Assembly: GCF_024436435.1 (NCBI RefSeq)
Contig: NZ_JAFMZP010000004.1
Location: 496,001-560,000 of the forward strand
Source of the DNA: Desertivirga xinjiangensis
GTDB lineage: Bacteria > Bacteroidota > Bacteroidia > Sphingobacteriales > Sphingobacteriaceae
Direction: 5' to 3'
Length of the DNA stretch: 64,000 nucleotides
Below the pieces are notes generated by a model. The model did no database searches. It saw only the letters and a program-made list of their open reading frames with translations, and was not told the DNA's origin. A program made the position numbers and the translations under genes. Below are positions 1-64,000 of this stretch, piece by piece; positions within the stretch are counted from its first letter, which is position 1; each line of letters opens with the position of its first letter.

Positions 1-2327
1 TTAAATGTGTATTCCCCCGCGTCGAGGTTAGTATAAGCGGCATTATGTTTTGACCCCACAAAGTTCCAGTCTTTTTCAAAACCTTCGAGTTTATAAGCAT
101 AGCTGTTCTTTTCGGGAGAGGTAAAATTCAACGCAGCAAAATCAAAGGAGAATATCGATTGGTCATAATTGAGATTCAGTTCTTTAGTGTGACTGATGTG
201 TTCAGAAAGCGGAGAATCTTTTGACCCCGGAATAACTTTTTTGTTAAACAAGAGGAAATCGGTGATTACAACAGGCGGAGTAAACGTGTTGTATTGCAGC
301 TTTATGGGGTTAAATATGTTTAATCCTTTGTAGCCCGAGAAGTATACGTTGCCAAAAGTATCCTTAGCACAGGCATTAAACAAAAATTCATTTCCTTGCA
401 AGCCGTCGCTGGTGCCAAAGTTTTTCGTTTTCCTTGTTTCGGGATTAAAACAGCACAAGCCCTTATTGGTTCCCAGCCAAAGGTTACCGTTATTATCTTC
501 TACGATTCCGTTAATTACATCGTTAGGCAAGCCTTCTTTTTGTGTGAAAACTTTAAAGGTTCCCGACTTTCGATCCATCAGATTTAATCCATTAGCAGTT
601 CCAACCCAAAATCTTCCTTTGTGATCTTCAAGAATGCTAATTACGGTATTGTGGCTTATTGAATTGAGATTGCCTTTTTGGTGGCGATAATGGATAAAAT
701 GGTTAGCAGAAGGATTGTAAAGCTCCAGGCCACCTCCAGAAGTTCCAATCCAGATTCTACCTTGCTTGTCTCCAAAGATTGTGTAAATCAAATCATTGCT
801 CAAGCTGTTCGGATCTGAAGAATTGTGCTTGTAACTGAAGAAGCGTTTCGTTTTATGGTCATAACGACTCAACCCGCTATTCCAGCCTCCGGTCCAAATA
901 TCTTTGTTCCGATCAACCCAAACGGAGTTAAGCTCGTGTCCGCTGATGCCGGATGCATCTCCTGCCTTTGGTAAATAATGTTTGAAAGTTTTGTTTCGCT
1001 TGTCGAAAAAAGCCATACCTCCCCTGCGGGTCGCTAGTACCAGGGTGTCTTTGTTATATTCTTTGATCGACATGATCCCCACCTCGAAGCGTTTGATGTT
1101 TGGGTTGGGATAGTAAGTAAATACTTTGCTTGCGGGTTCGAAACTGTACAGGCCGTTTTCTACGACACCAAACCACATTTTCCCATCAGAGTCCCGTGTT
1201 ATCGATTCAATACCTTCAAACCTTGCGAAAGGGTAGCGATTATACAATGGGAATTTGAGTTGTGTGGGACTATAAAAGTTCACTCCGCCCGCCCAGGTTC
1301 CAATCCAGATATTTCCCCAGTTATCCTTATAGATAGAATGCAGCGAATCGTGACTCAGACTGCTGGAATTGATGATGCTCGGCTTAAACGTGGTGAAAAG
1401 GTTTCTGTCCGTATCAAAAATACAAAGACCTCCATTTTCAGTGCCGATCCAGAGTACGCCTGGTTCATTTTCAACCATGCAGCGAATATCATTGTGCGGC
1501 AGGCAGTTCAAATTTTGATTGTAGCTATAAGCCGGATCAGCTTTATAGGTTTTAAAGCTTTCGGTCTGCCTGTCAAACAGGGCCAGTCCGCCTTCACTCA
1601 TCCCAATCCAGATCCTTCCCCGCGAATCTTCGAAAAGCTCATGAATAATAGGACTTTGAATTGTTGTGCTGTTTCCCTGCTTTGCCTCGAAAACGTTAAT
1701 CCGCCCCGTTTTTCGATCAATATAAAACAAACCGTTCTCTGTTCCTACCCAAAGCAAACCCGTTTTGTCTAATAACAATTTGTTGATCTTGTCTGAAATG
1801 AGGTTGTTTAGCTGTTTCGGTTTTTGCCACTTTACAAAACTTTTTTTCTCTGGATAGAATTCGAAAAGACCTTTATCTGTTCCCAATAACAACTTTCCGT
1901 CTTTGTCCTCGCAAATATCCCGGATATCTGTCAGGCTTCCTGCCGGTTTAAAATGTTCAAAGGTTTCAGTTTTTGATACAAATCTGTCAAGCCCGTCCAC
2001 TGTAGCAATCCAAAGATGTCCCTTATGATCTTCGTAAATGTCATTAATGAAGTTTTCGCCGATGCTTTTTGAATTCCTGATTTCATTTCTAAAGACGGTA
2101 ACTTTGTTTCCATCGTACCGGTTTAATCCATCGCGCGTACCGAACCACATAAAACCGTATCGGTCTTTTGCTATTGCTTTTACAGTTGCCTGCGATAAAC
2201 CTTCTTCAATAGAAATATGCCTGAAGCTCAGCCGGGATGTTTGAGCAGAAGCAGGAACAGCCTGCAGCAACAGCAAAATGATAAAAGATCTTAGTGTGGT
2301 TAGTAAATGATTAGTGAGTTGTTGCAT
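1..2327 (-). CDS. Hybrid two-component system sensor/regulator (HTCS), N-terminal part, cut by the window edge
   Basis: The frame stays open from an ATG at 2327 down to base 1 (about 775 codons) and runs off the window. An N-terminal signal or anchor segment (FIILLLLQAVPASAQ) is followed by many Reg_prop beta-propeller repeats such as GFMWFGTRDGLNRYDG, GHLWIATVDGLDRF and GRIWIGTSGGGLELY. The last residues (FSFDFAALNFTSPEKNSYAY, then EGFEKDW) look like the start of a Y_Y_Y domain. This is the periplasmic sensor half of an HTCS. Full-length members continue with a membrane helix, histidine kinase, receiver and AraC-type HTH, all expected outside the window. It is divergent from susC, so it is the likely activator of the galactan locus. 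The kinase half is inferred, not seen. Confidence 0.93.
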   Translation of the reverse strand, partial: MQQLTNHLLTTLRSFIILLLLQAVPASAQTSRLSFRHISIEEGLSQATVKAIAKDRYGFMWFGTRDGLNRYDGNKVTVFRNEIRNSKSIGENFINDIYEDHKGHLWIATVDGLDRFVSKTETFEHFKPAGSLTDIRDICEDKDGKLLLGTDKGLFEFYPEKKSFVKWQKPKQLNNLISDKINKLLLDKTGLLWVGTENGLFYIDRKTGRINVFEAKQGNSTTIQSPIIHELFEDSRGRIWIGMSEGGLALFDRQTESFKTYKADPAYSYNQNLNCLPHNDIRCMVENEPGVLWIGTENGGLCIFDTDRNLFTTFKPSIINSSSLSHDSLHSIYKDNWGNIWIGTWAGGVNFYSPTQLKFPLYNRYPFARFEGIESITRDSDGKMWFGVVENGLYSFEPASKVFTYYPNPNIKRFEVGIMSIKEYNKDTLVLATRRGGMAFFDKRNKTFKHYLPKAGDASGISGHELNSVWVDRNKDIWTGGWNSGLSRYDHKTKRFFSYKHNSSDPNSLSNDLIYTIFGDKQGRIWIGTSGGGLELYNPSANHFIHYRHQKGNLNSISHNTVISILEDHKGRFWVGTANGLNLMDRKSGTFKVFTQKEGLPNDVINGIVEDNNGNLWLGTNKGLCCFNPETRKTKNFGTSDGLQGNEFLFNACAKDTFGNVYFSGYKGLNIFNPIKLQYNTFTPPVVITDFLLFNKKVIPGSKDSPLSEHISHTKELNLNYDQSIFSFDFAALNFTSPEKNSYAYKLEGFEKDWNFVGSKHNAAYTNLDAGEYTF

Positions 2328-2368
2328 CAGATTGCTTATCAGTACAGCGCGAACGAGGACAAGTTACA

Positions 2369-2376
2369 CAAATTTA
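2369..2376 (-). promoter_or_regulatory. Candidate -7 element (TAAATTTG) of the HTCS gene
   Basis: Read on the minus strand this is TAAATTTG, an exact match to the Bacteroidota -7 consensus TAnnTTTG. It lies about 42 bases before the HTCS start codon. No convincing -33 TTTG box was identified. Confidence 0.4.
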
Positions 2377-2413
2377 AACTTCAAGCCCAATCGAAACATC
2401 AATATGGCGTTTA

Positions 2414-2460
2414 TGAGCGTAAAAAGCACTTTTGAGCTAAACAAAAGCACGTTAGAGCAA
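2414..2460. promoter_or_regulatory. Phased direct repeats, candidate HTCS operator upstream of susC
   Basis: GAGC recurs at 2415, 2434 and 2455, and AAAAGCAC recurs at 2422 and 2443, giving a spacing of 19-21 bases (about two helical turns). The repeats lie about 90-135 bases before the susC start, in the gap between the divergent HTCS and susC genes. HTCS proteins bind through an AraC-type domain that commonly recognises direct repeats. The assignment rests on position and phasing only. Confidence 0.45.
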
Positions 2461-2549
2461 AGCCAAAAAACGCCGATTGCTGTTATTTGTTAAACCTTTT
2501 TCGGACACAAATAGCCGAAAATGACGAACCAATTTTTAAACTAATATAA

Positions 2550-5537
2550 ATGTCAACTATGTCGAGTATTTCTAACTTGAGAGGAAGGTGGCTTCTTTTG
2601 ATGGTGATTTTTTCTGTGATTTCTCTTTTTTCTTTTGGGCAGGGAAACCTAACCGTTACGGGTATAGTAACGTCTGCCTCAGACCAGGAAGTACTTCCGG
2701 GTGTATCAGTTAAAGTTAAAGGGAACCAAACCGGAACTTCAACCAACGCAGAGGGAAAGTTCACGATAAGAGTTTCTGACCTCAATCAAACACTGGTTTT
2801 TAGTTTCATCGGCTTCAAAACAACAGAAGTAAACCTTCAGGGACGAAGCTTAATTACGGTTAGACTGGAGGATGAAGCGAAAAGCCTTAATGAGGTTGTG
2901 ATAGTGGGATATGGAACTACCCGGAAAAAAGACTTAACAGGGTCAGTTGCTGTAGTGGACGCAAGGGATTTTCAAAAGGGAAACATGACCTCGCCCGAGC
3001 AACTGATTGCAGGAAAAGTACCTGGAGTGGCTATTACCTCTAACAGCGGTCAACCGGGCGCAGGAAGTACTATTCGTATCCGGGGTGGTTCTTCCTTAAA
3101 TGCAAGCAACGATCCGCTTATTGTTATTGATGGTGTTCCGGTAGAAAATTCTTCCGTTTCAGGAGCTTCAAATCCTTTGAGCTTTATTAATCCGAACGAT
3201 ATTGAGTCATTCACTGTACTTAAAGATGCTTCGGCTTCGGCAATTTATGGTGCAAGAGCTTCGAATGGTGTGATCATTATTACCACTAAGAAAGGCTCAA
3301 GCGACAGGTTTAAAGTCACATTTAATACGCTTAACTCTGTGGCAAACGTCTACAAATATGTAGATGTACTTTCGGGGGATCAGATCAGGGAGATCGTAAA
3401 TGCAAGCAATAAAGATCCTTTGAAAGCCCGGCTTGGCACAGAAAATACTGACTGGCAGAAAGAAATTTATCATGCGGCATTTGGCACAGATAATAACCTG
3501 AGCTTCAGCGGAGGACTTAAGGAACTGCCTTACCGCGTGTCCTTGGGTTATCAAAACCAGAACGGTGTACTAAAAACAGATAATCTTCAAAAGACTTCCC
3601 TGGCTTTAGTCTTGAATCCTACATTTTTCGATAAGCATCTTTCAGTAAATGTAAATTTAAAAGGAAGTGCCCAGAGAGCTCGTTTTGCAAATACAGCAGC
3701 AATTGGAAGTGCAGTTAGTTTTGACCCCACTCAGCCAATCCGAACTAGTAGTCCCCGTTTCGGTGGTTATTTCGAACATCTAAATGGAACAGAGCTTTAC
3801 AACCTGCAAGGCAGAAACCCGGTAGGATTATTGGAGCAGAGGGAGGATATCGGCAATCCTATCAGAAGTATTGGAAATGTTCAGCTGGACTACAAGTTTC
3901 ATTTTCTTCGCGACCTTCGCCTGAACGTTAACGCCGGATACGACGCAGCTAAAGGCAAAGGAACTGTCTATGTAGCAGATAGTGCCGCTGCAGAATATCT
4001 AACCAAAGGTTTGAACAATCGGTATCAGCAAAACAGGACTAACACCGTTTTTGAAACGTATTTGAATTATGTTAAAGACATAAAAACGATTAAAAGCCGT
4101 ATTGATGCAACTGCGGGATATTCATACAACGATTTCAAAACTAAAGTATTCTTTTTCCCGGGCTACAATGCTGCGGGAGAAAAGCTTGAGAACTCTGATC
4201 CGGCTTTCCCATATGATATTCCAAGGTATCGATTGATCTCTCTTTTTGGTCGTGCAAATTACAATTACAATGATAAGTATTTGCTTACAGCTACCGTACG
4301 CCGCGATGGATCTTCCCGGTTTGGCGAGCACAATAAATACGGCGTATTTCCTTCGGTTGCTGCAGCATGGACAATCAGCAATGAACCCTTTCTGAAAAAT
4401 GTAAGCAGCGTCTCTAGTTTAAAACTGCGTCTGGGTTATGGAGTAACGGGGCAGCAGGATGGAATTGAAAACTTTGGCTATCTGGCCAGCTACAGTCTAA
4501 GTCAGAACACTACCAGTTATCAGTTTGGCGATGCTTTTTATCAAATGTACAGGCCGAGTGGTTACATCGCCGGTATAAAATGGGAAGAAACAGCAACTTC
4601 CAATATTGCGCTGGATTATGGTTTCTTAAATAACCGTATATCGGGAAGTATTGAGTATTATTATAAGAAAACTAAAGATTTGTTAGCAAGGGCTCCACAG
4701 GCTGCCGGAACAAATTTCTCGGCTGAGGCAACTCAAAATATTGGTAATATGGAGAACCGTGGGATTGAGTTTAATATTAGTGCGCAACCCATTCGCACTA
4801 ACACCTTAACCTGGGATGCTTCCTTCAACATCACCTACAATAAAAATAAGATCACTAATCTTACTCTTGTTCCTAATGATCCTAATTATTCAGGAGCGCC
4901 AACAGGAGGTATTACCAGTGGGGCAGGAGGGCAAACATCCCAGCTTAATCCGGTGGGCGGCACAAGAAATACCTTCTACCTCTTTCGCCAGTTGTATGAC
5001 GCTTCAGGGAACCCGGTCGATGGCGTTTTTGAGGATATCAACGGAGATGGTGTCATCAGTTTGGACGACAGATATTTAAGTGAAAGTGCTGTTCCTGATT
5101 ATTTCCTGGGATATACAAACAATATCACCTATAAAAAATGGAGTACAGGTTTTGTTCTGCGTGCTAATTTGGGTAATTACTTGTATAACAATAATTACAG
5201 TGCAACAGGAACCTTTAATCAGATAACCGGTTCTGCCGTAGTTTATAATGCTTCAGTAAATTACCTGGCAACTGGTTTCAGAGGCAGCGACTTCCAGGTT
5301 TTGAGCGACTATTACCTCCAAAATGCATCCTTTCTGAAAATGGACAACTTTAACATTTCATATAATGCAGGGAAAGTATTCCGGCAAAATGCCAACCTTC
5401 AGGTTAGCGGAGTCATTCAAAATGTTTTCACCATAACCAAATACAAAGGCATTGATCCGGAAGTGAACGGCGGGGTGGATAACAATCTTTATCCTCGTCC
5501 GCGAACTTTCTCCATTGGATTAAACCTAACCTATTAA
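2550..5537 (+). CDS. SusC/RagA-type TonB-dependent outer-membrane transporter
   Basis: 995 residues, the usual SusC size. It has a signal peptide (WLLLMVIFSVISLFSFGQG), then a carboxypeptidase-regulatory-like domain at about residues 33-110 (VTGIVTSASDQEVLPGVSVK). The plug domain contains DLTGSVAVVDARDF, IRIRGGSSLNASNDPLIVID and IYGARASNGVIIITTKKG. A 22-strand barrel region follows and ends in the aromatic FSIGLNLTY. It should import galactan oligosaccharides together with the SusD lipoprotein encoded 33 bases downstream. The ATG at 2550 is used; a second ATG at 2559 is also possible. It is first in an apparent operon running to 14519. Confidence 0.97.
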   Translation: MSTMSSISNLRGRWLLLMVIFSVISLFSFGQGNLTVTGIVTSASDQEVLPGVSVKVKGNQTGTSTNAEGKFTIRVSDLNQTLVFSFIGFKTTEVNLQGRSLITVRLEDEAKSLNEVVIVGYGTTRKKDLTGSVAVVDARDFQKGNMTSPEQLIAGKVPGVAITSNSGQPGAGSTIRIRGGSSLNASNDPLIVIDGVPVENSSVSGASNPLSFINPNDIESFTVLKDASASAIYGARASNGVIIITTKKGSSDRFKVTFNTLNSVANVYKYVDVLSGDQIREIVNASNKDPLKARLGTENTDWQKEIYHAAFGTDNNLSFSGGLKELPYRVSLGYQNQNGVLKTDNLQKTSLALVLNPTFFDKHLSVNVNLKGSAQRARFANTAAIGSAVSFDPTQPIRTSSPRFGGYFEHLNGTELYNLQGRNPVGLLEQREDIGNPIRSIGNVQLDYKFHFLRDLRLNVNAGYDAAKGKGTVYVADSAAAEYLTKGLNNRYQQNRTNTVFETYLNYVKDIKTIKSRIDATAGYSYNDFKTKVFFFPGYNAAGEKLENSDPAFPYDIPRYRLISLFGRANYNYNDKYLLTATVRRDGSSRFGEHNKYGVFPSVAAAWTISNEPFLKNVSSVSSLKLRLGYGVTGQQDGIENFGYLASYSLSQNTTSYQFGDAFYQMYRPSGYIAGIKWEETATSNIALDYGFLNNRISGSIEYYYKKTKDLLARAPQAAGTNFSAEATQNIGNMENRGIEFNISAQPIRTNTLTWDASFNITYNKNKITNLTLVPNDPNYSGAPTGGITSGAGGQTSQLNPVGGTRNTFYLFRQLYDASGNPVDGVFEDINGDGVISLDDRYLSESAVPDYFLGYTNNITYKKWSTGFVLRANLGNYLYNNNYSATGTFNQITGSAVVYNASVNYLATGFRGSDFQVLSDYYLQNASFLKMDNFNISYNAGKVFRQNANLQVSGVIQNVFTITKYKGIDPEVNGGVDNNLYPRPRTFSIGLNLTY

Positions 5538-5570
5538 GCATTGATAGAATCAACATTAAAGAGACATAAC

Positions 5571-7196
5571 ATGAATTCTTATAAAAATATTTTCGCACTT
5601 GCTTTTTGGGCTGCCTTTTTGCCAATAGCATTGGCTTCCTGCTCAAAATTAGACCTGAAACCAACTAACGATGTGGTGGCAGAAGACGTGTATGCTACTC
5701 CATTGGGATATAAGCAGGCACTTGCTAAAGTATACGGAGGTTTTGCTCTAACCGGAAACGCGACTACAGGCAGCCAGGATATCCCGGAAAGTATTATTCG
5801 CGATGAAGGAAATTCTGACTTCTTGCGTCTTTACTGGAATTTACAGGAACTCACTACAGATGAAGCGGCGTGGTCATGGCCAAGTGATCCCGGAGTACAG
5901 GGCTTGCATGAGATGAGATGGTCGTCAATAAACGCTATTGCAAATGGACTTTACTACAGGTCTTTCTTTCAAATTACCCTGGCTAACGATTTTATAAGAC
6001 AGGCATCGGATGCTAACATTTCCAAAAGAGGAATAAGTGGAGCAGATGCTGACGAATTAAAAAATTTCAGGGCAGAAGCCAGGTTTCTCAGAGCGTATCA
6101 GTATTGGGTGTTGATGGATTTATATGCAAATCCTCCCCTGGTAACAGAAGCCGACGAGGTGGGTTCAGGCAAGCTCCCTCAACAAATTCAACGGAAAGAC
6201 TTGTTCAATTATATTGAATCTGAACTTAAGGATCTGGAGAATTTACTCCCTGCTCCAAAAGAAAATGAATATGGAAGAGCAGACAGGGCGGCAGCATGGG
6301 CTTTGTTAGCCAGGATGTATTTGAATGCAGAGGTATATACTGGAACTGCCCGGTATACAGACGCTATTACCTATTCTAAAAAAATTATTGACGCCGGTTA
6401 TACACTACACCCAAAATATCGCGAGCTAACCATTGCAGATAATCATTTAAATACTGATGAAAATATTTTCATGATTGCTTATGATGGTACCTATACTCAA
6501 AATTTCGGAGGTACAAGTTATCTGATGCATGGACCGGCCAATGTTCCTGCCGATATAAGCGGTTCAAACGGCGACTGGGGCGGTTTACGCTTCACCGAGA
6601 ACTTTGTAAACCTTTTTGCTGATAAAACAGGAAATACGGATAGGAGAGCCCAGTTCTATACCGGCACCACTGCAAGGCCACAAACGCTTGAAATGACAGA
6701 GATCTATCTAAGCACGGCAGGCTACTCTAGTACCAAATACAGGAATTATACAAGGACCGGTGAACTTGCTCCTCATATCGACCCTAAAAAGGATTTTGCA
6801 GACATTGATTTCCCTCTTTTCCGCTTTGCTGAGATTTACCTGATCTATGCAGAAGCTGTTTTGCGCGGGGGGACCGGAGGCGACGCGGGTACTGCTTTGA
6901 CTTACATGAATGCCTTAAGAACCAGGGCGTATGATGGCAGCACTGCAGGAAATCTAAATTCATCACAGTTAACCCTGGATTTTATTCTCGACGAAAGAGG
7001 TCGCGAGCTTTATTATGAAGCACACCGAAGAACTGATTTGATCCGCTTCAACAGATTTACCACCAGCGGATACTTGTGGGCATGGAAAGGCGGAGTAAGG
7101 AACGGGGCTGCGGTTTCAGACAAATACAATATTTTCCCGCTTCCTCCAACAGATCTGTCTTCCAACCCCAACCTTAAACAGAATAAAGATTATTAA
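5571..7196 (+). CDS. SusD/RagB-family glycan-binding outer-membrane lipoprotein
   Basis: The ATG at 5571 is preferred over the upstream in-frame ATG at 5541, because it puts a lipoprotein signal at the N-terminus (MNSYKNIFALAFWAAFLPIA, then LASC). The protein is 541 residues with typical SusD features: FRAEARFLRAYQYWVLMDLY, a TPR-like helical core with RADRAAAWALLARMYLNAEVY, and a C-terminal FILDERGRELYYEAHRRTDL. It forms the surface lid of the SusC transporter and binds the glycan. Its position directly after susC is diagnostic. Confidence 0.97.
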   Translation: MNSYKNIFALAFWAAFLPIALASCSKLDLKPTNDVVAEDVYATPLGYKQALAKVYGGFALTGNATTGSQDIPESIIRDEGNSDFLRLYWNLQELTTDEAAWSWPSDPGVQGLHEMRWSSINAIANGLYYRSFFQITLANDFIRQASDANISKRGISGADADELKNFRAEARFLRAYQYWVLMDLYANPPLVTEADEVGSGKLPQQIQRKDLFNYIESELKDLENLLPAPKENEYGRADRAAAWALLARMYLNAEVYTGTARYTDAITYSKKIIDAGYTLHPKYRELTIADNHLNTDENIFMIAYDGTYTQNFGGTSYLMHGPANVPADISGSNGDWGGLRFTENFVNLFADKTGNTDRRAQFYTGTTARPQTLEMTEIYLSTAGYSSTKYRNYTRTGELAPHIDPKKDFADIDFPLFRFAEIYLIYAEAVLRGGTGGDAGTALTYMNALRTRAYDGSTAGNLNSSQLTLDFILDERGRELYYEAHRRTDLIRFNRFTTSGYLWAWKGGVRNGAAVSDKYNIFPLPPTDLSSNPNLKQNKDY

Positions 7197-7214
7197 TTCA
7201 TAAACCCTCACAAA

Positions 7215-8324
7215 ATGAAAAAGTCATTAAGCGCGGTTTTACTTATGATATTGTTCCCCTTTCTATTTATTTCGTGCGAGAAAGAGTTAGAACAAAAGAT
7301 GTTACTTGCTCCGGCTGGAGTGCCAGACTTTACAACAACAGCTCAAAGCGTGGTGCTTTCAGCCAATACAGATAATTCAAAGGTCGTTACCTTTAAATTC
7401 AATAAGCCGGATTATGGTGTAAAGGTTGTTCCAACCTTCACGCTTCAGTTTGATGTTCCTGCAGATACCACAGGTGAAAATGCATGGGGTAAGGCTGTGG
7501 ACGTAAAATTGACGGGAGACAGCACGGAGAAGTCGTACACCGGAAAGGATTTCAACTCCCTCCTGGTTAACCAGTTAAAATTACCTACAGGCACTCAGAG
7601 TGAAATTGTAGTTCGACTGAAGTCGGACATTAACCAGCCTACCGGCGACGCTACTACTGTGAAGCCTGTTTATTCAGTGCTGACGATGACCGTTACTCCT
7701 TATCAGGCTGTGATTGTTTACCCGGCGCTATTGGTAAGAGGTACTCAAGCATGGGTTACTCCGGCTACACGAACTGAGGGCTTCCTTCTCACATCAGCTA
7801 ACTTCAACAACAAATATGAAGGCTACGTATACTTGCCAAACGCAAGCGGTTGGGGTGGAGATAATTTCATACTGGAATCAACAAGTACGGGTAAAGTTTA
7901 CGGATGGGGGACCAGCGCAACAACGCTAAGTGAAGGTGGAGGAAATTTGTGGCTTAGTCCGGCTCCGAACTATATGAAGGTTAACGTTGACCTGGATGCG
8001 ATGACGATAAGCTATACTCCGGTGACGTTTTATATTTCCGGAGATGACAATAACTGGAGTACTTCTGCAAACCCGATGACTTATGATCCTTCAACCAGGA
8101 AATGGGTAGCAAATAACGTTTCGCTAACTGCAGGTAAAAAGTTTGTTTTCACGTCTAATGGAAGTTATGATATCAGTTATAAAGTAAACAGTGAAGGCCA
8201 GCTTGTATACGCCGGGCCACCAGCATGGACTGGAAACAACATAACAGTACCAAACAATGGAACTTTTAAAGTAACGCTTGATTTAAGTCAGGGAGACGGT
8301 AGATACACATATTCAATAGAATAG
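7215..8324 (+). CDS. SusE/SusF-like surface glycan-binding lipoprotein
   Basis: 369 residues with a lipoprotein signal (MILFPFLFISC). The N-terminal part matches the SusE pattern: VVLSANTDNSKVVTFKFNKP, then DYG. The C-terminal part (FYISGDDNNWSTSANPMTYD) looks like the starch-binding-type beta domains of SusE/SusF. It lies 18 bases after susD and before the GH53 gene, where surface glycan-binding proteins usually sit. Substrate specificity is inferred from the neighbouring GH53 and GH2 genes. Confidence 0.85.
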   Translation: MKKSLSAVLLMILFPFLFISCEKELEQKMLLAPAGVPDFTTTAQSVVLSANTDNSKVVTFKFNKPDYGVKVVPTFTLQFDVPADTTGENAWGKAVDVKLTGDSTEKSYTGKDFNSLLVNQLKLPTGTQSEIVVRLKSDINQPTGDATTVKPVYSVLTMTVTPYQAVIVYPALLVRGTQAWVTPATRTEGFLLTSANFNNKYEGYVYLPNASGWGGDNFILESTSTGKVYGWGTSATTLSEGGGNLWLSPAPNYMKVNVDLDAMTISYTPVTFYISGDDNNWSTSANPMTYDPSTRKWVANNVSLTAGKKFVFTSNGSYDISYKVNSEGQLVYAGPPAWTGNNITVPNNGTFKVTLDLSQGDGRYTYSIE

Positions 8325-8355
8325 TAAGAATCTTAAACTTAAAACAGAAAAACTG

Positions 8356-9414
8356 ATGATTAAGTCGATAAAACAATTTCTGCCTGCATTGCTAATCCTG
8401 ATAGTTTTAGTAATTGCTTGTAAAAAAACAAGCGGTACTAATGCAGGGGAAGAACCGGATACCACCGATCCTGTCGATCAGGGAACAGCCCTTGCTAAAG
8501 GAGCTGACATAAGCTGGCTCACCGAGATGGAGGCTGCAGGCATTAAATTCTATAACAATGCCGGTACGCAGCAGGATCTGTTACAGATCCTGAAGGATAA
8601 GGGAATGAATACTATCCGATTGCGGGTCTGGGTAAATCCTTCTGATGGCTGGTGTAATAAGGCTGACGTTCTGGCAAAGGCTATCAGAGCTAAAAATATG
8701 GGCTTCAGAATTATGATCGATTTCCATTACAGCGATTCATGGGCCGATCCTGGTAAGCAAACAAAACCCGCTGCCTGGGTTGCCCAAGCTATTGCGGGTC
8801 TGAAAACTTCCGTTTACGATCACACTGTAGATGTTCTTACTCTTTTAAAAAACAATAATATTAGTCCGGAATGGGTACAGGTTGGTAATGAAACCAACAA
8901 TGGCATGCTGTGGGAAGAAGGTAAAGCTTCATTCAATATGAAAAACTTTGCTGATCTGATAAATAGTGGTTACAGCGGAGTGAAGTCGGTTTATCCAGGT
9001 GCAAAAGTTATCGTACATATCTCTAATGGTTATGATAATTCCCTGTTTCGCTGGATGTTTGATGGGCTGAAGAATAACGGTGCGCAATGGGATGTGATCG
9101 GAATGTCTCTTTACCCGGCTACGAACGAGTGGCAGTCTAAGAACAATCAATGCCTGAGCAATATGCAGGATATGGTGGCAAGATATGGCAAAGAAGTAAT
9201 GGTAGTAGAAGTGGGGATGCCAGCTGCTGATGCAACAGAAGCAAAATCCTTTATTGCTGATCTGATCACGAAAGTAAAGTCAATTCCGAATAATAAGGGA
9301 CTTGGAGTTTTGTATTGGGAACCTCAGAGTTACAATAGCTGGAAGGGATATAAATTGGGTGCTTTTACAGATAACGGTCGTCCAGGTGTTGCTCTTGATG
9401 CCTTTATGAATTGA
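8356..9414 (+). CDS. GH53 arabinogalactan endo-beta-1,4-galactanase, lipoprotein
   Basis: 352 residues. A lipoprotein signal (LLILIVLVIACKK) suggests surface anchoring. From residue 47 it follows the GH53 pattern: KGADISWLTEMEAAGIKF, NTIRLRVWVNPSDGWC, FRIMIDFHYSDSWADPGKQ. The likely acid/base is E179 in VQVGNET and the likely nucleophile is E285 in VMVVEVGMP. The family hydrolyses internal beta-1,4-galactosyl bonds of type I arabinogalactan and galactan, and so defines the probable substrate of the locus. It should cut the polymer at the cell surface for SusCD import. Confidence 0.95.
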   Translation: MIKSIKQFLPALLILIVLVIACKKTSGTNAGEEPDTTDPVDQGTALAKGADISWLTEMEAAGIKFYNNAGTQQDLLQILKDKGMNTIRLRVWVNPSDGWCNKADVLAKAIRAKNMGFRIMIDFHYSDSWADPGKQTKPAAWVAQAIAGLKTSVYDHTVDVLTLLKNNNISPEWVQVGNETNNGMLWEEGKASFNMKNFADLINSGYSGVKSVYPGAKVIVHISNGYDNSLFRWMFDGLKNNGAQWDVIGMSLYPATNEWQSKNNQCLSNMQDMVARYGKEVMVVEVGMPAADATEAKSFIADLITKVKSIPNNKGLGVLYWEPQSYNSWKGYKLGAFTDNGRPGVALDAFMN

Positions 9415-9493
9415 TCATATCAAAAAACACCGGGAATATAGCTAACAATTGGTGAAACAGTAAATACAGGAACACACTTTCAAAATATTCTAA

Positions 9494-12064
9494 ATGACTA
9501 CTAAAAGGCTGTTTTTTTCGCTGCTTCTTGTTGTAATTTTTGTGTTTCAAAAGCTTTCAGTACAGGCCCAGACAGGTAAGGCTGTCTTTGTGGATAAGGA
9601 AGGTGTTTTGAGATGGAAGGATACAAAGAAGGAAGTGGCATTTTTTGGGGTGAACTATACAACTCCTTTCGCTTATGGGTATCGGGCAGCAAAAGCACTT
9701 GACGTTAATCCCGAAGAGGTTATAAAACAAGACGTTTATCACATGGCCCGTCTTGGTTTAGATGCTTTTCGAGTGCATGTCTGGGATACTGAGATTTCAG
9801 ATTCGGCCGGTAATCTATTAAACAATGAACACCTGCGACTTTTCGATTTCCTTTTGGCGGAATTAAAGAAGCGTAACATTAAGACCATCATCACTCCGAT
9901 TGCTTTTTGGGGAAATGGTTATCCTGAAAAGGACGAAAAAACACCAGGTTTTTCAGCGAAATACGGTAAAGGGCAATCCCTGGTAAAGGAAGAAGCGATT
10001 AAAGCCCAGGAGAATTATCTGGAGCAGTTTTTCAAACACGTAAATCCTTATACAAGCCTCAGATACCTGGAAGATGACGCTGTCATTGCTGCCGAAATAA
10101 ATAACGAACCTCAGCATAGCGGGTCAAAAGAAGGTGCAAAAAATTATATAAATCGTTTAGCTGCAGTGATCAGGGCAAGCGGTTGGACAAAACCTGTTTT
10201 TTATAATATAAGCGAATCTCCGTTTTATGCAGATGCCATTGCCAACGCGAATATTGATGGACTGAGTTTTCAATGGTATCCAACAGGTTTGGTGGCAAAT
10301 CATACGTTAAAAGGAAATTTCCTTCCCAACGTTGATCAGTATCGAATTCCCTTCGATAGTATTCCTGCTTTTAAAGACAAAGCCAGAATGGTTTATGAAT
10401 TTGACGCAGGCGACGTGGTTCAGCCGGTGATGTACCCGGCCATGGCGCGAAGTTTCCGCACTGCCGGGTTCCAATGGGCCACCCAGTTTGCTTACGATCC
10501 TATCACTACCGCATTCGCCAATACTGAATATCAAACACACTATTTAAATTTGGCTTATACCCCCGCAAAAGCCATTAGTCTATTAATTGCTAACAAAGTT
10601 TTTCATCAGGTTCCGCGACTAAAAAGTTATGGCTCTTATCCGCAGAATACGCAGTTTGGGAATTTCAGAATAAATTATCAGGAAGGTTTAAGCGAGATGA
10701 ATTCGGGTGAAGAGTTTTACCACACCGCCTCCACTTCATCTCGTCCGGCAAGTGTCTCTAAGCTAAAAAAAATTGCAGGTGTGGGAAGTTCAACGCTGGT
10801 AACATACACAGGCAGTGGTGCATACTTCCTGGATAAACTCCAGGACGGTGTATGGAGATTGGAAGTAATGCCGGATGCTATTCAAATACGTGATCCGTTT
10901 GAGAGAGCTTCACTGAAAAAAGAAGTTACCAGAATAGAATATAAGAATCAGGAATTCACTCTTACTCTTCCTGATCTTGGCCAGGACTTTGGGATCAGCG
11001 TTTTGAACTCTCCATATGCTGCTTATGCTGCTGGTGCATCAGCTTCAGGAAAGAGCTTTAGGGTGTATCCCGGAACTTATTTACTGGTCAACAAGCAGAA
11101 ATCGGCAAATAAGCTCCCTGAAACTTTCGGCGAGAATTACATTGGCTTAAAGGACTTTGTAGCTCCTAAAGCCTTGTCTTCCAGTCTTATTGTCCGGCAT
11201 GATCCTTTACAACAAGTATCAGAAGGAAGATCTTTTACTGTGAAAGCTACCGTAGCTGGTTTAGAACAGGATGCAAAGCTGGAGCTGCATGCTAATCAAC
11301 TCAACGGGGAGTATAAAACAATCCCGATGTCCATGTCGACCTCGAATGAATTTGTTGCAGAAATTCCTGCTTCATTCGTTATCCCGGGCTTGCTTAAATA
11401 TAGGATAGTTGTGAAAAACGGCGCAGATGAAGTCATTTTCCCGGGAAACTATAAACAGGACCGGGACAACTTTTCTATCGACAGCTGGGAAACGTATGTT
11501 GCCGCGAAAAACAGCAGTCTGGAGATCTATAATGCAAGAGAGGATCAAATGCTCCGATCTGTTCCAAATTGGGATAAGACCATAAAAACCAGTTATGTTA
11601 CATCCGGGAGCGGAAATCGATTGCTCTATCAGGTACAATTTTCTGCACCTTTGAAAGAAGGGCTTGCCGGATTTGAGCTCTACATAGGAGATAAACTTGA
11701 AGGAAGGGCATCTGAACTAACAGAGTTTACCAAATTGGTAGTAAAAGGTCGTTCAACATCTCCTGAAGGAACAGTCCTGAAATTTTCACTGACAGACCAA
11801 AACGCTAACACCGTTTCTGCAAAAACAAGCTTGAAGTATGAGCTTACCGAGATTGAAATTCCGTTAAGTGAGTTTCAGGAAGATAAGTTTCTGTTGCTGC
11901 CCCGGCCTTATCCCGGCTTTCAGAATTTGTGGTTTGATAGCTCTTTTAAGCGGAAGTATGATCCGGCACAGCTCGAAAAATTGCAGGTAAGTCTTTCTGA
12001 CCTCCCTAAAATCACTACAATTACATCTGGTTTTCTAATTGAATCCGTTCAGTTAAAAAAATAA
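9494..12064 (+). CDS. Clan GH-A (GH5-like) glycoside hydrolase with C-terminal accessory domains
   Basis: 856 residues with a cleavable signal peptide (FFSLLLVVIFVFQKLSVQAQ). Residues about 30-370 look like a TIM-barrel hydrolase: FFGVNYTTPFAYGYR, DAFRVHVWDTEI, IITPIAFWGNGYP. The candidate acid/base is E205 in AAEINNEPQH and the candidate nucleophile is E302 in MVYEFDAGD. Residues about 560-856 form beta-rich domains that could bind carbohydrate. Its place between GH53 and GH2 suggests it acts on galactan fragments or side chains. I cannot name the exact GH family; GH5-like is the closest description. Confidence 0.7.
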   Translation: MTTKRLFFSLLLVVIFVFQKLSVQAQTGKAVFVDKEGVLRWKDTKKEVAFFGVNYTTPFAYGYRAAKALDVNPEEVIKQDVYHMARLGLDAFRVHVWDTEISDSAGNLLNNEHLRLFDFLLAELKKRNIKTIITPIAFWGNGYPEKDEKTPGFSAKYGKGQSLVKEEAIKAQENYLEQFFKHVNPYTSLRYLEDDAVIAAEINNEPQHSGSKEGAKNYINRLAAVIRASGWTKPVFYNISESPFYADAIANANIDGLSFQWYPTGLVANHTLKGNFLPNVDQYRIPFDSIPAFKDKARMVYEFDAGDVVQPVMYPAMARSFRTAGFQWATQFAYDPITTAFANTEYQTHYLNLAYTPAKAISLLIANKVFHQVPRLKSYGSYPQNTQFGNFRINYQEGLSEMNSGEEFYHTASTSSRPASVSKLKKIAGVGSSTLVTYTGSGAYFLDKLQDGVWRLEVMPDAIQIRDPFERASLKKEVTRIEYKNQEFTLTLPDLGQDFGISVLNSPYAAYAAGASASGKSFRVYPGTYLLVNKQKSANKLPETFGENYIGLKDFVAPKALSSSLIVRHDPLQQVSEGRSFTVKATVAGLEQDAKLELHANQLNGEYKTIPMSMSTSNEFVAEIPASFVIPGLLKYRIVVKNGADEVIFPGNYKQDRDNFSIDSWETYVAAKNSSLEIYNAREDQMLRSVPNWDKTIKTSYVTSGSGNRLLYQVQFSAPLKEGLAGFELYIGDKLEGRASELTEFTKLVVKGRSTSPEGTVLKFSLTDQNANTVSAKTSLKYELTEIEIPLSEFQEDKFLLLPRPYPGFQNLWFDSSFKRKYDPAQLEKLQVSLSDLPKITTITSGFLIESVQLKK

Positions 12065-12070
12065 TTATAT

Positions 12071-12084
12071 ACACACACACACAC
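12071..12084. repeat. Short AC dinucleotide tract, 7 units
   Basis: A run of seven AC units in the 31-base gap between the GH5-like gene and the GH2 gene. A much longer tract of the same unit occurs at 17440-17484. No function is assigned. Confidence 0.9.
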
Positions 12085-12095
12085 TTCTCAATACA

Positions 12096-14519
12096 ATGAA
12101 AACACGATTGTTAATTACCTTTTTTGTCACTTTTTTAAATCTTTCATTTGCTCAGGTAAGATGGGAAACAAGTCTTACATCAGGCTGGAAGTTTTACAGA
12201 GGAGCAAGTTCTGATGCCTATAGAACCGAATTTAAGGACAAAAGCTGGCAGACTGTAACTGTACCTCATGACTGGGCCATTTACGGTCCTTTTGATAAGG
12301 AGGTAGACAAGCAGGTAGTTGCGATTGTGCAAAACGGTGAAAAGGTTGCGACGGAAAAAACAGGCAGGACCGGAGCTTTGCCACACGTAGGAGAAGCCTG
12401 GTATAGAAATACCTTCAACCTGCCAGGCTTCGGCCCCGGTAAAAAGGTGATCATTCTTTTTGAAGGTGCAATGAGCGAGCCCAAAGTCTATATCAACGGC
12501 CAAAAGGCCGGAGAGTGGAATTACGGATACAGCTATTTCTACTTTGATATAACCAAACTTGTAGCTGGGGGGAAGGAGAATAGTATTGCTGTGCATTTAA
12601 GTAATAAAGAGCTGTCATCCAGGTGGTATCCGGGCGCCGGACTCTACCGCAATGTCCGTTTAATTGTAAAGAACGAAGAAAGTATTGATCAATGGGGAAC
12701 TTATATAACCACTCCCTATATCTCCACCGGCCTGGCAAAAGTGAGCATCAAAACCAAAGCTTCCGGAAATGATCTTCGATTAAAAACCTATATTGTTGAT
12801 GTAGCAGGCGATACCGTCGCCTCTGCTGAAACTCAAACCCTTTTTGGAAAAGAGTTTGACCAGGATATAGCCCTGCGCAATCCCAAACTTTGGAGCCCGG
12901 AAACACCCTATCTGTACAGAGCGGTTAGTCGTTTGTATAAGGGGAAAATACTGAAGGATGAAACGACCACTCGTTTCGGTATCCGGGAGATCAGTTACCA
13001 GGCGGGTGAAGGCTTTAGCCTGAATGGCAAACCCCGTAAGTTTAAAGGAGTTTGTTTGCATCATGATCTGGGCCCTTTGGGCTCAGCGGTAAATATCGCT
13101 GCTTTAAGAAGACAATTAAGGATCCTCAAAGATATGGGCTGCGATGCCATCAGGAGTTCACATAATATGCCTTCATTAGAGCAGCTGGAACTATGCGACG
13201 AAATGGGTTTTATGTTCCTTGCTGAAACTTTTGATGAATGGGCAAAGCCCAAGGTTGAAAATGGCTACAACCGGTTTTTTCATACCGATGCAGAGAAGGA
13301 CGTTGTTAACCTTATTCACGCAACCCGCAATCATCCATGTATTGTGATGTGGAGCTCCGGAAATGAGGTTCCCGACCAATGGGGATCGGAGGGTGTAAAA
13401 CGTGCAAAATGGCTTCAGGATCTTTTTCATCGGGAAGATCCCACCCGCCCGGTAACGGTTGGTATGGACCAGGTAAAAGCTACTATGGCTTCAGGCTTCG
13501 GCGCTATACTTGATGTGCCGGGGCTCAACTATAGAACGCACCTGTATGAAGAAGCATTCAACCAATTTCCGCAGGGATTTATATTAGGCTCAGAAACAGC
13601 TTCAACAGTAAGTTCCCGGGGTGTTTATAAATTCCCGGTAGAAAAAGGCGCAGAAAAGAAATATGATGATCATCAATGCTCCTCTTACGACCTTGAATAT
13701 TGCAGTTGGTCAAATTTGCCCGAAGATGATTTTATTCTCCAGGATACTAAGCCCTGGACAATAGGGCAATTTGTATGGACCGGTTTTGATTACCTGGGTG
13801 AGCCTACTCCCTACGATAATTCCTGGCCCTCACGAAGTTCTTACTTTGGCATTAACGACCTGGCTGGCTTGCCTAAAGACAGGTTTTACTTGTATAGAAG
13901 CCAATGGAATTCCAGCGACAATACACTTCACATTTTACCTCACTGGAACTGGGAGGGAAGGGAAGGACAGGTAACCCCGGTGTTTGTATATACCAATTAT
14001 AAAAGCGCTGAACTTTTTGTTAACGGGAAGAGTATGGGTGTGCAAAAGAAAAATGATTCAAGCTCTCAGAGCAGATACCGGTTAATGTGGATGGACGTGA
14101 AGTACGAGCCAGGAACCATTAAGGTAGTGGCTTTTGATGATAATGGAAAACCTGTCATCGAAAAGAGCGTAGTAACTGCAGGTAAGCCATACTCCCTGCA
14201 TTTAGAGGCCGACCGTTCGGTTATAGATGCAGATGGAAAAGACATTTCTTTTGTGACGGTGTCAGTTTTGGATCAAAAAGGCAATCCATGCCCAACTGCT
14301 AACAATCAGCTTACCTTTAAAGTAAGCGGCGAAGGGTCGTATAGAGCCGCCTGTAATGGGGACGCGACGTCCCTGGAGCAATTTCACCTCCCAACCATGA
14401 AGTTGTTTAATGGAAAGCTGGTTGTTTTGGTGCAATCGAAGGATGTAGCTGGCGATATCAAACTCACGGTAGAAGGCCAGGGATTAAAAAAGAGTGTGAT
14501 TTCGATCAGGTCTCAATGA
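12096..14519 (+). CDS. GH2 beta-galactosidase, secreted
   Basis: 807 residues with a signal peptide ending ...LNLSFAQ. Domain order is GH2 sugar-binding (DKSWQTVTVPHDW, YRNTFNLP), immunoglobulin-like, then TIM barrel (KFKGVCLHHDLGPLG, IRSSHNMPS). The predicted acid/base is E424 in MWSSGNE and the predicted nucleophile is E500 in ILGSETAS. The C-terminal region carries DUF4982 and invasin-like GH2 extensions (FVYTNYKSAELFVNGKSMG; FVTVSVLDQKGNPCP). It should remove terminal galactose from oligosaccharides released by the GH53 enzyme, probably in the periplasm. It is the last gene of the apparent operon. Confidence 0.92.
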   Translation: MKTRLLITFFVTFLNLSFAQVRWETSLTSGWKFYRGASSDAYRTEFKDKSWQTVTVPHDWAIYGPFDKEVDKQVVAIVQNGEKVATEKTGRTGALPHVGEAWYRNTFNLPGFGPGKKVIILFEGAMSEPKVYINGQKAGEWNYGYSYFYFDITKLVAGGKENSIAVHLSNKELSSRWYPGAGLYRNVRLIVKNEESIDQWGTYITTPYISTGLAKVSIKTKASGNDLRLKTYIVDVAGDTVASAETQTLFGKEFDQDIALRNPKLWSPETPYLYRAVSRLYKGKILKDETTTRFGIREISYQAGEGFSLNGKPRKFKGVCLHHDLGPLGSAVNIAALRRQLRILKDMGCDAIRSSHNMPSLEQLELCDEMGFMFLAETFDEWAKPKVENGYNRFFHTDAEKDVVNLIHATRNHPCIVMWSSGNEVPDQWGSEGVKRAKWLQDLFHREDPTRPVTVGMDQVKATMASGFGAILDVPGLNYRTHLYEEAFNQFPQGFILGSETASTVSSRGVYKFPVEKGAEKKYDDHQCSSYDLEYCSWSNLPEDDFILQDTKPWTIGQFVWTGFDYLGEPTPYDNSWPSRSSYFGINDLAGLPKDRFYLYRSQWNSSDNTLHILPHWNWEGREGQVTPVFVYTNYKSAELFVNGKSMGVQKKNDSSSQSRYRLMWMDVKYEPGTIKVVAFDDNGKPVIEKSVVTAGKPYSLHLEADRSVIDADGKDISFVTVSVLDQKGNPCPTANNQLTFKVSGEGSYRAACNGDATSLEQFHLPTMKLFNGKLVVLVQSKDVAGDIKLTVEGQGLKKSVISIRSQ

Positions 14520-14584
14520 AAAGCGGTGCCTGGCGAAGCATTAAAATCTTCTGCTTTGTCAATTCATGAAAGCTATCAGAAGCG

Positions 14585-14611
14585 GTTTATTGGGTTCACA
14601 CCCGAATAAAC
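14585..14611 (+). terminator. Stem-loop after the galactan operon, candidate terminator
   Basis: GTTTATTGGGT pairs with ACCCGAATAAAC (one bulged G) around a TCAC loop, 65 bases after the GH2 stop. The downstream T-rich stretch is interrupted, so efficiency is uncertain. Confidence 0.5.
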
Positions 14612-14681
14612 TTCTTGCTTTGATTCCAAATTTATTACTTTGTAAATGAACAATTTGGTCTTCAATATGGGACAACCATAG

Positions 14682-16355
14682 ATGAATAAGATTTTAATGA
14701 ACATCAAAACCCTAATACTACTTATAATCAATAGTTTGATCGTACTTGTGATCGCTTTGTTGTCTTTTTTATTTTATAAACAGTTTTCGAATGTTTTGAA
14801 CGATCGTATTCTAATGCAATTGAATTCAATCGAAACCCTCGAAAGTATTCAGATAGAGAATCTGATAAAGACAAAATGGAAAAGTTTTGCCTCATCTAAG
14901 GTGTATAGCGAAAACATTGACAGTACCACTTTCAAACTTCCGGATAGTATAAAAGAGATCGATGGCATCCACGATTTTACGCCATATCATAAGCATAAAA
15001 AAGCTACCATAGGTTTTGTTTTAAACACCAGAGCAGGGAGGAAGATTAGATTTATAGATTACAGCGATATACAAAACATTCTTCTTGAACGAACCGGTAT
15101 GGGCGAGAGTGGAGAGACCTATCTTGTTGGCGAAGATTTTCGAATGCGTTCAGAATCTCGCTTCTTTCCTGATAAAAAGCCTTACGAGATATTTGTAAAA
15201 ACGCAGGGTGTTATAAGCGCGTTAAAAGGGGTAAATGGAAGAGGCATCTTAGTGGATTACAGAGGCATTCCAGTTTATAGTGTCTACAGTCTTATTCAAA
15301 TTTCAAATTTAAAGCTGGTTATTCTCTCCGAAATTGATGTAAGTGAGGTTACAAAGCCTTTGGAAGAATTGAAGATAAGGCTTGCGAAACTAACTTTTGT
15401 TATTTTCTTAGTTGCCGTCACCCTATCTCTTTTCCTGACACGAATCATTATTAATCCAATAAAAAATATGCGAAATAGCCTGAGAGTAATGGCTAAAGGC
15501 AACTACGATCAGACCATCGAATATAAAAGAAGTTCAAATGAAATAAAAGAAATGTTCGATGCGCTGTCGAACCTAAAAGCTTCTTTACAAGGAGCTGTAA
15601 AATTTTCTGAGGCGATCGGCAATATGGACCTAAATACAAACTATAAACCAAATAGTGCTCATGATGTCCTTGGGAAGAGTCTTCTAACGATGAGAAATAA
15701 GCTTATCGATTTTAAAAACCAGGAAGATAATACCAGAACAATGGCAAAGCGGCTGTTGGTGGACGGTTTGGAAAACGAAAGGCGTCGGCTTGCGAGAGAA
15801 CTTCATGATGGTGTGGGCCCTTATTTAACTTCTTTGAAGCACTATATTGAAAATAACGTTGAAAATGAGTCGAAGAAAACGGAAATGAAGAAAATAGTGG
15901 ATGAAACCATTTCCGAGGTCAGATCAATGTCGAACGCATTGATGCCCGCTTCAATAGATGATTTTGGAATTGGTGTAACACTAACAAATTACATCGAAAA
16001 CTTAAACAGATCAATCAGTATAAGTATTGAGTATGAGGATCTTACAAAGCAGGAAAACTCAAATATTACTGATCATCAGGCAATCAATCTTTTTAGAATA
16101 AGCCAGGAGCTGCTAAATAATTCATTAAAACATTCTAAAGCAAAAAACATACGAATTACACTTTCAGAATTTGATGAGTTTATTTCACTTTTCTATTTTG
16201 ATGATGGTATTGGTTTTGATATTAGCACTGTCAGGCTAGGGTCTGGAATCACAAACATTAAAGAGCGCGTAGATATTTGCAATGGTAAAATTACGATCAA
16301 TTCTTTACCCGGAAATACAACTTTCGAAATAGAACTACCTGTTGATTATGAATGA
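14682..16355 (+). CDS. NarX-type membrane sensor histidine kinase
   Basis: 557 residues. A transmembrane helix lies at about 8-32, followed by an extracytoplasmic domain of about 200 residues (MGESGETYLVGEDFRMRSES is Cache-like), a second helix at about 237-254, and HAMP. The HisKA_3 dimerisation segment is NERRRLARELHDGVGP with phospho-acceptor H375. The ATPase domain contains ISQELLNNSLKHSKA and DDGIGFD. It overlaps the response-regulator gene by 8 bases, so the two are translationally coupled. The signal is unknown. Its place after the galactan operon may be coincidental. Confidence 0.93.
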   Translation: MNKILMNIKTLILLIINSLIVLVIALLSFLFYKQFSNVLNDRILMQLNSIETLESIQIENLIKTKWKSFASSKVYSENIDSTTFKLPDSIKEIDGIHDFTPYHKHKKATIGFVLNTRAGRKIRFIDYSDIQNILLERTGMGESGETYLVGEDFRMRSESRFFPDKKPYEIFVKTQGVISALKGVNGRGILVDYRGIPVYSVYSLIQISNLKLVILSEIDVSEVTKPLEELKIRLAKLTFVIFLVAVTLSLFLTRIIINPIKNMRNSLRVMAKGNYDQTIEYKRSSNEIKEMFDALSNLKASLQGAVKFSEAIGNMDLNTNYKPNSAHDVLGKSLLTMRNKLIDFKNQEDNTRTMAKRLLVDGLENERRRLARELHDGVGPYLTSLKHYIENNVENESKKTEMKKIVDETISEVRSMSNALMPASIDDFGIGVTLTNYIENLNRSISISIEYEDLTKQENSNITDHQAINLFRISQELLNNSLKHSKAKNIRITLSEFDEFISLFYFDDGIGFDISTVRLGSGITNIKERVDICNGKITINSLPGNTTFEIELPVDYE

Positions 16356-16980
16356 GATAAAATTAATAATTGCTGACGACCATGATCTTTTTAGAAACGG
16401 AATTGCAGAATTACTCAAAAAGCATGGCGAAATTAAAATTGTTGAAAGTGTTGCGGATGGCTTTGAATTTTTGAAGGTAATAAAAGAGGGGGTTGAGGCG
16501 GATATAGTTTTGCTGGATCTTACTATGCCAAAAATGGATGGTTTTGAGGTTTTAAAGGAATTAAAAAACTTCGAGGCTAAAATAAAACCCATTGTAATTT
16601 CTATGCATAGTGCTGGTAACTACATTGCAAAATGTGCTAAAATGGGTGCATATGGTTACTTGTTGAAGAATACCGATGAATCAGAACTGATTTTGGCCAT
16701 CAGGACTGTTCATAGAGGAAAGAAGTATTTTAGTGCTGAAATCTCTGAGAAAATGATAAACTTTATGTCAACCCAAAGCGTCAGCGATGATGTTTTATCA
16801 AAAAAAGAGACTGAGGTTTTGGGACTAATCTCCAAGGGCTTTACCACAAAAGAAATTGCTGCTAAATTATTTGTGAGTACACGAACGATAGAAACTCATC
16901 GAAACAATATTCTTAAGAAACTTGAGGTAAAAAATACTGCCGAGCTTATTAAAAAAGCCACTGAAATAAATCTGATCTAA
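16348..16980 (+). CDS. NarL/LuxR-family response regulator
   Basis: The ATG at 16348 lies inside the kinase stop region; an upstream TTG in frame at 16342 is less likely. The protein is 210 residues. The receiver domain has the acidic pocket ADDHD at residues 9-13 and phospho-acceptor D57 in VLLDLTMPKMDG. The C-terminal LuxR HTH contains LSKKETEVLGLISKGFTTKE and STRTIETHRNNILKKL. It is the cognate partner of the kinase encoded immediately upstream. Its target may be the small repeat protein gene downstream, which has a perfect palindrome in its upstream region. Confidence 0.95.
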   Translation: MNEIKLIIADDHDLFRNGIAELLKKHGEIKIVESVADGFEFLKVIKEGVEADIVLLDLTMPKMDGFEVLKELKNFEAKIKPIVISMHSAGNYIAKCAKMGAYGYLLKNTDESELILAIRTVHRGKKYFSAEISEKMINFMSTQSVSDDVLSKKETEVLGLISKGFTTKEIAAKLFVSTRTIETHRNNILKKLEVKNTAELIKKATEINLI

Positions 16981-16995
16981 ATTTCTAATCAATCT

Positions 16996-17015
16996 TATCC
17001 GTATAAATACGGATA
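16996..17015. promoter_or_regulatory. Perfect palindrome, candidate response-regulator operator
   Basis: TATCCGTAT, two bases, then ATACGGATA: nine-base arms with no mismatch. It sits 15 bases after the response-regulator stop and 46 bases before the -7 element of the next gene. This is a good position for an activator site. The same half-site ATACGGATA occurs once more at 20761-20769, upstream of the PAS kinase, which may be chance. Confidence 0.45.
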
Positions 17016-17060
17016 CAAATAGCGTAAATTCATATAATACCTAAGGGCCTTGATCGACTG

Positions 17061-17068
17061 TAAATTTG
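17061..17068 (+). promoter_or_regulatory. -7 element TAAATTTG of the repeat-protein gene
   Basis: An exact TAnnTTTG match 22 bases before the ATG at 17091. No TTTG -33 box is present at the usual distance, which fits an activator-dependent promoter. Confidence 0.5.
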
Positions 17069-17090
17069 TTACAACAAATAAAAAACAGTC

Positions 17091-17411
17091 ATGAAAAAAG
17101 CGTTAGTAATTTTAGGGTTGTTTGTCGTTTCATTTGGTGCGATGGCACAAGAGAAAAGTCAGGTAAAACAAAGTGATCTTAAAGGTCCTGAATATAAAAA
17201 CTATAAGATCTGGATGCACAAAGCTGTGCCGACCAAAATACAATCAGCCGCCACTGTAGAAACCCTCCAGGGGCCTGCATATAAGAACCGCCAGCCGGGA
17301 AGAGATGCTTCAAAAGTAAAAGCTTTAGTGAGCACTGTTGGTAGTGAGCAGCAGAAATTTAAAGGCCCTGCCTATAAAAACTTCAATCATCATACTGGAA
17401 GACCAAATTAA
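17091..17411 (+). CDS. Small secreted protein with three K/Q-G-P-x-Y-K-N repeats
   Basis: 106 residues with a clear signal peptide (MKKALVILGLFVVSFGAMAQ). The mature part carries KGPEYKN at 31-37, QGPAYKN at 60-66 and KGPAYKN at 91-97, spaced 29 and 31 residues apart. The linkers between them are basic and polar. No catalytic motif or cysteine is visible. It has its own -7 element, a palindrome upstream and a strong terminator downstream, so it is a dedicated single-gene unit right after a kinase/regulator pair. Function unknown; a secreted or cell-envelope ligand or signal is one possibility. Confidence 0.8.
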   Translation: MKKALVILGLFVVSFGAMAQEKSQVKQSDLKGPEYKNYKIWMHKAVPTKIQSAATVETLQGPAYKNRQPGRDASKVKALVSTVGSEQQKFKGPAYKNFNHHTGRPN

Positions 17412-17436
17412 GCATTGCTTAATTTGACCTCTGTTG

Positions 17437-17520
<84 letters not shown>

Positions 17521-17660
17521 AGTTTAAAGAGCATTCGAACTCATCAAAACATGATGGTATGCTGTTTAATTTTCATTTTAAAAACACACTAACCATTTCA
17601 AACTATCCCGGTGCTTCTCGATGTGGGCTTAACGAATTAGGCACACACCAAGCCTCAACA

Positions 17661-18028
17661 ATGGTAGCAGATACAGTGATTTTTATTGAACACCTTCGTG
17701 CTAAAGACAAACTATCAACTACTCTCTACGAGATATCAGAAAAGACCGCTATTTATATCTCTGCTGTAACAGTGTGGGCTTTATATTTGAGCTACTAAGA
17801 CAAAGAAAAGGATGTTATGAATATAACTGAAAATTTCACTGTACTTCCATTCACTGATGCCGTGCTCGGAAAGCAGCTGAACTGTACCATCAACTTAGAT
17901 TAAGCAATCAAATGATTGAGTTTAGAGACATATTTATTGCAGCTACCTGTATGGTTCACGAACTTCCTATTGTTACCCTCAACAAAAAACATTTTAAGTG
18001 TATTGATGGATTGAAAATTCTGCGCTAA
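17661..18028 (+). pseudogene. VapC-type PIN-domain toxin, decayed
   Basis: Frame one from 17661 reads VADTVIFIEHLRAKDKLSTT and AIYISAVTVWALYL, then meets an in-frame TAA at 17796. The same frame continues as DKEKDVMNITENFTVLPF. After a shift near 17885 the reading becomes LSNQMIEFRDIFIAATC and HELPIVTLNKKHFK. Together this is a full PIN domain with the acidic residues of VADT, IEHL and FRDIF still visible. One stop and one frameshift make it non-functional. No intact antitoxin gene is seen beside it. Confidence 0.8.
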
Positions 18029-18087
18029 GATATTTAGTACCTGACTGCGTTTTAAAGAATGCGGCCTTCTTTCTTGCTCTGTGGGTG

Positions 18088-18240
18088 TCGGTAAAAAGGA
18101 GATATTCGGATGAGCTTAATTACAAGGAATACGAAGCTCAGGTACAAAAACTAATCGATAAGCATATTACCTCTGATGGGGATGTTCTTAGAATTAGGAA
18201 TTTGGGAATGTTAGTACGTTTTATTTTACGCTGCCAATAG
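18088..18240 (+). pseudogene. Scar resembling the C-terminal part of a type I restriction HsdR subunit
   Basis: The open stretch reads SVKRRYSDELNYKEYEAQVQ followed by KLIDKHITSDGDVLRI, which resembles the helical C-terminal region of HsdR proteins. It then runs into unrelated sequence and a stop at 18238. No other part of a type I system is present. The identification is from residue pattern only. Confidence 0.4.
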
Positions 18241-18422
18241 GATGTCCGTAGAAGGGCTGGTAGATACCCTGGTAGGATGGATCAAGCAACGATAACTTGT
18301 ATCCGAACTATAATTGTTAAAATTTGTTGTCTAATAGCAAAGAGCTCTTTTCTATAAACTCAACAAGTATAGGTTGCTCTAGTTACCTTGCTTTACTTAA
18401 AATAAACAATATTAAGCTTTAA

Positions 18423-20741
18423 ATGAAAACTGAAATTCTGGACTTGGGTCTTATAGACAAAAAGCTGATCCCAGCAAAATCAGAGCTATCTTTTCAGCCG
18501 TTTGTTGCTTTTTTACAAAGCCTAATTGACGATCAGCCACTAAAGGAGGACCTTTTCAGAAGTTTTATCTTAAAGTTTGAAAGAGCTTTTACGGGACGGG
18601 AGAGCATAACAATTGAAGAGACTGCGGAATTTGAAGAGCTCCTTGAAATGATTTATATGTTCGTAACTCCCATTATTTCCAAAGAAAGCAAACATGTGTG
18701 GGCGTTGAGTACCCCTGTTCCAGGAGAAATTTTTTATAGCACCGATGCTTTTTATAGTTTCTATATTGGTGATAACTCAAATGCGCCAATTGGCGATTTT
18801 GAAACCAAGAACATCCTGTCTGGTAAAGAAAAAGTTTTTTTTTACCAGCTAATTTTACGTAGATTCTATAATATTGATTCGAGTGTTTACACCGATAGCC
18901 ACATTCAAGGTTTAAATCCAAAGGACAATAACCCTGTATTTTATAGAATTCACATTGATACACGCTTCCTAAATATTTCTTACTCCGGCGACCTCCCACA
19001 GTTAGATACACAATTAATAGAGACCTGGCTTCTTGATCCAAAGGGAGAGAAGTACCTTGAAAACTTATTACCTCTTTCGAATTTCCAGATTAAGGGTTTT
19101 TCCATTCTTGAATTTACCGATGTTACAGAAGAACATGCCATCGAAAACCTCAAGAATATCATTGTTGACCACAAAGAAGAAATTTTTAGCGAAGGAATAA
19201 ATGAAACACTTCAATCATTGGTTGGAAAGAGAAATTTAAGATTTGGGATATTGCCTTTTATTAAACTAAACAATCGGACAATATATCTGAGCGAGAGCTC
19301 CACTAGTAGCATTCTTATGAACGCGGCGATTAAATACCGGGTTAAGCAAGATATTTATCACCAGCTGGTAGAACAGTTTGAGAATAATCCGGAAGCAATC
19401 CTTCATAATAATATTTCTTCGAGCCAATTTACTGAAGAACCTTTGATAAAAATTCTTAAGTATGCGGGAATAGAATCATTTGCCTTACTTGCTGTAGTGT
19501 TCCTAAAAAAAGTTGTTGGGGTACTGGAAGTGTATTCCCCAGATAAGGTATTTATTGACAAGCTTGTACTTTCTAAGCTACAAGGAGCAATGCCCTATAT
19601 CGGACAGTTAGTTAAACATATTTCCGACAATTTCGCAAACTCAATTGAACAGGCAGTAAGTGATAATTTCACTTCAATTAAATCTCCCGTAAAATGGAAA
19701 TTTAAAGAGGTGGTAGGCACATATTTGAACGCGCCTGATATTTCTACCGCTGAGATAGGCCGGGTAAAGTTCGAAAAACTCTACCCATTTTATGGCGCAA
19801 TTGATATTAGGCAGTCGTCTATAGAAAGAAATAATGCCGTATTAGAAGATATTACAGATCAAATAGAGTTACTCACAAAGATATTGAATGATCCGCTAAC
19901 ATCTTTGAATGATCCCTTAGCTGAAGTTTTGCTGATGAATAAGCAAAAATGGTTAGGCTATTTTGACGACTTTAAAGAAACAGGTGATGAAATTACTTTC
20001 AATAGTGTAGTTCAGGAGGAGGTTGAGCCCTTTCTTATAGAGGCTGCAGAAGCTTCCCTTGAGGCTAATGAATTGATAAAACCCTATCTACAGTCTATCT
20101 CGGAAACTGAAGGAGCGTTCCACAAACACCGCAGGGAACTTGAATCATCCATGCATATAATAAATAGTAGTATTAATCAGCATCTCACGACCTACCAGAA
20201 AGAGCTTCAAAATTTCTTTCCTCATTACTTTGACAGGTTTAGAACAGATGGAGTAGAATATGACATTTATTTAGGGCAATCTATTGCACCCTACAGAACC
20301 TTTAGCATGGAACATGTGAAACATATGCGGTTGTGGCAGCTAAAAAGCATGGCTGAGATCGGGTTAATTACCCGGAACCTTCGATCTAAAATGTTAAAAG
20401 ATCTGCAAACAACCCAGCTTATCTTTATTCATTCATCGCCTATTACTATCGGGTTTCGCAATGACGAAAAACGTTTCGATGTAGAAGGTGGATCAAGTAT
20501 CCGCTACGAAGTAGTGAAAAAACGAATTGATAAAGTTCTCATAAAAAGCACTCACGAACGTTTAACTCAGCCTGATAAAATTGCCATGGTATATTTCAGT
20601 CAATCTGAAGAAAATGAATACCTCGAATATATTTTGATACTTCAGCAGCAGGGGCTTTTGAAAGATGAACTGGAGTTTTTAGAGTTGGAAGACTTGCAAG
20701 GGGTCCATGGATTGAAAGCTCTCAGGGTGAGGATCAATTAA
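18423..20741 (+). CDS. Large cytoplasmic GAF-domain-type protein
   Basis: 772 residues without signal peptide or obvious membrane helix. The central region (about 330-400; IESFALLAVVFLKKVVGVLE, then VYSP) looks like a GAF fold. The N- and C-terminal parts are helical, with no kinase, cyclase or HTH motif recognised. Proteins of this size and pattern are common beside histidine kinases in Sphingobacteriaceae, and here two PAS kinases follow. It may be a sensory partner of those kinases, but its output is unknown. Confidence 0.55.
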   Translation: MKTEILDLGLIDKKLIPAKSELSFQPFVAFLQSLIDDQPLKEDLFRSFILKFERAFTGRESITIEETAEFEELLEMIYMFVTPIISKESKHVWALSTPVPGEIFYSTDAFYSFYIGDNSNAPIGDFETKNILSGKEKVFFYQLILRRFYNIDSSVYTDSHIQGLNPKDNNPVFYRIHIDTRFLNISYSGDLPQLDTQLIETWLLDPKGEKYLENLLPLSNFQIKGFSILEFTDVTEEHAIENLKNIIVDHKEEIFSEGINETLQSLVGKRNLRFGILPFIKLNNRTIYLSESSTSSILMNAAIKYRVKQDIYHQLVEQFENNPEAILHNNISSSQFTEEPLIKILKYAGIESFALLAVVFLKKVVGVLEVYSPDKVFIDKLVLSKLQGAMPYIGQLVKHISDNFANSIEQAVSDNFTSIKSPVKWKFKEVVGTYLNAPDISTAEIGRVKFEKLYPFYGAIDIRQSSIERNNAVLEDITDQIELLTKILNDPLTSLNDPLAEVLLMNKQKWLGYFDDFKETGDEITFNSVVQEEVEPFLIEAAEASLEANELIKPYLQSISETEGAFHKHRRELESSMHIINSSINQHLTTYQKELQNFFPHYFDRFRTDGVEYDIYLGQSIAPYRTFSMEHVKHMRLWQLKSMAEIGLITRNLRSKMLKDLQTTQLIFIHSSPITIGFRNDEKRFDVEGGSSIRYEVVKKRIDKVLIKSTHERLTQPDKIAMVYFSQSEENEYLEYILILQQQGLLKDELEFLELEDLQGVHGLKALRVRIN

Positions 20742-20830
20742 AGAGCAAATTGAAAGGAGAATACGGATAGACCCGGGACTTTACGCAATTTCATAGAATA
20801 ATCTCTACAAAGCTTTATCTTAGCAACGAT

Positions 20831-22024
20831 ATGGAAGAGGAAGACAAGGATTTAAATAATTTTCAGGAAACAATAACGGCGCTAAAAACTGAAAACTCTT
20901 CGTTAAGGAAAGAGATACAGCAACTTCAATCTGCTATAAATCCTGCCGCAGATCAACAAGCGTACGAAGAAAGCCAGGTCCGTTTTAGAACTATCTTCGA
21001 ATTATCGACTTTAGGAAATAAGGTTATCGCCTCCGATTTGAAGATCATACAAGTTAATCCGGCGATGGTCTCTCTTTTGGGATATAACAGTAAAGACGAT
21101 ATTATTGGTACTCGTATCCTTGATTATTCGCCTGAAAGCTACCACGAACACTGGAGGAATCTTCAGCAGCAATTATGGGAGAAATCCACACCTTCTTTCA
21201 GCTTAGAAACTGTACTCATTAAAAAAGATGGCTCAGAGATCTGGGTAAGCGTTACATCTATCTTATTTCCTGATAACGGTGAAACTTTAGGATATACTAT
21301 CATTGAGGACATCACCGAAAAACATGCCTTGAAACTTCATAAGGAAGAATTTATAAGCATAGCAAGTCATGAGCTTAAAACGCCGATTACCAGCTTAAAA
21401 GCTGTACTACAGTTATTAAACAGGATGTTTAAGAAGGAATCGGCTATTACTGAAAAAATGGCTACCCTGGCCAATGAAGCGCAACTGTACACTTCAAAAG
21501 TAATTCACCTGATTGAAGATCTGTTAAATACTTCCAAATTTGAACGGGGCGAGCTATCTATCCATAAAAGGAGATTTCCTCTTTCAGATGTTATCGAAGG
21601 CTGTTGCAATCATGTAAAATTGGATAGAAAGCATTATGTAACCCACTTAGGCGATCTGTCTACCGTAGTATATGCCGATCGCCACAAAATCGACCAGATA
21701 CTAGTAAACTTCGTTAACAATGCCGTTAAATACGCATCCGAGTCAGAGGAAATCTCAATTATTGTAGAACGCCTTGCTAACAGCACGAAAATATCTGTTA
21801 AGGATAGAGGAAAAGGAATTCCAGCCGAAGACTTACCTCACCTTTTTGACCGTTATTATCAGGTAGTGAAAGGGGAGAAACAAAGTTCGGGTTTAGGCCT
21901 GGGTCTTTATATTTCTAAGGAGATCATTAAAAGCCATGGCGGGGAAATTGGAGTTGAAAGCAAGCTGGGCGAGGGGACAACCTTTTGGTTTACATTGCCA
22001 GACGAACAAAAGGAACATGAGTAA
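20831..22024 (+). CDS. Cytoplasmic PAS-domain sensor histidine kinase
   Basis: 397 residues with no membrane helix. An N-terminal coiled coil (LKTENSSLRKEIQQLQSAI) precedes a PAS domain at about 48-165 (VRFRTIFELSTLGNKVIAS, GYTIIEDITE). HisKA contains ISIASHELKTPITSLKA with H180. The ATPase domain has QILVNFVNNAVKYA, VKDRGKGIP, HLFDRYYQV and GLGLGLYIS. No receiver gene is adjacent, so it is an orphan kinase. It is a close paralogue of the next gene. The start follows an A-rich leader after the GAF-type gene. Confidence 0.92.
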   Translation: MEEEDKDLNNFQETITALKTENSSLRKEIQQLQSAINPAADQQAYEESQVRFRTIFELSTLGNKVIASDLKIIQVNPAMVSLLGYNSKDDIIGTRILDYSPESYHEHWRNLQQQLWEKSTPSFSLETVLIKKDGSEIWVSVTSILFPDNGETLGYTIIEDITEKHALKLHKEEFISIASHELKTPITSLKAVLQLLNRMFKKESAITEKMATLANEAQLYTSKVIHLIEDLLNTSKFERGELSIHKRRFPLSDVIEGCCNHVKLDRKHYVTHLGDLSTVVYADRHKIDQILVNFVNNAVKYASESEEISIIVERLANSTKISVKDRGKGIPAEDLPHLFDRYYQVVKGEKQSSGLGLGLYISKEIIKSHGGEIGVESKLGEGTTFWFTLPDEQKEHE

Positions 22025-22131
22025 TGCAACTCGTAAAACAAAAATCGCTGTACCTGCTTATATAACAGAGTACTATTCTTATCACCGGATAAATAAATGT
22101 ATTATAGATCTTCGGGAATACCTCAACGCCC

Positions 22132-23283
22132 ATGGATACTATACAATCATTAAAAAGGCAGATTCAACTCCTTCAATCAGAAGTTCAAGAGCTTAAAAAA
22201 AGTCAAAATTCTAATAAGGTTATTAGTCACAAACAATTAGGCTATAAAGACTCGCAAATACGTTTTCGAACTATATTCGAATGCTCTCGCCTTGCTAATA
22301 AGGTAATATCCTCGGACTTTAAAATCTTGGAAGTAAATCCTGCTTTTGTGAACTTATTAGGATATTCAAAAGCAGAGCTACTAGGCAATAAAATCCTTGA
22401 TTACTCTCCAGCTGAACATCAGGCTGACTGGCAACTACTGCAGGAAAAGCTTTGGAACGGGTCTACCCCGGCATTTAATTTAGAAACTTGTTTAAAAAAG
22501 AAAGATGGCTCTCTTATCTGGTGTAATATAAACTCTATTTTATTTGAGGATAACGGGCAAACTTTAGGCTACACAATACTAGAAGATATCTCTATAAAAA
22601 GGGAGATGAGGCTTTATAGAGATGATTTTTTAAATCTGGCCAGTCACGAATTAAAAACTCCTGTTACAAGCCTTAAGGCTGTTGTTCAGGTAATGAACCG
22701 AATGATTGATAAACATACAGATATTCCTCAAAAAATCGTTCAACTGGCCATTGATGCTGATCGATATATCATAAAGTTAACCCATTTAATAAATGATCTT
22801 TTAAATTCAACCAAGGTAAGCGGAGACAACTTAACTTTAAATAAAACGAGCTTTACAGTCGGTCAACTTATAGAAGACTGTTGTAAACATATTACTTTAA
22901 AAGGGACACATCACGTGGACTGTTTCGGAGACTTATCAACGCCTCTGTTTGCTGACAAGCAAAAGATTGATCAGGTATTGGTTAATCTGATTAATAACGC
23001 CGTAAAATACGCTCCGGACGATTTAGCAATCGACGTTCAAGTCGAAGATCTGAACGATAGTCTTAAGATTTCAATATCTGATAGAGGTTGCGGGATCTCT
23101 CCGGAGCACGTCCCCTATCTATTTGAAAAATATTACCGAGTCAATAAGAGCGGAAATCAGGGTTCTGGGATCGGATTGGGTCTTTATATTTGTGCTGAGA
23201 TTATAAAAAGTCATAAAGGAGTAATAGGTGTAGAGAGTACCTTGAATGAAGGAACTACATTTTGGTTTACCTTACCTAAATAA
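22132..23283 (+). CDS. Cytoplasmic PAS-domain sensor histidine kinase, tandem paralogue
   Basis: 383 residues with the same layout as its neighbour. A coiled coil (RQIQLLQSEVQELKKSQ) is followed by PAS (IRFRTIFECSRLANKVISS, GYTILEDIS) and HisKA with H172 in NLASHELKTPVTSLKA. The ATPase boxes are QVLVNLINNAVKYA, ISDRGCGIS and GIGLGLYIC. The high similarity across PAS, HisKA and ATPase shows a tandem duplication. No response regulator is encoded nearby. Confidence 0.92.
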   Translation: MDTIQSLKRQIQLLQSEVQELKKSQNSNKVISHKQLGYKDSQIRFRTIFECSRLANKVISSDFKILEVNPAFVNLLGYSKAELLGNKILDYSPAEHQADWQLLQEKLWNGSTPAFNLETCLKKKDGSLIWCNINSILFEDNGQTLGYTILEDISIKREMRLYRDDFLNLASHELKTPVTSLKAVVQVMNRMIDKHTDIPQKIVQLAIDADRYIIKLTHLINDLLNSTKVSGDNLTLNKTSFTVGQLIEDCCKHITLKGTHHVDCFGDLSTPLFADKQKIDQVLVNLINNAVKYAPDDLAIDVQVEDLNDSLKISISDRGCGISPEHVPYLFEKYYRVNKSGNQGSGIGLGLYICAEIIKSHKGVIGVESTLNEGTTFWFTLPK

Positions 23284-23308
23284 ATATATTGGTTCACCAT
23301 TAAAATTA

Positions 23309-23518
23309 CTAAAGTGGCAAACTAAAATAAAACGTTGAACCTTTACCCACCTCACTCTCTACCCAAATCTCTCCGTAATGCCCGCGAATAATTTCTGCAC
23401 TTAAGTATAAACCTATACCAAATCCAGCAATGTGCTGGGTTTGATTACTCTCCACCCGATAGTACCGATCAAAAACCCTTTGTTTGTCTCCTACAGATAA
23501 ACCTATCCCGGATACCAT
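23309..23518 (-). pseudogene. C-terminal ATPase remnant of a third histidine kinase
   Basis: A 69-codon open stretch contains QRVFDRYYRVE, FGIGLYLSAEII and GEIWVESEVGKGSTFYFSLP. This is the F-box to G2-box end of a histidine kinase like the two genes to its left, but on the opposite strand. It lacks HisKA, the N box and the sensor region. It begins right after the stop of the minus-strand GH2 gene, so the rest was lost at that junction. Confidence 0.8.
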
Positions 23519-23531
23519 GCAGGAAAGGATC

Positions 23532-25994
23532 TTAGTTCACGCTGATTTTTAAACCACCAGAGTTTAGCCCTTTTGATTTAACTTTTAAGGATACACTTCC
23601 TTTTTTATACCCGGATCTGAGTATAACCATCGCCCTGCCGTTAAATAATTTGGGTTGTAGAGAATTGAAACTTTCCATGTCATTTGGTGCGGCGTTACCC
23701 GAAGCAACGATCCGACCTGCCTTTCCAGTCAATGAGATGTCAACTTTTCTACCTGACTCCATAACAACTTTACCATTCTGATCTACAAGTTCAATCAGCA
23801 CATATGAAAGCGACTGCCCATTCGCCGACAGATCTTTGCGGTCGGCCGATAATCTCAACATTCTTTTCGTTCCTGGTGTAGACAGTATAATGGAATCGCC
23901 TGCTACACCATTAATATCTTCAACTGCTTTAAGCGTTCCCGGATGATAAGGGATTTTGAAGGTAGTTTTGTAAATACTGTCTGTTTTTTGTTCAGCCAGA
24001 AATTTACCATTAAGAAAAAGCTTGATTTTTGGTGCTCTGGAATAGACGTTTACAGAAACCTCTTTATCGATTTGTTCCGGAAAATTCCATTGCAGGGTTT
24101 CCTCTGGCCAGCCCCAGAAGCTAACTTTTCTAATCTTTCCTGGTTTGGCCGGCAATTCTACTGCCATAGTAATGTTTCGCTGTTTCCAAACAACATCCCG
24201 ATAGTAGGACTGAGGCTTTTTAATACCCAGCAAATCAATGTCTCCACACCAGGCATTGTACCATGGCCAATCCTGAAAAAAGTGTAGGTTTTCAGAGGGA
24301 TCAACTTCAATGGAGCTACCCAGACCTGATTCACCCAAATAGTCCATTGCCGTCCAGATGAAATCCCCTATTACATAAGGTAATTTTTCTACTTTATTCC
24401 AATTAGCTGCGGCTTCGGTGGCTACACTTTCAGTGCCTAGCATGATTCGGTTGGGAAATCTGGCGTGATCACGCTCATACAGTGACCACATGTAATTATA
24501 GCCAGCTACGTCCAGGGAACGAAACGCATTGTCGATCGGGACTCTGTTCTTGCGTTCTTTATCCCACTGGTTGTTTACCCCAGCGGTGATGGCCCTCGTT
24601 GTATCGTATTTTAGCACTTCCTTTCTCAGGTAGGCTGCGATTTCCATACCTCTGTCAGTTAGCCTTTCATAAATTTCATTACCAATACTCCACATAATGA
24701 CCGACGGTTTATTGCGATCTCTTAGCACCAGCGATCTGATATCTCTTGCACTCCATTCTTTAAAATACTGATGATAATCATCGGGGTTTTTCTTTTTCTC
24801 CCATTGATCAAAAGCTTCATTTATTACCAGCATTCCGAGGCGATCGCAGGCTTGCATAAAACTTTCTGACATGGGATTATGTGATCGAACAGCTATGAAT
24901 CCATTGGCTTTTAGAAGCTCAATCTTTCTTTTTTCAGCCCGGTCATATGCTGCTGCACCGAGCAGGCCATTATCGTGATGGATGCATCCCCCTTTCAGAT
25001 CCAGAGACTGACCATTGATCTGGAACCCTTTGTCAACGGAAAAAGCAATAGTACGAATGCCAAAAGGTAAGGTAACGATATCCTGAACACCGTTTTTATT
25101 GCTCAATGTCAACTTTAAGGTATAAAGGGCCGGACTTGTCACATTCCATAGTTTGGGACTAGTTACCATGAAATCAAAAGCCATTGCTGCGGTATCATTT
25201 GCCGCGTAAGGAACAGGTCTGTGTTCCTTACCAACAATTTCTCCTCCGGGACTGATAAGCACTGCATCAACTACCAGATTTTTATCAGACTTCCTTTGGA
25301 TCACCGTTGTGCTTATGTTCAGCTTTGCTTTGTCTTCATGTATGGAGGTAGTCTGGACAGAACTAAGCCAGTCATCTATATACGAGTGACCAGTCTTGAT
25401 CAGATAAATGTGCCTGTAAATGCCCGATCCGGCATACCACCTTGAATTTTTTCCTTTATTAACTACTCTTATTGCAATTACATTTTTTTTCCCGGGCGCA
25501 TTACAATATGGCGTAATGTCAAAGCGGAAGGTGCTGTAACCATACATGTTCTCCCATGCTTTCTTTCCGTTTATCCATATTTCTGATTGGTTGTATATAC
25601 CCTCAAAATACAATTCATGTCTTTTCCCAGCGTCGGCCGAAGCTATCGTAAATGTTTTTCGATACCATCCTTCCCCTCCCAGTGTCTGGCCTGTTGCAGC
25701 TCCACCCGGGCTTTCCTTGCTGAATGGACCTATCGTTTTACCAGGAACTTGATTTTTGAGTGGCTCAATGCTCCAATCGTGAGGAAGATCCACTGAGCGC
25801 CAGTAACGGTCATCAAATTCATACGTTTTCGCCTGTTCTGCAACACCCAGATAAAACTTCCACCCACTGTCAAAAAGTTGTTTCCTGTCATCTGCATGCG
25901 TAAATGCAGGGATTGACAGCAACATAATAAATAGAAATAGTGTAGAAATAAAAGAAGTTTGAACTGTATGTTTCGTGGGAAGTGATTTAAACAT
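23532..25994 (-). CDS. GH2-family beta-galactosidase-like hydrolase, secreted
   Basis: The ATG at 25994 is preferred; upstream in-frame codons lie before the likely promoter. The protein has about 820 residues and a signal peptide (STLFLFIMLLSIPAFTHA). GH2 hallmarks are DLPHDWSIEPLKNQVPG, LKGGCIHHDNGLLGAA and IRSHNPMSESFMQACDRLG. The acid/base is E440 in MWSIGNE and the nucleophile is E522 in IMLGTES. C-terminal DUF4982 and invasin-like domains are present. It stands alone with its own -7 element, away from the galactan operon. GH2 also includes glucuronidases and mannosidases, so the sugar specificity is inferred. Confidence 0.9.
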   Translation of the reverse strand: MFKSLPTKHTVQTSFISTLFLFIMLLSIPAFTHADDRKQLFDSGWKFYLGVAEQAKTYEFDDRYWRSVDLPHDWSIEPLKNQVPGKTIGPFSKESPGGAATGQTLGGEGWYRKTFTIASADAGKRHELYFEGIYNQSEIWINGKKAWENMYGYSTFRFDITPYCNAPGKKNVIAIRVVNKGKNSRWYAGSGIYRHIYLIKTGHSYIDDWLSSVQTTSIHEDKAKLNISTTVIQRKSDKNLVVDAVLISPGGEIVGKEHRPVPYAANDTAAMAFDFMVTSPKLWNVTSPALYTLKLTLSNKNGVQDIVTLPFGIRTIAFSVDKGFQINGQSLDLKGGCIHHDNGLLGAAAYDRAEKRKIELLKANGFIAVRSHNPMSESFMQACDRLGMLVINEAFDQWEKKKNPDDYHQYFKEWSARDIRSLVLRDRNKPSVIMWSIGNEIYERLTDRGMEIAAYLRKEVLKYDTTRAITAGVNNQWDKERKNRVPIDNAFRSLDVAGYNYMWSLYERDHARFPNRIMLGTESVATEAAANWNKVEKLPYVIGDFIWTAMDYLGESGLGSSIEVDPSENLHFFQDWPWYNAWCGDIDLLGIKKPQSYYRDVVWKQRNITMAVELPAKPGKIRKVSFWGWPEETLQWNFPEQIDKEVSVNVYSRAPKIKLFLNGKFLAEQKTDSIYKTTFKIPYHPGTLKAVEDINGVAGDSIILSTPGTKRMLRLSADRKDLSANGQSLSYVLIELVDQNGKVVMESGRKVDISLTGKAGRIVASGNAAPNDMESFNSLQPKLFNGRAMVILRSGYKKGSVSLKVKSKGLNSGGLKISVN

Positions 25995-26020
25995 GAAGAT
26001 TTCTGAATAAACGGTAAAAA

Positions 26021-26028
26021 CAAAAGTA
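26021..26028 (-). promoter_or_regulatory. -7 element (TACTTTTG) of the second GH2 gene
   Basis: On the minus strand the sequence TACTTTTG matches TAnnTTTG exactly and lies 26 bases before the chosen ATG at 25994. This supports that start over the longer reading frame. Confidence 0.5.
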
Positions 26029-26135
26029 CGAATAACTACTAAATACAGTACACAAGATTCACGAGTTGACAAGTTTCACTGGCATCTTACAGACTAGCCA
26101 GCCGGGAGGTTAGAAATTCAGAAATATCCAAAGCT

Positions 26136-26385
26136 GGCGTTCCATAAGTTGACGCTTCCTTTCTTCAATGAAATCTATTTGAGCCAGAGGGTAAAGATAC
26201 CGGCCGTCTTTATTCTTCGGATAGGGGACTCCCCCTTTGGGAAACAGAATTAATGTCGAAATTTGCTTTTTCTTATAGTAAGGGCTCTTGTGATGGCAAT
26301 GCTTTTATCGTCACTGTTCTGCGGGCAGTCTTTTCAATATTCGCAAAATGGCCAGGTGTAACTCATCGGATGAGCAGTCCCGGAG
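26136..26385 (-). pseudogene. DUF1963 (YwqG-type) gene fragment joined to an Rpn scrap
   Basis: On the minus strand this reads NIEKTARRTVTIKALPSQEP and then, through frameshifts, the segment homologous to the DUF1963 remnant at 33664-33996. At the 26136-26155 end the sequence changes to a short piece of Rpn coding sequence (the VNLW part of GGVNLWKYELPP). No intact frame remains. The gap 26073-26387 holds nothing else recognisable. Confidence 0.65.
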
Positions 26386-26387
26386 TC

Positions 26388-26651
26388 CTATAACCCTTCT
26401 ATTTCTTCAGCTGAAAGTTTAGTAAATTTCACGATCTGTGCAACAGGTAATCCATCTCTTTTCATTTCGGCAGCGATTTCAATGGCCTTCTCTAATTCAC
26501 CTTCTAACTTACCTTCCAACTTACCTTCTTCTCTTTCTTGCTTTTTGATAACTTCTATGATTCCCATGGTGATTTTTCCTCCTGTTATTTGCTGGTTCTC
26601 CTGATCAAAAATACGACTAATTTCCTCATTTGTAATGTACCAACGACCATT
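26388..26651 (-). pseudogene. C-terminal fragment of an Rpn-type PD-(D/E)XK nuclease
   Basis: The frame ends with GLPVAQIVKFTKLSAEEIEGL, preceded by a charged KLEGKLEGELEKAIEIA segment and ITMGIIEVIKKQEREE. This matches the C-terminal tails of the other Rpn copies in the window (KATGLSTEEVEGL, KATGLSIEDIERL) but is a divergent subtype. The catalytic domain is missing. The frame itself is intact and remains open a further 33 codons upstream, so expression of a short C-terminal protein is possible. Confidence 0.65.
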
Positions 26652-26689
26652 TTCCTTATTGCAAATAAGCAATGACAAACAATATAGAT

Positions 26690-27062
26690 ATGGATAAGAT
26701 CCTAACAGAACACGACATCCTCGAACAGGAAAATAAACTCTACAGCGCAATCAAACAAGGCGATGTATCCTTGCTTGATGAATTATTGCATGATGATCTT
26801 TTGTTCATCCTTCCAGGCGGAGAAGTAAATACTAAAGAGATCGATCTGGATACCTATCGTGGTGGAGCATTGAAGGTTGACGAACTTCTTCCCAAAATTG
26901 AAAACCTGAACATCATCGATGATGGCGGTTGTTACTCTGACAATGAAATTGACGGGAAAGTTTGATAATATGCCATTTGAAGGTCACTACCGATACATCC
27001 GGTTTTGGAAGAAATTCGATAAAGGCATTAAAGTGGTAGGTGGAAGCGGAATAGCTATCTAA
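26690..27062 (+). pseudogene. NTF2-like (DUF4440/SnoaL-type) protein, frameshifted
   Basis: From 26690 the frame reads MDKILTEHDILEQENKLYSA and LLDELLHDDLLFILPGGEV. Near 26926 the correct reading moves to another frame, which gives VTLTMKLTGKFDNMPFEGHY and FWKKFDKGIKVVGGSGIAI, then a stop at 27060. Both halves fit one NTF2-like protein of about 123 residues. A one-base indel (or a sequencing error) splits it. Confidence 0.75.
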
Positions 27063-27108
27063 CCGGTGATGAGCTGGAAATATTTATACTAACTGAAGGA
27101 TGCCAAAA

Positions 27109-27131
27109 GGAGCTGCGAACAACGCAGCTCC
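27109..27131 (-). terminator. Terminator of the RNA-repair operon
   Basis: GGAGCTGCG and CGCAGCTCC form a perfect nine-pair stem with a five-base loop. On the minus strand it is followed by TTTT, 14 bases after the HD-Pnk stop. On the plus strand it also closes the NTF2-like pseudogene, so it may work both ways. Confidence 0.8.
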
Positions 27132-27144
27132 CTTAAATTATCCG

Positions 27145-28251
27145 TCAACTGATAGAATATTCAACCTTGTGCGCCTCCCAGGCTGCGGGAACCTCCAATT
27201 TATCAATTAAACGTTCCATAACATTGCCCGGCACCATCGCTTCACGTTTAGTGTTCTGTTGTTTAAGAACTAAATACGGAGCTTCGATATACACTATTCG
27301 GACACTTGCGCCATAAGACGTGAAAAGTTCAATCAGCTGAGAACGCATTTGAGCGGTAATGTTTGTCGCGTTCCACACAAAGCCCTTTTTCTTTCTTAGC
27401 ATAACCTTAGCTTTTTCTTTAGCCTCCTGAATCACTTTGCCATTTGCCTTTTTATCCGTTGGCGAAATCCGTTTTTCCCGACGAATATCATCCAGCGAAA
27501 TCACCGGAATATCAGTGAATTGCGTCTTTATATAAGTATCTTTTCCGGCTCCCGGCAAACCTGCCAGTAATATCACTTCAGCTTCCGGCTCCTGGTACGG
27601 GACATAGTCTGCTGAACTGTTCTCTTTTTGCAAGTAGTACATCCGGGCATGAGCAGACTTGAAATCCCTTCGGGTTCCCCAACAGTTATTATCGCGGCAA
27701 AACTCTTCAAAGCAGTCAATTCGGTACAATAAATCATCCTTATCCTGGCAGATCCGACCAAGGGCGTCAGCTTTAGCAAGTAGTGTTAGCCATTCCATAT
27801 TCACCTCGTAACTTGCCTTAATCAAGGTTTTCAACGGATCTGGTTTTTCAAGCAGCCATAAGGGCAAGCCATGGTAACGCACCAAAGCCACAATCTGCTC
27901 TCTTGTCCAAAACGGCGTGGAAACTTCACGGTAAAGGATTTGCCGCGATTTCATTGCCCCTTTCCTTGCATGCCCATGAGCGGTGATGCTGCCATCAGCT
28001 TCTGTCACAGTTGTACTGTATTTTTCATTATCGTGAAGCAAAGCAGCAGCCCATAAAATCTCCTGATCCAAGGCTTCCAGTTTCTGATAAGCCGGAAATG
28101 CTTCCAGAGCTTCTAAAACCATTCGGGTGTGGATCGCAACATTTCCCTCAGCATGATGACGAGGATCCTGTGGCACCCTTTCCATCCGCTTAACCCAGTC
28201 AAAATTTTCACATAGGAAATCCCAGTCTTTATTTTTAGTGATAGTCCACAT
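27145..28251 (-). CDS. HD-Pnk: HD phosphoesterase fused to polynucleotide 5'-kinase (RNA end healing)
   Basis: 368 residues in two domains. The N-terminal HD phosphohydrolase (about 20-200) has HHAEGNVAIHT and AALLHDNEK with HD at 73-74, plus ITAHGHARKG. The C-terminal P-loop kinase has ILLAGLPGAGKDT (Walker A at 231-239), VISLDDIRREKR and FVWNATNI. The architecture matches Runella slithyformis HD-Pnk, which removes 2',3'-cyclic or 3'-phosphates and phosphorylates 5'-OH ends. It overlaps the upstream RNA ligase gene by 17 bases, so the pair encodes end healing plus sealing. The operon ends at a strong terminator. Confidence 0.88.
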   Translation of the reverse strand: MWTITKNKDWDFLCENFDWVKRMERVPQDPRHHAEGNVAIHTRMVLEALEAFPAYQKLEALDQEILWAAALLHDNEKYSTTVTEADGSITAHGHARKGAMKSRQILYREVSTPFWTREQIVALVRYHGLPLWLLEKPDPLKTLIKASYEVNMEWLTLLAKADALGRICQDKDDLLYRIDCFEEFCRDNNCWGTRRDFKSAHARMYYLQKENSSADYVPYQEPEAEVILLAGLPGAGKDTYIKTQFTDIPVISLDDIRREKRISPTDKKANGKVIQEAKEKAKVMLRKKKGFVWNATNITAQMRSQLIELFTSYGASVRIVYIEAPYLVLKQQNTKREAMVPGNVMERLIDKLEVPAAWEAHKVEYSIS

Positions 28252-28945
28252 AATTACCTCCTTCCTGTTTTAAACCCGCTCGCTTCCAGCTTCTGGTCCA
28301 ATGCTCGTCTGTTTTAACATGACCTTTACGGACGTACTTAAATACATTATTTGAAAACTGATCTACCGGATAGCCCGATCTATTACGACTTACAATTCCT
28401 TCTATGGTAGTCGGTTTTTGCGTATGAGTATCAAAAGGCTCGAATGTTCCCCTGCCTGAAGCAAGGTGAAGCACTTCCTGCTCAAATTCCTTTTTATCCG
28501 ATAAATTTCTGTTCAGCTTCAGTTCCGGTACAGTTGGAAGATCGAGCATGGCCGCGTAAAACTTTGTTTCTTCCCAACTTAACCATTGATCATTTTGCCT
28601 TACTGCAAATACATAGAAATGATGATCTATATTTCTGTACTCAATGGAGTGTATCGCATATAAGTTTTCCAGAAAGATCTCCAGCGGGCCCAGATCATTT
28701 TTTATTAGTTGCCAGAATCGCCGTAGACTTTCGGTCCAGGGAGAAACTGCAGGTGCCGCATGAGAACGGGCAAACACGCCCAACCTGGAGAGACAATTGT
28801 TTTCACCGTCGAGTTTCTCGGTATGCACCAATTCGGGAATGTCATTTAGAAGATCCCAATAATTATGTTGTATCCTGTCGTCGCTGGTAGTGCCCGGCGA
28901 AAAAGGATAATGATATGTCCTGCCATATTTTGTTGAAATAGCCAT
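28235..28945 (-). CDS. ATP-dependent RNA ligase (Rnl2-like nucleotidyltransferase)
   Basis: The ATG at 28945 (MAISTKYGRTYHYPFSPGTT) is preferred over an upstream in-frame ATG at 28978. The protein has 236 residues. Motif I is EKLDGENN with the adenylation lysine K44. Later motifs include GVFARSHAAP, HFYVFAVR, TIEGIVSRNRSG and the motif V-like VFKYVRKGHVK. It should seal RNA 5'-phosphate/3'-OH ends prepared by HD-Pnk, encoded just downstream with overlapping ends. A segment from its 5' region is found again as scars at 41773 and 58823. Confidence 0.88.
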   Translation of the reverse strand: MAISTKYGRTYHYPFSPGTTSDDRIQHNYWDLLNDIPELVHTEKLDGENNCLSRLGVFARSHAAPAVSPWTESLRRFWQLIKNDLGPLEIFLENLYAIHSIEYRNIDHHFYVFAVRQNDQWLSWEETKFYAAMLDLPTVPELKLNRNLSDKKEFEQEVLHLASGRGTFEPFDTHTQKPTTIEGIVSRNRSGYPVDQFSNNVFKYVRKGHVKTDEHWTRSWKRAGLKQEGGNYVDYH

Positions 28946-29154
28946 GATTTTAAGATTAAATAAAACAATAAAAGTCACCTCTTCCCCGGAGAGAGGAAGT
29001 CATTCTTTAAACAGAATGTATATATGACATTACATGGCTCAAATGATATGAGGGTTTTGAAAGGGGCAAAAGTAAGGAAAAAGATAGAAAGTGGAAGGGA
29101 TGGATTGCCTGGGTTTGCCAGGTCTAGATCATAAAACTTTTATTTTCTAAGTTG

Positions 29155-29162
29155 TAACTTTG
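29155..29162 (+). promoter_or_regulatory. -7 element TAACTTTG of the DUF488 gene, nearly leaderless
   Basis: An exact TAnnTTTG match ends only four bases before the ATG at 29167. Transcription should therefore begin at or beside the start codon, giving a leaderless or almost leaderless message. The N-terminus after this ATG looks genuine, so a later start is unlikely. Confidence 0.5.
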
Positions 29163-29166
29163 TTAG

Positions 29167-30051
29167 ATGTTTTATAGAAGGAAGATAATACTCGCCTTAC
29201 TTGAAGTTTTTGACGGGAAATTAGAAAAACTCCGCTTGCAAAAATTACTGTTTTTACTTAGTAAAAGACAGTTAAAGCCCGATTATGAATTTGTTCCGTA
29301 TAAATATGGCTGTTATTCCTTTTCAGCAAGTGCCGATTTAACGACAATGGTCGCTAAAGGCTTGCTATCTGATAGTTCTGCAGGTTGGGTTAAATCAGAC
29401 CCATTGAGTTACATTAAAGGTTTAAAGGAATCGGACAGAAAGCTTGTTCAAGAAATTAAAAAACTTTACGGGAATCTCGACGGCAATGAGTTGATGAAAC
29501 ATACTTACATCAATTTTCCTTTTTACGCGATAAACAGTATTAAAGCTTCCGAGCTTCTTGCGGAAGAACAGCTAAATAAAATTAAACAACTAAAAACACA
29601 CGTTGGTAAGAATGCTCTTTTTACAATAGGCTATGAAGGGATTTCATTAGAAGAGTATTTAAATAAGCTCGTCAAAAACAATGTCGAACTTCTGGTTGAT
29701 GTGAGGAAAAATCCATTGAGCATGAAGTATGGCTTTTCTAAATCCCTGCTCAAAAAGTTTTGTGAGAATCTCGGCATAAAATATATTCATTTCCCGGAGG
29801 TTGGAATAGCTTCAGACAAAAGACAGGAGTTGAATGATCAAAGCGATTACGACGAGTTGTTTAAAATATATAAGATTGATACCCTTGCAAATACACATGA
29901 GGCGCAGATTAAAATATTGCAACTGTTAAAATCTTACAAGAGGATAGCCTTAACATGCTTCGAAGCAAATATATGTCAATGTCACAGAAAGCCACTTGCG
30001 GAATCTATTGCTTCATTACCTGATTTCAATTTTGAGTTAATTCATATATAA
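29167..30051 (+). CDS. DUF488-family protein with N-terminal helical domain
   Basis: 294 residues. The C-terminal half (about 150-290) is a DUF488 domain: LFTIGYEGISLEEYLNKL, LLVDVRKNPLSMKYGFSK, YIHFPEVGIASDKRQ, ALTCFEANICQCHRKPLAES with its conserved cysteine/histidine cluster. The N-terminal part (ALLEVFDGKLEKLRLQKLLF, EFVPYKYGCYSF) resembles the helical Panacea/SocA-like type, but this is a loose impression. It sits three bases before the next gene, so the two are coupled. DUF488 biochemistry is poorly known. Genomic context (RNA repair, toxin scars) suggests a stress or defence role. Confidence 0.75.
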   Translation: MFYRRKIILALLEVFDGKLEKLRLQKLLFLLSKRQLKPDYEFVPYKYGCYSFSASADLTTMVAKGLLSDSSAGWVKSDPLSYIKGLKESDRKLVQEIKKLYGNLDGNELMKHTYINFPFYAINSIKASELLAEEQLNKIKQLKTHVGKNALFTIGYEGISLEEYLNKLVKNNVELLVDVRKNPLSMKYGFSKSLLKKFCENLGIKYIHFPEVGIASDKRQELNDQSDYDELFKIYKIDTLANTHEAQIKILQLLKSYKRIALTCFEANICQCHRKPLAESIASLPDFNFELIHI

Positions 30052-30054
30052 TAA

Positions 30055-30885
30055 ATGGCTCTCACCAAAGTATTAATTGCTGTCAAGACATATCCGACAT
30101 TATCTACTAAATATGATGAATTAGTTTGTACCGCGGAATTCAGGGAAGATGGTACCTGGATACGCATCTATCCGGTATCGTTCCGGAAGAAGAGCTATGA
30201 TCAGCAGTATAAAAAATACGATTGGATAGAGCTGGATTTGGTAAAAAATACATCAGACTTTAGGCCAGAAAGCTATCGTCCATATTCGCATGACGCAGAA
30301 ATAAAGATCCTGGATCATATAGACACAGAGGCCAATTGGACAGAGAGAAAAAAGTTTGTCTTGGGTAAAATATATTATAATCTTACTGAATTAATCGCCG
30401 AAGCAAAAGACAAAAACGTCAGAACGTCGTTGGCTGTTTTTAAACCCACCATCGTAAAAGACTTCAAGATAGAAGAGGTGGACAGGGAATGGGATAAAGA
30501 TAAATTGGCAAAATTGCGGCAGATGAATATTTTTCAAACTGCTGATGAAAGTAAATTCGAAGTCGTCCGAAAGCTGCCATACAAATTTTCATATGTTATC
30601 GAAGATAATCAAGGACGGGAAAGTACGATGATGATTGAAGACTGGGAGATTGGTCAGTTGTTTTGGAGATGTCTAGCTAAATACGAGGGGGATGAGAGCA
30701 GAGCCTGCGAAGACGTGCGAAAAAAATATATGGAAGATTTTGCAGGTACTAAAGACCTGCATCTATTTTTAGGAACAACGCAAATTCATCACCACGTTTC
30801 GCACAATCCATTTATGATTATTGGCACATTCTATCCAAAATTTGAAGAACCTGAGGTGCCTGATTCTCAATTAAGTCTTTTTTAG
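30055..30885 (+). CDS. Conserved partner of the DUF488 protein, unknown function
   Basis: 276 residues, soluble, no signal peptide. The N-terminus (KVLIAVKTYPTLSTKYDELV, then TWIRIYPVSFRKK) is beta-rich. The C-terminal part (EDWEIGQLFWRCLAKYEGDE; LHLFLGTTQIHHHVSHNPFM) contains a striking QIHHHVSHNP histidine motif near the end, which could bind metal. It starts three bases after the DUF488 stop, so the two products are probably made together. I do not recognise a named family. It overlaps the 3' end of the truncated M48 gene, which suggests the pair inserted there. Confidence 0.75.
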   Translation: MALTKVLIAVKTYPTLSTKYDELVCTAEFREDGTWIRIYPVSFRKKSYDQQYKKYDWIELDLVKNTSDFRPESYRPYSHDAEIKILDHIDTEANWTERKKFVLGKIYYNLTELIAEAKDKNVRTSLAVFKPTIVKDFKIEEVDREWDKDKLAKLRQMNIFQTADESKFEVVRKLPYKFSYVIEDNQGRESTMMIEDWEIGQLFWRCLAKYEGDESRACEDVRKKYMEDFAGTKDLHLFLGTTQIHHHVSHNPFMIIGTFYPKFEEPEVPDSQLSLF

Positions 30886-31365
30886 AAACAGTAAGAGTAA
30901 TTCCCAGCGTGTTTGGAGCCGTAATATTCTTGTTGAGCACCAAGGGATGCTTAAATAGAAAGTGGCTTCTGCCATTGCCTCTTCTACAACGTCAGAGTAC
31001 AGCACGATATAATTATCTCCAGCAAAGCGCATCGCGAAGGCATTTAAAACCCCGCCTCTTTGCAGAATATAAACCTCTGGAATATGTTTTAAGCCGAGTA
31101 ATGAACATTGTTTTGCCACTACGTCATAGACCTCTGGGAACTGTCGTTCAGAGACTTTCACTGCATTTCCCTTCAAAAAGCCGGTTAAAATGCCCGCACT
31201 AAAGAACAGGTATAGAATAATTAAGACCACATAAAACATCAGCGGCAAAAATGTGACAGCTGAAGCACTGTTACTAAAACCTACGCTGAGCAGCCAATAA
31301 ATACCTGCACAACCGACAAGAGCGGCAATTAACTTAAATACAAAGTTATTTTTGTCCGTTAACAT
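30871..31365 (-). pseudogene. M48-type membrane metallopeptidase, truncated
   Basis: 164 codons with two N-terminal membrane segments (FVFKLIAALVGCAGIYWLLS; FLPLMFYVVLIILYLFFSAG). They are followed by FPEVYDVVAKQCSLLGLKHI and VLNAFAMRFAGDNYIVLYSD, the pattern just before the active site of M48 peptidases. The HExxH motif and everything after it are missing. The frame ends in unrelated sequence where it meets the DUF488 partner gene. It cannot be a working protease. Confidence 0.75.
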
Positions 31366-31489
31366 TTTGGCGATTGAAGGGTGTAGTCACGTTACAGCCA
31401 AGGGGTAATGGGTTTTAATTCGTTCGTAAATCCGAAGAATTTATATATTTTTAGGGTATAATTTCTTACATCAAATTAAAATAATTAGC

Positions 31490-32146
31490 ATGAAAAAATC
31501 CTACCTTATCATTTTTGTGGCAGTTTTATCTGCATTTGCTTCCTGTAAAAAGGATGATGAAACTGAAAAAATATCAGACAGTTATTACCCTGTCAGCAAA
31601 GGTACTGAACGCACTTATAAACAAAGCAGCGGAGGAAGTTCTTCAATTTATATAGAAACCTTCACCGGTAACACTGTAACTTACAATCAGGAAACCTATT
31701 ATGAAGCAGTTACCACAACGCCTAACAGCAATGAAATCGCTAAAGCTTACTATTTCGAAGGAAACGGGGTTTATAAATTAAGGGCCACCACATATGTTAA
31801 CGGAATAGACGTGCAGTTTACTTACCTAAATGAAAGATCAGATGTAGGTAGTACCTGGACATCGAATATCACAGCTTCGGGACAGATAAACGGCGTGCCA
31901 GCCCGTATGGTTGGTGAAATTAAAGAAAAAAATATCAGTAAGCAGGTTCTTGGGAAAACGTATGACGATGTAATTCATTCCACCGTTCAATTGCAATACA
32001 ATACTGGAAATGGATTTGAAACGGCATCAACTTACGAATTTTATACTGCCAGAGGAATTGGTGTAATTGAAGTTGATACAAAGATTGATTATTTCGGGCT
32101 GAAACTTGACTCAAAAACTGAGCTGCAAAATTATACTATTAAGTAG
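31490..32146 (+). CDS. Hypothetical lipoprotein
   Basis: 218 residues with a lipoprotein signal (IIFVAVLSAFASCKKDDE). The mature part is beta-rich (SDSYYPVSKGTERTYKQSSG; TYEFYTARGIGVIEVDTKID), a common Bacteroidota periplasmic or surface lipoprotein pattern. No catalytic motif was recognised. It is a single gene with an A/T-rich leader and no obvious partner. Confidence 0.8.
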   Translation: MKKSYLIIFVAVLSAFASCKKDDETEKISDSYYPVSKGTERTYKQSSGGSSSIYIETFTGNTVTYNQETYYEAVTTTPNSNEIAKAYYFEGNGVYKLRATTYVNGIDVQFTYLNERSDVGSTWTSNITASGQINGVPARMVGEIKEKNISKQVLGKTYDDVIHSTVQLQYNTGNGFETASTYEFYTARGIGVIEVDTKIDYFGLKLDSKTELQNYTIK

Positions 32147-32230
32147 TAAGGGATTATATATCCGTGATAGACAAGAAAGCTAGGATACCTGCCTAGCACC
32201 GTTAAATCGAACAGTGACATCGTCGAGAGG

Positions 32231-32760
32231 TTGATGTCATTGTTCAATCAGTACAGGAGACAATATTGGAGGCGACTGTCGGTATCCGTTTCAAGAAGTA
32301 CAAACTCTTATTTATTAAATCCGGAAGATGGATCCATTCTTAAGAATACCGGCAGTCAGGTAGATATCCTTTTAGAACCTTACAGTGCCCTGTTTTTATA
32401 TACCCAGTTCGCGATTCGCGAATCGCGAATTGAAAATATTTAAAGGATGTTAATGCTAATTTATATGCCTAACAAAACGTCAACAAATAACCAATGGCAA
32501 AACACCATTAATGAGCATACTTTAAATATTTATGCCGAGCAAGAGCTCGATGAATCAACATCTATAATAAGCGGCCAGAGATAGGAAGTTACTCTCTGAA
32601 CAACGATAACACCAGTTTACACACCCAATTTGAAAATATCTCAGGGTCAGTTGAAATAAGACGCTTAACTTCTAACGAACTATTGTTAGTTCAAGAATGG
32701 TCTTATCCTTCTCCCTCCACTGAAGCGATTACGAACTTGCTGTTACTCACAAAGTTCTAA
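32231..32760 (+). other. Decayed coding scraps in the gap 32147-32897
   Basis: An open stretch at 32231-32443 ends with LLNPEDGSILKNTGSQVDIL and EPYSALFLYTQ, which is like the C-terminal end of a glycoside hydrolase. A second stretch up to about 32760 reads GSYSLNNDNTSLHTQFEN and VEIRRLTSNELLLVQEW, which resembles a lipocalin-type domain end. Neither has a start or a full domain. The rest of the gap shows nothing recognisable apart from the palindrome at 32408. Confidence 0.35.
32408..32429. repeat. Perfect 22-base palindrome
   Basis: TTCGCGATTCG is followed directly by its reverse complement CGAATCGCGAA. A further CA/TG pair continues outward after one mismatch. It lies in decayed DNA between the lipoprotein gene and the Rpn copy. 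There is no T run, so it is not an ordinary terminator. It could be a protein-binding site or an element end. Confidence 0.85.
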
Positions 32761-32897
32761 TTGTTTATCTAAATAAATAATTTTTTATACCTATCTTTGC
32801 TACGGAGGCTTTGTCAGAAATGTCATTGCCTTTTCTTTTTCATACGATTGCGATACTCCATATAGTATACTCTTGATCTTCGCCTACATCTCAAGAA

Positions 32898-33692
32898 TTA
32901 CAACCCTTCAACTTCTTCAGTTGAAAGGCCGGTAGCTTTTGCTATATCAGCAACTGGGATGTCCAGTTGTTTTAAATTACGTGCAATGGAAAGCTTTTCC
33001 CCTTTTGCTTTAGCCTCTGCCTGTTCAGCTCTGGACAAGGCCTCTTTTATTTCCATCGCCGCTTTAGCTCTTTCTTTCTCAACTGCCGTTTCCACCGCAA
33101 AATCCAGCTGATTTTGCCTGTCCCATTTGTCTTTTAAACTAGTTTCGTATGCCATGCGTTCCTCCTTTGTTAATGCTGCAACCTCTGCTATTTTAAATAA
33201 TCTTTTAAATATAGGCCTCTTTATAAACGTGGGGATATCCACAAATTTACTTAAATGCTTAATTACAAACAACCATTGCTCCAAACCGGTTTTGATATCT
33301 TCTTTTGCTTTGTCAAAAGCATCCAACTGAATATAGATAAACCCTAGTTTGTGATAAAATTCTTTTCCGGTTTCAATATCCATCAAACTTACCCGGCGGA
33401 TGTATTGCCCGGGAAGGTTGTCCTCAAAGGAAAATCGGTCCATTACCGCTATCACATACAGCGGGGGCAACTCGTACTTCCATAAGTTGACGCCTCCCTT
33501 TGGAGCAAGGTCGCTGATAAAACGGGACGAATAATACAGGCAGCGATCTTTGAAGAATTTCTGATCGGTGCATTGTAATTCTACCAGGAAATAGTTCCCT
33601 TGATCGTCTACACAGGAGATCTTTAAAATCACCTTAGCAGTATTCTTATCTTCCCCCTGATGCTCATTCTTGAGAAAATGAAGGTACTTCAC
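32898..33692 (-). pseudogene. Rpn-family nuclease (transposase_31-like), N-terminally truncated, catalytic Asp lost
   Basis: 264 codons. From residue 6 (FLKNEHQGEDKNTAK) it aligns with the full-length copy at 58980-59930, but the first 48 residues are replaced by MKYLH. The motif VILDI of the intact copy reads VILKI here, so the putative metal-binding Asp is Lys at residue 24; E38 and Q40 of VELQ remain. The C-terminal coiled-coil region and KATGLSTEEVEGL tail are complete. It is joined at its 5' end to the DUF1963 remnant. Probably catalytically dead. Confidence 0.85.
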
Positions 33693-33996
33693 TGAAATTT
33701 ATTTGAGCCAGGGGGTAAAGATACCGGCCGTCTTTATCTCTCGGATAGGGGAACCCCTTTGAGATACAGGGATAATGTCCAAATTTGCTTTGACTTATAG
33801 AAAGGGGGCCTTGTGATGGCGATGCTTTTATCGTTACCGTCTTGCGTGCAGTCTTTTCAATATTCGCAAAATGATCTGCAAAAGCGCGGGGCAAAAGAAG
33901 GCCAGAAGCGACTTCTACTTCTTCCAATGCGACTAATTCCTCAGACTTGCTTTTAGGTCGGTTATTACGGTTAAATAAATTCTTGAGGAATGACAT
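33664..33996 (-). pseudogene. DUF1963 (YwqG-type) protein, truncated at the C-terminus by an Rpn copy
   Basis: 110 codons from an ATG at 33996 read MSFLKNLFNRNNRPKSK, then KTARKTVTIKASPSQGPLS and PYPRDKDGRYLYPLAQINFS. This is the first part of a YwqG/DUF1963 protein (usually about 250 residues). Its 3' end overlaps the Rpn start region by 29 bases, and the remaining domain is absent. A second copy of the same segment lies at 26165-26360. Confidence 0.75.
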
Positions 33997-34562
33997 TTTC
34001 TGCAGCTTTTAGATCGGCAATATAAATATTTGGTACTTGAATATTTACCGGACGTTTTGCTTCCTATTGTGACTATCATGTTATATATTACCCTGTGTTT
34101 TCGATGTTTTGTTTAACGAGAACTTAAAGCGGGGAAAACCATTGAAAAAGTATTTTTATCTATTAAACTAAAACAATGCCTCGAAAGTTTTGTCTGCTAG
34201 TCTGAAAAGCACATTTTCCTCATAGTAGAGTTGTCAGACTAGAAGACTTTGAATCTTCTAGCTATCGGTTCGATTCCGGCATTAGGTATTGTTCTAAATA
34301 TGCATGCTTAGTGTATAACAGTACTTTAAACATTTTATGGTGATTTTTTTGATAAAAAATTGCCTTCCTCAGCTATTTAAACATTGTTCAAAGTATTCCT
34401 GCTGGTGGCTCGGTCTGATAAAGGGGGAAGAGGAGATTAACTTAGAACACTTGTTGCGGCTTCAAGTCCCAAACGCCATTATGGCTTAGTATATTTCGCT
34501 TTCGATTAATTCCAGCCTTTCCGCAAAGTACACCTTTGCATAGTTAAACTAAAACAAAGAAT
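33997..34562. other. Non-coding gap with a degraded tRNA-like segment
   Basis: No plausible protein is encoded here. The only structured part is the tRNA-like segment at about 34216-34288. A second stretch near 34448-34475 (GCGGCTTCAAGTCCC) faintly recalls a T arm, but no cloverleaf forms. The end of the gap carries the leader of the SDR gene. Confidence 0.4.
34216..34288 (+). other. Degraded tRNA-like sequence with a TTG anticodon
   Basis: CTAGAAGA, CTTTGAA and TCTTCTAG form an eight-pair stem with a correct seven-base anticodon loop (TTG, Gln). Downstream, TCGG-TTCGATT-CCGG forms a T arm, and TA occupies the position 8-9 equivalent. The acceptor arms do not pair and the D arm is poor, so it is not a working tRNA. 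It is probably a remnant left by integration or recombination. Confidence 0.4.
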
Positions 34563-35369
34563 ATGCAAAAGACAATTTTTATCACTGGGGCCTCATCAGG
34601 GCTGGGCAAGGCAACAGCTAAATTATTTCAGGCAAAAGGCTGGAGCGTGATCGCAACCATGCGAAATCCTGAAAAGGAAAACGAATTGAAGGAACTTCCA
34701 AATGTAACCTTAGTGAAATTGGATGTTACTGATGCTGCGGCAATTCAAAAAACAGTTTCGACTGTTTTACAATCCCATGCTGTGGATGTTGTGCTAAACA
34801 ATGCGGGTTACGGTCTGATAGGTCCGTTGGAAGCTTTGAAAGATGAGCAAATTCTATCGCAGGTGCAGACCAATCTGTTTGGTGTGATCAATGTAACCAG
34901 AGCATTTCTTCCTTATTTTAGAGAAATGAGAAGTGGAAGTTTTATCAATATTACCAGCACATTTGGATTATTGGGCTATCCTACCTGTTCGATTTATAAT
35001 GCGACCAAATTTGCTGTAGATGGTTTTTCAGAGGGGCTGGCTTACGAACTGGCACAATTTGGGATCAAAGTTAAAGTGGTGGCGCCGGGCGGAATGCAGA
35101 CTGATTTTGCGGGAAGGTCTTTACAGGGTGGAATGCACGAAGCGTATTCTCAACTTGTAGCAAAAGTTGGTGAAGGCTATAGCGAGGAGCAGATTGCCAA
35201 TTATTCAAAAGCCAACGACGTAGCCCAGATTATTTATGACGCAGCCACTGATGACAAAGAACAGCTCAGGTATATAGCAGGCAATGATGCTATCGGTCTA
35301 TACAGGGAACGCCTGGAATTGACGCCCGAAGGACAATTCGAAAAAATACGTTCGCAATTTATATTTTAG
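34563..35369 (+). CDS. Short-chain dehydrogenase/reductase (classical SDR)
   Basis: 268 residues. The NAD(P)-binding motif is ITGASSGLGKATA (residues 7-19), with the LDVTD segment, NNAG at about 80, the catalytic Ser in NITSTFG and the catalytic YNATK. The C-terminal part ends in ELTPEGQFEKIRSQFIF. SDRs of this type reduce aldehydes, ketones or quinones, but the substrate cannot be read from sequence. An AraC-type regulator gene follows 73 bases downstream and may control it. Confidence 0.93.
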   Translation: MQKTIFITGASSGLGKATAKLFQAKGWSVIATMRNPEKENELKELPNVTLVKLDVTDAAAIQKTVSTVLQSHAVDVVLNNAGYGLIGPLEALKDEQILSQVQTNLFGVINVTRAFLPYFREMRSGSFINITSTFGLLGYPTCSIYNATKFAVDGFSEGLAYELAQFGIKVKVVAPGGMQTDFAGRSLQGGMHEAYSQLVAKVGEGYSEEQIANYSKANDVAQIIYDAATDDKEQLRYIAGNDAIGLYRERLELTPEGQFEKIRSQFIF

Positions 35370-35442
35370 ATTCGTTGTTTCTGTCGGAGTTAATACCAAT
35401 CTGGCAGAAACGACTTCTTTAGGGATTACTTAAATTTTTACT

Positions 35443-36354
35443 ATGAAAAAACAGCCCGTCATATTCAGTTCGCTATCCCAGTTGCATAAGGCAATGGGGC
35501 AAGCTGCTCCGTCACATCCGCTGATCAGTATAATGAATTATGGAGATGCAAAGTTTGACCCAAAGGATTTTGAACAGGGTATTATACTAGACTTTTACAA
35601 GATATCATTCAAGACAAGCTTTTCCGGAACGCTGAAATATGGTCAGGGTTACTATGATTTTGAATCAGGTGGAATGTCATTCATAGCCCCCGGACAGCTA
35701 TTGAAAATGCAGGACGAAGAAGCCGATTATAGTGGGATGACACTCCATATCCATCCCGATTTTTTCAGACATTATTCGTTAAATACACAGATCAAACAGT
35801 ATGGTTTCTTTGGCTACTCAGCAGCCGAGGCTCTTTATCTTTCCGAAAAGGAAAAAGCAACCATTCTGAGTATTTACAGATTTATTCAGGAAGAGCTGAG
35901 CGAACGCATTGATAAATTCAGTCAGGATGTAATCATTTCACAAATTGAACTTTTGCTCAATTATTCCAACCGCTTTTATGATCGGCAGTTCCTGACCCGA
36001 AAGGCCGTAAATAATGATCTTCTTTCCAAATTGGAAGAACTGTTGGGAAACTATTTTACGAAGGATAAATTACTAGTTAATGGATTGCCTACCGTAAATT
36101 CATTGGCAGAAAATCTTAATGTTACGCCACGTTACCTGAGCGATCTGTTGCGGAATCTTATCGGGTTGAATACCCAGCAGTTCATCCACGAAAAAGTAAT
36201 AGCACAGGCAAAGGAATACTTGGCAAAGGATGAACTGACCATTGCTGAAATTGCCTATCATTTGGGATTTGAACATCCCCAGTCCTTCAATAAACTCTTT
36301 AAAAGTAAAACTTCGTTCTCCCCTTCAGACTATAAGAAGAGTTTGCAAAATTAA
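35443..36354 (+). CDS. AraC-family transcriptional regulator
   Basis: 303 residues. The N-terminal ligand-binding region (MSFIAPGQLLKMQDEEADYS, then LHIHPDFFRHYSL) is cupin-like. The C-terminal double HTH contains SLAENLNVTPRYLSDLLRNL and LTIAEIAYHLGFEHPQSFNK. It is probably a local activator of the neighbouring SDR genes. It shares the strand with the upstream SDR and has its own short leader. Confidence 0.93.
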   Translation: MKKQPVIFSSLSQLHKAMGQAAPSHPLISIMNYGDAKFDPKDFEQGIILDFYKISFKTSFSGTLKYGQGYYDFESGGMSFIAPGQLLKMQDEEADYSGMTLHIHPDFFRHYSLNTQIKQYGFFGYSAAEALYLSEKEKATILSIYRFIQEELSERIDKFSQDVIISQIELLLNYSNRFYDRQFLTRKAVNNDLLSKLEELLGNYFTKDKLLVNGLPTVNSLAENLNVTPRYLSDLLRNLIGLNTQQFIHEKVIAQAKEYLAKDELTIAEIAYHLGFEHPQSFNKLFKSKTSFSPSDYKKSLQN

Positions 36355-36468
36355 TTTATAAAATTGATCGCTTAGCTTGACAAAGGCATATTCAAAAGGA
36401 TCAGCATTAGTTTTGGAGAAAATGATCTAAACCAGACAAATTCTGGAATGGATGTTTCAGATAGTTTT

Positions 36469-36476
36469 TATCTTTG
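36469..36476 (+). promoter_or_regulatory. -7 element TATCTTTG of the TetR gene
   Basis: An exact TAnnTTTG match ends ten bases before the TetR ATG at 36487, giving a very short leader. A TGTTTCA half-site (36453-36459), the same half as in the operator at 37733, lies just upstream and suggests autoregulation. Confidence 0.5.
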
Positions 36477-36486
36477 TACCTGAATT

Positions 36487-37065
36487 ATGGCGAGAAATGT
36501 TGAATTTGACGAACAGTTGGCAGTTTCCAAAGCAATGGATGTATTTTGGAAGAAAGGCTACAATGGCACCACCATGCGGGATCTGACCGAGGCTATGGGC
36601 ATCAATAGCAGCAGCCTTTACAATACCATTGGCGACAAGCACGAACTTTTTATCCGCAGCATAAAGCATTATACCGAGACCAGAATGAAGGAAGCCTTAA
36701 AGCAACTGGAGCCTATCAAATCTCCACTAAAGGCTATCGAAAAGTTTATCCAATCCTCAGTTTATGTCATTACGAACGAACCCAACAGTTGTTTGGCCAT
36801 TAAAACTACTTTTGAGGTAGCTGCTACCGACGAGCAGGTGCAAAAAATCATCAAGGCCGATAATGATTTTACCTATAATCTTTTGAACGGTTTGGTGGAA
36901 AAAGCAATTCAGAAAGGAGAAATAACGGTGAGCCAGGATTCGGCTATGCTAACGGACTATATCATCAATCATTTTAGTGGCTGGCACGAATTTTTTATAA
37001 TCCACAAGGACAAAAATCGCATCAAGAATATGGCATCGTTCCTGATAAAACAAATTAACCAATAA
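36487..37065 (+). CDS. TetR/AcrR-family transcriptional repressor
   Basis: 192 residues. The N-terminal HTH is typical: AMDVFWKKGYNGTTMRDLTE, then AMGINSSSLYNTIGDKHELF. The C-terminal domain (NSCLAIKTTFEVAATDEQVQ) is of the type found in repressors of reductase and stress genes. Palindromes with the TGAAACA-nn-TGTTTCA pattern lie before the next two genes, so it probably represses the GyrI-like and SDR genes as well as itself. Confidence 0.93.
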   Translation: MARNVEFDEQLAVSKAMDVFWKKGYNGTTMRDLTEAMGINSSSLYNTIGDKHELFIRSIKHYTETRMKEALKQLEPIKSPLKAIEKFIQSSVYVITNEPNSCLAIKTTFEVAATDEQVQKIIKADNDFTYNLLNGLVEKAIQKGEITVSQDSAMLTDYIINHFSGWHEFFIIHKDKNRIKNMASFLIKQINQ

Positions 37066-37079
37066 TTTTTGCCAAAATC

Positions 37080-37095
37080 TGAAACAAGCGTTTTA
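37080..37095. promoter_or_regulatory. Imperfect TetR-type operator before the GyrI-like gene
   Basis: TGAAACA-AG-CGTTTTA: one perfect half-site TGAAACA and a degenerate second half. It ends five bases before the ATG at 37101. It matches the perfect palindrome at 37733-37748. Confidence 0.55.
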
Positions 37096-37100
37096 AAATT

Positions 37101-37715
37101 ATGAATATACTAGATGAGTACAACGACTATTACGCGGCAAATGAAAAGCCAGAAGTAGTGGAAATAAGCGAAGCAAACTATGTTTCTATTCTTGGTGAAG
37201 GTAGTCCCGGAACTTCCCTTTTCTATAAAAAGAAAGCTGCTATTAAGGAATTTGTTGCTGTATTAGAGCGGCATTATGCTGCAATGGATTTGGCATTTTC
37301 GAGCAACGTGTTAGAAATATTCTACTGGTTTGATGAGGAAGAAGTGGGATATGTAGATATCGGTAATTTCTATACTACGGTAGATTTAGATCTGCTGAAG
37401 TACCGTATTGCAATCCGCATTCCAGACTTTGTAAAAGCTGAAGCCATTGAAGAGTTTGGGCAAACAAGCGATCTCCCTTTCGCAAAGGTCTTTGAACACT
37501 TTACGTACACGGCAGGAACTTGTGTACAGCTTTTGCATAAAGGACCTTTTGCCGGAGAATTGCAAACGCTGCCTATACTCCAAAAATTTGCTGCGGAGCA
37601 TGGATTTAAAAAGTCCGGAATGCACCACGAAATCCACTTAACCCATTTTGAATTGGGACAAAGTCAGGCGCATCTGCAGACTATCTTACGTGACCCGGTA
37701 ATAAAACAAGACTAA
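37101..37715 (+). CDS. GyrI-like small-molecule-binding protein
   Basis: 204 residues, soluble. The segment LLHKGPFAGELQTLPILQKF, followed by GFKKSGMHHEIHLTHF, is characteristic of GyrI-like/SOUL-type ligand-binding domains, which occur alone or in MerR/AraC regulators. There is no DNA-binding domain here, so it may sequester a toxic small molecule or act as a co-sensor. It is under the same operator type as the SDR gene downstream. Confidence 0.8.
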   Translation: MNILDEYNDYYAANEKPEVVEISEANYVSILGEGSPGTSLFYKKKAAIKEFVAVLERHYAAMDLAFSSNVLEIFYWFDEEEVGYVDIGNFYTTVDLDLLKYRIAIRIPDFVKAEAIEEFGQTSDLPFAKVFEHFTYTAGTCVQLLHKGPFAGELQTLPILQKFAAEHGFKKSGMHHEIHLTHFELGQSQAHLQTILRDPVIKQD

Positions 37716-37732
37716 ATTTTTTTAAATAAATC

Positions 37733-37748
37733 TGAAACAAATGTTTCA
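37733..37748. promoter_or_regulatory. TetR-type operator palindrome before the SDR gene
   Basis: TGAAACA-AA-TGTTTCA: perfect seven-base arms with a two-base centre, 16 bases before the ATG at 37765. The same element in weaker form precedes the GyrI-like gene, and a half-site precedes the TetR gene. Confidence 0.65.
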
Positions 37749-37764
37749 ATAAACACAATCAACA

Positions 37765-38547
37765 ATGGAGAAATCAAATAGAGAATTATCGGGCAAGATA
37801 GCCCTGGTTACGGGCGGGACAAAAGGGATTGGAAAAGCCATAGCAGATAAGTTGGCATCCAACGGGGCAACAGTTGTGGTAACGGCACGAAAACCACCCG
37901 AAGAAGAAAGCGGACACCATTTTATAGCGGCAGATCTGACCGACGGTAACGCTATAACTGAGCTGACAGGAAAAATAATTGAAAAATACGGAACGTTAGA
38001 TATCCTGATCAATAATGTGGGCGGTACTGCCTCTCCGGCAGGAGGTTTCCAGATGCTCAGCGACGATGATTGGAACAGAGATATTGAACTCAATCTTTTG
38101 GCTTCTATTAGGCTCGATAAGGCTATGGTTCCAAAGATGATCGAAAAGAACTCGGGAGTGGTGATCCATGTTTCCTCATTGAACGGCAAGATACCCTTGT
38201 ACCAGTCCAATTTCTCTTATGGTGTAATGAAATCGGCTTTAAACGCATACAGTAAAACTCTTGCCAATGAAGTTGCAAAAAACGGTGTTCGGGTAAATGC
38301 GGTCTCCCCGGGCATGGTCAAAACAACAGCTATGGAAACTTTTTTGGAAAGCTATGCACAGAGCATTAACAAAACCGTATCAGAAGCTTCACAGCAGCTT
38401 ATGGATAGCCTAGGCGGTGTGCCGATGAACCGTTTGGCCGAGCCTGAAGAAATTGCCAATATGGTGGCTTTTTTGGTGTCGGATGGTGCCAGTTACATCA
38501 CGGGAGCCAATATGCTTGTTGATGGGGGTACATTTCCGGCTGTTTAA
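37765..38547 (+). CDS. Short-chain dehydrogenase/reductase, FabG-like
   Basis: 260 residues. The cofactor motif is LVTGGTKGIGKAIA (residues 14-27). NNVGG replaces the usual NNAG, the catalytic Ser is in HVSSLNGK, and the catalytic pair YGVMK is present. The C-terminal YITGANMLVDGG is typical of FabG-like enzymes. It is a close paralogue of the next gene. The operator directly before it suggests induction by a TetR ligand. The substrate is unknown. Confidence 0.94.
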   Translation: MEKSNRELSGKIALVTGGTKGIGKAIADKLASNGATVVVTARKPPEEESGHHFIAADLTDGNAITELTGKIIEKYGTLDILINNVGGTASPAGGFQMLSDDDWNRDIELNLLASIRLDKAMVPKMIEKNSGVVIHVSSLNGKIPLYQSNFSYGVMKSALNAYSKTLANEVAKNGVRVNAVSPGMVKTTAMETFLESYAQSINKTVSEASQQLMDSLGGVPMNRLAEPEEIANMVAFLVSDGASYITGANMLVDGGTFPAV

Positions 38548-38627
38548 TCACCGGTTAGTTTAAGTGTGGTACAATAATAAGATCGGGAACATTGGTTTTG
38601 ATGGATCATTCAATTTAAAAAGATAAA

Positions 38628-39404
38628 ATGGAAAAAGAACTTATAGGCAAAGTAGCCTTGGTAACAGGAGGTACAAAAGGCATAGGCAGGGCAATCGCCG
38701 AAAGGTTGTCGCAAGCTGGAGCAATTGTCGTCGTAACGGCGAGAAGCCGCCCTATAGAAACGCAAACAAAACATCATTTTATTGCCGCTGATCTTACTAT
38801 TTCCAGTGAAACCGATAAGGTGGTTAATGAGGTCAATGAAAAATTCGGATCAATTGATATTCTAGTCAATAACATGGGTGGTTCGGCCAGTCCCTCGGGT
38901 GGATTTGCAGCACTTACCGATGAACATTGGGAAAATGACCTGCAATTAAACCTTCAATCTGCCGTACGCATAGACAGGGCAATATTGCCGCAAATGGTGG
39001 AAAAGAAAAGCGGTGTCATCATTCATATTTCTTCAATCACAGGCACTCTTCCCGTATATCAATCGTTGGGCGGTTATGCCGTAGCCAAAGCTGCCCTCAA
39101 TAATTACAGCAAAAGTTTGTCGAAAGAATTTAGCCCAAAAGGGATCAGGGTGGCTACGGTCTCTCCGGGAATGGTACAGACAGATACAATGGATGCCTAC
39201 GTGCAATCACTGGCCGATACATCGGGTTTGAGCATTGAACAGGTAACACAAAATTTGATGGATAGCCTCGGCGGAATACCATTGGGAAGGATGGCTCTGC
39301 CGGAGGAAATAGCAGAACTGGTTGTCTTTTTGGTATCTCCAAGAGCATCCTATATCACAGGGGTAAATTATATTATTGACGGAGGATCAAATCCATCTTT
39401 ATAG
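38628..39404 (+). CDS. Short-chain dehydrogenase/reductase, tandem paralogue
   Basis: 258 residues with LVTGGTKGIGRAIA, NNMGGSASPSGG, HISSITGT, the catalytic YAVAK and a C-terminal YITGVNYIIDGG. It matches the preceding SDR along its whole length, so the two arose by tandem duplication. The 80-base gap to the upstream gene has no clear operator, so both may be on one transcript. Confidence 0.94.
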   Translation: MEKELIGKVALVTGGTKGIGRAIAERLSQAGAIVVVTARSRPIETQTKHHFIAADLTISSETDKVVNEVNEKFGSIDILVNNMGGSASPSGGFAALTDEHWENDLQLNLQSAVRIDRAILPQMVEKKSGVIIHISSITGTLPVYQSLGGYAVAKAALNNYSKSLSKEFSPKGIRVATVSPGMVQTDTMDAYVQSLADTSGLSIEQVTQNLMDSLGGIPLGRMALPEEIAELVVFLVSPRASYITGVNYIIDGGSNPSL

Positions 39405-39430
39405 TATTTAACCCCTAAATAATTTAGAAT

Positions 39431-40435
39431 ATGGACAACAAGAAAAATAAGCTCCTGATTTATGGGGCAACCGGGTATACGGGAAAAATCATTGCAGCCA
39501 GAGCAAAGGAGTTAGATATTGATTTTGAGATTGCAGGGCGGGAACCCGATAAAACCCGAAAACTAGCAGAAGAATTAGCGGTTGATTATCACATTTTTGA
39601 TGTAGATACCGAGTACGCCTGGAAAAAAGCATTAGAGGGTAAAACAGTTTTAATCAATGCGGCTGGGCCATTTAAATTCACTGCTGAACAGGCGATGGAA
39701 GCCTGCCTGAAAGCTGGCGTTCACTATCTGGATATCAGTGCGGAGTTGGAGACCTACCTATTGGCGCAATCGCTGGACGGAGAAGCTCGGGAAGCTGGAG
39801 TACAGTTGATATCAGGTGCGGGACTTTTCGTAAGCTATGACGCCTTGGTGGTGCACCTTTCAAAACTAGTGGCAGAACCTCAATATCTGAAGGTGGGTTT
39901 CCGACATTACGGCGGTTTTTCCAGAGGATCCGTTTTAAGCAGTAAGAACATCGCTGACTTAGGCATATTGATCCGTAGAAATGGTGAAATTATTGATAAT
40001 CCTGACCCAAAGTCGAAAATATTTTCGTTTGGTCAAGAGGAAGTGGTATGTATGCCAACGCCCCTGGGAGGAATTATCCTGAGTTATAAATCAACGGGAA
40101 TTCCAAATATTGAAGAGTTTTTTTCTTTGAAACTGCCTGCCAGTGAACTTCCAGATTTAACAGCCGAAAATCTGCCCGATGGACCGACCAGGGAAGAACG
40201 GGCAGCGGGGCGAAATGGGATTTCAGCTGAGCTTACCGGCAAAGACGGGAAAGTAGTAAAGGCTTATGTAGATGCCCCTTCGGGATATGACCTTACACCG
40301 CTTTCGGTAGTAGCAGTAGCGCACCGCATCTTAAATGGTGACTCTAAAGTGGGCTATCAATCACCGGGTTCGGCTTATGGTGAGGATATCATTAATGATA
40401 TCCCTGATACTTATTTAATCGACACTACTGCTTAA
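39431..40435 (+). CDS. Saccharopine-dehydrogenase-like NAD(P)-binding oxidoreductase
   Basis: 334 residues. The Rossmann start is LLIYGATGYTGKIIAARAKE, then AGREPDKTRKLAEELA. VLINAAGPFKFTAEQAMEAC and GVHYLDISAELET are typical of the saccharopine dehydrogenase NADP-binding / trans-acting enoyl-reductase family. The substrate is unknown. It lies 26 bases after the second SDR and probably shares its transcript. Confidence 0.88.
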   Translation: MDNKKNKLLIYGATGYTGKIIAARAKELDIDFEIAGREPDKTRKLAEELAVDYHIFDVDTEYAWKKALEGKTVLINAAGPFKFTAEQAMEACLKAGVHYLDISAELETYLLAQSLDGEAREAGVQLISGAGLFVSYDALVVHLSKLVAEPQYLKVGFRHYGGFSRGSVLSSKNIADLGILIRRNGEIIDNPDPKSKIFSFGQEEVVCMPTPLGGIILSYKSTGIPNIEEFFSLKLPASELPDLTAENLPDGPTREERAAGRNGISAELTGKDGKVVKAYVDAPSGYDLTPLSVVAVAHRILNGDSKVGYQSPGSAYGEDIINDIPDTYLIDTTA

Positions 40436-40539
40436 AAAATCAAAATTAAGAATCGTCAAAATGGCAACGAAACCTTCCGTTTTGACGAACTTAAACCGCA
40501 TAGTTTGGTTCATCTTCGTATTAACATAAATTAATAACA

Positions 40540-41433
40540 ATGAGTTACTGCAACTATATCCCTATGATGAAGGAACCAAGCCGTAGCCTTCATCAGAATT
40601 ATCATGACAATCATTACGGATTTCCCATTCACAATGACAATGAACTCTTCGGTCGTTTGATTGTGGAAATAAATCAAGCGGGGCTGAGCTGGGAAACTAT
40701 CCTTAAAAAAGAAGAAAACTTCCGTAAAGCCTATGATAATTTTGACATTAAGAAAGTTGCAGCCTATAACGAGAAGGACAGTGAACGATTACTGAACGAC
40801 GCTGGAATTATCCCTAACAAGCTTAAGGTTAATGCAGCGATTGAAAACGCAAAAACCATTTTACTATTGCAAAATGAATATGGCAGTTTTGAAAAATGGC
40901 TGGAGCACCATCACCCAAAAACCAAGGGAGAATGGGTAAAACTGTTTAAAAAAACATTCATTTTTACGGGTAGTGAAATCGTAAATGAATTCCTAATGAG
41001 CATTGGCTATCTTCCCGGAGCTCATTCGCCATCCTGCCCAGTACATATGGCTATATTAGAAACAAATCCAATGTGGGCTAACAATAGTAATAATATGAAT
41101 ATTGAAACATTTATCGAAAAATGGATTGCAGCCAGCAATGCATTCGATATTGAAAAATATCTTAGCTTTTATCAGCCCGATGCTGTTTTAGATGATCCAT
41201 CGGTAGGCCGGAAATTTGATGGGCATAAGGGAATTAAGCAATATTTTGATAACTACTTTATCGGATACAATACACTTACCAAGCAGGTAAGGCTTAAGGT
41301 GATTGATGAGGAAAATGCGCATCTGGAAGTGCTGTTCACAGGAGATTTTCCCGAAGGTAAAATTGGAGGGACGTTTGCTTTTGAATTCAAGGAAGGCAAA
41401 ATAGCCTTTGTAAGAGCAGACTTAATTCATTAA
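40540..41433 (+). CDS. Fusion of DNA-3-methyladenine glycosylase I (TAG) and an NTF2/SnoaL-like domain
   Basis: 297 residues. Residues 1-180 are TAG-like: YHDNHYGFPIHNDNELFGRL, then VEINQAGLSWETILKKEENF with the conserved Glu, and KTFIFTGSEIVNEFLMSIGY. Zinc-ligand-like residues are Cys4 and the SPSCPVH motif. Residues about 188-297 (FIEKWIAASNAFDIEKYLSF; FAFEFKEGKIAFVRADLIH) are a SnoaL-like domain. TAG normally excises 3-methyladenine and stands alone. The join at about residue 185 is in frame, so this may be a true fusion or a chance joining of two neighbouring genes. Confidence 0.85.
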   Translation: MSYCNYIPMMKEPSRSLHQNYHDNHYGFPIHNDNELFGRLIVEINQAGLSWETILKKEENFRKAYDNFDIKKVAAYNEKDSERLLNDAGIIPNKLKVNAAIENAKTILLLQNEYGSFEKWLEHHHPKTKGEWVKLFKKTFIFTGSEIVNEFLMSIGYLPGAHSPSCPVHMAILETNPMWANNSNNMNIETFIEKWIAASNAFDIEKYLSFYQPDAVLDDPSVGRKFDGHKGIKQYFDNYFIGYNTLTKQVRLKVIDEENAHLEVLFTGDFPEGKIGGTFAFEFKEGKIAFVRADLIH

Positions 41434-41448
41434 TAGAAAAATTGAATT

Positions 41449-41772
41449 ATGAGTATAGATAATTTTGACGAAATCATTCGTCGCTCTATGGAAATTAGAA
41501 AAAAATACCACGAACTGGAGATAATGCATCATGGAAGCGAGTGGACGTTAGAAGAAGACGCATTAGCCTATCTGACAGACGCCGGCTTGGTGGGACGCAA
41601 CATTATGTCGCAACAACAACGTTGGCCCAAAGCCGGTTCAGAAGCAGATTTGGAGCATAAACTTGGCGAAAATATTTGGTGGTTGATCGTACTAGCAGAA
41701 AGGTCCGGGATCAATATTAAGGATGCGACTAATAACTTTTTAAATGAAACAGATTCTAAGCTAAAATCGTAA
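41449..41772 (+). CDS. MazG-like nucleotide pyrophosphohydrolase-related protein
   Basis: 107 residues. The helical segments WTLEEDALAYLTDAGLVGRN and LEHKLGENIWWLIVLAERSG carry the spaced acidic residues expected of a single-domain MazG-like protein. The family hydrolyses non-canonical nucleoside triphosphates or binds nucleotides, but activity of this short form is not certain. It starts 15 bases after the TAG fusion. A damage-related glycosylase next to a nucleotide-cleaning protein makes sense together. Confidence 0.75.
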   Translation: MSIDNFDEIIRRSMEIRKKYHELEIMHHGSEWTLEEDALAYLTDAGLVGRNIMSQQQRWPKAGSEADLEHKLGENIWWLIVLAERSGINIKDATNNFLNETDSKLKS

Positions 41773-41914
41773 CCTGTCGTCGCTGGTAGTTACATTACCC
41801 AAATGATATGAGGGTTATTATTGTGGTAAAGGTTGGGAAAAGATGGAAAGCATAAGGGCACACGCGGCATGGCCTGCGCCCAGCAAGGGGAATATAGTGT
41901 AGTACAACAATTTC
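41773..41914. repeat. Scar of the RNA-ligase locus plus Rpn 3' flank, copy A
   Basis: CTGTCGTCGCTGGTAGT here equals part of the RNA-ligase coding region at 28875-28891. It is followed by CAAATGATATGAGGGTT, which equals the non-coding DNA upstream of that gene (near 29040). The 140 bases between them in the ligase locus are absent. The tail (GAAAGCATAAGGGCACACG onward) also flanks the Rpn copies at 50241 and 58980. Confidence 0.8.
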
Positions 41915-42841
41915 TTATAATCGCTCAATGTCTTCAACAGAGAGCCCAGTAGCTTTGGCGATGTCAGCAAGAGAGATGTTCATGTTTTTGAAATTACGGG
42001 CGGTGGCAAGGATCTGTTCTTTAGCGGCAGCCTCTGCCTGTTCAGCTCTTTGCCGCTCTTGCTCAGCTTTGGATAAGGCCTCTTTTATTTCCATCGCCGC
42101 TTTAGCTCTCTCTTCTTCAATAGTCTTTTCCACAGCTTTCTCAACCGCCGTTTCCACCGCAAAATCAAGCTGATTTTGCCTGTCCCATTTATCTTTCAAA
42201 CTGGTTTCGTATGCCATGCGTTCCTCCTTTGTCAATGCAGCAACCTTTGCTATTTCAAACAATTTCTTGAATATAGGTTTTCTTACAAACCTGGGAATAT
42301 CAACAAATTTACTCAAATGCTTAATTACAAACAACCATTGCTCCAGATCGGTTTTAAGATCATCTTCAGCTTTGTCAAAAGCTCCCAGCTGGATGTAGAT
42401 AAAGCCGAGTTTGTGATAAAATTCCTTACCGGTTTCGTTATCCACCAGACTTACACGACGGATATACTGCCCGGGAAGGTTGTCCTCAAAGGAGAATCGT
42501 TCCATCAGCGCGATCAGGTACACTGGGGGCAGCTCATATTTCCATAAGTCAACGGCTCCCTTGGGTGCAATGTCGCTGATAAAGCGGGAAGAATAATACA
42601 GGCAGCGGTCTTTGAAGAACCTTTGATCAGTTCGCTGAATCTCTACCAAAAAATAGTTCCCTTTATCATCTACGCAAGAAATATCTAAAATCGCTTTAGC
42701 TGTATTTTCATCTTCCCCCTGATGCTCATTCTTGAGGAAAACCAGGTCTGTAATCTTGTGCTTACCAACGAAGATCTCATTCAGGAAAGCTATATCGCGC
42801 AGGGCTTCGTTGCGCAGTTGTTTGAAATCTACTTTCAGCAT
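41915..42841 (-). CDS. Rpn-family nuclease, chimera with an AbiEii-like N-terminal stub
   Basis: 308 residues. From about residue 25 (VGKHKITDLVFLKNEHQGED) it follows the Rpn nuclease: AKAILDISCVDDKGNYFLVE, then IQRTDQRFFKDRC, with the putative catalytic Asp, Glu and Gln all kept. The coiled-coil tail ends KATGLSVEDIERL. The first residues (MLKVDFKQLRNEALRDIAFL) are unlike the full-length Rpn start and look like the start of an AbiEii-type nucleotidyltransferase. The ATG overlaps the stop of the upstream AbiEi fragment by one base. Product may be active, but the normal N-terminal helix is missing. Confidence 0.75.
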   Translation of the reverse strand: MLKVDFKQLRNEALRDIAFLNEIFVGKHKITDLVFLKNEHQGEDENTAKAILDISCVDDKGNYFLVEIQRTDQRFFKDRCLYYSSRFISDIAPKGAVDLWKYELPPVYLIALMERFSFEDNLPGQYIRRVSLVDNETGKEFYHKLGFIYIQLGAFDKAEDDLKTDLEQWLFVIKHLSKFVDIPRFVRKPIFKKLFEIAKVAALTKEERMAYETSLKDKWDRQNQLDFAVETAVEKAVEKTIEEERAKAAMEIKEALSKAEQERQRAEQAEAAAKEQILATARNFKNMNISLADIAKATGLSVEDIERL

Positions 42842-43095
42842 CAGAGCTTGTTTTCTTTAATCAGTTCCTGCGCCTCGTCGATGCAGCGTGGGTCCATGGT
42901 GTCGGTCAGGTCAGCGTAAGTCAGCAAGACTGGCGCAAGATGCGTATCGGCCTGGCCGATCGGGCCGTTCCAGAATCGTTGGTACAAGGTGATCTCGCCT
43001 TCGGGGTGGGGGATCAGCTGGTTACGTTTCATAAAATCCAGCTTCTCCATGCCCGTATAAATCGTCACTGTTTTTGGGAACAGGTTCTTTCGCAT
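42841..43095 (-). pseudogene. AbiEi-like antitoxin, C-terminal fragment
   Basis: 84 codons: MRKNLFPKTVTIYTGMEKLD, then LIPHPEGEITLYQRFWNGP, ending DTHLAPVLLTYADLTDTMDP and a helical tail. This matches the C-terminal part of AbiEi-type antitoxin/transcription factors, which normally precede an AbiEii toxin gene. The N-terminal winged-helix region is missing upstream, and the toxin gene survives only as the first residues of the Rpn chimera. Family call is by pattern. Confidence 0.55.
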
Positions 43096-43106
43096 TTTGT
43101 AGGCAT

Positions 43107-43538
43107 TTAGCTTATAGCAGAAGTCTTGAAAGTAATAAATTGCCTTTCATTCAAACTGAAGTAGTTCTTATCAAGTTCAATATCATTAATATTTAAAACA
43201 ATAATTTGTTCAGGTTCCTCCTCCCAATCGCCTTCCCAACAGCAATAGTACTCCACTTCAGACTTTTGCGTTTCGTCTTTCAAGAAGTTCAAAAACGCTT
43301 GGGGTGACTGCTTCTGATCTTGCCATTCTGGATCGTGAAAGTACTCTGATTGGAAGTTTAAGCCGCAAGAGCAACTAGTGTCAGAACCAACATAATAAAT
43401 GAATGGATTTTTGAATTTGGACTTGAGGAAAGGTTTTGCTTCTGGATTAACTTTGTCAAAATACAGAACAGTTTGATCGGGAAAAAATTGATCAATTAAT
43501 TGCTCCTCCTGTGTTCCTATAAATACTGCGTAACACAT
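43107..43538 (-). CDS. Hypothetical small soluble protein, immunity-like
   Basis: 143 residues, acidic, with several cysteines (SDTSCSCGLNFQSEY; VEYYCCWEGDWEEEPEQIIV) and no signal peptide. No family recognised. Its size and its neighbours (a DUF2185 remnant and other short orphan genes) resemble a cluster of orphan immunity genes. It ends 11 bases before the AbiEi fragment starts. Confidence 0.6.
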   Translation of the reverse strand: MCYAVFIGTQEEQLIDQFFPDQTVLYFDKVNPEAKPFLKSKFKNPFIYYVGSDTSCSCGLNFQSEYFHDPEWQDQKQSPQAFLNFLKDETQKSEVEYYCCWEGDWEEEPEQIIVLNINDIELDKNYFSLNERQFITFKTSAIS

Positions 43539-43540
43539 TA

Positions 43541-44113
43541 TTATTGTAATTCTATTTTTTTAACGTTGAAGTAACACTCTCGAACAGACTCTTCATCGAT
43601 TAATCCTTCGTCACAGGAAGTTTGTTTCTTCTTCCGCTGTTCTATCCCTCTTTTATATTCAAGCATCAGATCTTCAACGTTGGATACAGGAGTTATTAAA
43701 CCAATCCCTACTTTATCTCTATTGACTTTTATCTGATCTATTATTTGATATTGTTTTAGTCCTTCATTGTTAAGATATTGTAAATCCAGAAGATCAAGAC
43801 ATTTCGTATTAATCCAGCCACTTGGTATCTGTCTTCCAAAAATATTCGTTTTGTTAATGAAACACAGGCCAATCCAGATTCCACCTTCATCTTTATCGAA
43901 ATCCAGGGCGATAGCATTAATAACATTGCTATCTTTTTCAAACCTCAATATCTGTCCGAATTTTACAGGCATTTCATTAAGGTCTATTCCTTTCCAATCA
44001 GGCTTCATTTCAGTGGGAATCCCTTCTGTAGTTTCAGAAGTAAGATGATTACATCCAAATTGTGCAACGACAGCTACCATAGCTGCAATGGAAAGAATTC
44101 TAAACTTCATCAA
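43541..44113 (-). CDS. Hypothetical lipoprotein
   Basis: 190 residues with a lipoprotein signal (ILSIAAMVAVVAQFGCNHL). The mature part (AIALDFDKDEGGIWIGLCFI; RQIPSGWINTKCLDLLDLQY) shows no catalytic motif. Its stop is two bases before the start of the next minus-strand gene, so the two form an operon. Function unknown. Confidence 0.75.
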   Translation of the reverse strand: MMKFRILSIAAMVAVVAQFGCNHLTSETTEGIPTEMKPDWKGIDLNEMPVKFGQILRFEKDSNVINAIALDFDKDEGGIWIGLCFINKTNIFGRQIPSGWINTKCLDLLDLQYLNNEGLKQYQIIDQIKVNRDKVGIGLITPVSNVEDLMLEYKRGIEQRKKKQTSCDEGLIDEESVRECYFNVKKIELQ

Positions 44114-44182
44114 TGTAAAAAGATCCAGTGATTAAATGTAAGCGTTTACCTTTTAGTAGTAAAGGGTAGAAATCTGAAGATG

Positions 44183-44482
44183 TTATTCCAAATCATCCGA
44201 ATGCCAGTCATCCACAGCTTTCCAGGGCTTATCTATATCTTCTCTTTCATACACTGCCCCTTTTTCGCTTTTTAGTGGAATTGAGAGCGTTGGATCTTTA
44301 TCAAGTAGATACCCTACATTCATGATCGTTATATTTTCAGGATTATTAGCATATTCGTCGTCTTCTAAGCCACTGAACATTCGCCATCCACTATCCTCTT
44401 TTTCATCAGCTGTCTCCCTATATAAGAACCTTATAACACCTCCTGGTTCAAGACAATTACTATATTTGAACCAACACAAGTA
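44183..44482 (-). pseudogene. DUF2185 / Imm33-type immunity protein, 5'-truncated
   Basis: The frame reads CLEPGGVIRFLYRETADE, then SGWRMFSGLEDDEYANNPEN and ITIMNVGYLLDKDPTLSIPL, which is the DUF2185 pattern seen in immunity proteins of polymorphic toxins. No start codon of its own is left. At 44483 the sequence switches to a repeated hairpin element shared with 51928-51979. The upstream frame through that element has only a TTG. Confidence 0.7.
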
Positions 44483-44534
44483 AATTGTGATAAGGTTTAG
44501 GTTAGCCAGCAGTAGAGGTATTGCTGGCTTTTTT
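44483..44534. repeat. Dispersed hairpin repeat, copy 1
   Basis: AATTGTGATAAGGTTTAGGT, then GCCAGCA and TGCTGGC arms with a ten-base loop, then a T run. The same sequence occurs at 51928-51979 with a compensating G/T pair in the stem (TGTTGGC). On the minus strand it codes PLLLANLNLIT in both places. It interrupts the DUF2185 gene here. Confidence 0.8.
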
Positions 44535-44553
44535 ATTAATTCTGACTTACCTT

Positions 44554-44886
44554 TCAAACCCTGATTAATCCTTGCCTTGGAAATTCTGCACCCTGCTTAA
44601 TTATCTTAAATTTCAAATGGTATACCTGAACTTCATTAGCCTTCATCCATTCTTTAGCTACTTCAACAAGCTTCTTGGATAGCAATTCTGCATTCTTATA
44701 GAAGGAATCCCGTTTGAAATAAGAACTATAAGTTATATTAATACAGTCAACGTTGATGATTATCCAATCCTGCTGGATAGTTATTGAATCCGCCTTATAA
44801 CGGTCATTTATTGTGGTCTTATCGCTGCTGTTAAACCAATTTTTAAGGTGTTGAATAAGGTCGTCTACTACAATCTCAATGTCCAT
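44554..44886 (-). CDS. Hypothetical small protein
   Basis: 110 residues from the ATG at 44886 (an upstream TTG at 44904 is in frame). The sequence MDIEIVVDDLIQHLKNWFNS and AELLSKKLVEVAKEWMKANE is acidic and helical at the ends and beta-rich in the middle. No family recognised. It precedes the DUF2185 remnant and may belong to the same orphan-immunity cluster. Confidence 0.55.
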   Translation of the reverse strand: MDIEIVVDDLIQHLKNWFNSSDKTTINDRYKADSITIQQDWIIINVDCINITYSSYFKRDSFYKNAELLSKKLVEVAKEWMKANEVQVYHLKFKIIKQGAEFPRQGLIRV

Positions 44887-44911
44887 GTCTAAAAAATTTG
44901 CCAAAGCAAAT

Positions 44912-44954
44912 ATTACTAATATTTTTAGTAATTTAAAATCATTTACTAACTTTG
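44912..44954 (+). promoter_or_regulatory. Promoter with three TTACTAA-type sites
   Basis: TTACTAA at 44913, its inverted form TTAGTAA at 44925 and TTACTAA again at 44943 overlap a TAACTTTG -7 element at 44947-44954. The first two form an inverted repeat (ATTACTA/TAGTAAT). It lies 30 bases before the ATG at 44985 and also between two divergent genes. Confidence 0.4.
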
Positions 44955-44984
44955 TTATTCAAGTTTACTTTAAGATAAGTGGTT

Positions 44985-45188
44985 ATGTTGTTCAAGGTAT
45001 TATCCAAAGTTCGGGTTATTGCTACTGGTCAGACAGGATATGTAGCGTTTCCATATCAGGAAGGAGAGAAGATCGTCGTTTCTATTAATAACGGGGGTGA
45101 CAAGTTATATGATGAAAGTGAGCTGCAGTATGATCTGGGAGCTGAGCAATTGTTTAGGCTAACTACATTTAGAACAGTCCAAAATTAG
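44985..45188 (+). CDS. Small hypothetical protein
   Basis: 67 residues from the ATG at 44985: MLFKVLSKVRVIATGQTGYV, then YQEGEKIVVSINNGGDKLYD and SELQYDL. It is a small beta-strand-rich domain of the SH3/KOW-like kind. A -7 element lies 30 bases upstream. No further function can be given. Confidence 0.55.
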   Translation: MLFKVLSKVRVIATGQTGYVAFPYQEGEKIVVSINNGGDKLYDESELQYDLGAEQLFRLTTFRTVQN

Positions 45189-45371
45189 GAGTATAATATA
45201 TTTTACGCCGGTTATTCCGGTCATCTTCATAGATCAATACTTTAGTGAAAGGATCTAGAAAACCTAAACGGAGCCCTCTCTAATCTCGATAATTCTTAGA
45301 GAAAGCAGTAACACCCTCTATCAGCCGCTGCCGGTATCCCCGCCAGCTTCTTTTTCCTTAATCTTTTTTGC

Positions 45372-46190
45372 TCAAGCCTGTCGGCTTTTTGCGGAAGCTT
45401 TTGCTTTTGGAAGATTTTCATCGGCAAGTTCGATCCATACCGGTGCATGGTCGCTGGCTCCTTTCCAGCCACGAACGTGTTTATCAACCTGCGCAGCCAC
45501 AAGTCTGCCGGCAATGTTTTTATTAAGAAGGAAGTGATCAAGTCTCAAACCTGCATTCCTGCCATAAGCGTCACGGAGATAGTCCCAAAAAGTGTAGACG
45601 TGTTCGTCCGGATAAAGTGACCGGATGGCGTCGGTCCAGCCCTGGTCAACAAGTTCCTTAAAAGCTTCGCGCGCTTCAACTCTGAAAAGTGCGTTTTTAA
45701 GATACTTTTCCGGTTTGTAAGTATCCATTTCGGTTGGCATCACGTTATAATCGCCCAGCAATATAACAGGCAGTTCACGGTCAACAAGATCCTGAGCATG
45801 AATAGCAAGCCTTTCCATCCAGCGCAGTTTATAATCAAATTTAGGCCCGGGGTAGGGGTTTCCGTTGGGCAGGTAGATACAGCTGATCACAATGCCCCTG
45901 ATAAAAGCTTCTATATAACGGCTATGTGTGAATTCATCGTCTTCGCCGGGCAGATCGTTGCGAAGTTCCCTGATCTCTGTTTTAGATAAAATGGCCACCC
46001 CGTTCCAGCTTTTCTGACCATGCCATATGGCATGATAACCTGCTTCGCTAATAGCACCTTCGGGAAATTTATTGTCTTCCGATTTTAGCTCCTGTAAACA
46101 AACAATATCCGGCTTCGCTTCTTTCAGCCAGCGCAGCAGAACTTCAAGACGGCCATTGATCCCGTTGATATTGTAGGTTGCAATTTTCAT
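45372..46190 (-). CDS. xth: Exodeoxyribonuclease III (AP endonuclease)
   Basis: The ATG at 46190 (MKIATYNINGINGR) is chosen; the longer frame upstream is a duplicated helicase fragment. The protein has 272 residues. Family motifs are VCLQELKSEDNKFP with the metal-binding Glu, GVAILSK, GDYNVMPTEMDTYKPEKYL, RLDHFLLNK and the terminal GASDHAPVWIEL. It cleaves at abasic sites and degrades 3' ends of duplex DNA. The natural upstream region was replaced by the duplicated fragment, so its expression may be altered. Confidence 0.93.
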   Translation of the reverse strand: MKIATYNINGINGRLEVLLRWLKEAKPDIVCLQELKSEDNKFPEGAISEAGYHAIWHGQKSWNGVAILSKTEIRELRNDLPGEDDEFTHSRYIEAFIRGIVISCIYLPNGNPYPGPKFDYKLRWMERLAIHAQDLVDRELPVILLGDYNVMPTEMDTYKPEKYLKNALFRVEAREAFKELVDQGWTDAIRSLYPDEHVYTFWDYLRDAYGRNAGLRLDHFLLNKNIAGRLVAAQVDKHVRGWKGASDHAPVWIELADENLPKAKASAKSRQA

Positions 46191-46405
46191 TTTACTGGCT
46201 CCTTCTGCATTTTGAAAATTATCACCTTCATGAAGGAAGTAATTCAATAAAAGGTCATCCTCAATTTCAGAGGGAACCCGAGAGGGCCAGAATCTACATC
46301 CAAAAGAATCGAAAAATCGCAGGTCATACCCATGACACGATGAGCGGTGTGGTACTCTATAATAAGTGAGGGATAATCCGATTTAAGAGTCCGGAGCCCT
46401 CTTGA
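46191..46405 (-). pseudogene. Duplicated fragment of the UvrD-like helicase gene
   Basis: About 210 bases match the helicase gene at about 56045-56255 on the same strand, including the segment coding NYLLHEGDNFENAE (here NYFLHEGDNFQNAE). The match starts right before the exonuclease III start codon and includes its leader. Several point differences and stops mark it as non-coding. Confidence 0.85.
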
Positions 46406-46454
46406 TGCTAAAAAATCAAGCTATTCTAATTCAATGAGTTCATATAAAATTATT

Positions 46455-47069
46455 TCAGGGATTTTTCCAGTTCGGACTGGAACGGGCAAATGATAACCAT
46501 GATGGAGTGCGAACGGCTTGACTGATAACATAGCCGTTCCTGGTCGAGATCAATGGACTGATGTCAGACTTTTCGGCATCGGAGGCTATATTTTGGTAGA
46601 AATGGGCTTCGTTAAACTCCCCGAAAAAAGCTTCCAGGTTACGCAGCCCTTCTGTAAAGTTTGCTTGAATGTTGTCCATGCTGACATAGTGGCCGCCTTT
46701 GGCTACCCGCAGATCGACGCGTTTTATGGATTCCTGAAGATCGGAAAGGCCAAACCAAAGTAAAACGGTATGGTAGCCCTGTTGTTTGAACTCGGTTACG
46801 GTATCCATTACCTGTGACGATCGAAAGTTGGTTTCAAAAGCGCAGTCGCGGCTCTGACGGAGTTGTTGTTTTTTCCAGCTATCGAAAATATGCCCGTTTA
46901 CAGCATCATACAAAGTACCGCTGTCTGTGGCATCATAAAGGGTCTTGAGTTTGGCAAATTCCTTATCACCATCGAAGATAGGCGTACCTTCAGCCAGCAT
47001 AGTGGCCGATAATGTACTTTTTCCGGCGCCGTTAGGGCCGGCGAAAACGAACAGTTGCGGAGCGCTCAT
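46455..47069 (-). CDS. Zeta-toxin-type P-loop kinase
   Basis: 204 residues. Walker A is GPNGAGKST at 11-19, followed by the zeta-like FETNFRSSQVMDTVTEFKQQ and GYHTVLLWFGLSD, then KRVDLRVAKGGHYVSMDNIQ. Zeta toxins phosphorylate UDP-N-acetylglucosamine, but many chromosomal members may act on other substrates. The last residues (SWLSFARSSPNWKNP) look slightly unusual, and the C-terminus could be altered. The ATG overlaps the upstream small gene by four bases (ATGA), the usual toxin-antitoxin arrangement. Confidence 0.85.
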   Translation of the reverse strand: MSAPQLFVFAGPNGAGKSTLSATMLAEGTPIFDGDKEFAKLKTLYDATDSGTLYDAVNGHIFDSWKKQQLRQSRDCAFETNFRSSQVMDTVTEFKQQGYHTVLLWFGLSDLQESIKRVDLRVAKGGHYVSMDNIQANFTEGLRNLEAFFGEFNEAHFYQNIASDAEKSDISPLISTRNGYVISQAVRTPSWLSFARSSPNWKNP

Positions 47070-47296
47070 CGGCTGCTGCGTGTCACAACGCGGGTAGTGC
47101 CGGTGATTTTATCGACTTTTACGACTTCGGTGTGGTCGCGGTATTGTAAAATCAGTTGGTCTTTTGAGCGGTCGTCCTGGAAGATGTTGTATAAGCCGGC
47201 GTTTAGGTTTTCTTCCTGTACTTCGGCTATGCGGCTACGTAAACGTTCCTGCTGTTCTTCCGGCGGTAATTGAAATATGTGCTTGGACTTGCTCAT
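47066..47296 (-). CDS. Small putative antitoxin partner of the zeta-type kinase
   Basis: 76 residues from the ATG at 47296: MSKSKHIFQLPPEEQQERLR, then EENLNAGLYNIFQDDRSKDQ. It is short, charged and helical, with a beta-rich tail (LILQYRDHTEVVKVDKITG). It is first in the operon and overlaps the toxin gene by four bases. The role is inferred from position only. Confidence 0.65.
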   Translation of the reverse strand: MSKSKHIFQLPPEEQQERLRSRIAEVQEENLNAGLYNIFQDDRSKDQLILQYRDHTEVVKVDKITGTTRVVTRSSR

Positions 47297-47500
47297 GTGA
47301 TACAAATTTACTAAAACTGTGCCATTAAACAAAGGTCCTTTCCTATGGGAAACGGGCCTGATGGGTTAAATAGTTCAAGTAGAGCTGCTTTTGAGCTGTT
47401 TCCGTACAGTTTCCTTTGCAGGAGTTTTAAAAATAAAGCGATTTTTGTTCGTTGATTTTTTTTATTTTAAAGATAAAATATTAATATTTCTATCTTTTTC

Positions 47501-47508
47501 TATATTTG
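47501..47508 (+). promoter_or_regulatory. -7 element TATATTTG (copy 1)
   Basis: Exact TAnnTTTG match about 100 bases before the ATG of the truncated membrane-protein gene. It is conserved in the other copy at 60132-60139. Confidence 0.45.
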
Positions 47509-47604
47509 GCATACCGGCCCTTATCCTATTGCTAACCAATCATTACAATACCATAAGATCTTCCGGTTGATGAGTTTTTAAATTACTGTTGACAGTTTAT
47601 TTTT

Positions 47605-47912
47605 ATGGGATACTTACCCAATCTTATACCGGAGGAGCATAGGGTTCTGAAGGAATATTTTAGAGCCGGTAAAGGTAAAGATGCGTCGAAGATTAAATGG
47701 CCTCTTGCCGCGTACTTACTATCAGCGCTATTTGTGATAGCTGCGCTGACTTTTCTCGCACATCCTATTGTCTTTATTGCTTTTGCTAGCTTGTCATGGA
47801 TTATATCCCCTCCAGGGCACAAATGGCTTGAGCGAAAATTCCGGTTTAAGTTTCTGACAAAAGTAAAACTGATCTTCTGTGCGGCTATGTATATAGCAAT
47901 CTTACCACTTGC
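47605..47912 (+). pseudogene. DUF3761-type membrane protein, truncated N-terminal copy
   Basis: Codes MGYLPNLIPEEHRVLKEYFR, then two hydrophobic stretches (AAYLLSALFVIAALTFLAHP; KLIFCAAMYIAILPLA), as in the copy at 60235. At codon 103 it runs into inverted Rpn sequence and adds 17 unrelated codons before a stop at 47967. The soluble C-terminal half is lost. Confidence 0.85.
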
Positions 47913-48092
47913 AAAATCGTTCCATCAGCGCGATCAGGTACACCGGGGGCAGCTCATATTTCCATAAGTCAACGGCCCCCTTAGGAGCAAGGTCGCTGAT
48001 AAAACTGGAAGAATAATACAGCAGCGATCTTTGAAGAACCTTTGATCAGTTCGCTGAATCTCGACAAGGAAATAGTTCCCTTTATCTTCTGC
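47913..48092 (-). pseudogene. Internal fragment of an Rpn nuclease gene
   Basis: On the minus strand it codes KGNYFLVEIQRTDQRFFKDR, then through a one-base deletion the segment equivalent to YYSSRFISDLAPKG. It matches the copy at 41915-42841 over about 180 bases and stops at both ends in unrelated sequence. The following 160 bases to 48254 show no recognisable gene. Confidence 0.85.
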
Positions 48093-48254
48093 TAGGGGAT
48101 GACCTACTGGTGTTTTACATCCCCAGCGTCTATGAGTCAATTTGAGCCGTAAAAGCATCAAGAAAGTCAATTAAAGCATCAAAATATTCCGACGGAAATT
48201 TCACTGACTCAAAACGAATCAAACCAGCTCTTTTGAGTTTACTTAGGATCTATA

Positions 48255-50051
48255 TTAATACTTAATTACTTTTTTCAAGGTAATTCTGTTTTCACCAATC
48301 AACTTAACTAAATACATTCCGGATGGATAGTTTGTAAAATGAATGATTATATTATCTTGGATGGGAATGACATTGTTAGTTTGAAGAATATCACCGTTCA
48401 AATTGGATAATTCAAACTTAGTATATTCACCAGGACCAAAAATTATAGTCACTTTATTTGTGGCGGGATTAGGGAAAGAAGTAACAGGCGAAGATGCTTT
48501 ATTGATATTTGACTTAAACACCCTTGTTCCTAAATCCGTTGATCTTCCATCCGTGTCCATTTGGACAAGTTTGTAATAACTAAGATCATTTAAAGGCATA
48601 CTGTCGAAAAATGAATAGTTGTTCTGATCTGCTGTGTTTCCTTTACCAATAATAGTTACTAGGTCATGAAAATTCAATCCATCAGCAGATCTTTTGATTT
48701 CAAAATGACTGTTTTTTTGTTCGGAAGCACTTGACCACTCCAGTCTGGCACCATTATCCACCCTGGCTATTGAAAAGCTAATTAAATCTACCGGAAGTAC
48801 AGAAGTGATAACATTAATCACGACTGAACCTGTTTTATTACCACCAGTCCCTGTGTTTCCCTTATCGCTTATTGATACATTTAAGCCAACGTTTTCAGAA
48901 GTATTGATAGCTAAATTGCCGGTAGCAATAAACGAATTAATTTGAGCAATTGAACCAGTTAAAGACAAATCATTTGTCCCGGTCCCCAAAACAGTTACTT
49001 CGGAGCTTTGGGCCGCATATAACAATCCCGAACTAGTCGAGATTACGACAGTGACAAGTGCATCTCCTGCGTCCACATCTAAAAATAATATTCCAATCAA
49101 TGTACTTGACTCATTTTTATTGATGCTGATACTTCCCGGTGCCGAAATTGTCGGAGCGTCATTTACAGCGAGAATGTCTACTGGCAAAGAAGTGATATAC
49201 ATGTCATGTTTATCATCTTCAACGGCGATGCGCAAACTAATTCGAGTTGTAGAGTTAGCCAACGGTGTTATTAAAACTTGAGAATTGGCAAAAAATGCAT
49301 TCAGGTTTTTTAGAGTGCCTGTTAAATTCCACGTGACTCCCTGTTTACTAACAACGACACTCCCTCCCGTTTTAGCAGACAACGACATTCCTATCGAAGG
49401 TGTTAAGCTCACCTTCATAACATTATTTCCTATATCAATATCTGAAAATGAAATTCCTGTAATAGCAGTAGTAAGATCCTCCGTAATAACCATTGGTAAG
49501 CTGACATCTACATTTATTTCTGGCATGTCATTTTCGTCCCAAACCTTAACAATTTTATTGGCGTTCAGGCTGTTTGAAGTCCCATCATTCACTAAAAAGC
49601 TGATGGTTTTATCTTCTTCGGCAGGCGTTTCTGATAAATTAAGGTAAGTAACTGCTCTCAAGGCTGATTGCCACTCCGCCATTGTTGCGGTTGATCCTGC
49701 TGAAGTCAAGCTTAGGACGCCTGCTGAATTGGACAACAAAGTTATATTGCCCATAGTTTTTTCATCGTTTTCCCAATCAAGATTATCTTGATCACTTCGA
49801 AAATTCTGGGTTATGCTTACAGTGGCTGATGCTAATGCGGTGTTGTCGGGACCGGATAAAATAATACCATTATCAATAATTACAGGAATCGAAGGAGTTC
49901 TATCGGCTTCCCAAAAATTTGTCTTCCACTCACTAGTCACTATGGTTGGTGGTTCATTTAAAACAACTGTAGTATTTTTATTTTCAAGCGGACTCTTTGC
50001 TAGTACGTGTACTGGTATAAATAGAAGAAGGAAAATATAATTTATTTTCAT
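48255..50051 (-). CDS. Secreted cadherin-like repeat protein with type IX secretion sorting domain
   Basis: 598 residues. The signal peptide is MKINYIFLLLFIPVHVLA. Residues about 30-410 are beta-sandwich repeats (cadherin/RapA2-like: LNANKIVKVWDENDMPEINV; SLPVDILAVNDAPTISAPGS). A fibronectin-like module (LEWSSASEQKNSHFEIKRSA) and a C-terminal type A sorting domain (FPNPATNKVTIIF; YPSGMYLVKL) follow. It should be exported by the type IX system and attached to or released from the surface. The role is probably adhesive; no enzyme domain is visible. Confidence 0.85.
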   Translation of the reverse strand: MKINYIFLLLFIPVHVLAKSPLENKNTTVVLNEPPTIVTSEWKTNFWEADRTPSIPVIIDNGIILSGPDNTALASATVSITQNFRSDQDNLDWENDEKTMGNITLLSNSAGVLSLTSAGSTATMAEWQSALRAVTYLNLSETPAEEDKTISFLVNDGTSNSLNANKIVKVWDENDMPEINVDVSLPMVITEDLTTAITGISFSDIDIGNNVMKVSLTPSIGMSLSAKTGGSVVVSKQGVTWNLTGTLKNLNAFFANSQVLITPLANSTTRISLRIAVEDDKHDMYITSLPVDILAVNDAPTISAPGSISINKNESSTLIGILFLDVDAGDALVTVVISTSSGLLYAAQSSEVTVLGTGTNDLSLTGSIAQINSFIATGNLAINTSENVGLNVSISDKGNTGTGGNKTGSVVINVITSVLPVDLISFSIARVDNGARLEWSSASEQKNSHFEIKRSADGLNFHDLVTIIGKGNTADQNNYSFFDSMPLNDLSYYKLVQMDTDGRSTDLGTRVFKSNINKASSPVTSFPNPATNKVTIIFGPGEYTKFELSNLNGDILQTNNVIPIQDNIIIHFTNYPSGMYLVKLIGENRITLKKVIKY

Positions 50052-50171
50052 TGTTAATGTGGATTGTTAAAGCTTTGGAAAGACCTTTCGTAAATATAGA
50101 AAATAATTTAATTAGAGGCTTAATTTCGAGCATAGCTCTGGCATGCCAGTCTTGATAAGTCACTGCATCAT

Positions 50172-50240
50172 GAAAGCATAAGGGCACACGCCGCACGGCC
50201 TGCCCCGGCAAGTACAATATAGTATAGGACAAAAATTTTC
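50172..50240. repeat. Rpn 3' flank repeat, copy B
   Basis: GAAAGCATAAGGGCACACGC through ACAATATAGTATAGG is almost identical to the 3' flank of the Rpn gene at 58980 and similar to that at 41915. It shows that this Rpn fragment was copied together with its downstream DNA. Confidence 0.85.
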
Positions 50241-50631
50241 TTACAATCGCTCAATGTCTTCAATAGAGAGCCCAGTAGCTTTGGCGATGTCAGCAAGAGA
50301 GATGTTCATGTTTTTGAAATTACGGGCGGTGGCAAGGATCTGTTCTTTAGCGGCAGCCTCTGCCTGTTCAGCTCTTTGCCGCTCTTGCTCAGCTCTGGAC
50401 AAGGCCTCTTTTATTTCCATCGCCGCTTTAGCTCTTTCTTCTTCAATAGTCTTTTCCACAGCTTTCTCAACCGCCGTTTCCACCGCAAAATCTAGCTGAT
50501 TTTGCCTGTCCCATTTGTCTTTTAAACTGGTTTCGTATGCCATGCGTTCCTCCTTTGTCAATGCAGCAACCTCTGCTATTTCAAATAAATTCTTGAATAT
50601 AGGTTTCCTTACAAACCTGGGAATATCAACT
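50241..50631 (-). pseudogene. Rpn nuclease, C-terminal fragment with intact frame
   Basis: An ATG at 50561 gives 106 residues (MTKEERMAYETSLKDKWDRQ, coiled-coil Glu/Ala-rich middle, tail KATGLSIEDIERL). The same frame continues upstream to 50631 with the segment preceding it in full-length copies, then stops at a break. The catalytic domain is absent. An isolated C-terminal domain could still be made, as for the short RpnS proteins described from rpn genes in Escherichia coli. Confidence 0.8.
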
Positions 50632-50769
50632 TGTGGGTTTTGAAAAATATCTCACTAAGGATTTGCTAATGGATATGAAGTTTGCTTATTCTAAAATATA
50701 TAGTTAGCTTTAACTATTATTGGTAAACCACAGACCAATTCATCAAGTTATTAACCAAATTAAAATCAA

Positions 50770-51603
50770 ATGAAAACACCAAAAAATGTTCATGGAGCTC
50801 TTTTAGGCATGGTATGCCTACTAAATGCATTGACCAGCTGTAAAAAGCAAGACACGATTAATTTACAAAATGGATCAGTGATCAATAATTCTGAAAAGTC
50901 AACTACATCTGTCACAAGTACGATAGGGGCTCCAAGCTCAAATGTAAATTTTTCAAATGCCTTAAGTCAATGTAAATTGCAAAGCAGCTATGAGAATTCT
51001 GGTACATCTACAACTGATTACAATACAAATGGCTTAGTGAAAAGTGATTATTTTTATTTAAGTAGTACTAATAAAATGGTACTGATATCTCCTTTAGGGG
51101 CATCTGAGCGTACTGAGCTTAGACAGAATGCAGATATGAGTTTAAACACATCACAACGAATGCGCTTTGACGCGGTTATAGAAAATATTCCCAGCGGTTC
51201 TGGGGTTACAATTGCGCAGGTACATAATGATTATAGTGCTGTCGAAAAGCCATTAATTAGGGTGTATATTTCTGGAACAAGCAGTACTTCTAAGACCATT
51301 ACTTCTAAAATGAGCAATACTTATGAAAAAGATGATACTTCTTACACTAGCGGATCTGGCTCAGTTAGTTTTTCAAATGGTCAAAGAGTATATGTAAGAT
51401 TGCAGTTCCAAACATCAGGAAAAAAGATCGCCGTATATGTTGAAAATAAGGATAATGGCCAAGTTTATTCACAAACATATACCGTACCAAGTGCCTGGAA
51501 TAATGCTGACGGGAATTATTATTTTAAGACTGGGGCTTATAATCAGGGTAGCGATCAGAAAGCTAAATTAAGTTATAACTCACTTTATATTGATCAGCCA
51601 TAA
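50770..51603 (+). CDS. PL7-family polysaccharide (alginate) lyase, lipoprotein
   Basis: 277 residues with a lipoprotein signal ending LTSCKK. The three PL7 signature motifs are present: ASERTELRQ (RTELR), TIAQVHND (QVH) and YYFKTGAYNQGS (YFKxGxYNQ). PL7 enzymes cleave alginate or glucuronan by beta-elimination. No SusCD pair or other lyase is nearby, so it acts alone or with distant genes. An inverted repeat (ATAGTTA/TAACTAT, 50700-50717) lies upstream. Confidence 0.9.
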   Translation: MKTPKNVHGALLGMVCLLNALTSCKKQDTINLQNGSVINNSEKSTTSVTSTIGAPSSNVNFSNALSQCKLQSSYENSGTSTTDYNTNGLVKSDYFYLSSTNKMVLISPLGASERTELRQNADMSLNTSQRMRFDAVIENIPSGSGVTIAQVHNDYSAVEKPLIRVYISGTSSTSKTITSKMSNTYEKDDTSYTSGSGSVSFSNGQRVYVRLQFQTSGKKIAVYVENKDNGQVYSQTYTVPSAWNNADGNYYFKTGAYNQGSDQKAKLSYNSLYIDQP

Positions 51604-51644
51604 AATTAGGAGCCCATTTGATAATGTACAGCTATGAGAATAGA

Positions 51645-51680
51645 TTTCTAATATCTAAAAACCCAGTTCTATATTAGAAA
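51645..51680. repeat. Inverted repeat after the PL7 gene
   Basis: TTTCTAATAT (51645-51654) pairs perfectly with ATATTAGAAA (51671-51680) around a 16-base loop. It may terminate the lyase transcript (followed by GCGTTTTTG) or mark the edge of the element that carries the hairpin repeat. Confidence 0.6.
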
Positions 51681-51975
51681 CTGCGTTTTTGTGACCGAAA
51701 CGAGAGGTGATGAAAGTTAAGTTAGAATTCAATCGAGAGAGAGTTCGATTTTTAAGTTCAAATCTTCGTGTTTTTTCTGATCGAAGAGCAACGATCGGGA
51801 AGACGAGTGATAAATGGGACATGAAGTCAGCGTTTAGGGATTCTGGCTGCAAAATTCGATAAAAAGGTTTTGCTTGTTCTTCTTCCGCTTTGAAGTTATA
51901 ATGTTTGTTATGTATTAGTTGCTTCACAATTGTGATAAGGTTTAGGTTTGCCAGCAGTAGAGGTACTGTTGGCAT
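51655..51975 (-). other. Open frame carrying the PLLLANLNLIT segment, doubtful gene
   Basis: 106 codons from MPTVPLLLANLNLITIVKQL to ITSRFGHKNAVSNIELGF. Its first codons lie in the dispersed hairpin repeat also found at 44483, where the same residues occur. No family recognised. It may be a real small gene inside a repeated element or only an open frame of that element. Confidence 0.3.
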
Positions 51976-51979
51976 TTTC
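51928..51979. repeat. Dispersed hairpin repeat, copy 2
   Basis: AATTGTGATAAGGTTTAGGT followed by GCCAGCA/TGTTGGC arms and a T-rich end, nearly identical to 44483-44534. The stem is kept through a G-T pair, which argues for selection on structure. Confidence 0.8.
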
Positions 51980-52130
51980 TTTTTTAGAACGGATCTTATG
52001 GTTAATCTAACCAGCCTTAATTGTCAGAACTCGAAATAATGTTAATTGTCTTCTACTAAAATAAGTTTACAGTTTTTGAGATAAATTTATTTCAAAAATG
52101 AATGAACACATTCAAAACAGAGGGTATTGA

Positions 52131-52346
52131 GTACTAAAGGACAGAAAAGGGCGAGGAAGACGTAGTGCAGTATCAGATGAGCAAATGACTAGGATTAAGG
52201 AATTTGTACTATGGACCGGGCCTTTACTGGCACAATGGATTAAAACGGAATACGGGCTAGAGTGCCAAAAGGCTCAGGTTTACAATCTTTTGGAGAAAGT
52301 AGGGATTGTCTTTAAAAAGAAAGCTGGTTTGATATTAAAAGTGTAA
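52131..52346 (+). pseudogene. IS630-type transposase remnant (HTH part)
   Basis: The frame reads KGRGRRSAVSDEQMTRIKEF, then LLAQWIKTEYGLECQKAQVY and NLLEKVGIVFKKKAG. This is the winged-helix region that precedes the DDE domain in IS630-family transposases. The catalytic domain is missing and an in-frame stop lies just upstream. The rest of the gap 51976-52473 shows no other gene. Confidence 0.65.
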
Positions 52347-52473
52347 TTATTTAATGAACTTTCACCAAAAGTGACGAAGAGCCAGTTTGCAGCGGAATAT
52401 CCAGCTAGGACTTTTCATGCAAAAATCAACTGTCTCATCTTAAAAAAACTTTACAGACACCAGACGTCTCTGC

Positions 52474-52737
52474 TTAACCTCTTGCCAAAATTTCAGCTTT
52501 TATTTGTTCTACTTGTTCGGTTACTTCCTCCAACTCCTTTCTATAGTTGATTTCGTTTTGCGCAATTGAATATCTATCTATTATTTTTGTTCCTTCAAGT
52601 AAAAATTTATCAACATCTTCTGAGAAAAAAGCACGCATCTGTTTGTTGATCAAAAGAATTAATTCAGCAAGTAGCAAGATTTCTTGGTTTTTACTAGGGA
52701 CGTTATACTCCTTAGCTTTATGATTAGCCGAGAACAT
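52474..52737 (-). CDS. Hypothetical small helical protein
   Basis: 87 residues: a predicted all-helical protein (EILLLAELILLINKQMRAFF; YRKELEEVTEQVEQIKAEIL) with a coiled-coil end. No family recognised. The intact frame and an ATG start make it plausible. It lies in the defence-like island with no clear operon partner. Confidence 0.5.
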   Translation of the reverse strand: MFSANHKAKEYNVPSKNQEILLLAELILLINKQMRAFFSEDVDKFLLEGTKIIDRYSIAQNEINYRKELEEVTEQVEQIKAEILARG

Positions 52738-52946
52738 TGAATGAGACTTGATTCAAATTCCGCCATCTTTTTATTCTTCTCAAAGCAGGTTGTCAGTTAC
52801 TCCGATCTGATCGATGACACTATAGTGAAATATTTTCACAATGTGCGGTCATACTATATCCCAAAGGATTAATATATTTTCATCTAGCATGGTTTGAGAT
52901 CTATTTGTTGCTTCGTTTATAGCTGAAAAGAATAGAAACTCTACCA

Positions 52947-53525
52947 TCACATATAGGATTGAGCCTTTATGATTTCTATCGAAGGGTTTATTCTGTCTAT
53001 AACATCTCTAATAAAGCTATAATCTTGATTACTCATAGCTCGTCCTGTAATAACCTGACGAATTTGCACATCGACATAAAATTTATCACTAACAAACACC
53101 CGCTCTTCTTCTTCGTATGCCCAAACGTTTAATTTGTGAGAAAGAATTTCCTTAGGAGTATCATTTTCAATCTGGCCATTAGTAAGATATGCCAATCCTG
53201 TATATTGAATTGGTCTAACATCGTATCGCGCTCGATCAATTGTCAAACCAATCGCGACTCCTCTATGACCTTCAGAATAGTGTGACCACATTAGCTCATT
53301 GTCGTTTTTCCGTGATAAAGAACACAGCCGTAAGTTACCTTTGTCATCTTTTATTTTTCTTTGTATGCTTTTGTCCAGTTCTCCTCTGTTATAGTAGTAC
53401 TGTCCCTCCATTGGATCGTTTAATTCCACATACTGAGAAGCATATAAGCGATTTCTTAGTATTATGTCTGTGAAGAATCTAAAATTTTGAACTCCTCTGT
53501 ATTTAAAAAGTAATTTTTGTTCCAT
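52947..53525 (-). CDS. DUF2971-family protein
   Basis: 192 residues with the DUF2971 pattern: FKYRGVQNFRFFTDIILRNR, LYASQYVELNDPMEG, RLCSLSRKNDNELMWSHYSE, GHRGVAIGL. The function of the family is not established; members are frequent in accessory islands near restriction and abortive-infection genes. It is on the same strand as the HEPN-type and Mrr-like genes, separated by decayed sequence. Confidence 0.85.
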   Translation of the reverse strand: MEQKLLFKYRGVQNFRFFTDIILRNRLYASQYVELNDPMEGQYYYNRGELDKSIQRKIKDDKGNLRLCSLSRKNDNELMWSHYSEGHRGVAIGLTIDRARYDVRPIQYTGLAYLTNGQIENDTPKEILSHKLNVWAYEEEERVFVSDKFYVDVQIRQVITGRAMSNQDYSFIRDVIDRINPSIEIIKAQSYM

Positions 53526-53582
53526 GTTAATTGTGATAATCGATTTCTAATATAGGTTATTAAGGACTAATTCGCTGCCTAT

Positions 53583-53761
53583 TCAAGATACCTTTATCAC
53601 CCGCATTTTACGGCCAGCGCTGTCTGGATTGACAATTGAAATATCGGCCAGAAATAGGCCACTAACTTCCTTGACCACCTTCTTCAAACAATCTTCGATA
53701 AAGCTACGGTTATGCTTAGGGGGTAAGTCGATTGCCATGAATAAAAAATTGTATTCGTCAT
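53583..53761 (-). pseudogene. Remnant of an FYSWQS-type (TIR-like) nucleotide-binding protein
   Basis: The ATG at 53761 gives MTNTIFYSWQS, then a frameshift leads to DLPPKHNRSFIEDCLKKVVK. After an internal deletion it continues GLFLADISIVNPDSAGRKM and stops. These pieces match the start and the ADISIVN region of a family of presumed TIR-like effector proteins. It begins two bases after the stop of the HEPN-type gene, so both were one operon. Family name is from memory of the motif. Confidence 0.55.
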
Positions 53762-53763
53762 GC

Positions 53764-54414
53764 TCATAGCGCGTTGTGTGTTTTGACCATTTCGTTAACC
53801 ACTAATCCATCAGCAAGCGCCGGGGTCATGATGTATTTTTTGAAATCTCCTATAGCGTTACCGAAATGCAAACAATTTTCTTTGGTTAAGCGCTCAATCG
53901 GCGTTTTCTCGAACTCAAAATCATAATTTAGGACTTCCTTACCTTCCGGCACAATTAGTCGTCCATCTTTTTCTTCAAGGTTAATTGGCAGTTCAAAGCC
54001 AATCAAATAAGCTTTATTATGCAGCAGCTGATTACGGAGCCTGATCATCTCCTCTATTTTTTTGAATGATGCTGCATCTTCATTCATTTGAAATTCACCG
54101 TTAGAAATGATGTGTGGCAGCATGAGTAACTTGTTTTTGAAATTCATGTTTAGATACTGCTCCAGGTAAACTTTATAGCGGCCAACTCCGAATTGCTCGA
54201 TGCAATAATCAGCAAGCAGGAAATTTATGGAATATTCAAGGGTAGCAGAACATAGAGTAAAAAAGCCGAAATATAGATATTCCGAGGTGGAGCCAGCCCG
54301 TACATCTTTATACGCGGCCCGCATCTTTTTGAAGTACTCTTCTGTACCGTTGTATAAATAATAGCTTTTACTACCGGTCAAGTTCAATCTAAGCTTCATG
54401 TAAGGTTGATCCAT
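53764..54414 (-). CDS. HEPN-type helical protein (candidate RNase)
   Basis: 216 residues, mostly helical. The segment IEEMIRLRNQLLHNKAYLIG carries RNQLLH, which fits the R-x4-H catalytic motif of HEPN domains with a polar residue after the Arg. An earlier helix, FFTLCSATLEYSINFLLADY, is typical of the first HEPN helix. HEPN proteins are RNases in many toxin and phage-defence systems. Its operon partner is the decayed FYSWQS-type gene, so the system may no longer be complete. Confidence 0.6.
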   Translation of the reverse strand: MDQPYMKLRLNLTGSKSYYLYNGTEEYFKKMRAAYKDVRAGSTSEYLYFGFFTLCSATLEYSINFLLADYCIEQFGVGRYKVYLEQYLNMNFKNKLLMLPHIISNGEFQMNEDAASFKKIEEMIRLRNQLLHNKAYLIGFELPINLEEKDGRLIVPEGKEVLNYDFEFEKTPIERLTKENCLHFGNAIGDFKKYIMTPALADGLVVNEMVKTHNAL

Positions 54415-54829
54415 AACTTGTACAATTGAATATTCAAACGTACGACGATTTAGTGGAACTTATCTTTAAGATATATACCTTAAAATGCCTTTCTCTGCGA
54501 GTAGATTAAAGTATTTTTCTTTTAATATGCTCCTTAACCCTCAATTAGCTCTCGCATCCTCTTTAATTCATTTGAAATCGGTGAACTTTTGTAATTCCAT
54601 TCGTGTTTTTCTAGAATTTCTGATTTGATAAATCTGGTTCTGTCTTAAAGAATCTGTTTAATGACAATACTATTGAAGGGGACTTTGAAGAATTTCAACA
54701 GCGGGACTACAGTTTTTTTTGTAAGCTGAGAATTTTCTCCCGGAACTCGTTTGGAACAACAAATACATTGCTTTAACCTCTTTTTTCGATGTCGTTGAAT
54801 TAAAATGATCTTCGTCATAATCTCTCATC
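54415..54829. other. Gap with a short orphan C-terminal coding scrap
   Basis: On the minus strand about 54538-54640 reads TRFIKSEILEKHEWNYKSSP, then ISNELKRMRELIEG and a stop. It is open for about 34 codons only and has no start. It is likely the end of a deleted gene. Nothing else is recognised. Confidence 0.35.
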
Positions 54830-55690
54830 TTAGCAGTCTGGCGGTAAATGCCATATCAATCCACTTTTTGATAAGGTAAGTTTCCTCTTGTCAAACAGTT
54901 CATTCATGATCATCCATACCTGATCGATCAATGTAAAAGATCTTTTGGAGCTTTCGTCAATTTCTGCAAAGAACCCAGTGATCGCTATTTTTTCGAAGGA
55001 GATCTCGCTATCCGATAGTTTCAAGAACAATTTGCGGTTGAGTGGATATTCTATTGTGGTTGTCTTTAAAAGTTCCCCTCTATTTTGTACTTCTTTTGAA
55101 AATTCGGTTAGGAATTCACTTAACGAAATGGTGTTTCTGCTAGCATCATGCAATTGTACATCGTGCATGGCGAGCAGTTCATCCTCGTCAGCAACAGTAA
55201 TCGTCTTGCCTCCAAAATTTATGCTGGTCACAACTCCACGTGAGATGATTGCTTTAATATTAATATCCAGCACTCCAATTTCGAACGTTTTTTTGAAGTC
55301 CACATCATTTTCTCCTGCTTCCCAAAGTTCGACAAGCTTTATACCCTTATGCTCTGCATAAGTCAGGGTATCCCTTGTAAATCCTGTTTTACAAACGATT
55401 ATCCCCTTTTCAATCTCGGCATCTTCCATGACGCACCTAAGTTTCATCACGGTATCATTTGTGACTTTTTCCTTTAAGAACTTGCATTCAATGGCTGTTC
55501 GATGTTTTTTTTCGCCATCCGACTGCTCTGTCAGAACATCGATCTGATAACTTATTCCCGATTTGCCCTTAACCTTGCAATTCCTGCCATACCCAATCAC
55601 CTTAACCCCATATTTTCTGCCAAGCGCTCCGTAGATATATTGTGTAATGGCTTCGTATTCTTCCCAGTTTAATTCATTGCTTTGAGACAT
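54830..55690 (-). CDS. Mrr-like restriction endonuclease
   Basis: 286 residues. Residues about 10-120 contain the PD-(D/E)XK core: ITQYIYGALGRKYGVKVIGY, then SYQIDVLTEQ with the Asp, and HRTAIECKFLKEKV with the E-x-K pair. The C-terminal half has no recognised domain. Mrr-like nucleases often cleave modified DNA. It lies 102 bases after the start-proximal end of the helicase gene's stop, on the same strand, so the two may be co-transcribed. Confidence 0.8.
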   Translation of the reverse strand: MSQSNELNWEEYEAITQYIYGALGRKYGVKVIGYGRNCKVKGKSGISYQIDVLTEQSDGEKKHRTAIECKFLKEKVTNDTVMKLRCVMEDAEIEKGIIVCKTGFTRDTLTYAEHKGIKLVELWEAGENDVDFKKTFEIGVLDINIKAIISRGVVTSINFGGKTITVADEDELLAMHDVQLHDASRNTISLSEFLTEFSKEVQNRGELLKTTTIEYPLNRKLFLKLSDSEISFEKIAITGFFAEIDESSKRSFTLIDQVWMIMNELFDKRKLTLSKSGLIWHLPPDC

Positions 55691-55792
55691 AATTTTTGAA
55701 TTGATAATTCCAGATTATAGCAGGCCATTGAAAGATGGACATTTATTATGGCAATAGGGATTGGTACTATCATAAAGCTAAACATTTGAAAC

Positions 55793-58312
55793 TCAACTAA
55801 CATTACTTCCTACCATTGGCAACTTGCCCTCACATTGAGGATAATTCGAGCAGCCGTAAAATTCGCTATAGGGCCCGCTTCTTTTCACCAATGCACCCTG
55901 GCACTCCGGACACTTTAATCTCCGGGTATTTCCGGCACTTTCTCCCTGCATCAACTCTAAAAGAAATTTGCTGGGACTAACCGCATTGTATAACAGGTAG
56001 TTCTTATGTCTGGCCCGGGTGATCGCTACGTAAAACACACGGCGTTCCTCTGCATTTTCAAAATTATCACCTTCATGAAGGAGGTAATTCAATAAAGGGT
56101 CATCTGCTATTTCAGAAGGAAACCCGAGCGGGCCGGAGTCTACATCCAAAAGGATAGAATAATCGCAGGTCATTCCCTTAACACGATGAGCGGTATGGTA
56201 CTCTATAGTAAGTGAAGGATAATCAGATTTGAGAGTCCGGAGCCGTGTTGGTGCATTGTGATGGTAACGGCCAATTAAATAGACCTCGGCATTTTGCTTT
56301 AGCCCGTAAATTTCATCCAATAGCATTCGGATCTGCATCTCTTTGGCATCTGTATTACCCATCGTGTCAGAACTGATGAAAGCGAAACTATCTCCAGTTG
56401 CTAAACGATCAGACTTCAATACCTTCCGGAGCTGCGCAGGGTTTTTCTGGATAAACTCGCTGGAAACCTTTAGTATCTGGTCATTAAAGCGATAAGTTTT
56501 TAGAATAGACGTCTGGCTGGTAAAACCAAAATGCTGTTCAAACTCAGTGATAATTGAAATATCACTGCCGGTGAAGCGAAATATTGATTGCCAGTCATCA
56601 CCCACAGCATACAGCTTCACATCCGGGTTTTGTTTTCGAAGGCCTTTTAATAATTCATACCTGCCAAGCGACATATCCTGAAACTCATCAACTAAAATGT
56701 ATTTATAAGCTTTTGTGAATTCACCATTGTTGAAATGAGAGCTTGCCTGATTGATCATATCATTAAAGTCAACCTGAGAAGTTTCAGATAACCGTTGTTG
56801 ATATTGATAATATATAGGTTTAAATACATCAAGAAAGACAGTCGACCGCTTGTCTGCTCTATCAATCGTTACATTTTCCGGCACTTGCCCGTTTGCCTTC
56901 ATCAATTGTAAGAATGTATAAATAAGATTAATGAAATCTTCAAAATGGGGTGATTTTCTGACAAGAGCTAAGATTTCTTCCGGGTTACGTTCCTTTAAAA
57001 CGACACCTTTCTCCAGCAATCTTTTCTTCAAATTAGCAATTAACGTTCCTTCTTTATTTTCAAATGAATGAGTCTTGATAAGCGTAGTGGCGTACTTAGT
57101 ATGAATCCCTTCCTTCCAGAGTATACCGGCGTGGTAAGTTTCCCTGGCCGTTTTGTATGGATGTTTCGAACTAAACCACCCGGGTACATTGCCATCCCGG
57201 TCAATGCCGAGATGCTCATGCCAAATATCATAATCTGTTAGATAGAAATCAGGATGATAGGAGCTGAATTGTGCCTGACGATCTTCCGGTTGCAAGGGGT
57301 AGTGTTTTTCATATTCGTAATTTATGCCAAACAGGCAGAAAAAATTGGCGATCTTCAATTCTTCCTTGCTATTTACTGTTATGCCGTCTAATGTTACGTT
57401 TTTAAAGCTCTTCTCATGTTTAATAAAATCGTTTCTGGTCTTAAAGTCGAATTCGTCTCGCTCCGGACGATCGAAAAATGCAAGAAAGTTGACGGCTTTC
57501 TTCTGAAAACTTCGGTCTGTTAAAAATAATCTGTCAAAAGTTTCCTGTAAAAAGACTTTTGCTTGCTGATCATCGCCATTAAAAGCCAAGTGCAATTCAT
57601 CGGATGAACAGTGTCTTTTTACCAGGTATCCGAAACTATTAAAAGTTCGGATATCAAGCTGGTCGATATCCGGAATGTTCCTGCAGAATCGCATGCAGCG
57701 CTCCTTCATTTCAATTACTGCATTCTTAGTGAAGGAGATGATCAACAGTTCATCCGGTTTAGCCAATCCTTTTTCAAGTAAATATGCCACCTTGCCGGCT
57801 ATTGTTGTGGTCTTGCCCGTGCCGGCCCCTGCAATCACAAGGTTGTTATCTTCATCCCGGACAATGGCTTCAACCTGATCTCCTGATAAAGGATACTGCT
57901 CAAGCGAATTAAACAAGTAGGCGTAAACAGCAGCTTCCTTTTCTACGAACTCGTTGTTGTACTGTCGGCGGATCGAACTCACAGTGTCGAACGTATTCAC
58001 AAATTGTTTGATGACAGAAATGTAATCGTCCGATGACTCTAAATTATGAAAGCCAGGTGCAATAAGTTTGCGCAGATCCTTAAAAGTCTCTACAAAGGAC
58101 TGCTCATCGCGAAATGAAAAATATTTTTCGAAGTTCAGGAGTTTATCAATCGCCGCATTTGCATCTCGAAGCCGGTTTCTCAGTGTAAGCAAGTGCTTTA
58201 CTTTCTTTCGGTTAAGCCAGCCCTCATAAAGAAACCAAATCCCTACTATTGAGATGCAGAATATTACAACTTTAAGAATTGCTGGAATGTTATTTCGATT
58301 CTTGCGAGGCAT
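55793..58312 (-). CDS. UvrD/Rep-family superfamily I DNA helicase with membrane anchor and zinc finger
   Basis: 839 residues. An N-terminal hydrophobic helix (ILKVVIFCISIVGIWFLYEG) suggests membrane anchoring. Helicase motifs are SGDQVEAIVRDEDNNLVIAG, Walker A AGAGTGKTTT (161-170), LLIISFTKNA, YILVDEFQDMS, YAVGDDWQSIFRFTGSD and VFYVAITRARH. The C-terminal CPECQGALVKRSGPYSEFYG with NYPQCEG is a topoisomerase-type four-cysteine finger. It resembles helicase IV more than UvrD. Its role in the island is unknown; it precedes an Mrr-like nuclease gene. A 210-base fragment is duplicated at 46191-46405. Confidence 0.88.
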   Translation of the reverse strand: MPRKNRNNIPAILKVVIFCISIVGIWFLYEGWLNRKKVKHLLTLRNRLRDANAAIDKLLNFEKYFSFRDEQSFVETFKDLRKLIAPGFHNLESSDDYISVIKQFVNTFDTVSSIRRQYNNEFVEKEAAVYAYLFNSLEQYPLSGDQVEAIVRDEDNNLVIAGAGTGKTTTIAGKVAYLLEKGLAKPDELLIISFTKNAVIEMKERCMRFCRNIPDIDQLDIRTFNSFGYLVKRHCSSDELHLAFNGDDQQAKVFLQETFDRLFLTDRSFQKKAVNFLAFFDRPERDEFDFKTRNDFIKHEKSFKNVTLDGITVNSKEELKIANFFCLFGINYEYEKHYPLQPEDRQAQFSSYHPDFYLTDYDIWHEHLGIDRDGNVPGWFSSKHPYKTARETYHAGILWKEGIHTKYATTLIKTHSFENKEGTLIANLKKRLLEKGVVLKERNPEEILALVRKSPHFEDFINLIYTFLQLMKANGQVPENVTIDRADKRSTVFLDVFKPIYYQYQQRLSETSQVDFNDMINQASSHFNNGEFTKAYKYILVDEFQDMSLGRYELLKGLRKQNPDVKLYAVGDDWQSIFRFTGSDISIITEFEQHFGFTSQTSILKTYRFNDQILKVSSEFIQKNPAQLRKVLKSDRLATGDSFAFISSDTMGNTDAKEMQIRMLLDEIYGLKQNAEVYLIGRYHHNAPTRLRTLKSDYPSLTIEYHTAHRVKGMTCDYSILLDVDSGPLGFPSEIADDPLLNYLLHEGDNFENAEERRVFYVAITRARHKNYLLYNAVSPSKFLLELMQGESAGNTRRLKCPECQGALVKRSGPYSEFYGCSNYPQCEGKLPMVGSNVS

Positions 58313-58367
58313 AGAATGACGTAGAGGTTTATACCGAAATAAGTGCGGAATTTGATGTAATGATCAA

Positions 58368-58604
58368 TTATCTGTAGTGGCGGCTAGATGTAATTCTCGG
58401 GTGTTTTTCCTTGCTTTCACACAGAATAGCAATGAACTTGATATTTGAATTGTTTATCTGTAAGCACATTTCCGGGTTGACTGAATCTGATATGTCACCC
58501 TGTGAATGACAGTAGCAATGCCTGGCAGCATCCTTAAATTCATTGCCGAGATTTAACTCCAAGATATGCCCCTTTAACAGGCTTTCATTAAATGTCTTTT
58601 GCAT
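58368..58604 (-). CDS. Small hypothetical open frame, doubtful
   Basis: 78 codons from an ATG at 58604 (MQKTFNESLLKGHILELNLG). No signal, membrane helix or family is visible. It lies just upstream of the helicase gene on the same strand. It may be a real small gene or chance. Confidence 0.3.
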   Translation of the reverse strand: MQKTFNESLLKGHILELNLGNEFKDAARHCYCHSQGDISDSVNPEMCLQINNSNIKFIAILCESKEKHPRITSSRHYR

Positions 58605-58822
58605 GGTATGGTAATTAGCAATTTACCGTTCCGGGATTGAATTTTAGAACCAATAGCGTTTGGGCGCAGCTATAATTTCTGTAATTGTTTCCCGGTTTTT
58701 TTAAACTTTAAGAGCAAATATAGTTGATTGCCTGCATGTTGAATTTTTAGGGGGAACAACAGGCGCTATTTCGGACTCAAACCTAAATTCATTGTCGCCA
58801 TTTGTCCATTGACATTTACTCA

Positions 58823-58979
58823 CTAATTATGTTGTATCTGTCGTCGCTGGTAGTTACATGACCCAAATGATATGAGGGTTGTTAATGGGGCAAAGGTTGG
58901 GAAAAAGATGGAAAGCATAAGGGCACACGCCGCACGGCCTGCCCCGGCAAGTACAATATAGTATAGGACAAAAATTTTC
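58823..58979. repeat. Scar of the RNA-ligase locus plus Rpn 3' flank, copy C
   Basis: AATTATGTTGTATC, then TGTCGTCGCTGGTAGT equals 28861-28891 inside the RNA ligase gene with one base deleted. It continues with TTACATG and CAAATGATATGAGGGTT, equal to the DNA near 29031-29056. The segment in between is missing. The tail matches the flanks at 41773 and 50172. The rest of the gap 58605-58822 shows no gene. Confidence 0.85.
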
Positions 58980-59930
58980 TTACAATCGCTCAATGTCTTC
59001 AATAGAGAGCCCAGTAGCTTTGGCGATGTCAGCAAGAGAGATGTTCATGTTTTTGAAATTACGGGCGGTGGCAAGGATCTGTTCTTTAGCGGCAGCCTCT
59101 GCCTGTTCAGCTCTTTGCCGCTCTTGCTCAACTCTGGACAAGGCCTCTTTTATTTCCATCGCCGCTTTATCTCTTTCTTTTTCCACAGCTTTCTCAACTG
59201 CCGTTTCCACCGCAAAATCAAGCTGATTTTGCCTGTCCCATTTGTCTTTTAAACTAGTTTCGTATAACATGCGTTCCTCCTTTGTTAATGCTGCAACCTC
59301 TGCTATTTTAAATATAGGCCTCTTTACAAACCTGGGAATATCAACAAATTTACTCAAATGCTTAATTACAAACAACCATTGCTCCAGATCGGTTTTAAGA
59401 TCATCTTCGGCTTTGTCAAAAGCCGCCAGCTGGATGTAGATAAAACCAAGCTTATTGTAAAACTCTTTTCCGGTTTCGTTATCCATCAAACTTACCCGGC
59501 GGATGTACTGCCCGGGAAGGTTGTCCTCAAAAGAGAACCGGTCCATCACCGCTATCACATACAGTGGGGGCAACTCGTACTTCCATAAGTCGACGCCTCC
59601 CTTAGGAGCAAGGTCGCTGATAAAACGGGAAGAATAATACAGGCAGCGATCTTTGAAGAATTTCTGATCGGTGCATTGTAATTCTACCAGGAAATAGTTC
59701 CCTTGATCGTCTACACAGGAGATATCTAAAATCACCTTAGCCGTATTCTTATCTTCCCCCTGATGCTCATTCTTGAGAAAGACCACATCTTTAATCTTGT
59801 GTTTCCCGATAAAAATATCATTTAGGAAAGCTATCAGAAGAGGTTTATTGGGCTCACATCCGAATAGCCGTTTAAAGCCGAAGTCGGAGGTGGCGTCAAT
59901 ATACTTGCCTGGAGGTATTAACATCGTCAT
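58980..59930 (-). CDS. Rpn-family recombination-promoting nuclease / PD-(D/E)XK transposase_31-like, full length
   Basis: 316 residues, the only complete copy in the window. The N-terminus KYIDATSDFGFKRLFG is characteristic of the family. The nuclease core is VILDISCVDDQGNYFLVELQ with D69, E83 and Q85. A Glu/Ala-rich coiled coil and the tail KATGLSIEDIERL follow. Relative to other copies it lacks three residues in RPIFK-IAEVAALTKEER. Escherichia coli Rpn proteins are DNA endonucleases that promote RecA-independent recombination. The chimeric copies in this window fit such an activity. Confidence 0.92.
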   Translation of the reverse strand: MTMLIPPGKYIDATSDFGFKRLFGCEPNKPLLIAFLNDIFIGKHKIKDVVFLKNEHQGEDKNTAKVILDISCVDDQGNYFLVELQCTDQKFFKDRCLYYSSRFISDLAPKGGVDLWKYELPPLYVIAVMDRFSFEDNLPGQYIRRVSLMDNETGKEFYNKLGFIYIQLAAFDKAEDDLKTDLEQWLFVIKHLSKFVDIPRFVKRPIFKIAEVAALTKEERMLYETSLKDKWDRQNQLDFAVETAVEKAVEKERDKAAMEIKEALSRVEQERQRAEQAEAAAKEQILATARNFKNMNISLADIAKATGLSIEDIERL

Positions 59931-60090
59931 CGTTTTGCGCAGTAAAATACAAGTTGCTGAAATCGATGACCATGACGGCGGTCATAAAAATCATTGTTTT
60001 ACAACTTACCCTTCAGCATTTACCATCAAGCAAGATTTTGAGGCTGTTTTTAAAGTTTGGGAAAGATCCAATGCTTCTGGTTGTTAATAA

Positions 60091-60541
60091 TTTTATTTTA
60101 AAGATAAAATATTAATATTTCCATCTTTTTCTATATTTGGCATACCGGCCCTTATCCTATTGCTAACCAATCATTACAATACCATAAGATCTTCCGGTTG
60201 ATGAGTTATTAAATTACTGTTGACAGTTAATTTTATGGGATACTTACCCAATCTTATACCTGAGGAGCGTAGGGTTCTGAAGGAATATTTTAGAGCCGGT
60301 AAAGGTAAAGATGCGCCGAAGATCAAATGGCCTCTTGCCACGTACTTACTATCAGCGCTATTTTTAATAGCTGCCCTGGCTTCTCTCGTACATCCTATTG
60401 TTTTTATTGCTTTTGCTAGCTTGTCATGGATTATATCCCCTCTAGGACACAAATGGCTTGAGCGAAAATTCCGGTTTAAGTTTCTGACAAAAGTAAAACT
60501 GACCTTCTGTGCGGCTATGTACATAGCTATCTTACCACTTG
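60091..60541. repeat. Duplicated block, copy 2 (other copy 47460-47912)
   Basis: Contains the promoter, leader and first about 102 codons of the membrane protein gene. It differs from copy 1 by scattered substitutions and small indels. Confidence 0.9.
60132..60139 (+). promoter_or_regulatory. -7 element TATATTTG (copy 2)
   Basis: Exact TAnnTTTG match about 95 bases before the ATG at 60235, conserved with 47501-47508. Confidence 0.45.
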
Positions 60542-61141
60542 CAGCTTATTACAATACGCAGGATGAAAAGGAAGCCAGCCTGTTGAAGATAAAGGAAGCT
60601 AAGGAGCTGAAAGAAAAAACTCTTGCTGAAAAGCGTGATAAGCTGAGAAAAGATAGTCTGGATCAGATCCTGAATGAATCCCTGGCGAATAAGCAGTCTT
60701 CAGAATCTTCACTCCGGCAACTCGTTTATGCTTACAGACTGGCAAACAGCAGAAGTGATAGCGACCAGATCGACAAGGTCAGTACAGAAATAAAGCTGGA
60801 AAAAACGAAACGTCTGGTAGATGCCGGTAAGTTTAAAACGGCCCTACCGGTGATAGCAGAGATCATGGAGGTATCTCCGGATAATTCCGAGCTATACTAT
60901 TACCGGGGATTGTGCCTAAGCAAAACAGGACAGAAAAGGAATGCGGTTGCTGACCAGTCTAGGGTGATGGAGATGGGCAATGAGAGGGCTTCCAGGTTGT
61001 ACAACAAAGGTTAATCCAGTAAAAAGGAGAGTTGCCTATTACGTAACCCGGTGCTGCGACCGAACTACTTCCAGTGCGAAAGGTCGCGGAACATGCTCCT
61101 GGCACGGAGGGGTCTGTGAATGGAATGACTCCTATCCCTAG
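60235..61141 (+). pseudogene. Membrane protein with coiled coil and DUF3761-like C-terminus, frameshifted near the end
   Basis: From the ATG at 60235, 259 codons read MGYLPNLIPEERRVLKEYFR, two or three membrane segments (ATYLLSALFLIAALASLVHP; LTFCAAMYIAILPLA), a lysine-rich coiled coil and a TPR-like hairpin (ELYYYRGLCLSKTGQKRNAV). The frame stops at 61014. In another frame the sequence goes on as NPVKRRVAYYVTRCCDRTTS, then GRGTCSWHGGVCEW and a stop at 61139, which is the DUF3761 end. A one-base indel separates the two. The 1-259 part may still be expressed. Confidence 0.7.
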
Positions 61142-61169
61142 GGTTTTCCATGATTAACCTGCTATACTA

Positions 61170-61190
61170 CCTGCCACACTCCCAGGCAGG
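61170..61190. terminator. Stem-loop before the ATPase/HNH pair
   Basis: CCTGCC (61170-61175) pairs with GGCAGG (61185-61190) around a nine-base loop, 28 bases after the DUF3761-type stop. No T run follows directly, so it is only a candidate terminator. Confidence 0.35.
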
Positions 61191-61339
61191 TCATGCTTTA
61201 TGCTGTCCTCAAACAAGCTTGAAATGTACCGCATTCGTCGCATTTTCTGCACTAATGAACCGACGATAAGTCTAAATTTTATTGATAAAAATAATATCAT
61301 TAATTTCATACATTTAAAACCTAAACTTATCATTACCAT

Positions 61340-62875
61340 ATGCCTGGATTTAAGCTGGTCAGTTTGATTTTGAAAGATAGTCCCGAATATGATGCGGGCA
61401 GCTATCAGTTCCTGACTGCTAAGACAAGTAATAAGCGCACTGCTCAGTTAACCACTTTAATCATCGGGCCCAACGGTACCGGCAAAAGCCGACTGCTAAA
61501 GATTATCATTGACATTTTCAATGACTTGTATAACCTTAAAACAGACGGCAATGACAACTTCAAGTTCAACCAGTACTATTTTCTCACTTACCAGCTTAAT
61601 GAAAGCGAGTATACCGTTGAGAATCTCAAAGGCAGTCTGAAGCTCGAAAAAAAAGGCCAGGAAATCAAAAACATTAGACAGCTTCCGCTTCCTGCAAAAG
61701 GAATAGTCGCCGCTTTCAGTTTACATGAGCGATTCACGCCCAAAAAAGCATTCTCAAATAAAAATGCTTATCGCCATAAAACTCGGTATGATAATGACTT
61801 TTATGAATATTTGGGCATTAAAACGGAAAGGAATTACACCTTTTCCGGTTCAAATATTAATAAATCAATCGATCTGATTACAGAAGCACTGGCTGATGAA
61901 GGGTTTCAGAAAGATCTTGTCCATGTTTTTGAACTTTTGGATCTCAATCCCTTTCTTGTAATTGAATATAAGGCACAAAAGAATAAAGACCTGTTTAGAA
62001 AGCTGATTGAGCAGCCGGAAGACCTGATACATATCATCAATAACATCAGCCATCAAAATAGCTTTTCATTTGGTATGCTGACCAAGATAAGAGATGGCGA
62101 TAAACACTTCCTGCAGATTGTTGCTGACAGCATTAATGATGTTAAAGAGTTCATGAACGATCGGCTTTCTTATCATATCGAACTTACTTTCGATAAAAGC
62201 CGAAACATAGAATTCCGGCAGCGGTACAAAAGCCTTTCGTTGCTAAAAAGTCTTGGACTGCTTAATTATGGAGAAATAATAGTCTTTAAAAAGAACAATA
62301 GGCCTAGCGTGTTAGCCGATCAATTACTTTTAAGACATATGAGCTCTGGGGAAATTCATATACTGACTTCGATGCTTAGCCTGAGTGCCGTAGTGCAAAA
62401 CAACTCGCTTGTGATAATCGATGAGCCGGAAATCAGCCTTCACCCGAACTGGCAGATACGTTTTGTCGAGATTATCAACAACATTTTTAAGATGTACAAA
62501 GACTGTCACTTCATTATCGCCAGTCATTCCCATTTCTTAGTCTCTGATCTCAATCCCGACTCTTCTTCAATCCTCGTATTAAACAAAGATGAAGACAATA
62601 AAATCGTACCAGAGCTCCTGGATTTTGACACTTACGGGTGGTCTGCAGAAAATGTCCTATACAATGTATTTGGCGTCGCAACATCTCGTAATCATTATTT
62701 TGAAATGGAATTGAGGCGCATGCTGAAGATAATTTCGTCGAACTCTACCAGCGCAAGCGACAAGGTAACCGTCCGCCGCACTGTCGAGAAGCTAAGCAAG
62801 TTCAATATTACCAAGGATGATCCTCTAAGTCTATTGCTAAACGAAGCCAAAAAGTATGCCGCCAAATATCAGTGA
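61340..62875 (+). CDS. Septu-like ATPase (PtuA-type AAA/ABC ATPase)
   Basis: 511 residues. Walker A is IIGPNGTGKSRLL (GPNGTGKS at 43-50). The central part is helical. The ABC-like signature HMSSGEIHILTSMLSLSAVV precedes Walker B in SLVIIDEPEISLHPNWQIRF and the switch His in FIIASHSHFLVSD. The C-terminal part (DTYGWSAENVLYNVFGVATS) resembles Septu and retron-associated PtuA ATPases. Its 3' end overlaps an HNH endonuclease gene by 20 bases, the layout of the two-gene Septu anti-phage system. No retron reverse transcriptase or msr is seen nearby. Confidence 0.82.
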   Translation: MPGFKLVSLILKDSPEYDAGSYQFLTAKTSNKRTAQLTTLIIGPNGTGKSRLLKIIIDIFNDLYNLKTDGNDNFKFNQYYFLTYQLNESEYTVENLKGSLKLEKKGQEIKNIRQLPLPAKGIVAAFSLHERFTPKKAFSNKNAYRHKTRYDNDFYEYLGIKTERNYTFSGSNINKSIDLITEALADEGFQKDLVHVFELLDLNPFLVIEYKAQKNKDLFRKLIEQPEDLIHIINNISHQNSFSFGMLTKIRDGDKHFLQIVADSINDVKEFMNDRLSYHIELTFDKSRNIEFRQRYKSLSLLKSLGLLNYGEIIVFKKNNRPSVLADQLLLRHMSSGEIHILTSMLSLSAVVQNNSLVIIDEPEISLHPNWQIRFVEIINNIFKMYKDCHFIIASHSHFLVSDLNPDSSSILVLNKDEDNKIVPELLDFDTYGWSAENVLYNVFGVATSRNHYFEMELRRMLKIISSNSTSASDKVTVRRTVEKLSKFNITKDDPLSLLLNEAKKYAAKYQ

Positions 62876-63521
62876 TAGAATCCATCTTTTTCAGATCATA
62901 GGCGAAACTTTCAGCTATACCGTTGCCAAGCAAGGCTTTATTACTTCCCTAAATCCTCTTACATCGGCCGACTGGGACAAAGGCTTAGAAGATACTGGCA
63001 GAGCTAGAGGTTTCGTTACAAAGCGTAACGATTTGAAAGCCTATATCAAGCAGCAACTTGAATTGATCCAGCATCCGCATTGCATCTACTGCGGGCTACA
63101 CAAAAATATCGTGGGAACTTTACAGCGTGAACATATCGCTCCTAAAGACCTCTACCCGGAATTTTTGTTTGAACCCGAAAACTTGGCATTAGCTTGTGCA
63201 AGCTGTAACGGCTTTCAGAAAAAGAACAATACAAATACCGTTTCAACATCAAACGTTATTTACAGCAGGTGCCGCTTCACTATCATCCATCCATACCGTG
63301 ATGATTACCGCAATCACTACGATATGGATATTACAGGAAATGAAATAATTATTAAAGCTAAAAAATACTCCAGGAAAGGAAAAGCAACAATCAAAATGTT
63401 CGGGCTTGACGAACCTCATCAGGCGCAAATGCGAGGCGCATCATTAATGCAACGCTATGTCCCGGTCGATGTTGATCTTCAAAAGCTCTTAGACGCTGCG
63501 TTAAAAAAGGATTACTACTAG
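62856..63521 (+). CDS. Septu-like HNH endonuclease (PtuB-type)
   Basis: 221 residues. The HNH core is CIYCG (C76, C79), REHIAPKDLYPEF with H93, and ACASCNGFQKKNN (C114, C117, N118), a zinc-stabilised HNH fold. The flanks (FSYTVAKQGFITSLNPLTSA; YVPVDVDLQKLLDAALKKDY) are family-specific. The start lies inside the ATPase gene, so the products are translationally coupled and probably form one complex. PtuB-type nucleases degrade DNA on phage infection. Confidence 0.82.
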   Translation: MPPNISDRIHLFQIIGETFSYTVAKQGFITSLNPLTSADWDKGLEDTGRARGFVTKRNDLKAYIKQQLELIQHPHCIYCGLHKNIVGTLQREHIAPKDLYPEFLFEPENLALACASCNGFQKKNNTNTVSTSNVIYSRCRFTIIHPYRDDYRNHYDMDITGNEIIIKAKKYSRKGKATIKMFGLDEPHQAQMRGASLMQRYVPVDVDLQKLLDAALKKDYY

Positions 63522-64000
63522 CGAATTCCAGCCTTATTTAATCGCTTAATCAGACTATGCGAATCATACCATAGCTTAACGGTTTATTTAAAATGATTAA
63601 TTCCTTTGCACGATACTATTACATAATTCAAATTTCACTCAGTTAAAGCGTGCTTCAGCGAGGTCTCACCAATCAAAACTAATTTCTGTATTAAGGGAAG
63701 AGAATGTAGGCGCTTTCACAACCTGCATGAAGGAAGAGTAGAAAAGACTATTCTTAAGAAAAAGAGAGCTGTCTACCAGCAGTTTTCTTCTCTCAAAGTA
63801 AAACTCAGACGAATACGAGAGACGTAAGGTGAATTTTATGTTATACGATGACGGGTGTAGAATCTTAAATCAAAAAAAAACCAAGTGGTCTAGCCGGCTT
63901 GGGTCTTGATCAATAAAGTAAGGGTGCCGTAGCGACCTAGTTTACTTTCGTCTAGCCATCCTTATTGAAGTGGGTTCACCTGCTTTAAACATTGAAGTGC
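63522..64000. other. Non-coding end of the window
   Basis: No convincing gene is seen in either strand. A short hairpin (CCAAG...CTTGG, about 63882-63903) sits near the end without a T run. The sequence may hold remnants, but none could be identified. Confidence 0.5.

Follow-up and report, generated by a model that had tools for sequence, protein, structure and literature searches.

In the window, a stretch of 64,000 nucleotides of Desertivirga xinjiangensis DNA, three consecutive genes on the forward strand make up the locus that was analysed. The first (positions 14697–16355) encodes a sensor histidine kinase, in which two transmembrane helices surround a Cache/PAS-type periplasmic domain and are followed by HAMP, HisKA_3 and HATPase_c domains. 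Its start was picked from the orthologues, and an ATG at 14682 is an alternative. The second gene (16348–16980) overlaps the stop codon of the kinase gene and encodes a NarL/LuxR-type response regulator of 210 amino acids with a receiver domain (Response_reg) and a GerE domain. The HisKA_3 and HATPase_c domains of the kinase and both domains of the regulator scored above the curated Pfam cut-offs, which confirmed the kinase/regulator pair that the initial annotation had described upstream of the third gene. The NCBIfam equivalog cut-offs for named NarL-family systems (NarXL, UhpBA, LiaSR, MctSR, and others) were not reached, and the best equivalog matches were those to MctS (105.9 of 700 bits) and MctR (163.8 of 300 bits).

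The third gene (17091–17411) starts with an ATG and encodes a predicted exported protein of 106 amino acids, which was characterized from the list of open reading frames, the alignment and its composition. Sequence and homologue alignment revealed three copies of a GPxYKN motif, i.e., KGPEYKN (17181–17201, residues 31–37), QGPAYKN (17268–17288, residues 60–66), and KGPAYKN (17361–17381, residues 91–97), the starts of which are 29 and 31 residues apart. When the mature sequence was shuffled 5000 times, three copies were never obtained, and at least two copies were obtained 138 times. On inspection the N-terminus, MKKALVILGLFVVSFGAMAQ, has the appearance of a Sec signal peptide without a lipobox cysteine, which likely finishes with ..GAMAQ, and the protein is probably exported via Sec. 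The mature protein has a mass of about 9.7 kDa and a pI of about 10, and it lacks cysteine. Thus, the open reading frame and the motif spacing of about 30 residues that had been noted earlier were both found, while secretion was read from the N-terminus. Downstream of the gene lies a terminator-like hairpin, TCCGTAGAG/CTCTACGGA, that is followed by a T-run (17486–17520, forward strand), and a hairpin with a T-rich tail of varying sequence was also found 3′ of the repeat gene in most orthologous loci. Between the stop codon and the terminator the window contains a perfect (AC)22.5 dinucleotide array (17440–17484), which is missing from the same place in five related loci that were inspected and could be a length-variable tract. 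Further downstream, interrupted frames at 17660–18030 (e.g., FIAATCMVHELPIVTLNKKHF) look by eye like what is left of a gene for a PIN-domain protein of the VapC-like kind, and a gene for a 772-residue protein without a Pfam match at E values up to 1 (18423–20741) is followed by two genes for PAS-type kinases.

Database searches did not assign the repeat protein to a known family. Neither Pfam nor NCBIfam yielded a family match at E values up to 1, and a search of PHROGs gave nothing above chance level. PADLOC yielded no family for the repeat protein or the kinase; its matches to the regulator were all weak and partial, and the best one covered the DNA-binding domain. No occurrence of the protein in viral contigs could be confirmed, and a plasmid search was without a match. 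Homology to the CpxP/Spy/ZraP family was not detected, and there was no Pfam match to it at E values up to 1. One sequence match in the PDB, mL100 (E 1.7e-5, with no single stretch passing alone), was judged to be a composition effect of the basic sequence. An AlphaFold2 model based on 25 homologues was of low confidence (pLDDT 55); this fits a disordered protein, while not proving it, and the model was too poor for a structure search.

Relatives of the repeat protein were searched in the genomes of 84,980 species, and 24 homologous loci were found. The hosts are Desertivirga, Paradesertivirga, Pedobacter, Flavobacterium, Algibacter, Polaribacter, Wenyingzhuangia, Portibacter, and related MAGs. 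Whole-genome searches added ten further loci, so that, including the window, 35 distinct loci were available. An alignment of 25 homologues revealed that the conserved part of the protein is the motif itself, with eleven invariant residues (G32, P33, K36, and N37 in the first copy, P62, K65, and N66 in the second, G92, Y95, K96, and N97 in the third). The motif was kept in Sphingobacteriaceae, Flavobacteriaceae, and one Saprospirales relative, and the consensus of the fuller module is L(K/T/Q)GPAYKNYKPW. Two weak profile matches (G501/L039 and G765/L093, the latter a weak eleventh match in Flavobacterium) turned out on inspection to be different proteins that lack the motif.

In all 35 distinct loci the repeat gene was directly preceded by the genes for the same Cache-type kinase and the same NarL-type regulator, a sharper result than the adjacency to two-component genes that had originally been proposed. 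In the 24 named loci the upstream pair is on the same strand and consists of a kinase of about 551 amino acids and a regulator of 210 amino acids, and the ten further loci match this arrangement. No other neighbour was common to more than three of the 24 named loci, and beyond the three genes no conserved gene for processing, maturation or export of a precursor was found in them. Two checks were independent of this linkage. Among 395 genomes of the phylum strong matches to the sensor (E below 1e-120) occurred in four, the same four contained all strong matches to the repeat protein, and the two genes were adjacent each time. Among 199 Flavobacterium genomes ten had a strong match to the repeat protein; nine of these were read with their flanks and all nine were linked to the kinase and regulator genes, and in the tenth (G654) the operator described below adjoins the repeat gene. 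The cassette is thus real and conserved, a two-component theme with a dedicated secreted product. A literature search retrieved neither the GPxYKN motif nor the operator, and the three-gene cassette has apparently not been described so far.

The spacer between the regulator gene and the repeat gene is 110–116 bp long in most loci. In the window it contains a palindrome, ATCCGTATAAATACGGAT (16997–17014, no strand assigned), which was recognized by its conservation and phasing and is proposed as the binding site of the regulator; a second conserved box in the AGCGTAAATTCATATAATACC region (17020–17043, forward strand; TTGGGTAGATTCACATAATCC in Flavobacterium), which emerged from the promoter alignment; and a −7 element, TAAATTTG (17061–17068, forward strand), which was identified by its phasing and the consensus reported earlier (PMC6847099). 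Together with the terminator-like hairpin and its T's, all three elements that had been assigned to the gene at the outset, i.e., a −7 element of its own, an upstream palindrome and a terminator, are therefore present. The operator consensus ATCCGTA-N4-TACGGAT was found with at most one mismatch in 34 of the 35 loci, and in Wenyingzhuangia (L033), the most diverged member, the palindrome is degenerate and the operator is lost. The end of the palindrome is separated from the TAnnTTT(G/A) element by exactly 46 bp in 33 of the 35 loci and by 45 bp in one, while its distance to the regulator stop codon differs between loci by over 200 bp, and the start codon follows the −7 element after 21 to 42 nt. 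This phasing to the −7 element argues that the palindrome is an activator-type site of the repeat gene promoter; a role as terminator of the regulator gene was rejected because it is promoter-phased and no T-run follows it. In Flavobacterium johnsoniae the last base of the −7 element is located at −5 (PMC6847099), and with this geometry transcription is predicted to start at about 17073, with the palindrome centre at about −67. By inspection, no TTTG was found at −33, in keeping with a promoter that depends on an activator.

A pattern search revealed a single exact palindrome in the genome of the window, and the next best site has two mismatches. The latter, the sole other near-match (L098:1501–1518, C11:411156), is situated between a thioredoxin-like gene and the gene after it and is probably due to chance. 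The sequence ATCCGTAWWWWTACGGAT occurred in exactly the ten Flavobacterium genomes that carry the cassette, once in each; the remaining 189 genomes lacked it, and a reversed control pattern was absent from all 199. The cassette loci that were fetched have one operator each, which precedes the repeat gene, and none precedes the kinase gene. This once-per-genome site is the strongest evidence that the regulator, if it binds there as we infer, serves one promoter, where the count refers to visible sites and further targets with degenerate sites are possible. A palindrome that is phased to the promoter and present in a single copy per genome suggests that the regulator has the small protein as its dedicated output.

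A second inverted repeat is located at the start codon. Pairing and folding analyses revealed an upstream arm GACTGT (17056–17061) and a downstream arm ACAGTC (17085–17090) that abuts the start codon, both on the forward strand. Many Flavobacterium loci have a different pair, CTATTACT/AGTAATAG, in another register with the same pairing at the ATG. Because two registers occur in different lineages, the inverted repeat was tested for each locus separately; RNAalifold, applied to the promoter alignment as a whole, detected no shared structure. The mean pairing score at the start codon of the 35 loci was 15.4, compared with 10.8 for shuffled sequences, and about one third of the loci had nothing notable. 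Folding with the upstream arm yielded −9.0, −10.0, and −13.7 kcal/mol, and folding without it yielded 0, −2.1, and 0 kcal/mol. Because the upstream arm precedes the predicted transcription start, the hairpin should fold only in read-through mRNA. In Bacteroidota, structures at and near the start codon modulate translation (PMC6847099), and therefore the predicted hairpin may block translation of read-through transcripts and hold it off unless the gene's own promoter fires. It is also possible that the inverted repeat is a DNA dyad with another role.

The periplasmic sensor domain of the kinase was modelled with high confidence (pLDDT 88.5). The top structural matches of the model were the sensor domains of chemoreceptors and kinases, namely Tlp1, PctA, CitA, and DcuS (Z about 12–15), and the modelled fold is of the Cache/PAS type. 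Domains of this type usually bind small molecules, and the Cache domains among solved structures are mostly small-molecule binders. The sensors of the window's family and of Flavobacteriaceae are 61–68% identical, apart from a lower value for G112, the start of which is shifted, and thus they likely share a common ligand.

Distant relatives of the cassette were found in another lineage of the phylum. Two loci (G476/L076 and G468/L077) have related kinases (about 30% identity) and regulators (36–38%) in the same order, followed by the palindrome ATCCGTAGAAATACGGAG or ATCCGTACAAATACGGAG and a gene for a small secreted protein. In both loci the palindrome ends 58 bp before TAGTTTTG. The two output proteins, of 146 and 149 amino acids, share about 44% identity with each other and lack the GPxYKN motif; their C-terminal ends look coiled-coil-like. 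Regulator and palindrome have thus remained associated across a long divergence, with a different protein as the output. Two additional loci (L075 and L078) have a related kinase-regulator pair that is directly followed by an ammonium-transporter-like gene, and the palindrome is absent. Genome G476 contains further palindromes, ATCCGTAG-N2-CTACGGA, at L153:4991 and L154:131, upstream of unrelated secreted genes, i.e., a gene the secreted product of which carries a T9SS sorting tail, and a gene for a haem-binding-like lipoprotein that is followed by one for a CHRD-domain protein; possibly this genome has a wider regulon.

The distribution of the cassette is patchy, with 9 clear cassettes in 201 genomes of the family, in addition to the ten in 199 Flavobacterium genomes and the four in 395 genomes of the phylum. 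Between Sphingobacteriaceae, including the window, and Flavobacterium the regulators are 78–82% identical and RpoB 75–77%; between Flavobacterium and Portibacter the values are 81–85% for the regulator, 77–78% for the kinase, and 71% for RpoB. Between orders the identity of the regulator thus exceeds that of RpoB. A maximum-likelihood tree built from kinase and regulator together placed Portibacter with Algibacter at a support of 99/99. Taken together, identities, tree and patchiness indicate that the three genes spread horizontally as one unit.

Several known systems resemble parts of this arrangement. In the ZraS/ZraR/ZraP system and similar ones a kinase, a regulator (NtrC-type in the case of ZraR) and a small periplasmic protein are encoded together, as they are predicted to be here, but the cassette shows neither a zinc motif nor homology. 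Inverted-repeat operators are usual for LuxR-type DNA-binding domains, and the HisKA_3 kinase, the receiver-GerE regulator and the inverted-repeat operator are shared with systems of the NarL/UhpA/LiaR type, from which the cassette differs in its Cache sensor, its single dedicated promoter and its secreted repeat product. Gram-positive agr or com loci also combine genes for a kinase, a regulator and an exported product side by side; in contrast to these, the cassette has no processing exporter or specificity groups, and its sensor is a Cache domain instead of a multi-pass receptor. The two-component pair CpxA/CpxR of E. coli is likewise accompanied by a small exported protein with a basic face, CpxP, the gene of which is controlled by the regulator, as would be the case here, and the small protein may act in the envelope in both systems. 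However, CpxR is of the OmpR type and the cassette regulator of the NarL type, Cpx has more than 100 targets (PMC4160245) while the cassette has one visible site, and CpxP is a helical dimer while the repeat protein is predicted to be disordered with GPxYKN repeats.

These results can be combined into a model in which the inner-membrane kinase would sense a small ligand at the envelope side via its Cache domain and, judging from its family, phosphorylate the NarL-type regulator. The regulator would bind ATCCGTA-N4-TACGGAT and activate the promoter 46 bp downstream, and the output would be a small, strongly basic, apparently disordered repeat protein that is placed in the envelope. The predicted hairpin might cover the start codon in read-through mRNA of the kinase operon, and production of the protein would then depend mainly on its own regulated promoter. 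The three GPxYKN(YKPW) modules might bind a repeated surface component, e.g., peptidoglycan, lipid A or capsule, or might capture the compound that acts as inducer; this is the weakest step of the model. A flexible chain with three cationic-aromatic modules at even spacing would suit multivalent binding to either an envelope surface or the inducer. At the level of sequence the circuit of sensor, regulator, one promoter and one product is well supported, and the envelope-binding role is suggested by charge, repeats and export. For the whole, i.e., a self-contained, horizontally spread two-component cassette with a single output, the repeat protein of which is an envelope-binding effector, the arguments for and against seem evenly balanced.

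Concerning the job of the repeat protein, we infer that a role as effector comes ahead of those as feedback partner of the kinase and as precursor of signalling peptides. A feedback partner would leave the circuit the same, with the repeat protein binding to the periplasmic domain of the kinase and damping or tuning it as CpxP does with CpxA. A periplasmic product that is made under control of the cognate kinase indeed corresponds to the CpxP arrangement, CpxP binds the CpxA sensor domain and inhibits CpxA, with a positively charged surface being implicated (PMC4160245), and the repeat protein is basic and was seen only together with this kinase. Yet in a distance-based test, in which kinase core and regulator were accounted for, the distances of the repeat protein correlated no better with those of the sensor than with those of the kinase core (partial r 0.24 vs. 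0.30), and thus no co-evolution with the sensor beyond the kinase core was detected. Moreover, a circuit with its own brake as the sole visible output would be purposeless, unless the site search missed targets, and this explanation is considered unlikely, while deserving attention. The initial annotation had suggested precursors of signalling peptides or envelope ligands. Of these the envelope ligand is still a possible reading, while the precursor became improbable. Here, the exported protein would be cut near the repeats and the liberated GPxYKN-type peptides would activate the adjacent kinase like an autoinducer. Such a scheme could explain three near-identical modules within one exported protein and the shared locus of kinase, regulator and a product gene that is apparently under the regulator. 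It is made less likely by the absence of a processing, maturation or export gene from the cassette and by the conservation of sensor and motif across orders without specificity groups, and the preference of structurally solved Cache domains for small molecules also speaks against it. A secreted antimicrobial or adhesive, with a cationic aromatic repeat peptide that harms competitors or glues cells and a kinase that detects competitors or surfaces, would be compatible with a small, basic, exported, repeat-bearing protein and with the patchy, horizontally spread cassette, but there is no immunity gene, no dedicated export gene and no PADLOC match, and an outer-membrane export signal was not recognized on inspection, so that this role appears quite improbable. 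That an unrelated small gene is by chance the neighbour of a two-component pair, with the palindrome, located as it is in the spacer that follows the regulator stop codon and precedes the repeat gene, belonging to the regulator terminator, is hardly credible in view of the complete linkage, the matched presence across genomes, the missing T-run and the palindrome spacing, which is fixed to the −7 element and variable to the regulator stop codon.

It is tempting to speculate, with somewhat less assurance than for the model itself, that the locus represents a class of mobile Bacteroidota cassettes with one sensor, one site and one product. In these, kinase, regulator and phased palindrome would constitute a conserved switch that is loaded with differing small secreted proteins, i.e., a GPxYKN repeat protein in Bacteroidia and another protein in a distant lineage, and a start-codon hairpin would block translation of read-through transcripts. 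The repeat proteins constitute a family that none of the searched libraries contains, and they are tied to a specific sensor and promoter by linkage, co-occurrence and the once-per-genome operator. For most NarL-type regulators in Bacteroidota neither the sites nor the targets are known, to our knowledge. The cassette offers a regulator of this type with a site and a target that can both be tested with one reporter. Finally, its inducible promoter, which seemingly moves between orders, could become a practical sensor part once the ligand is found.
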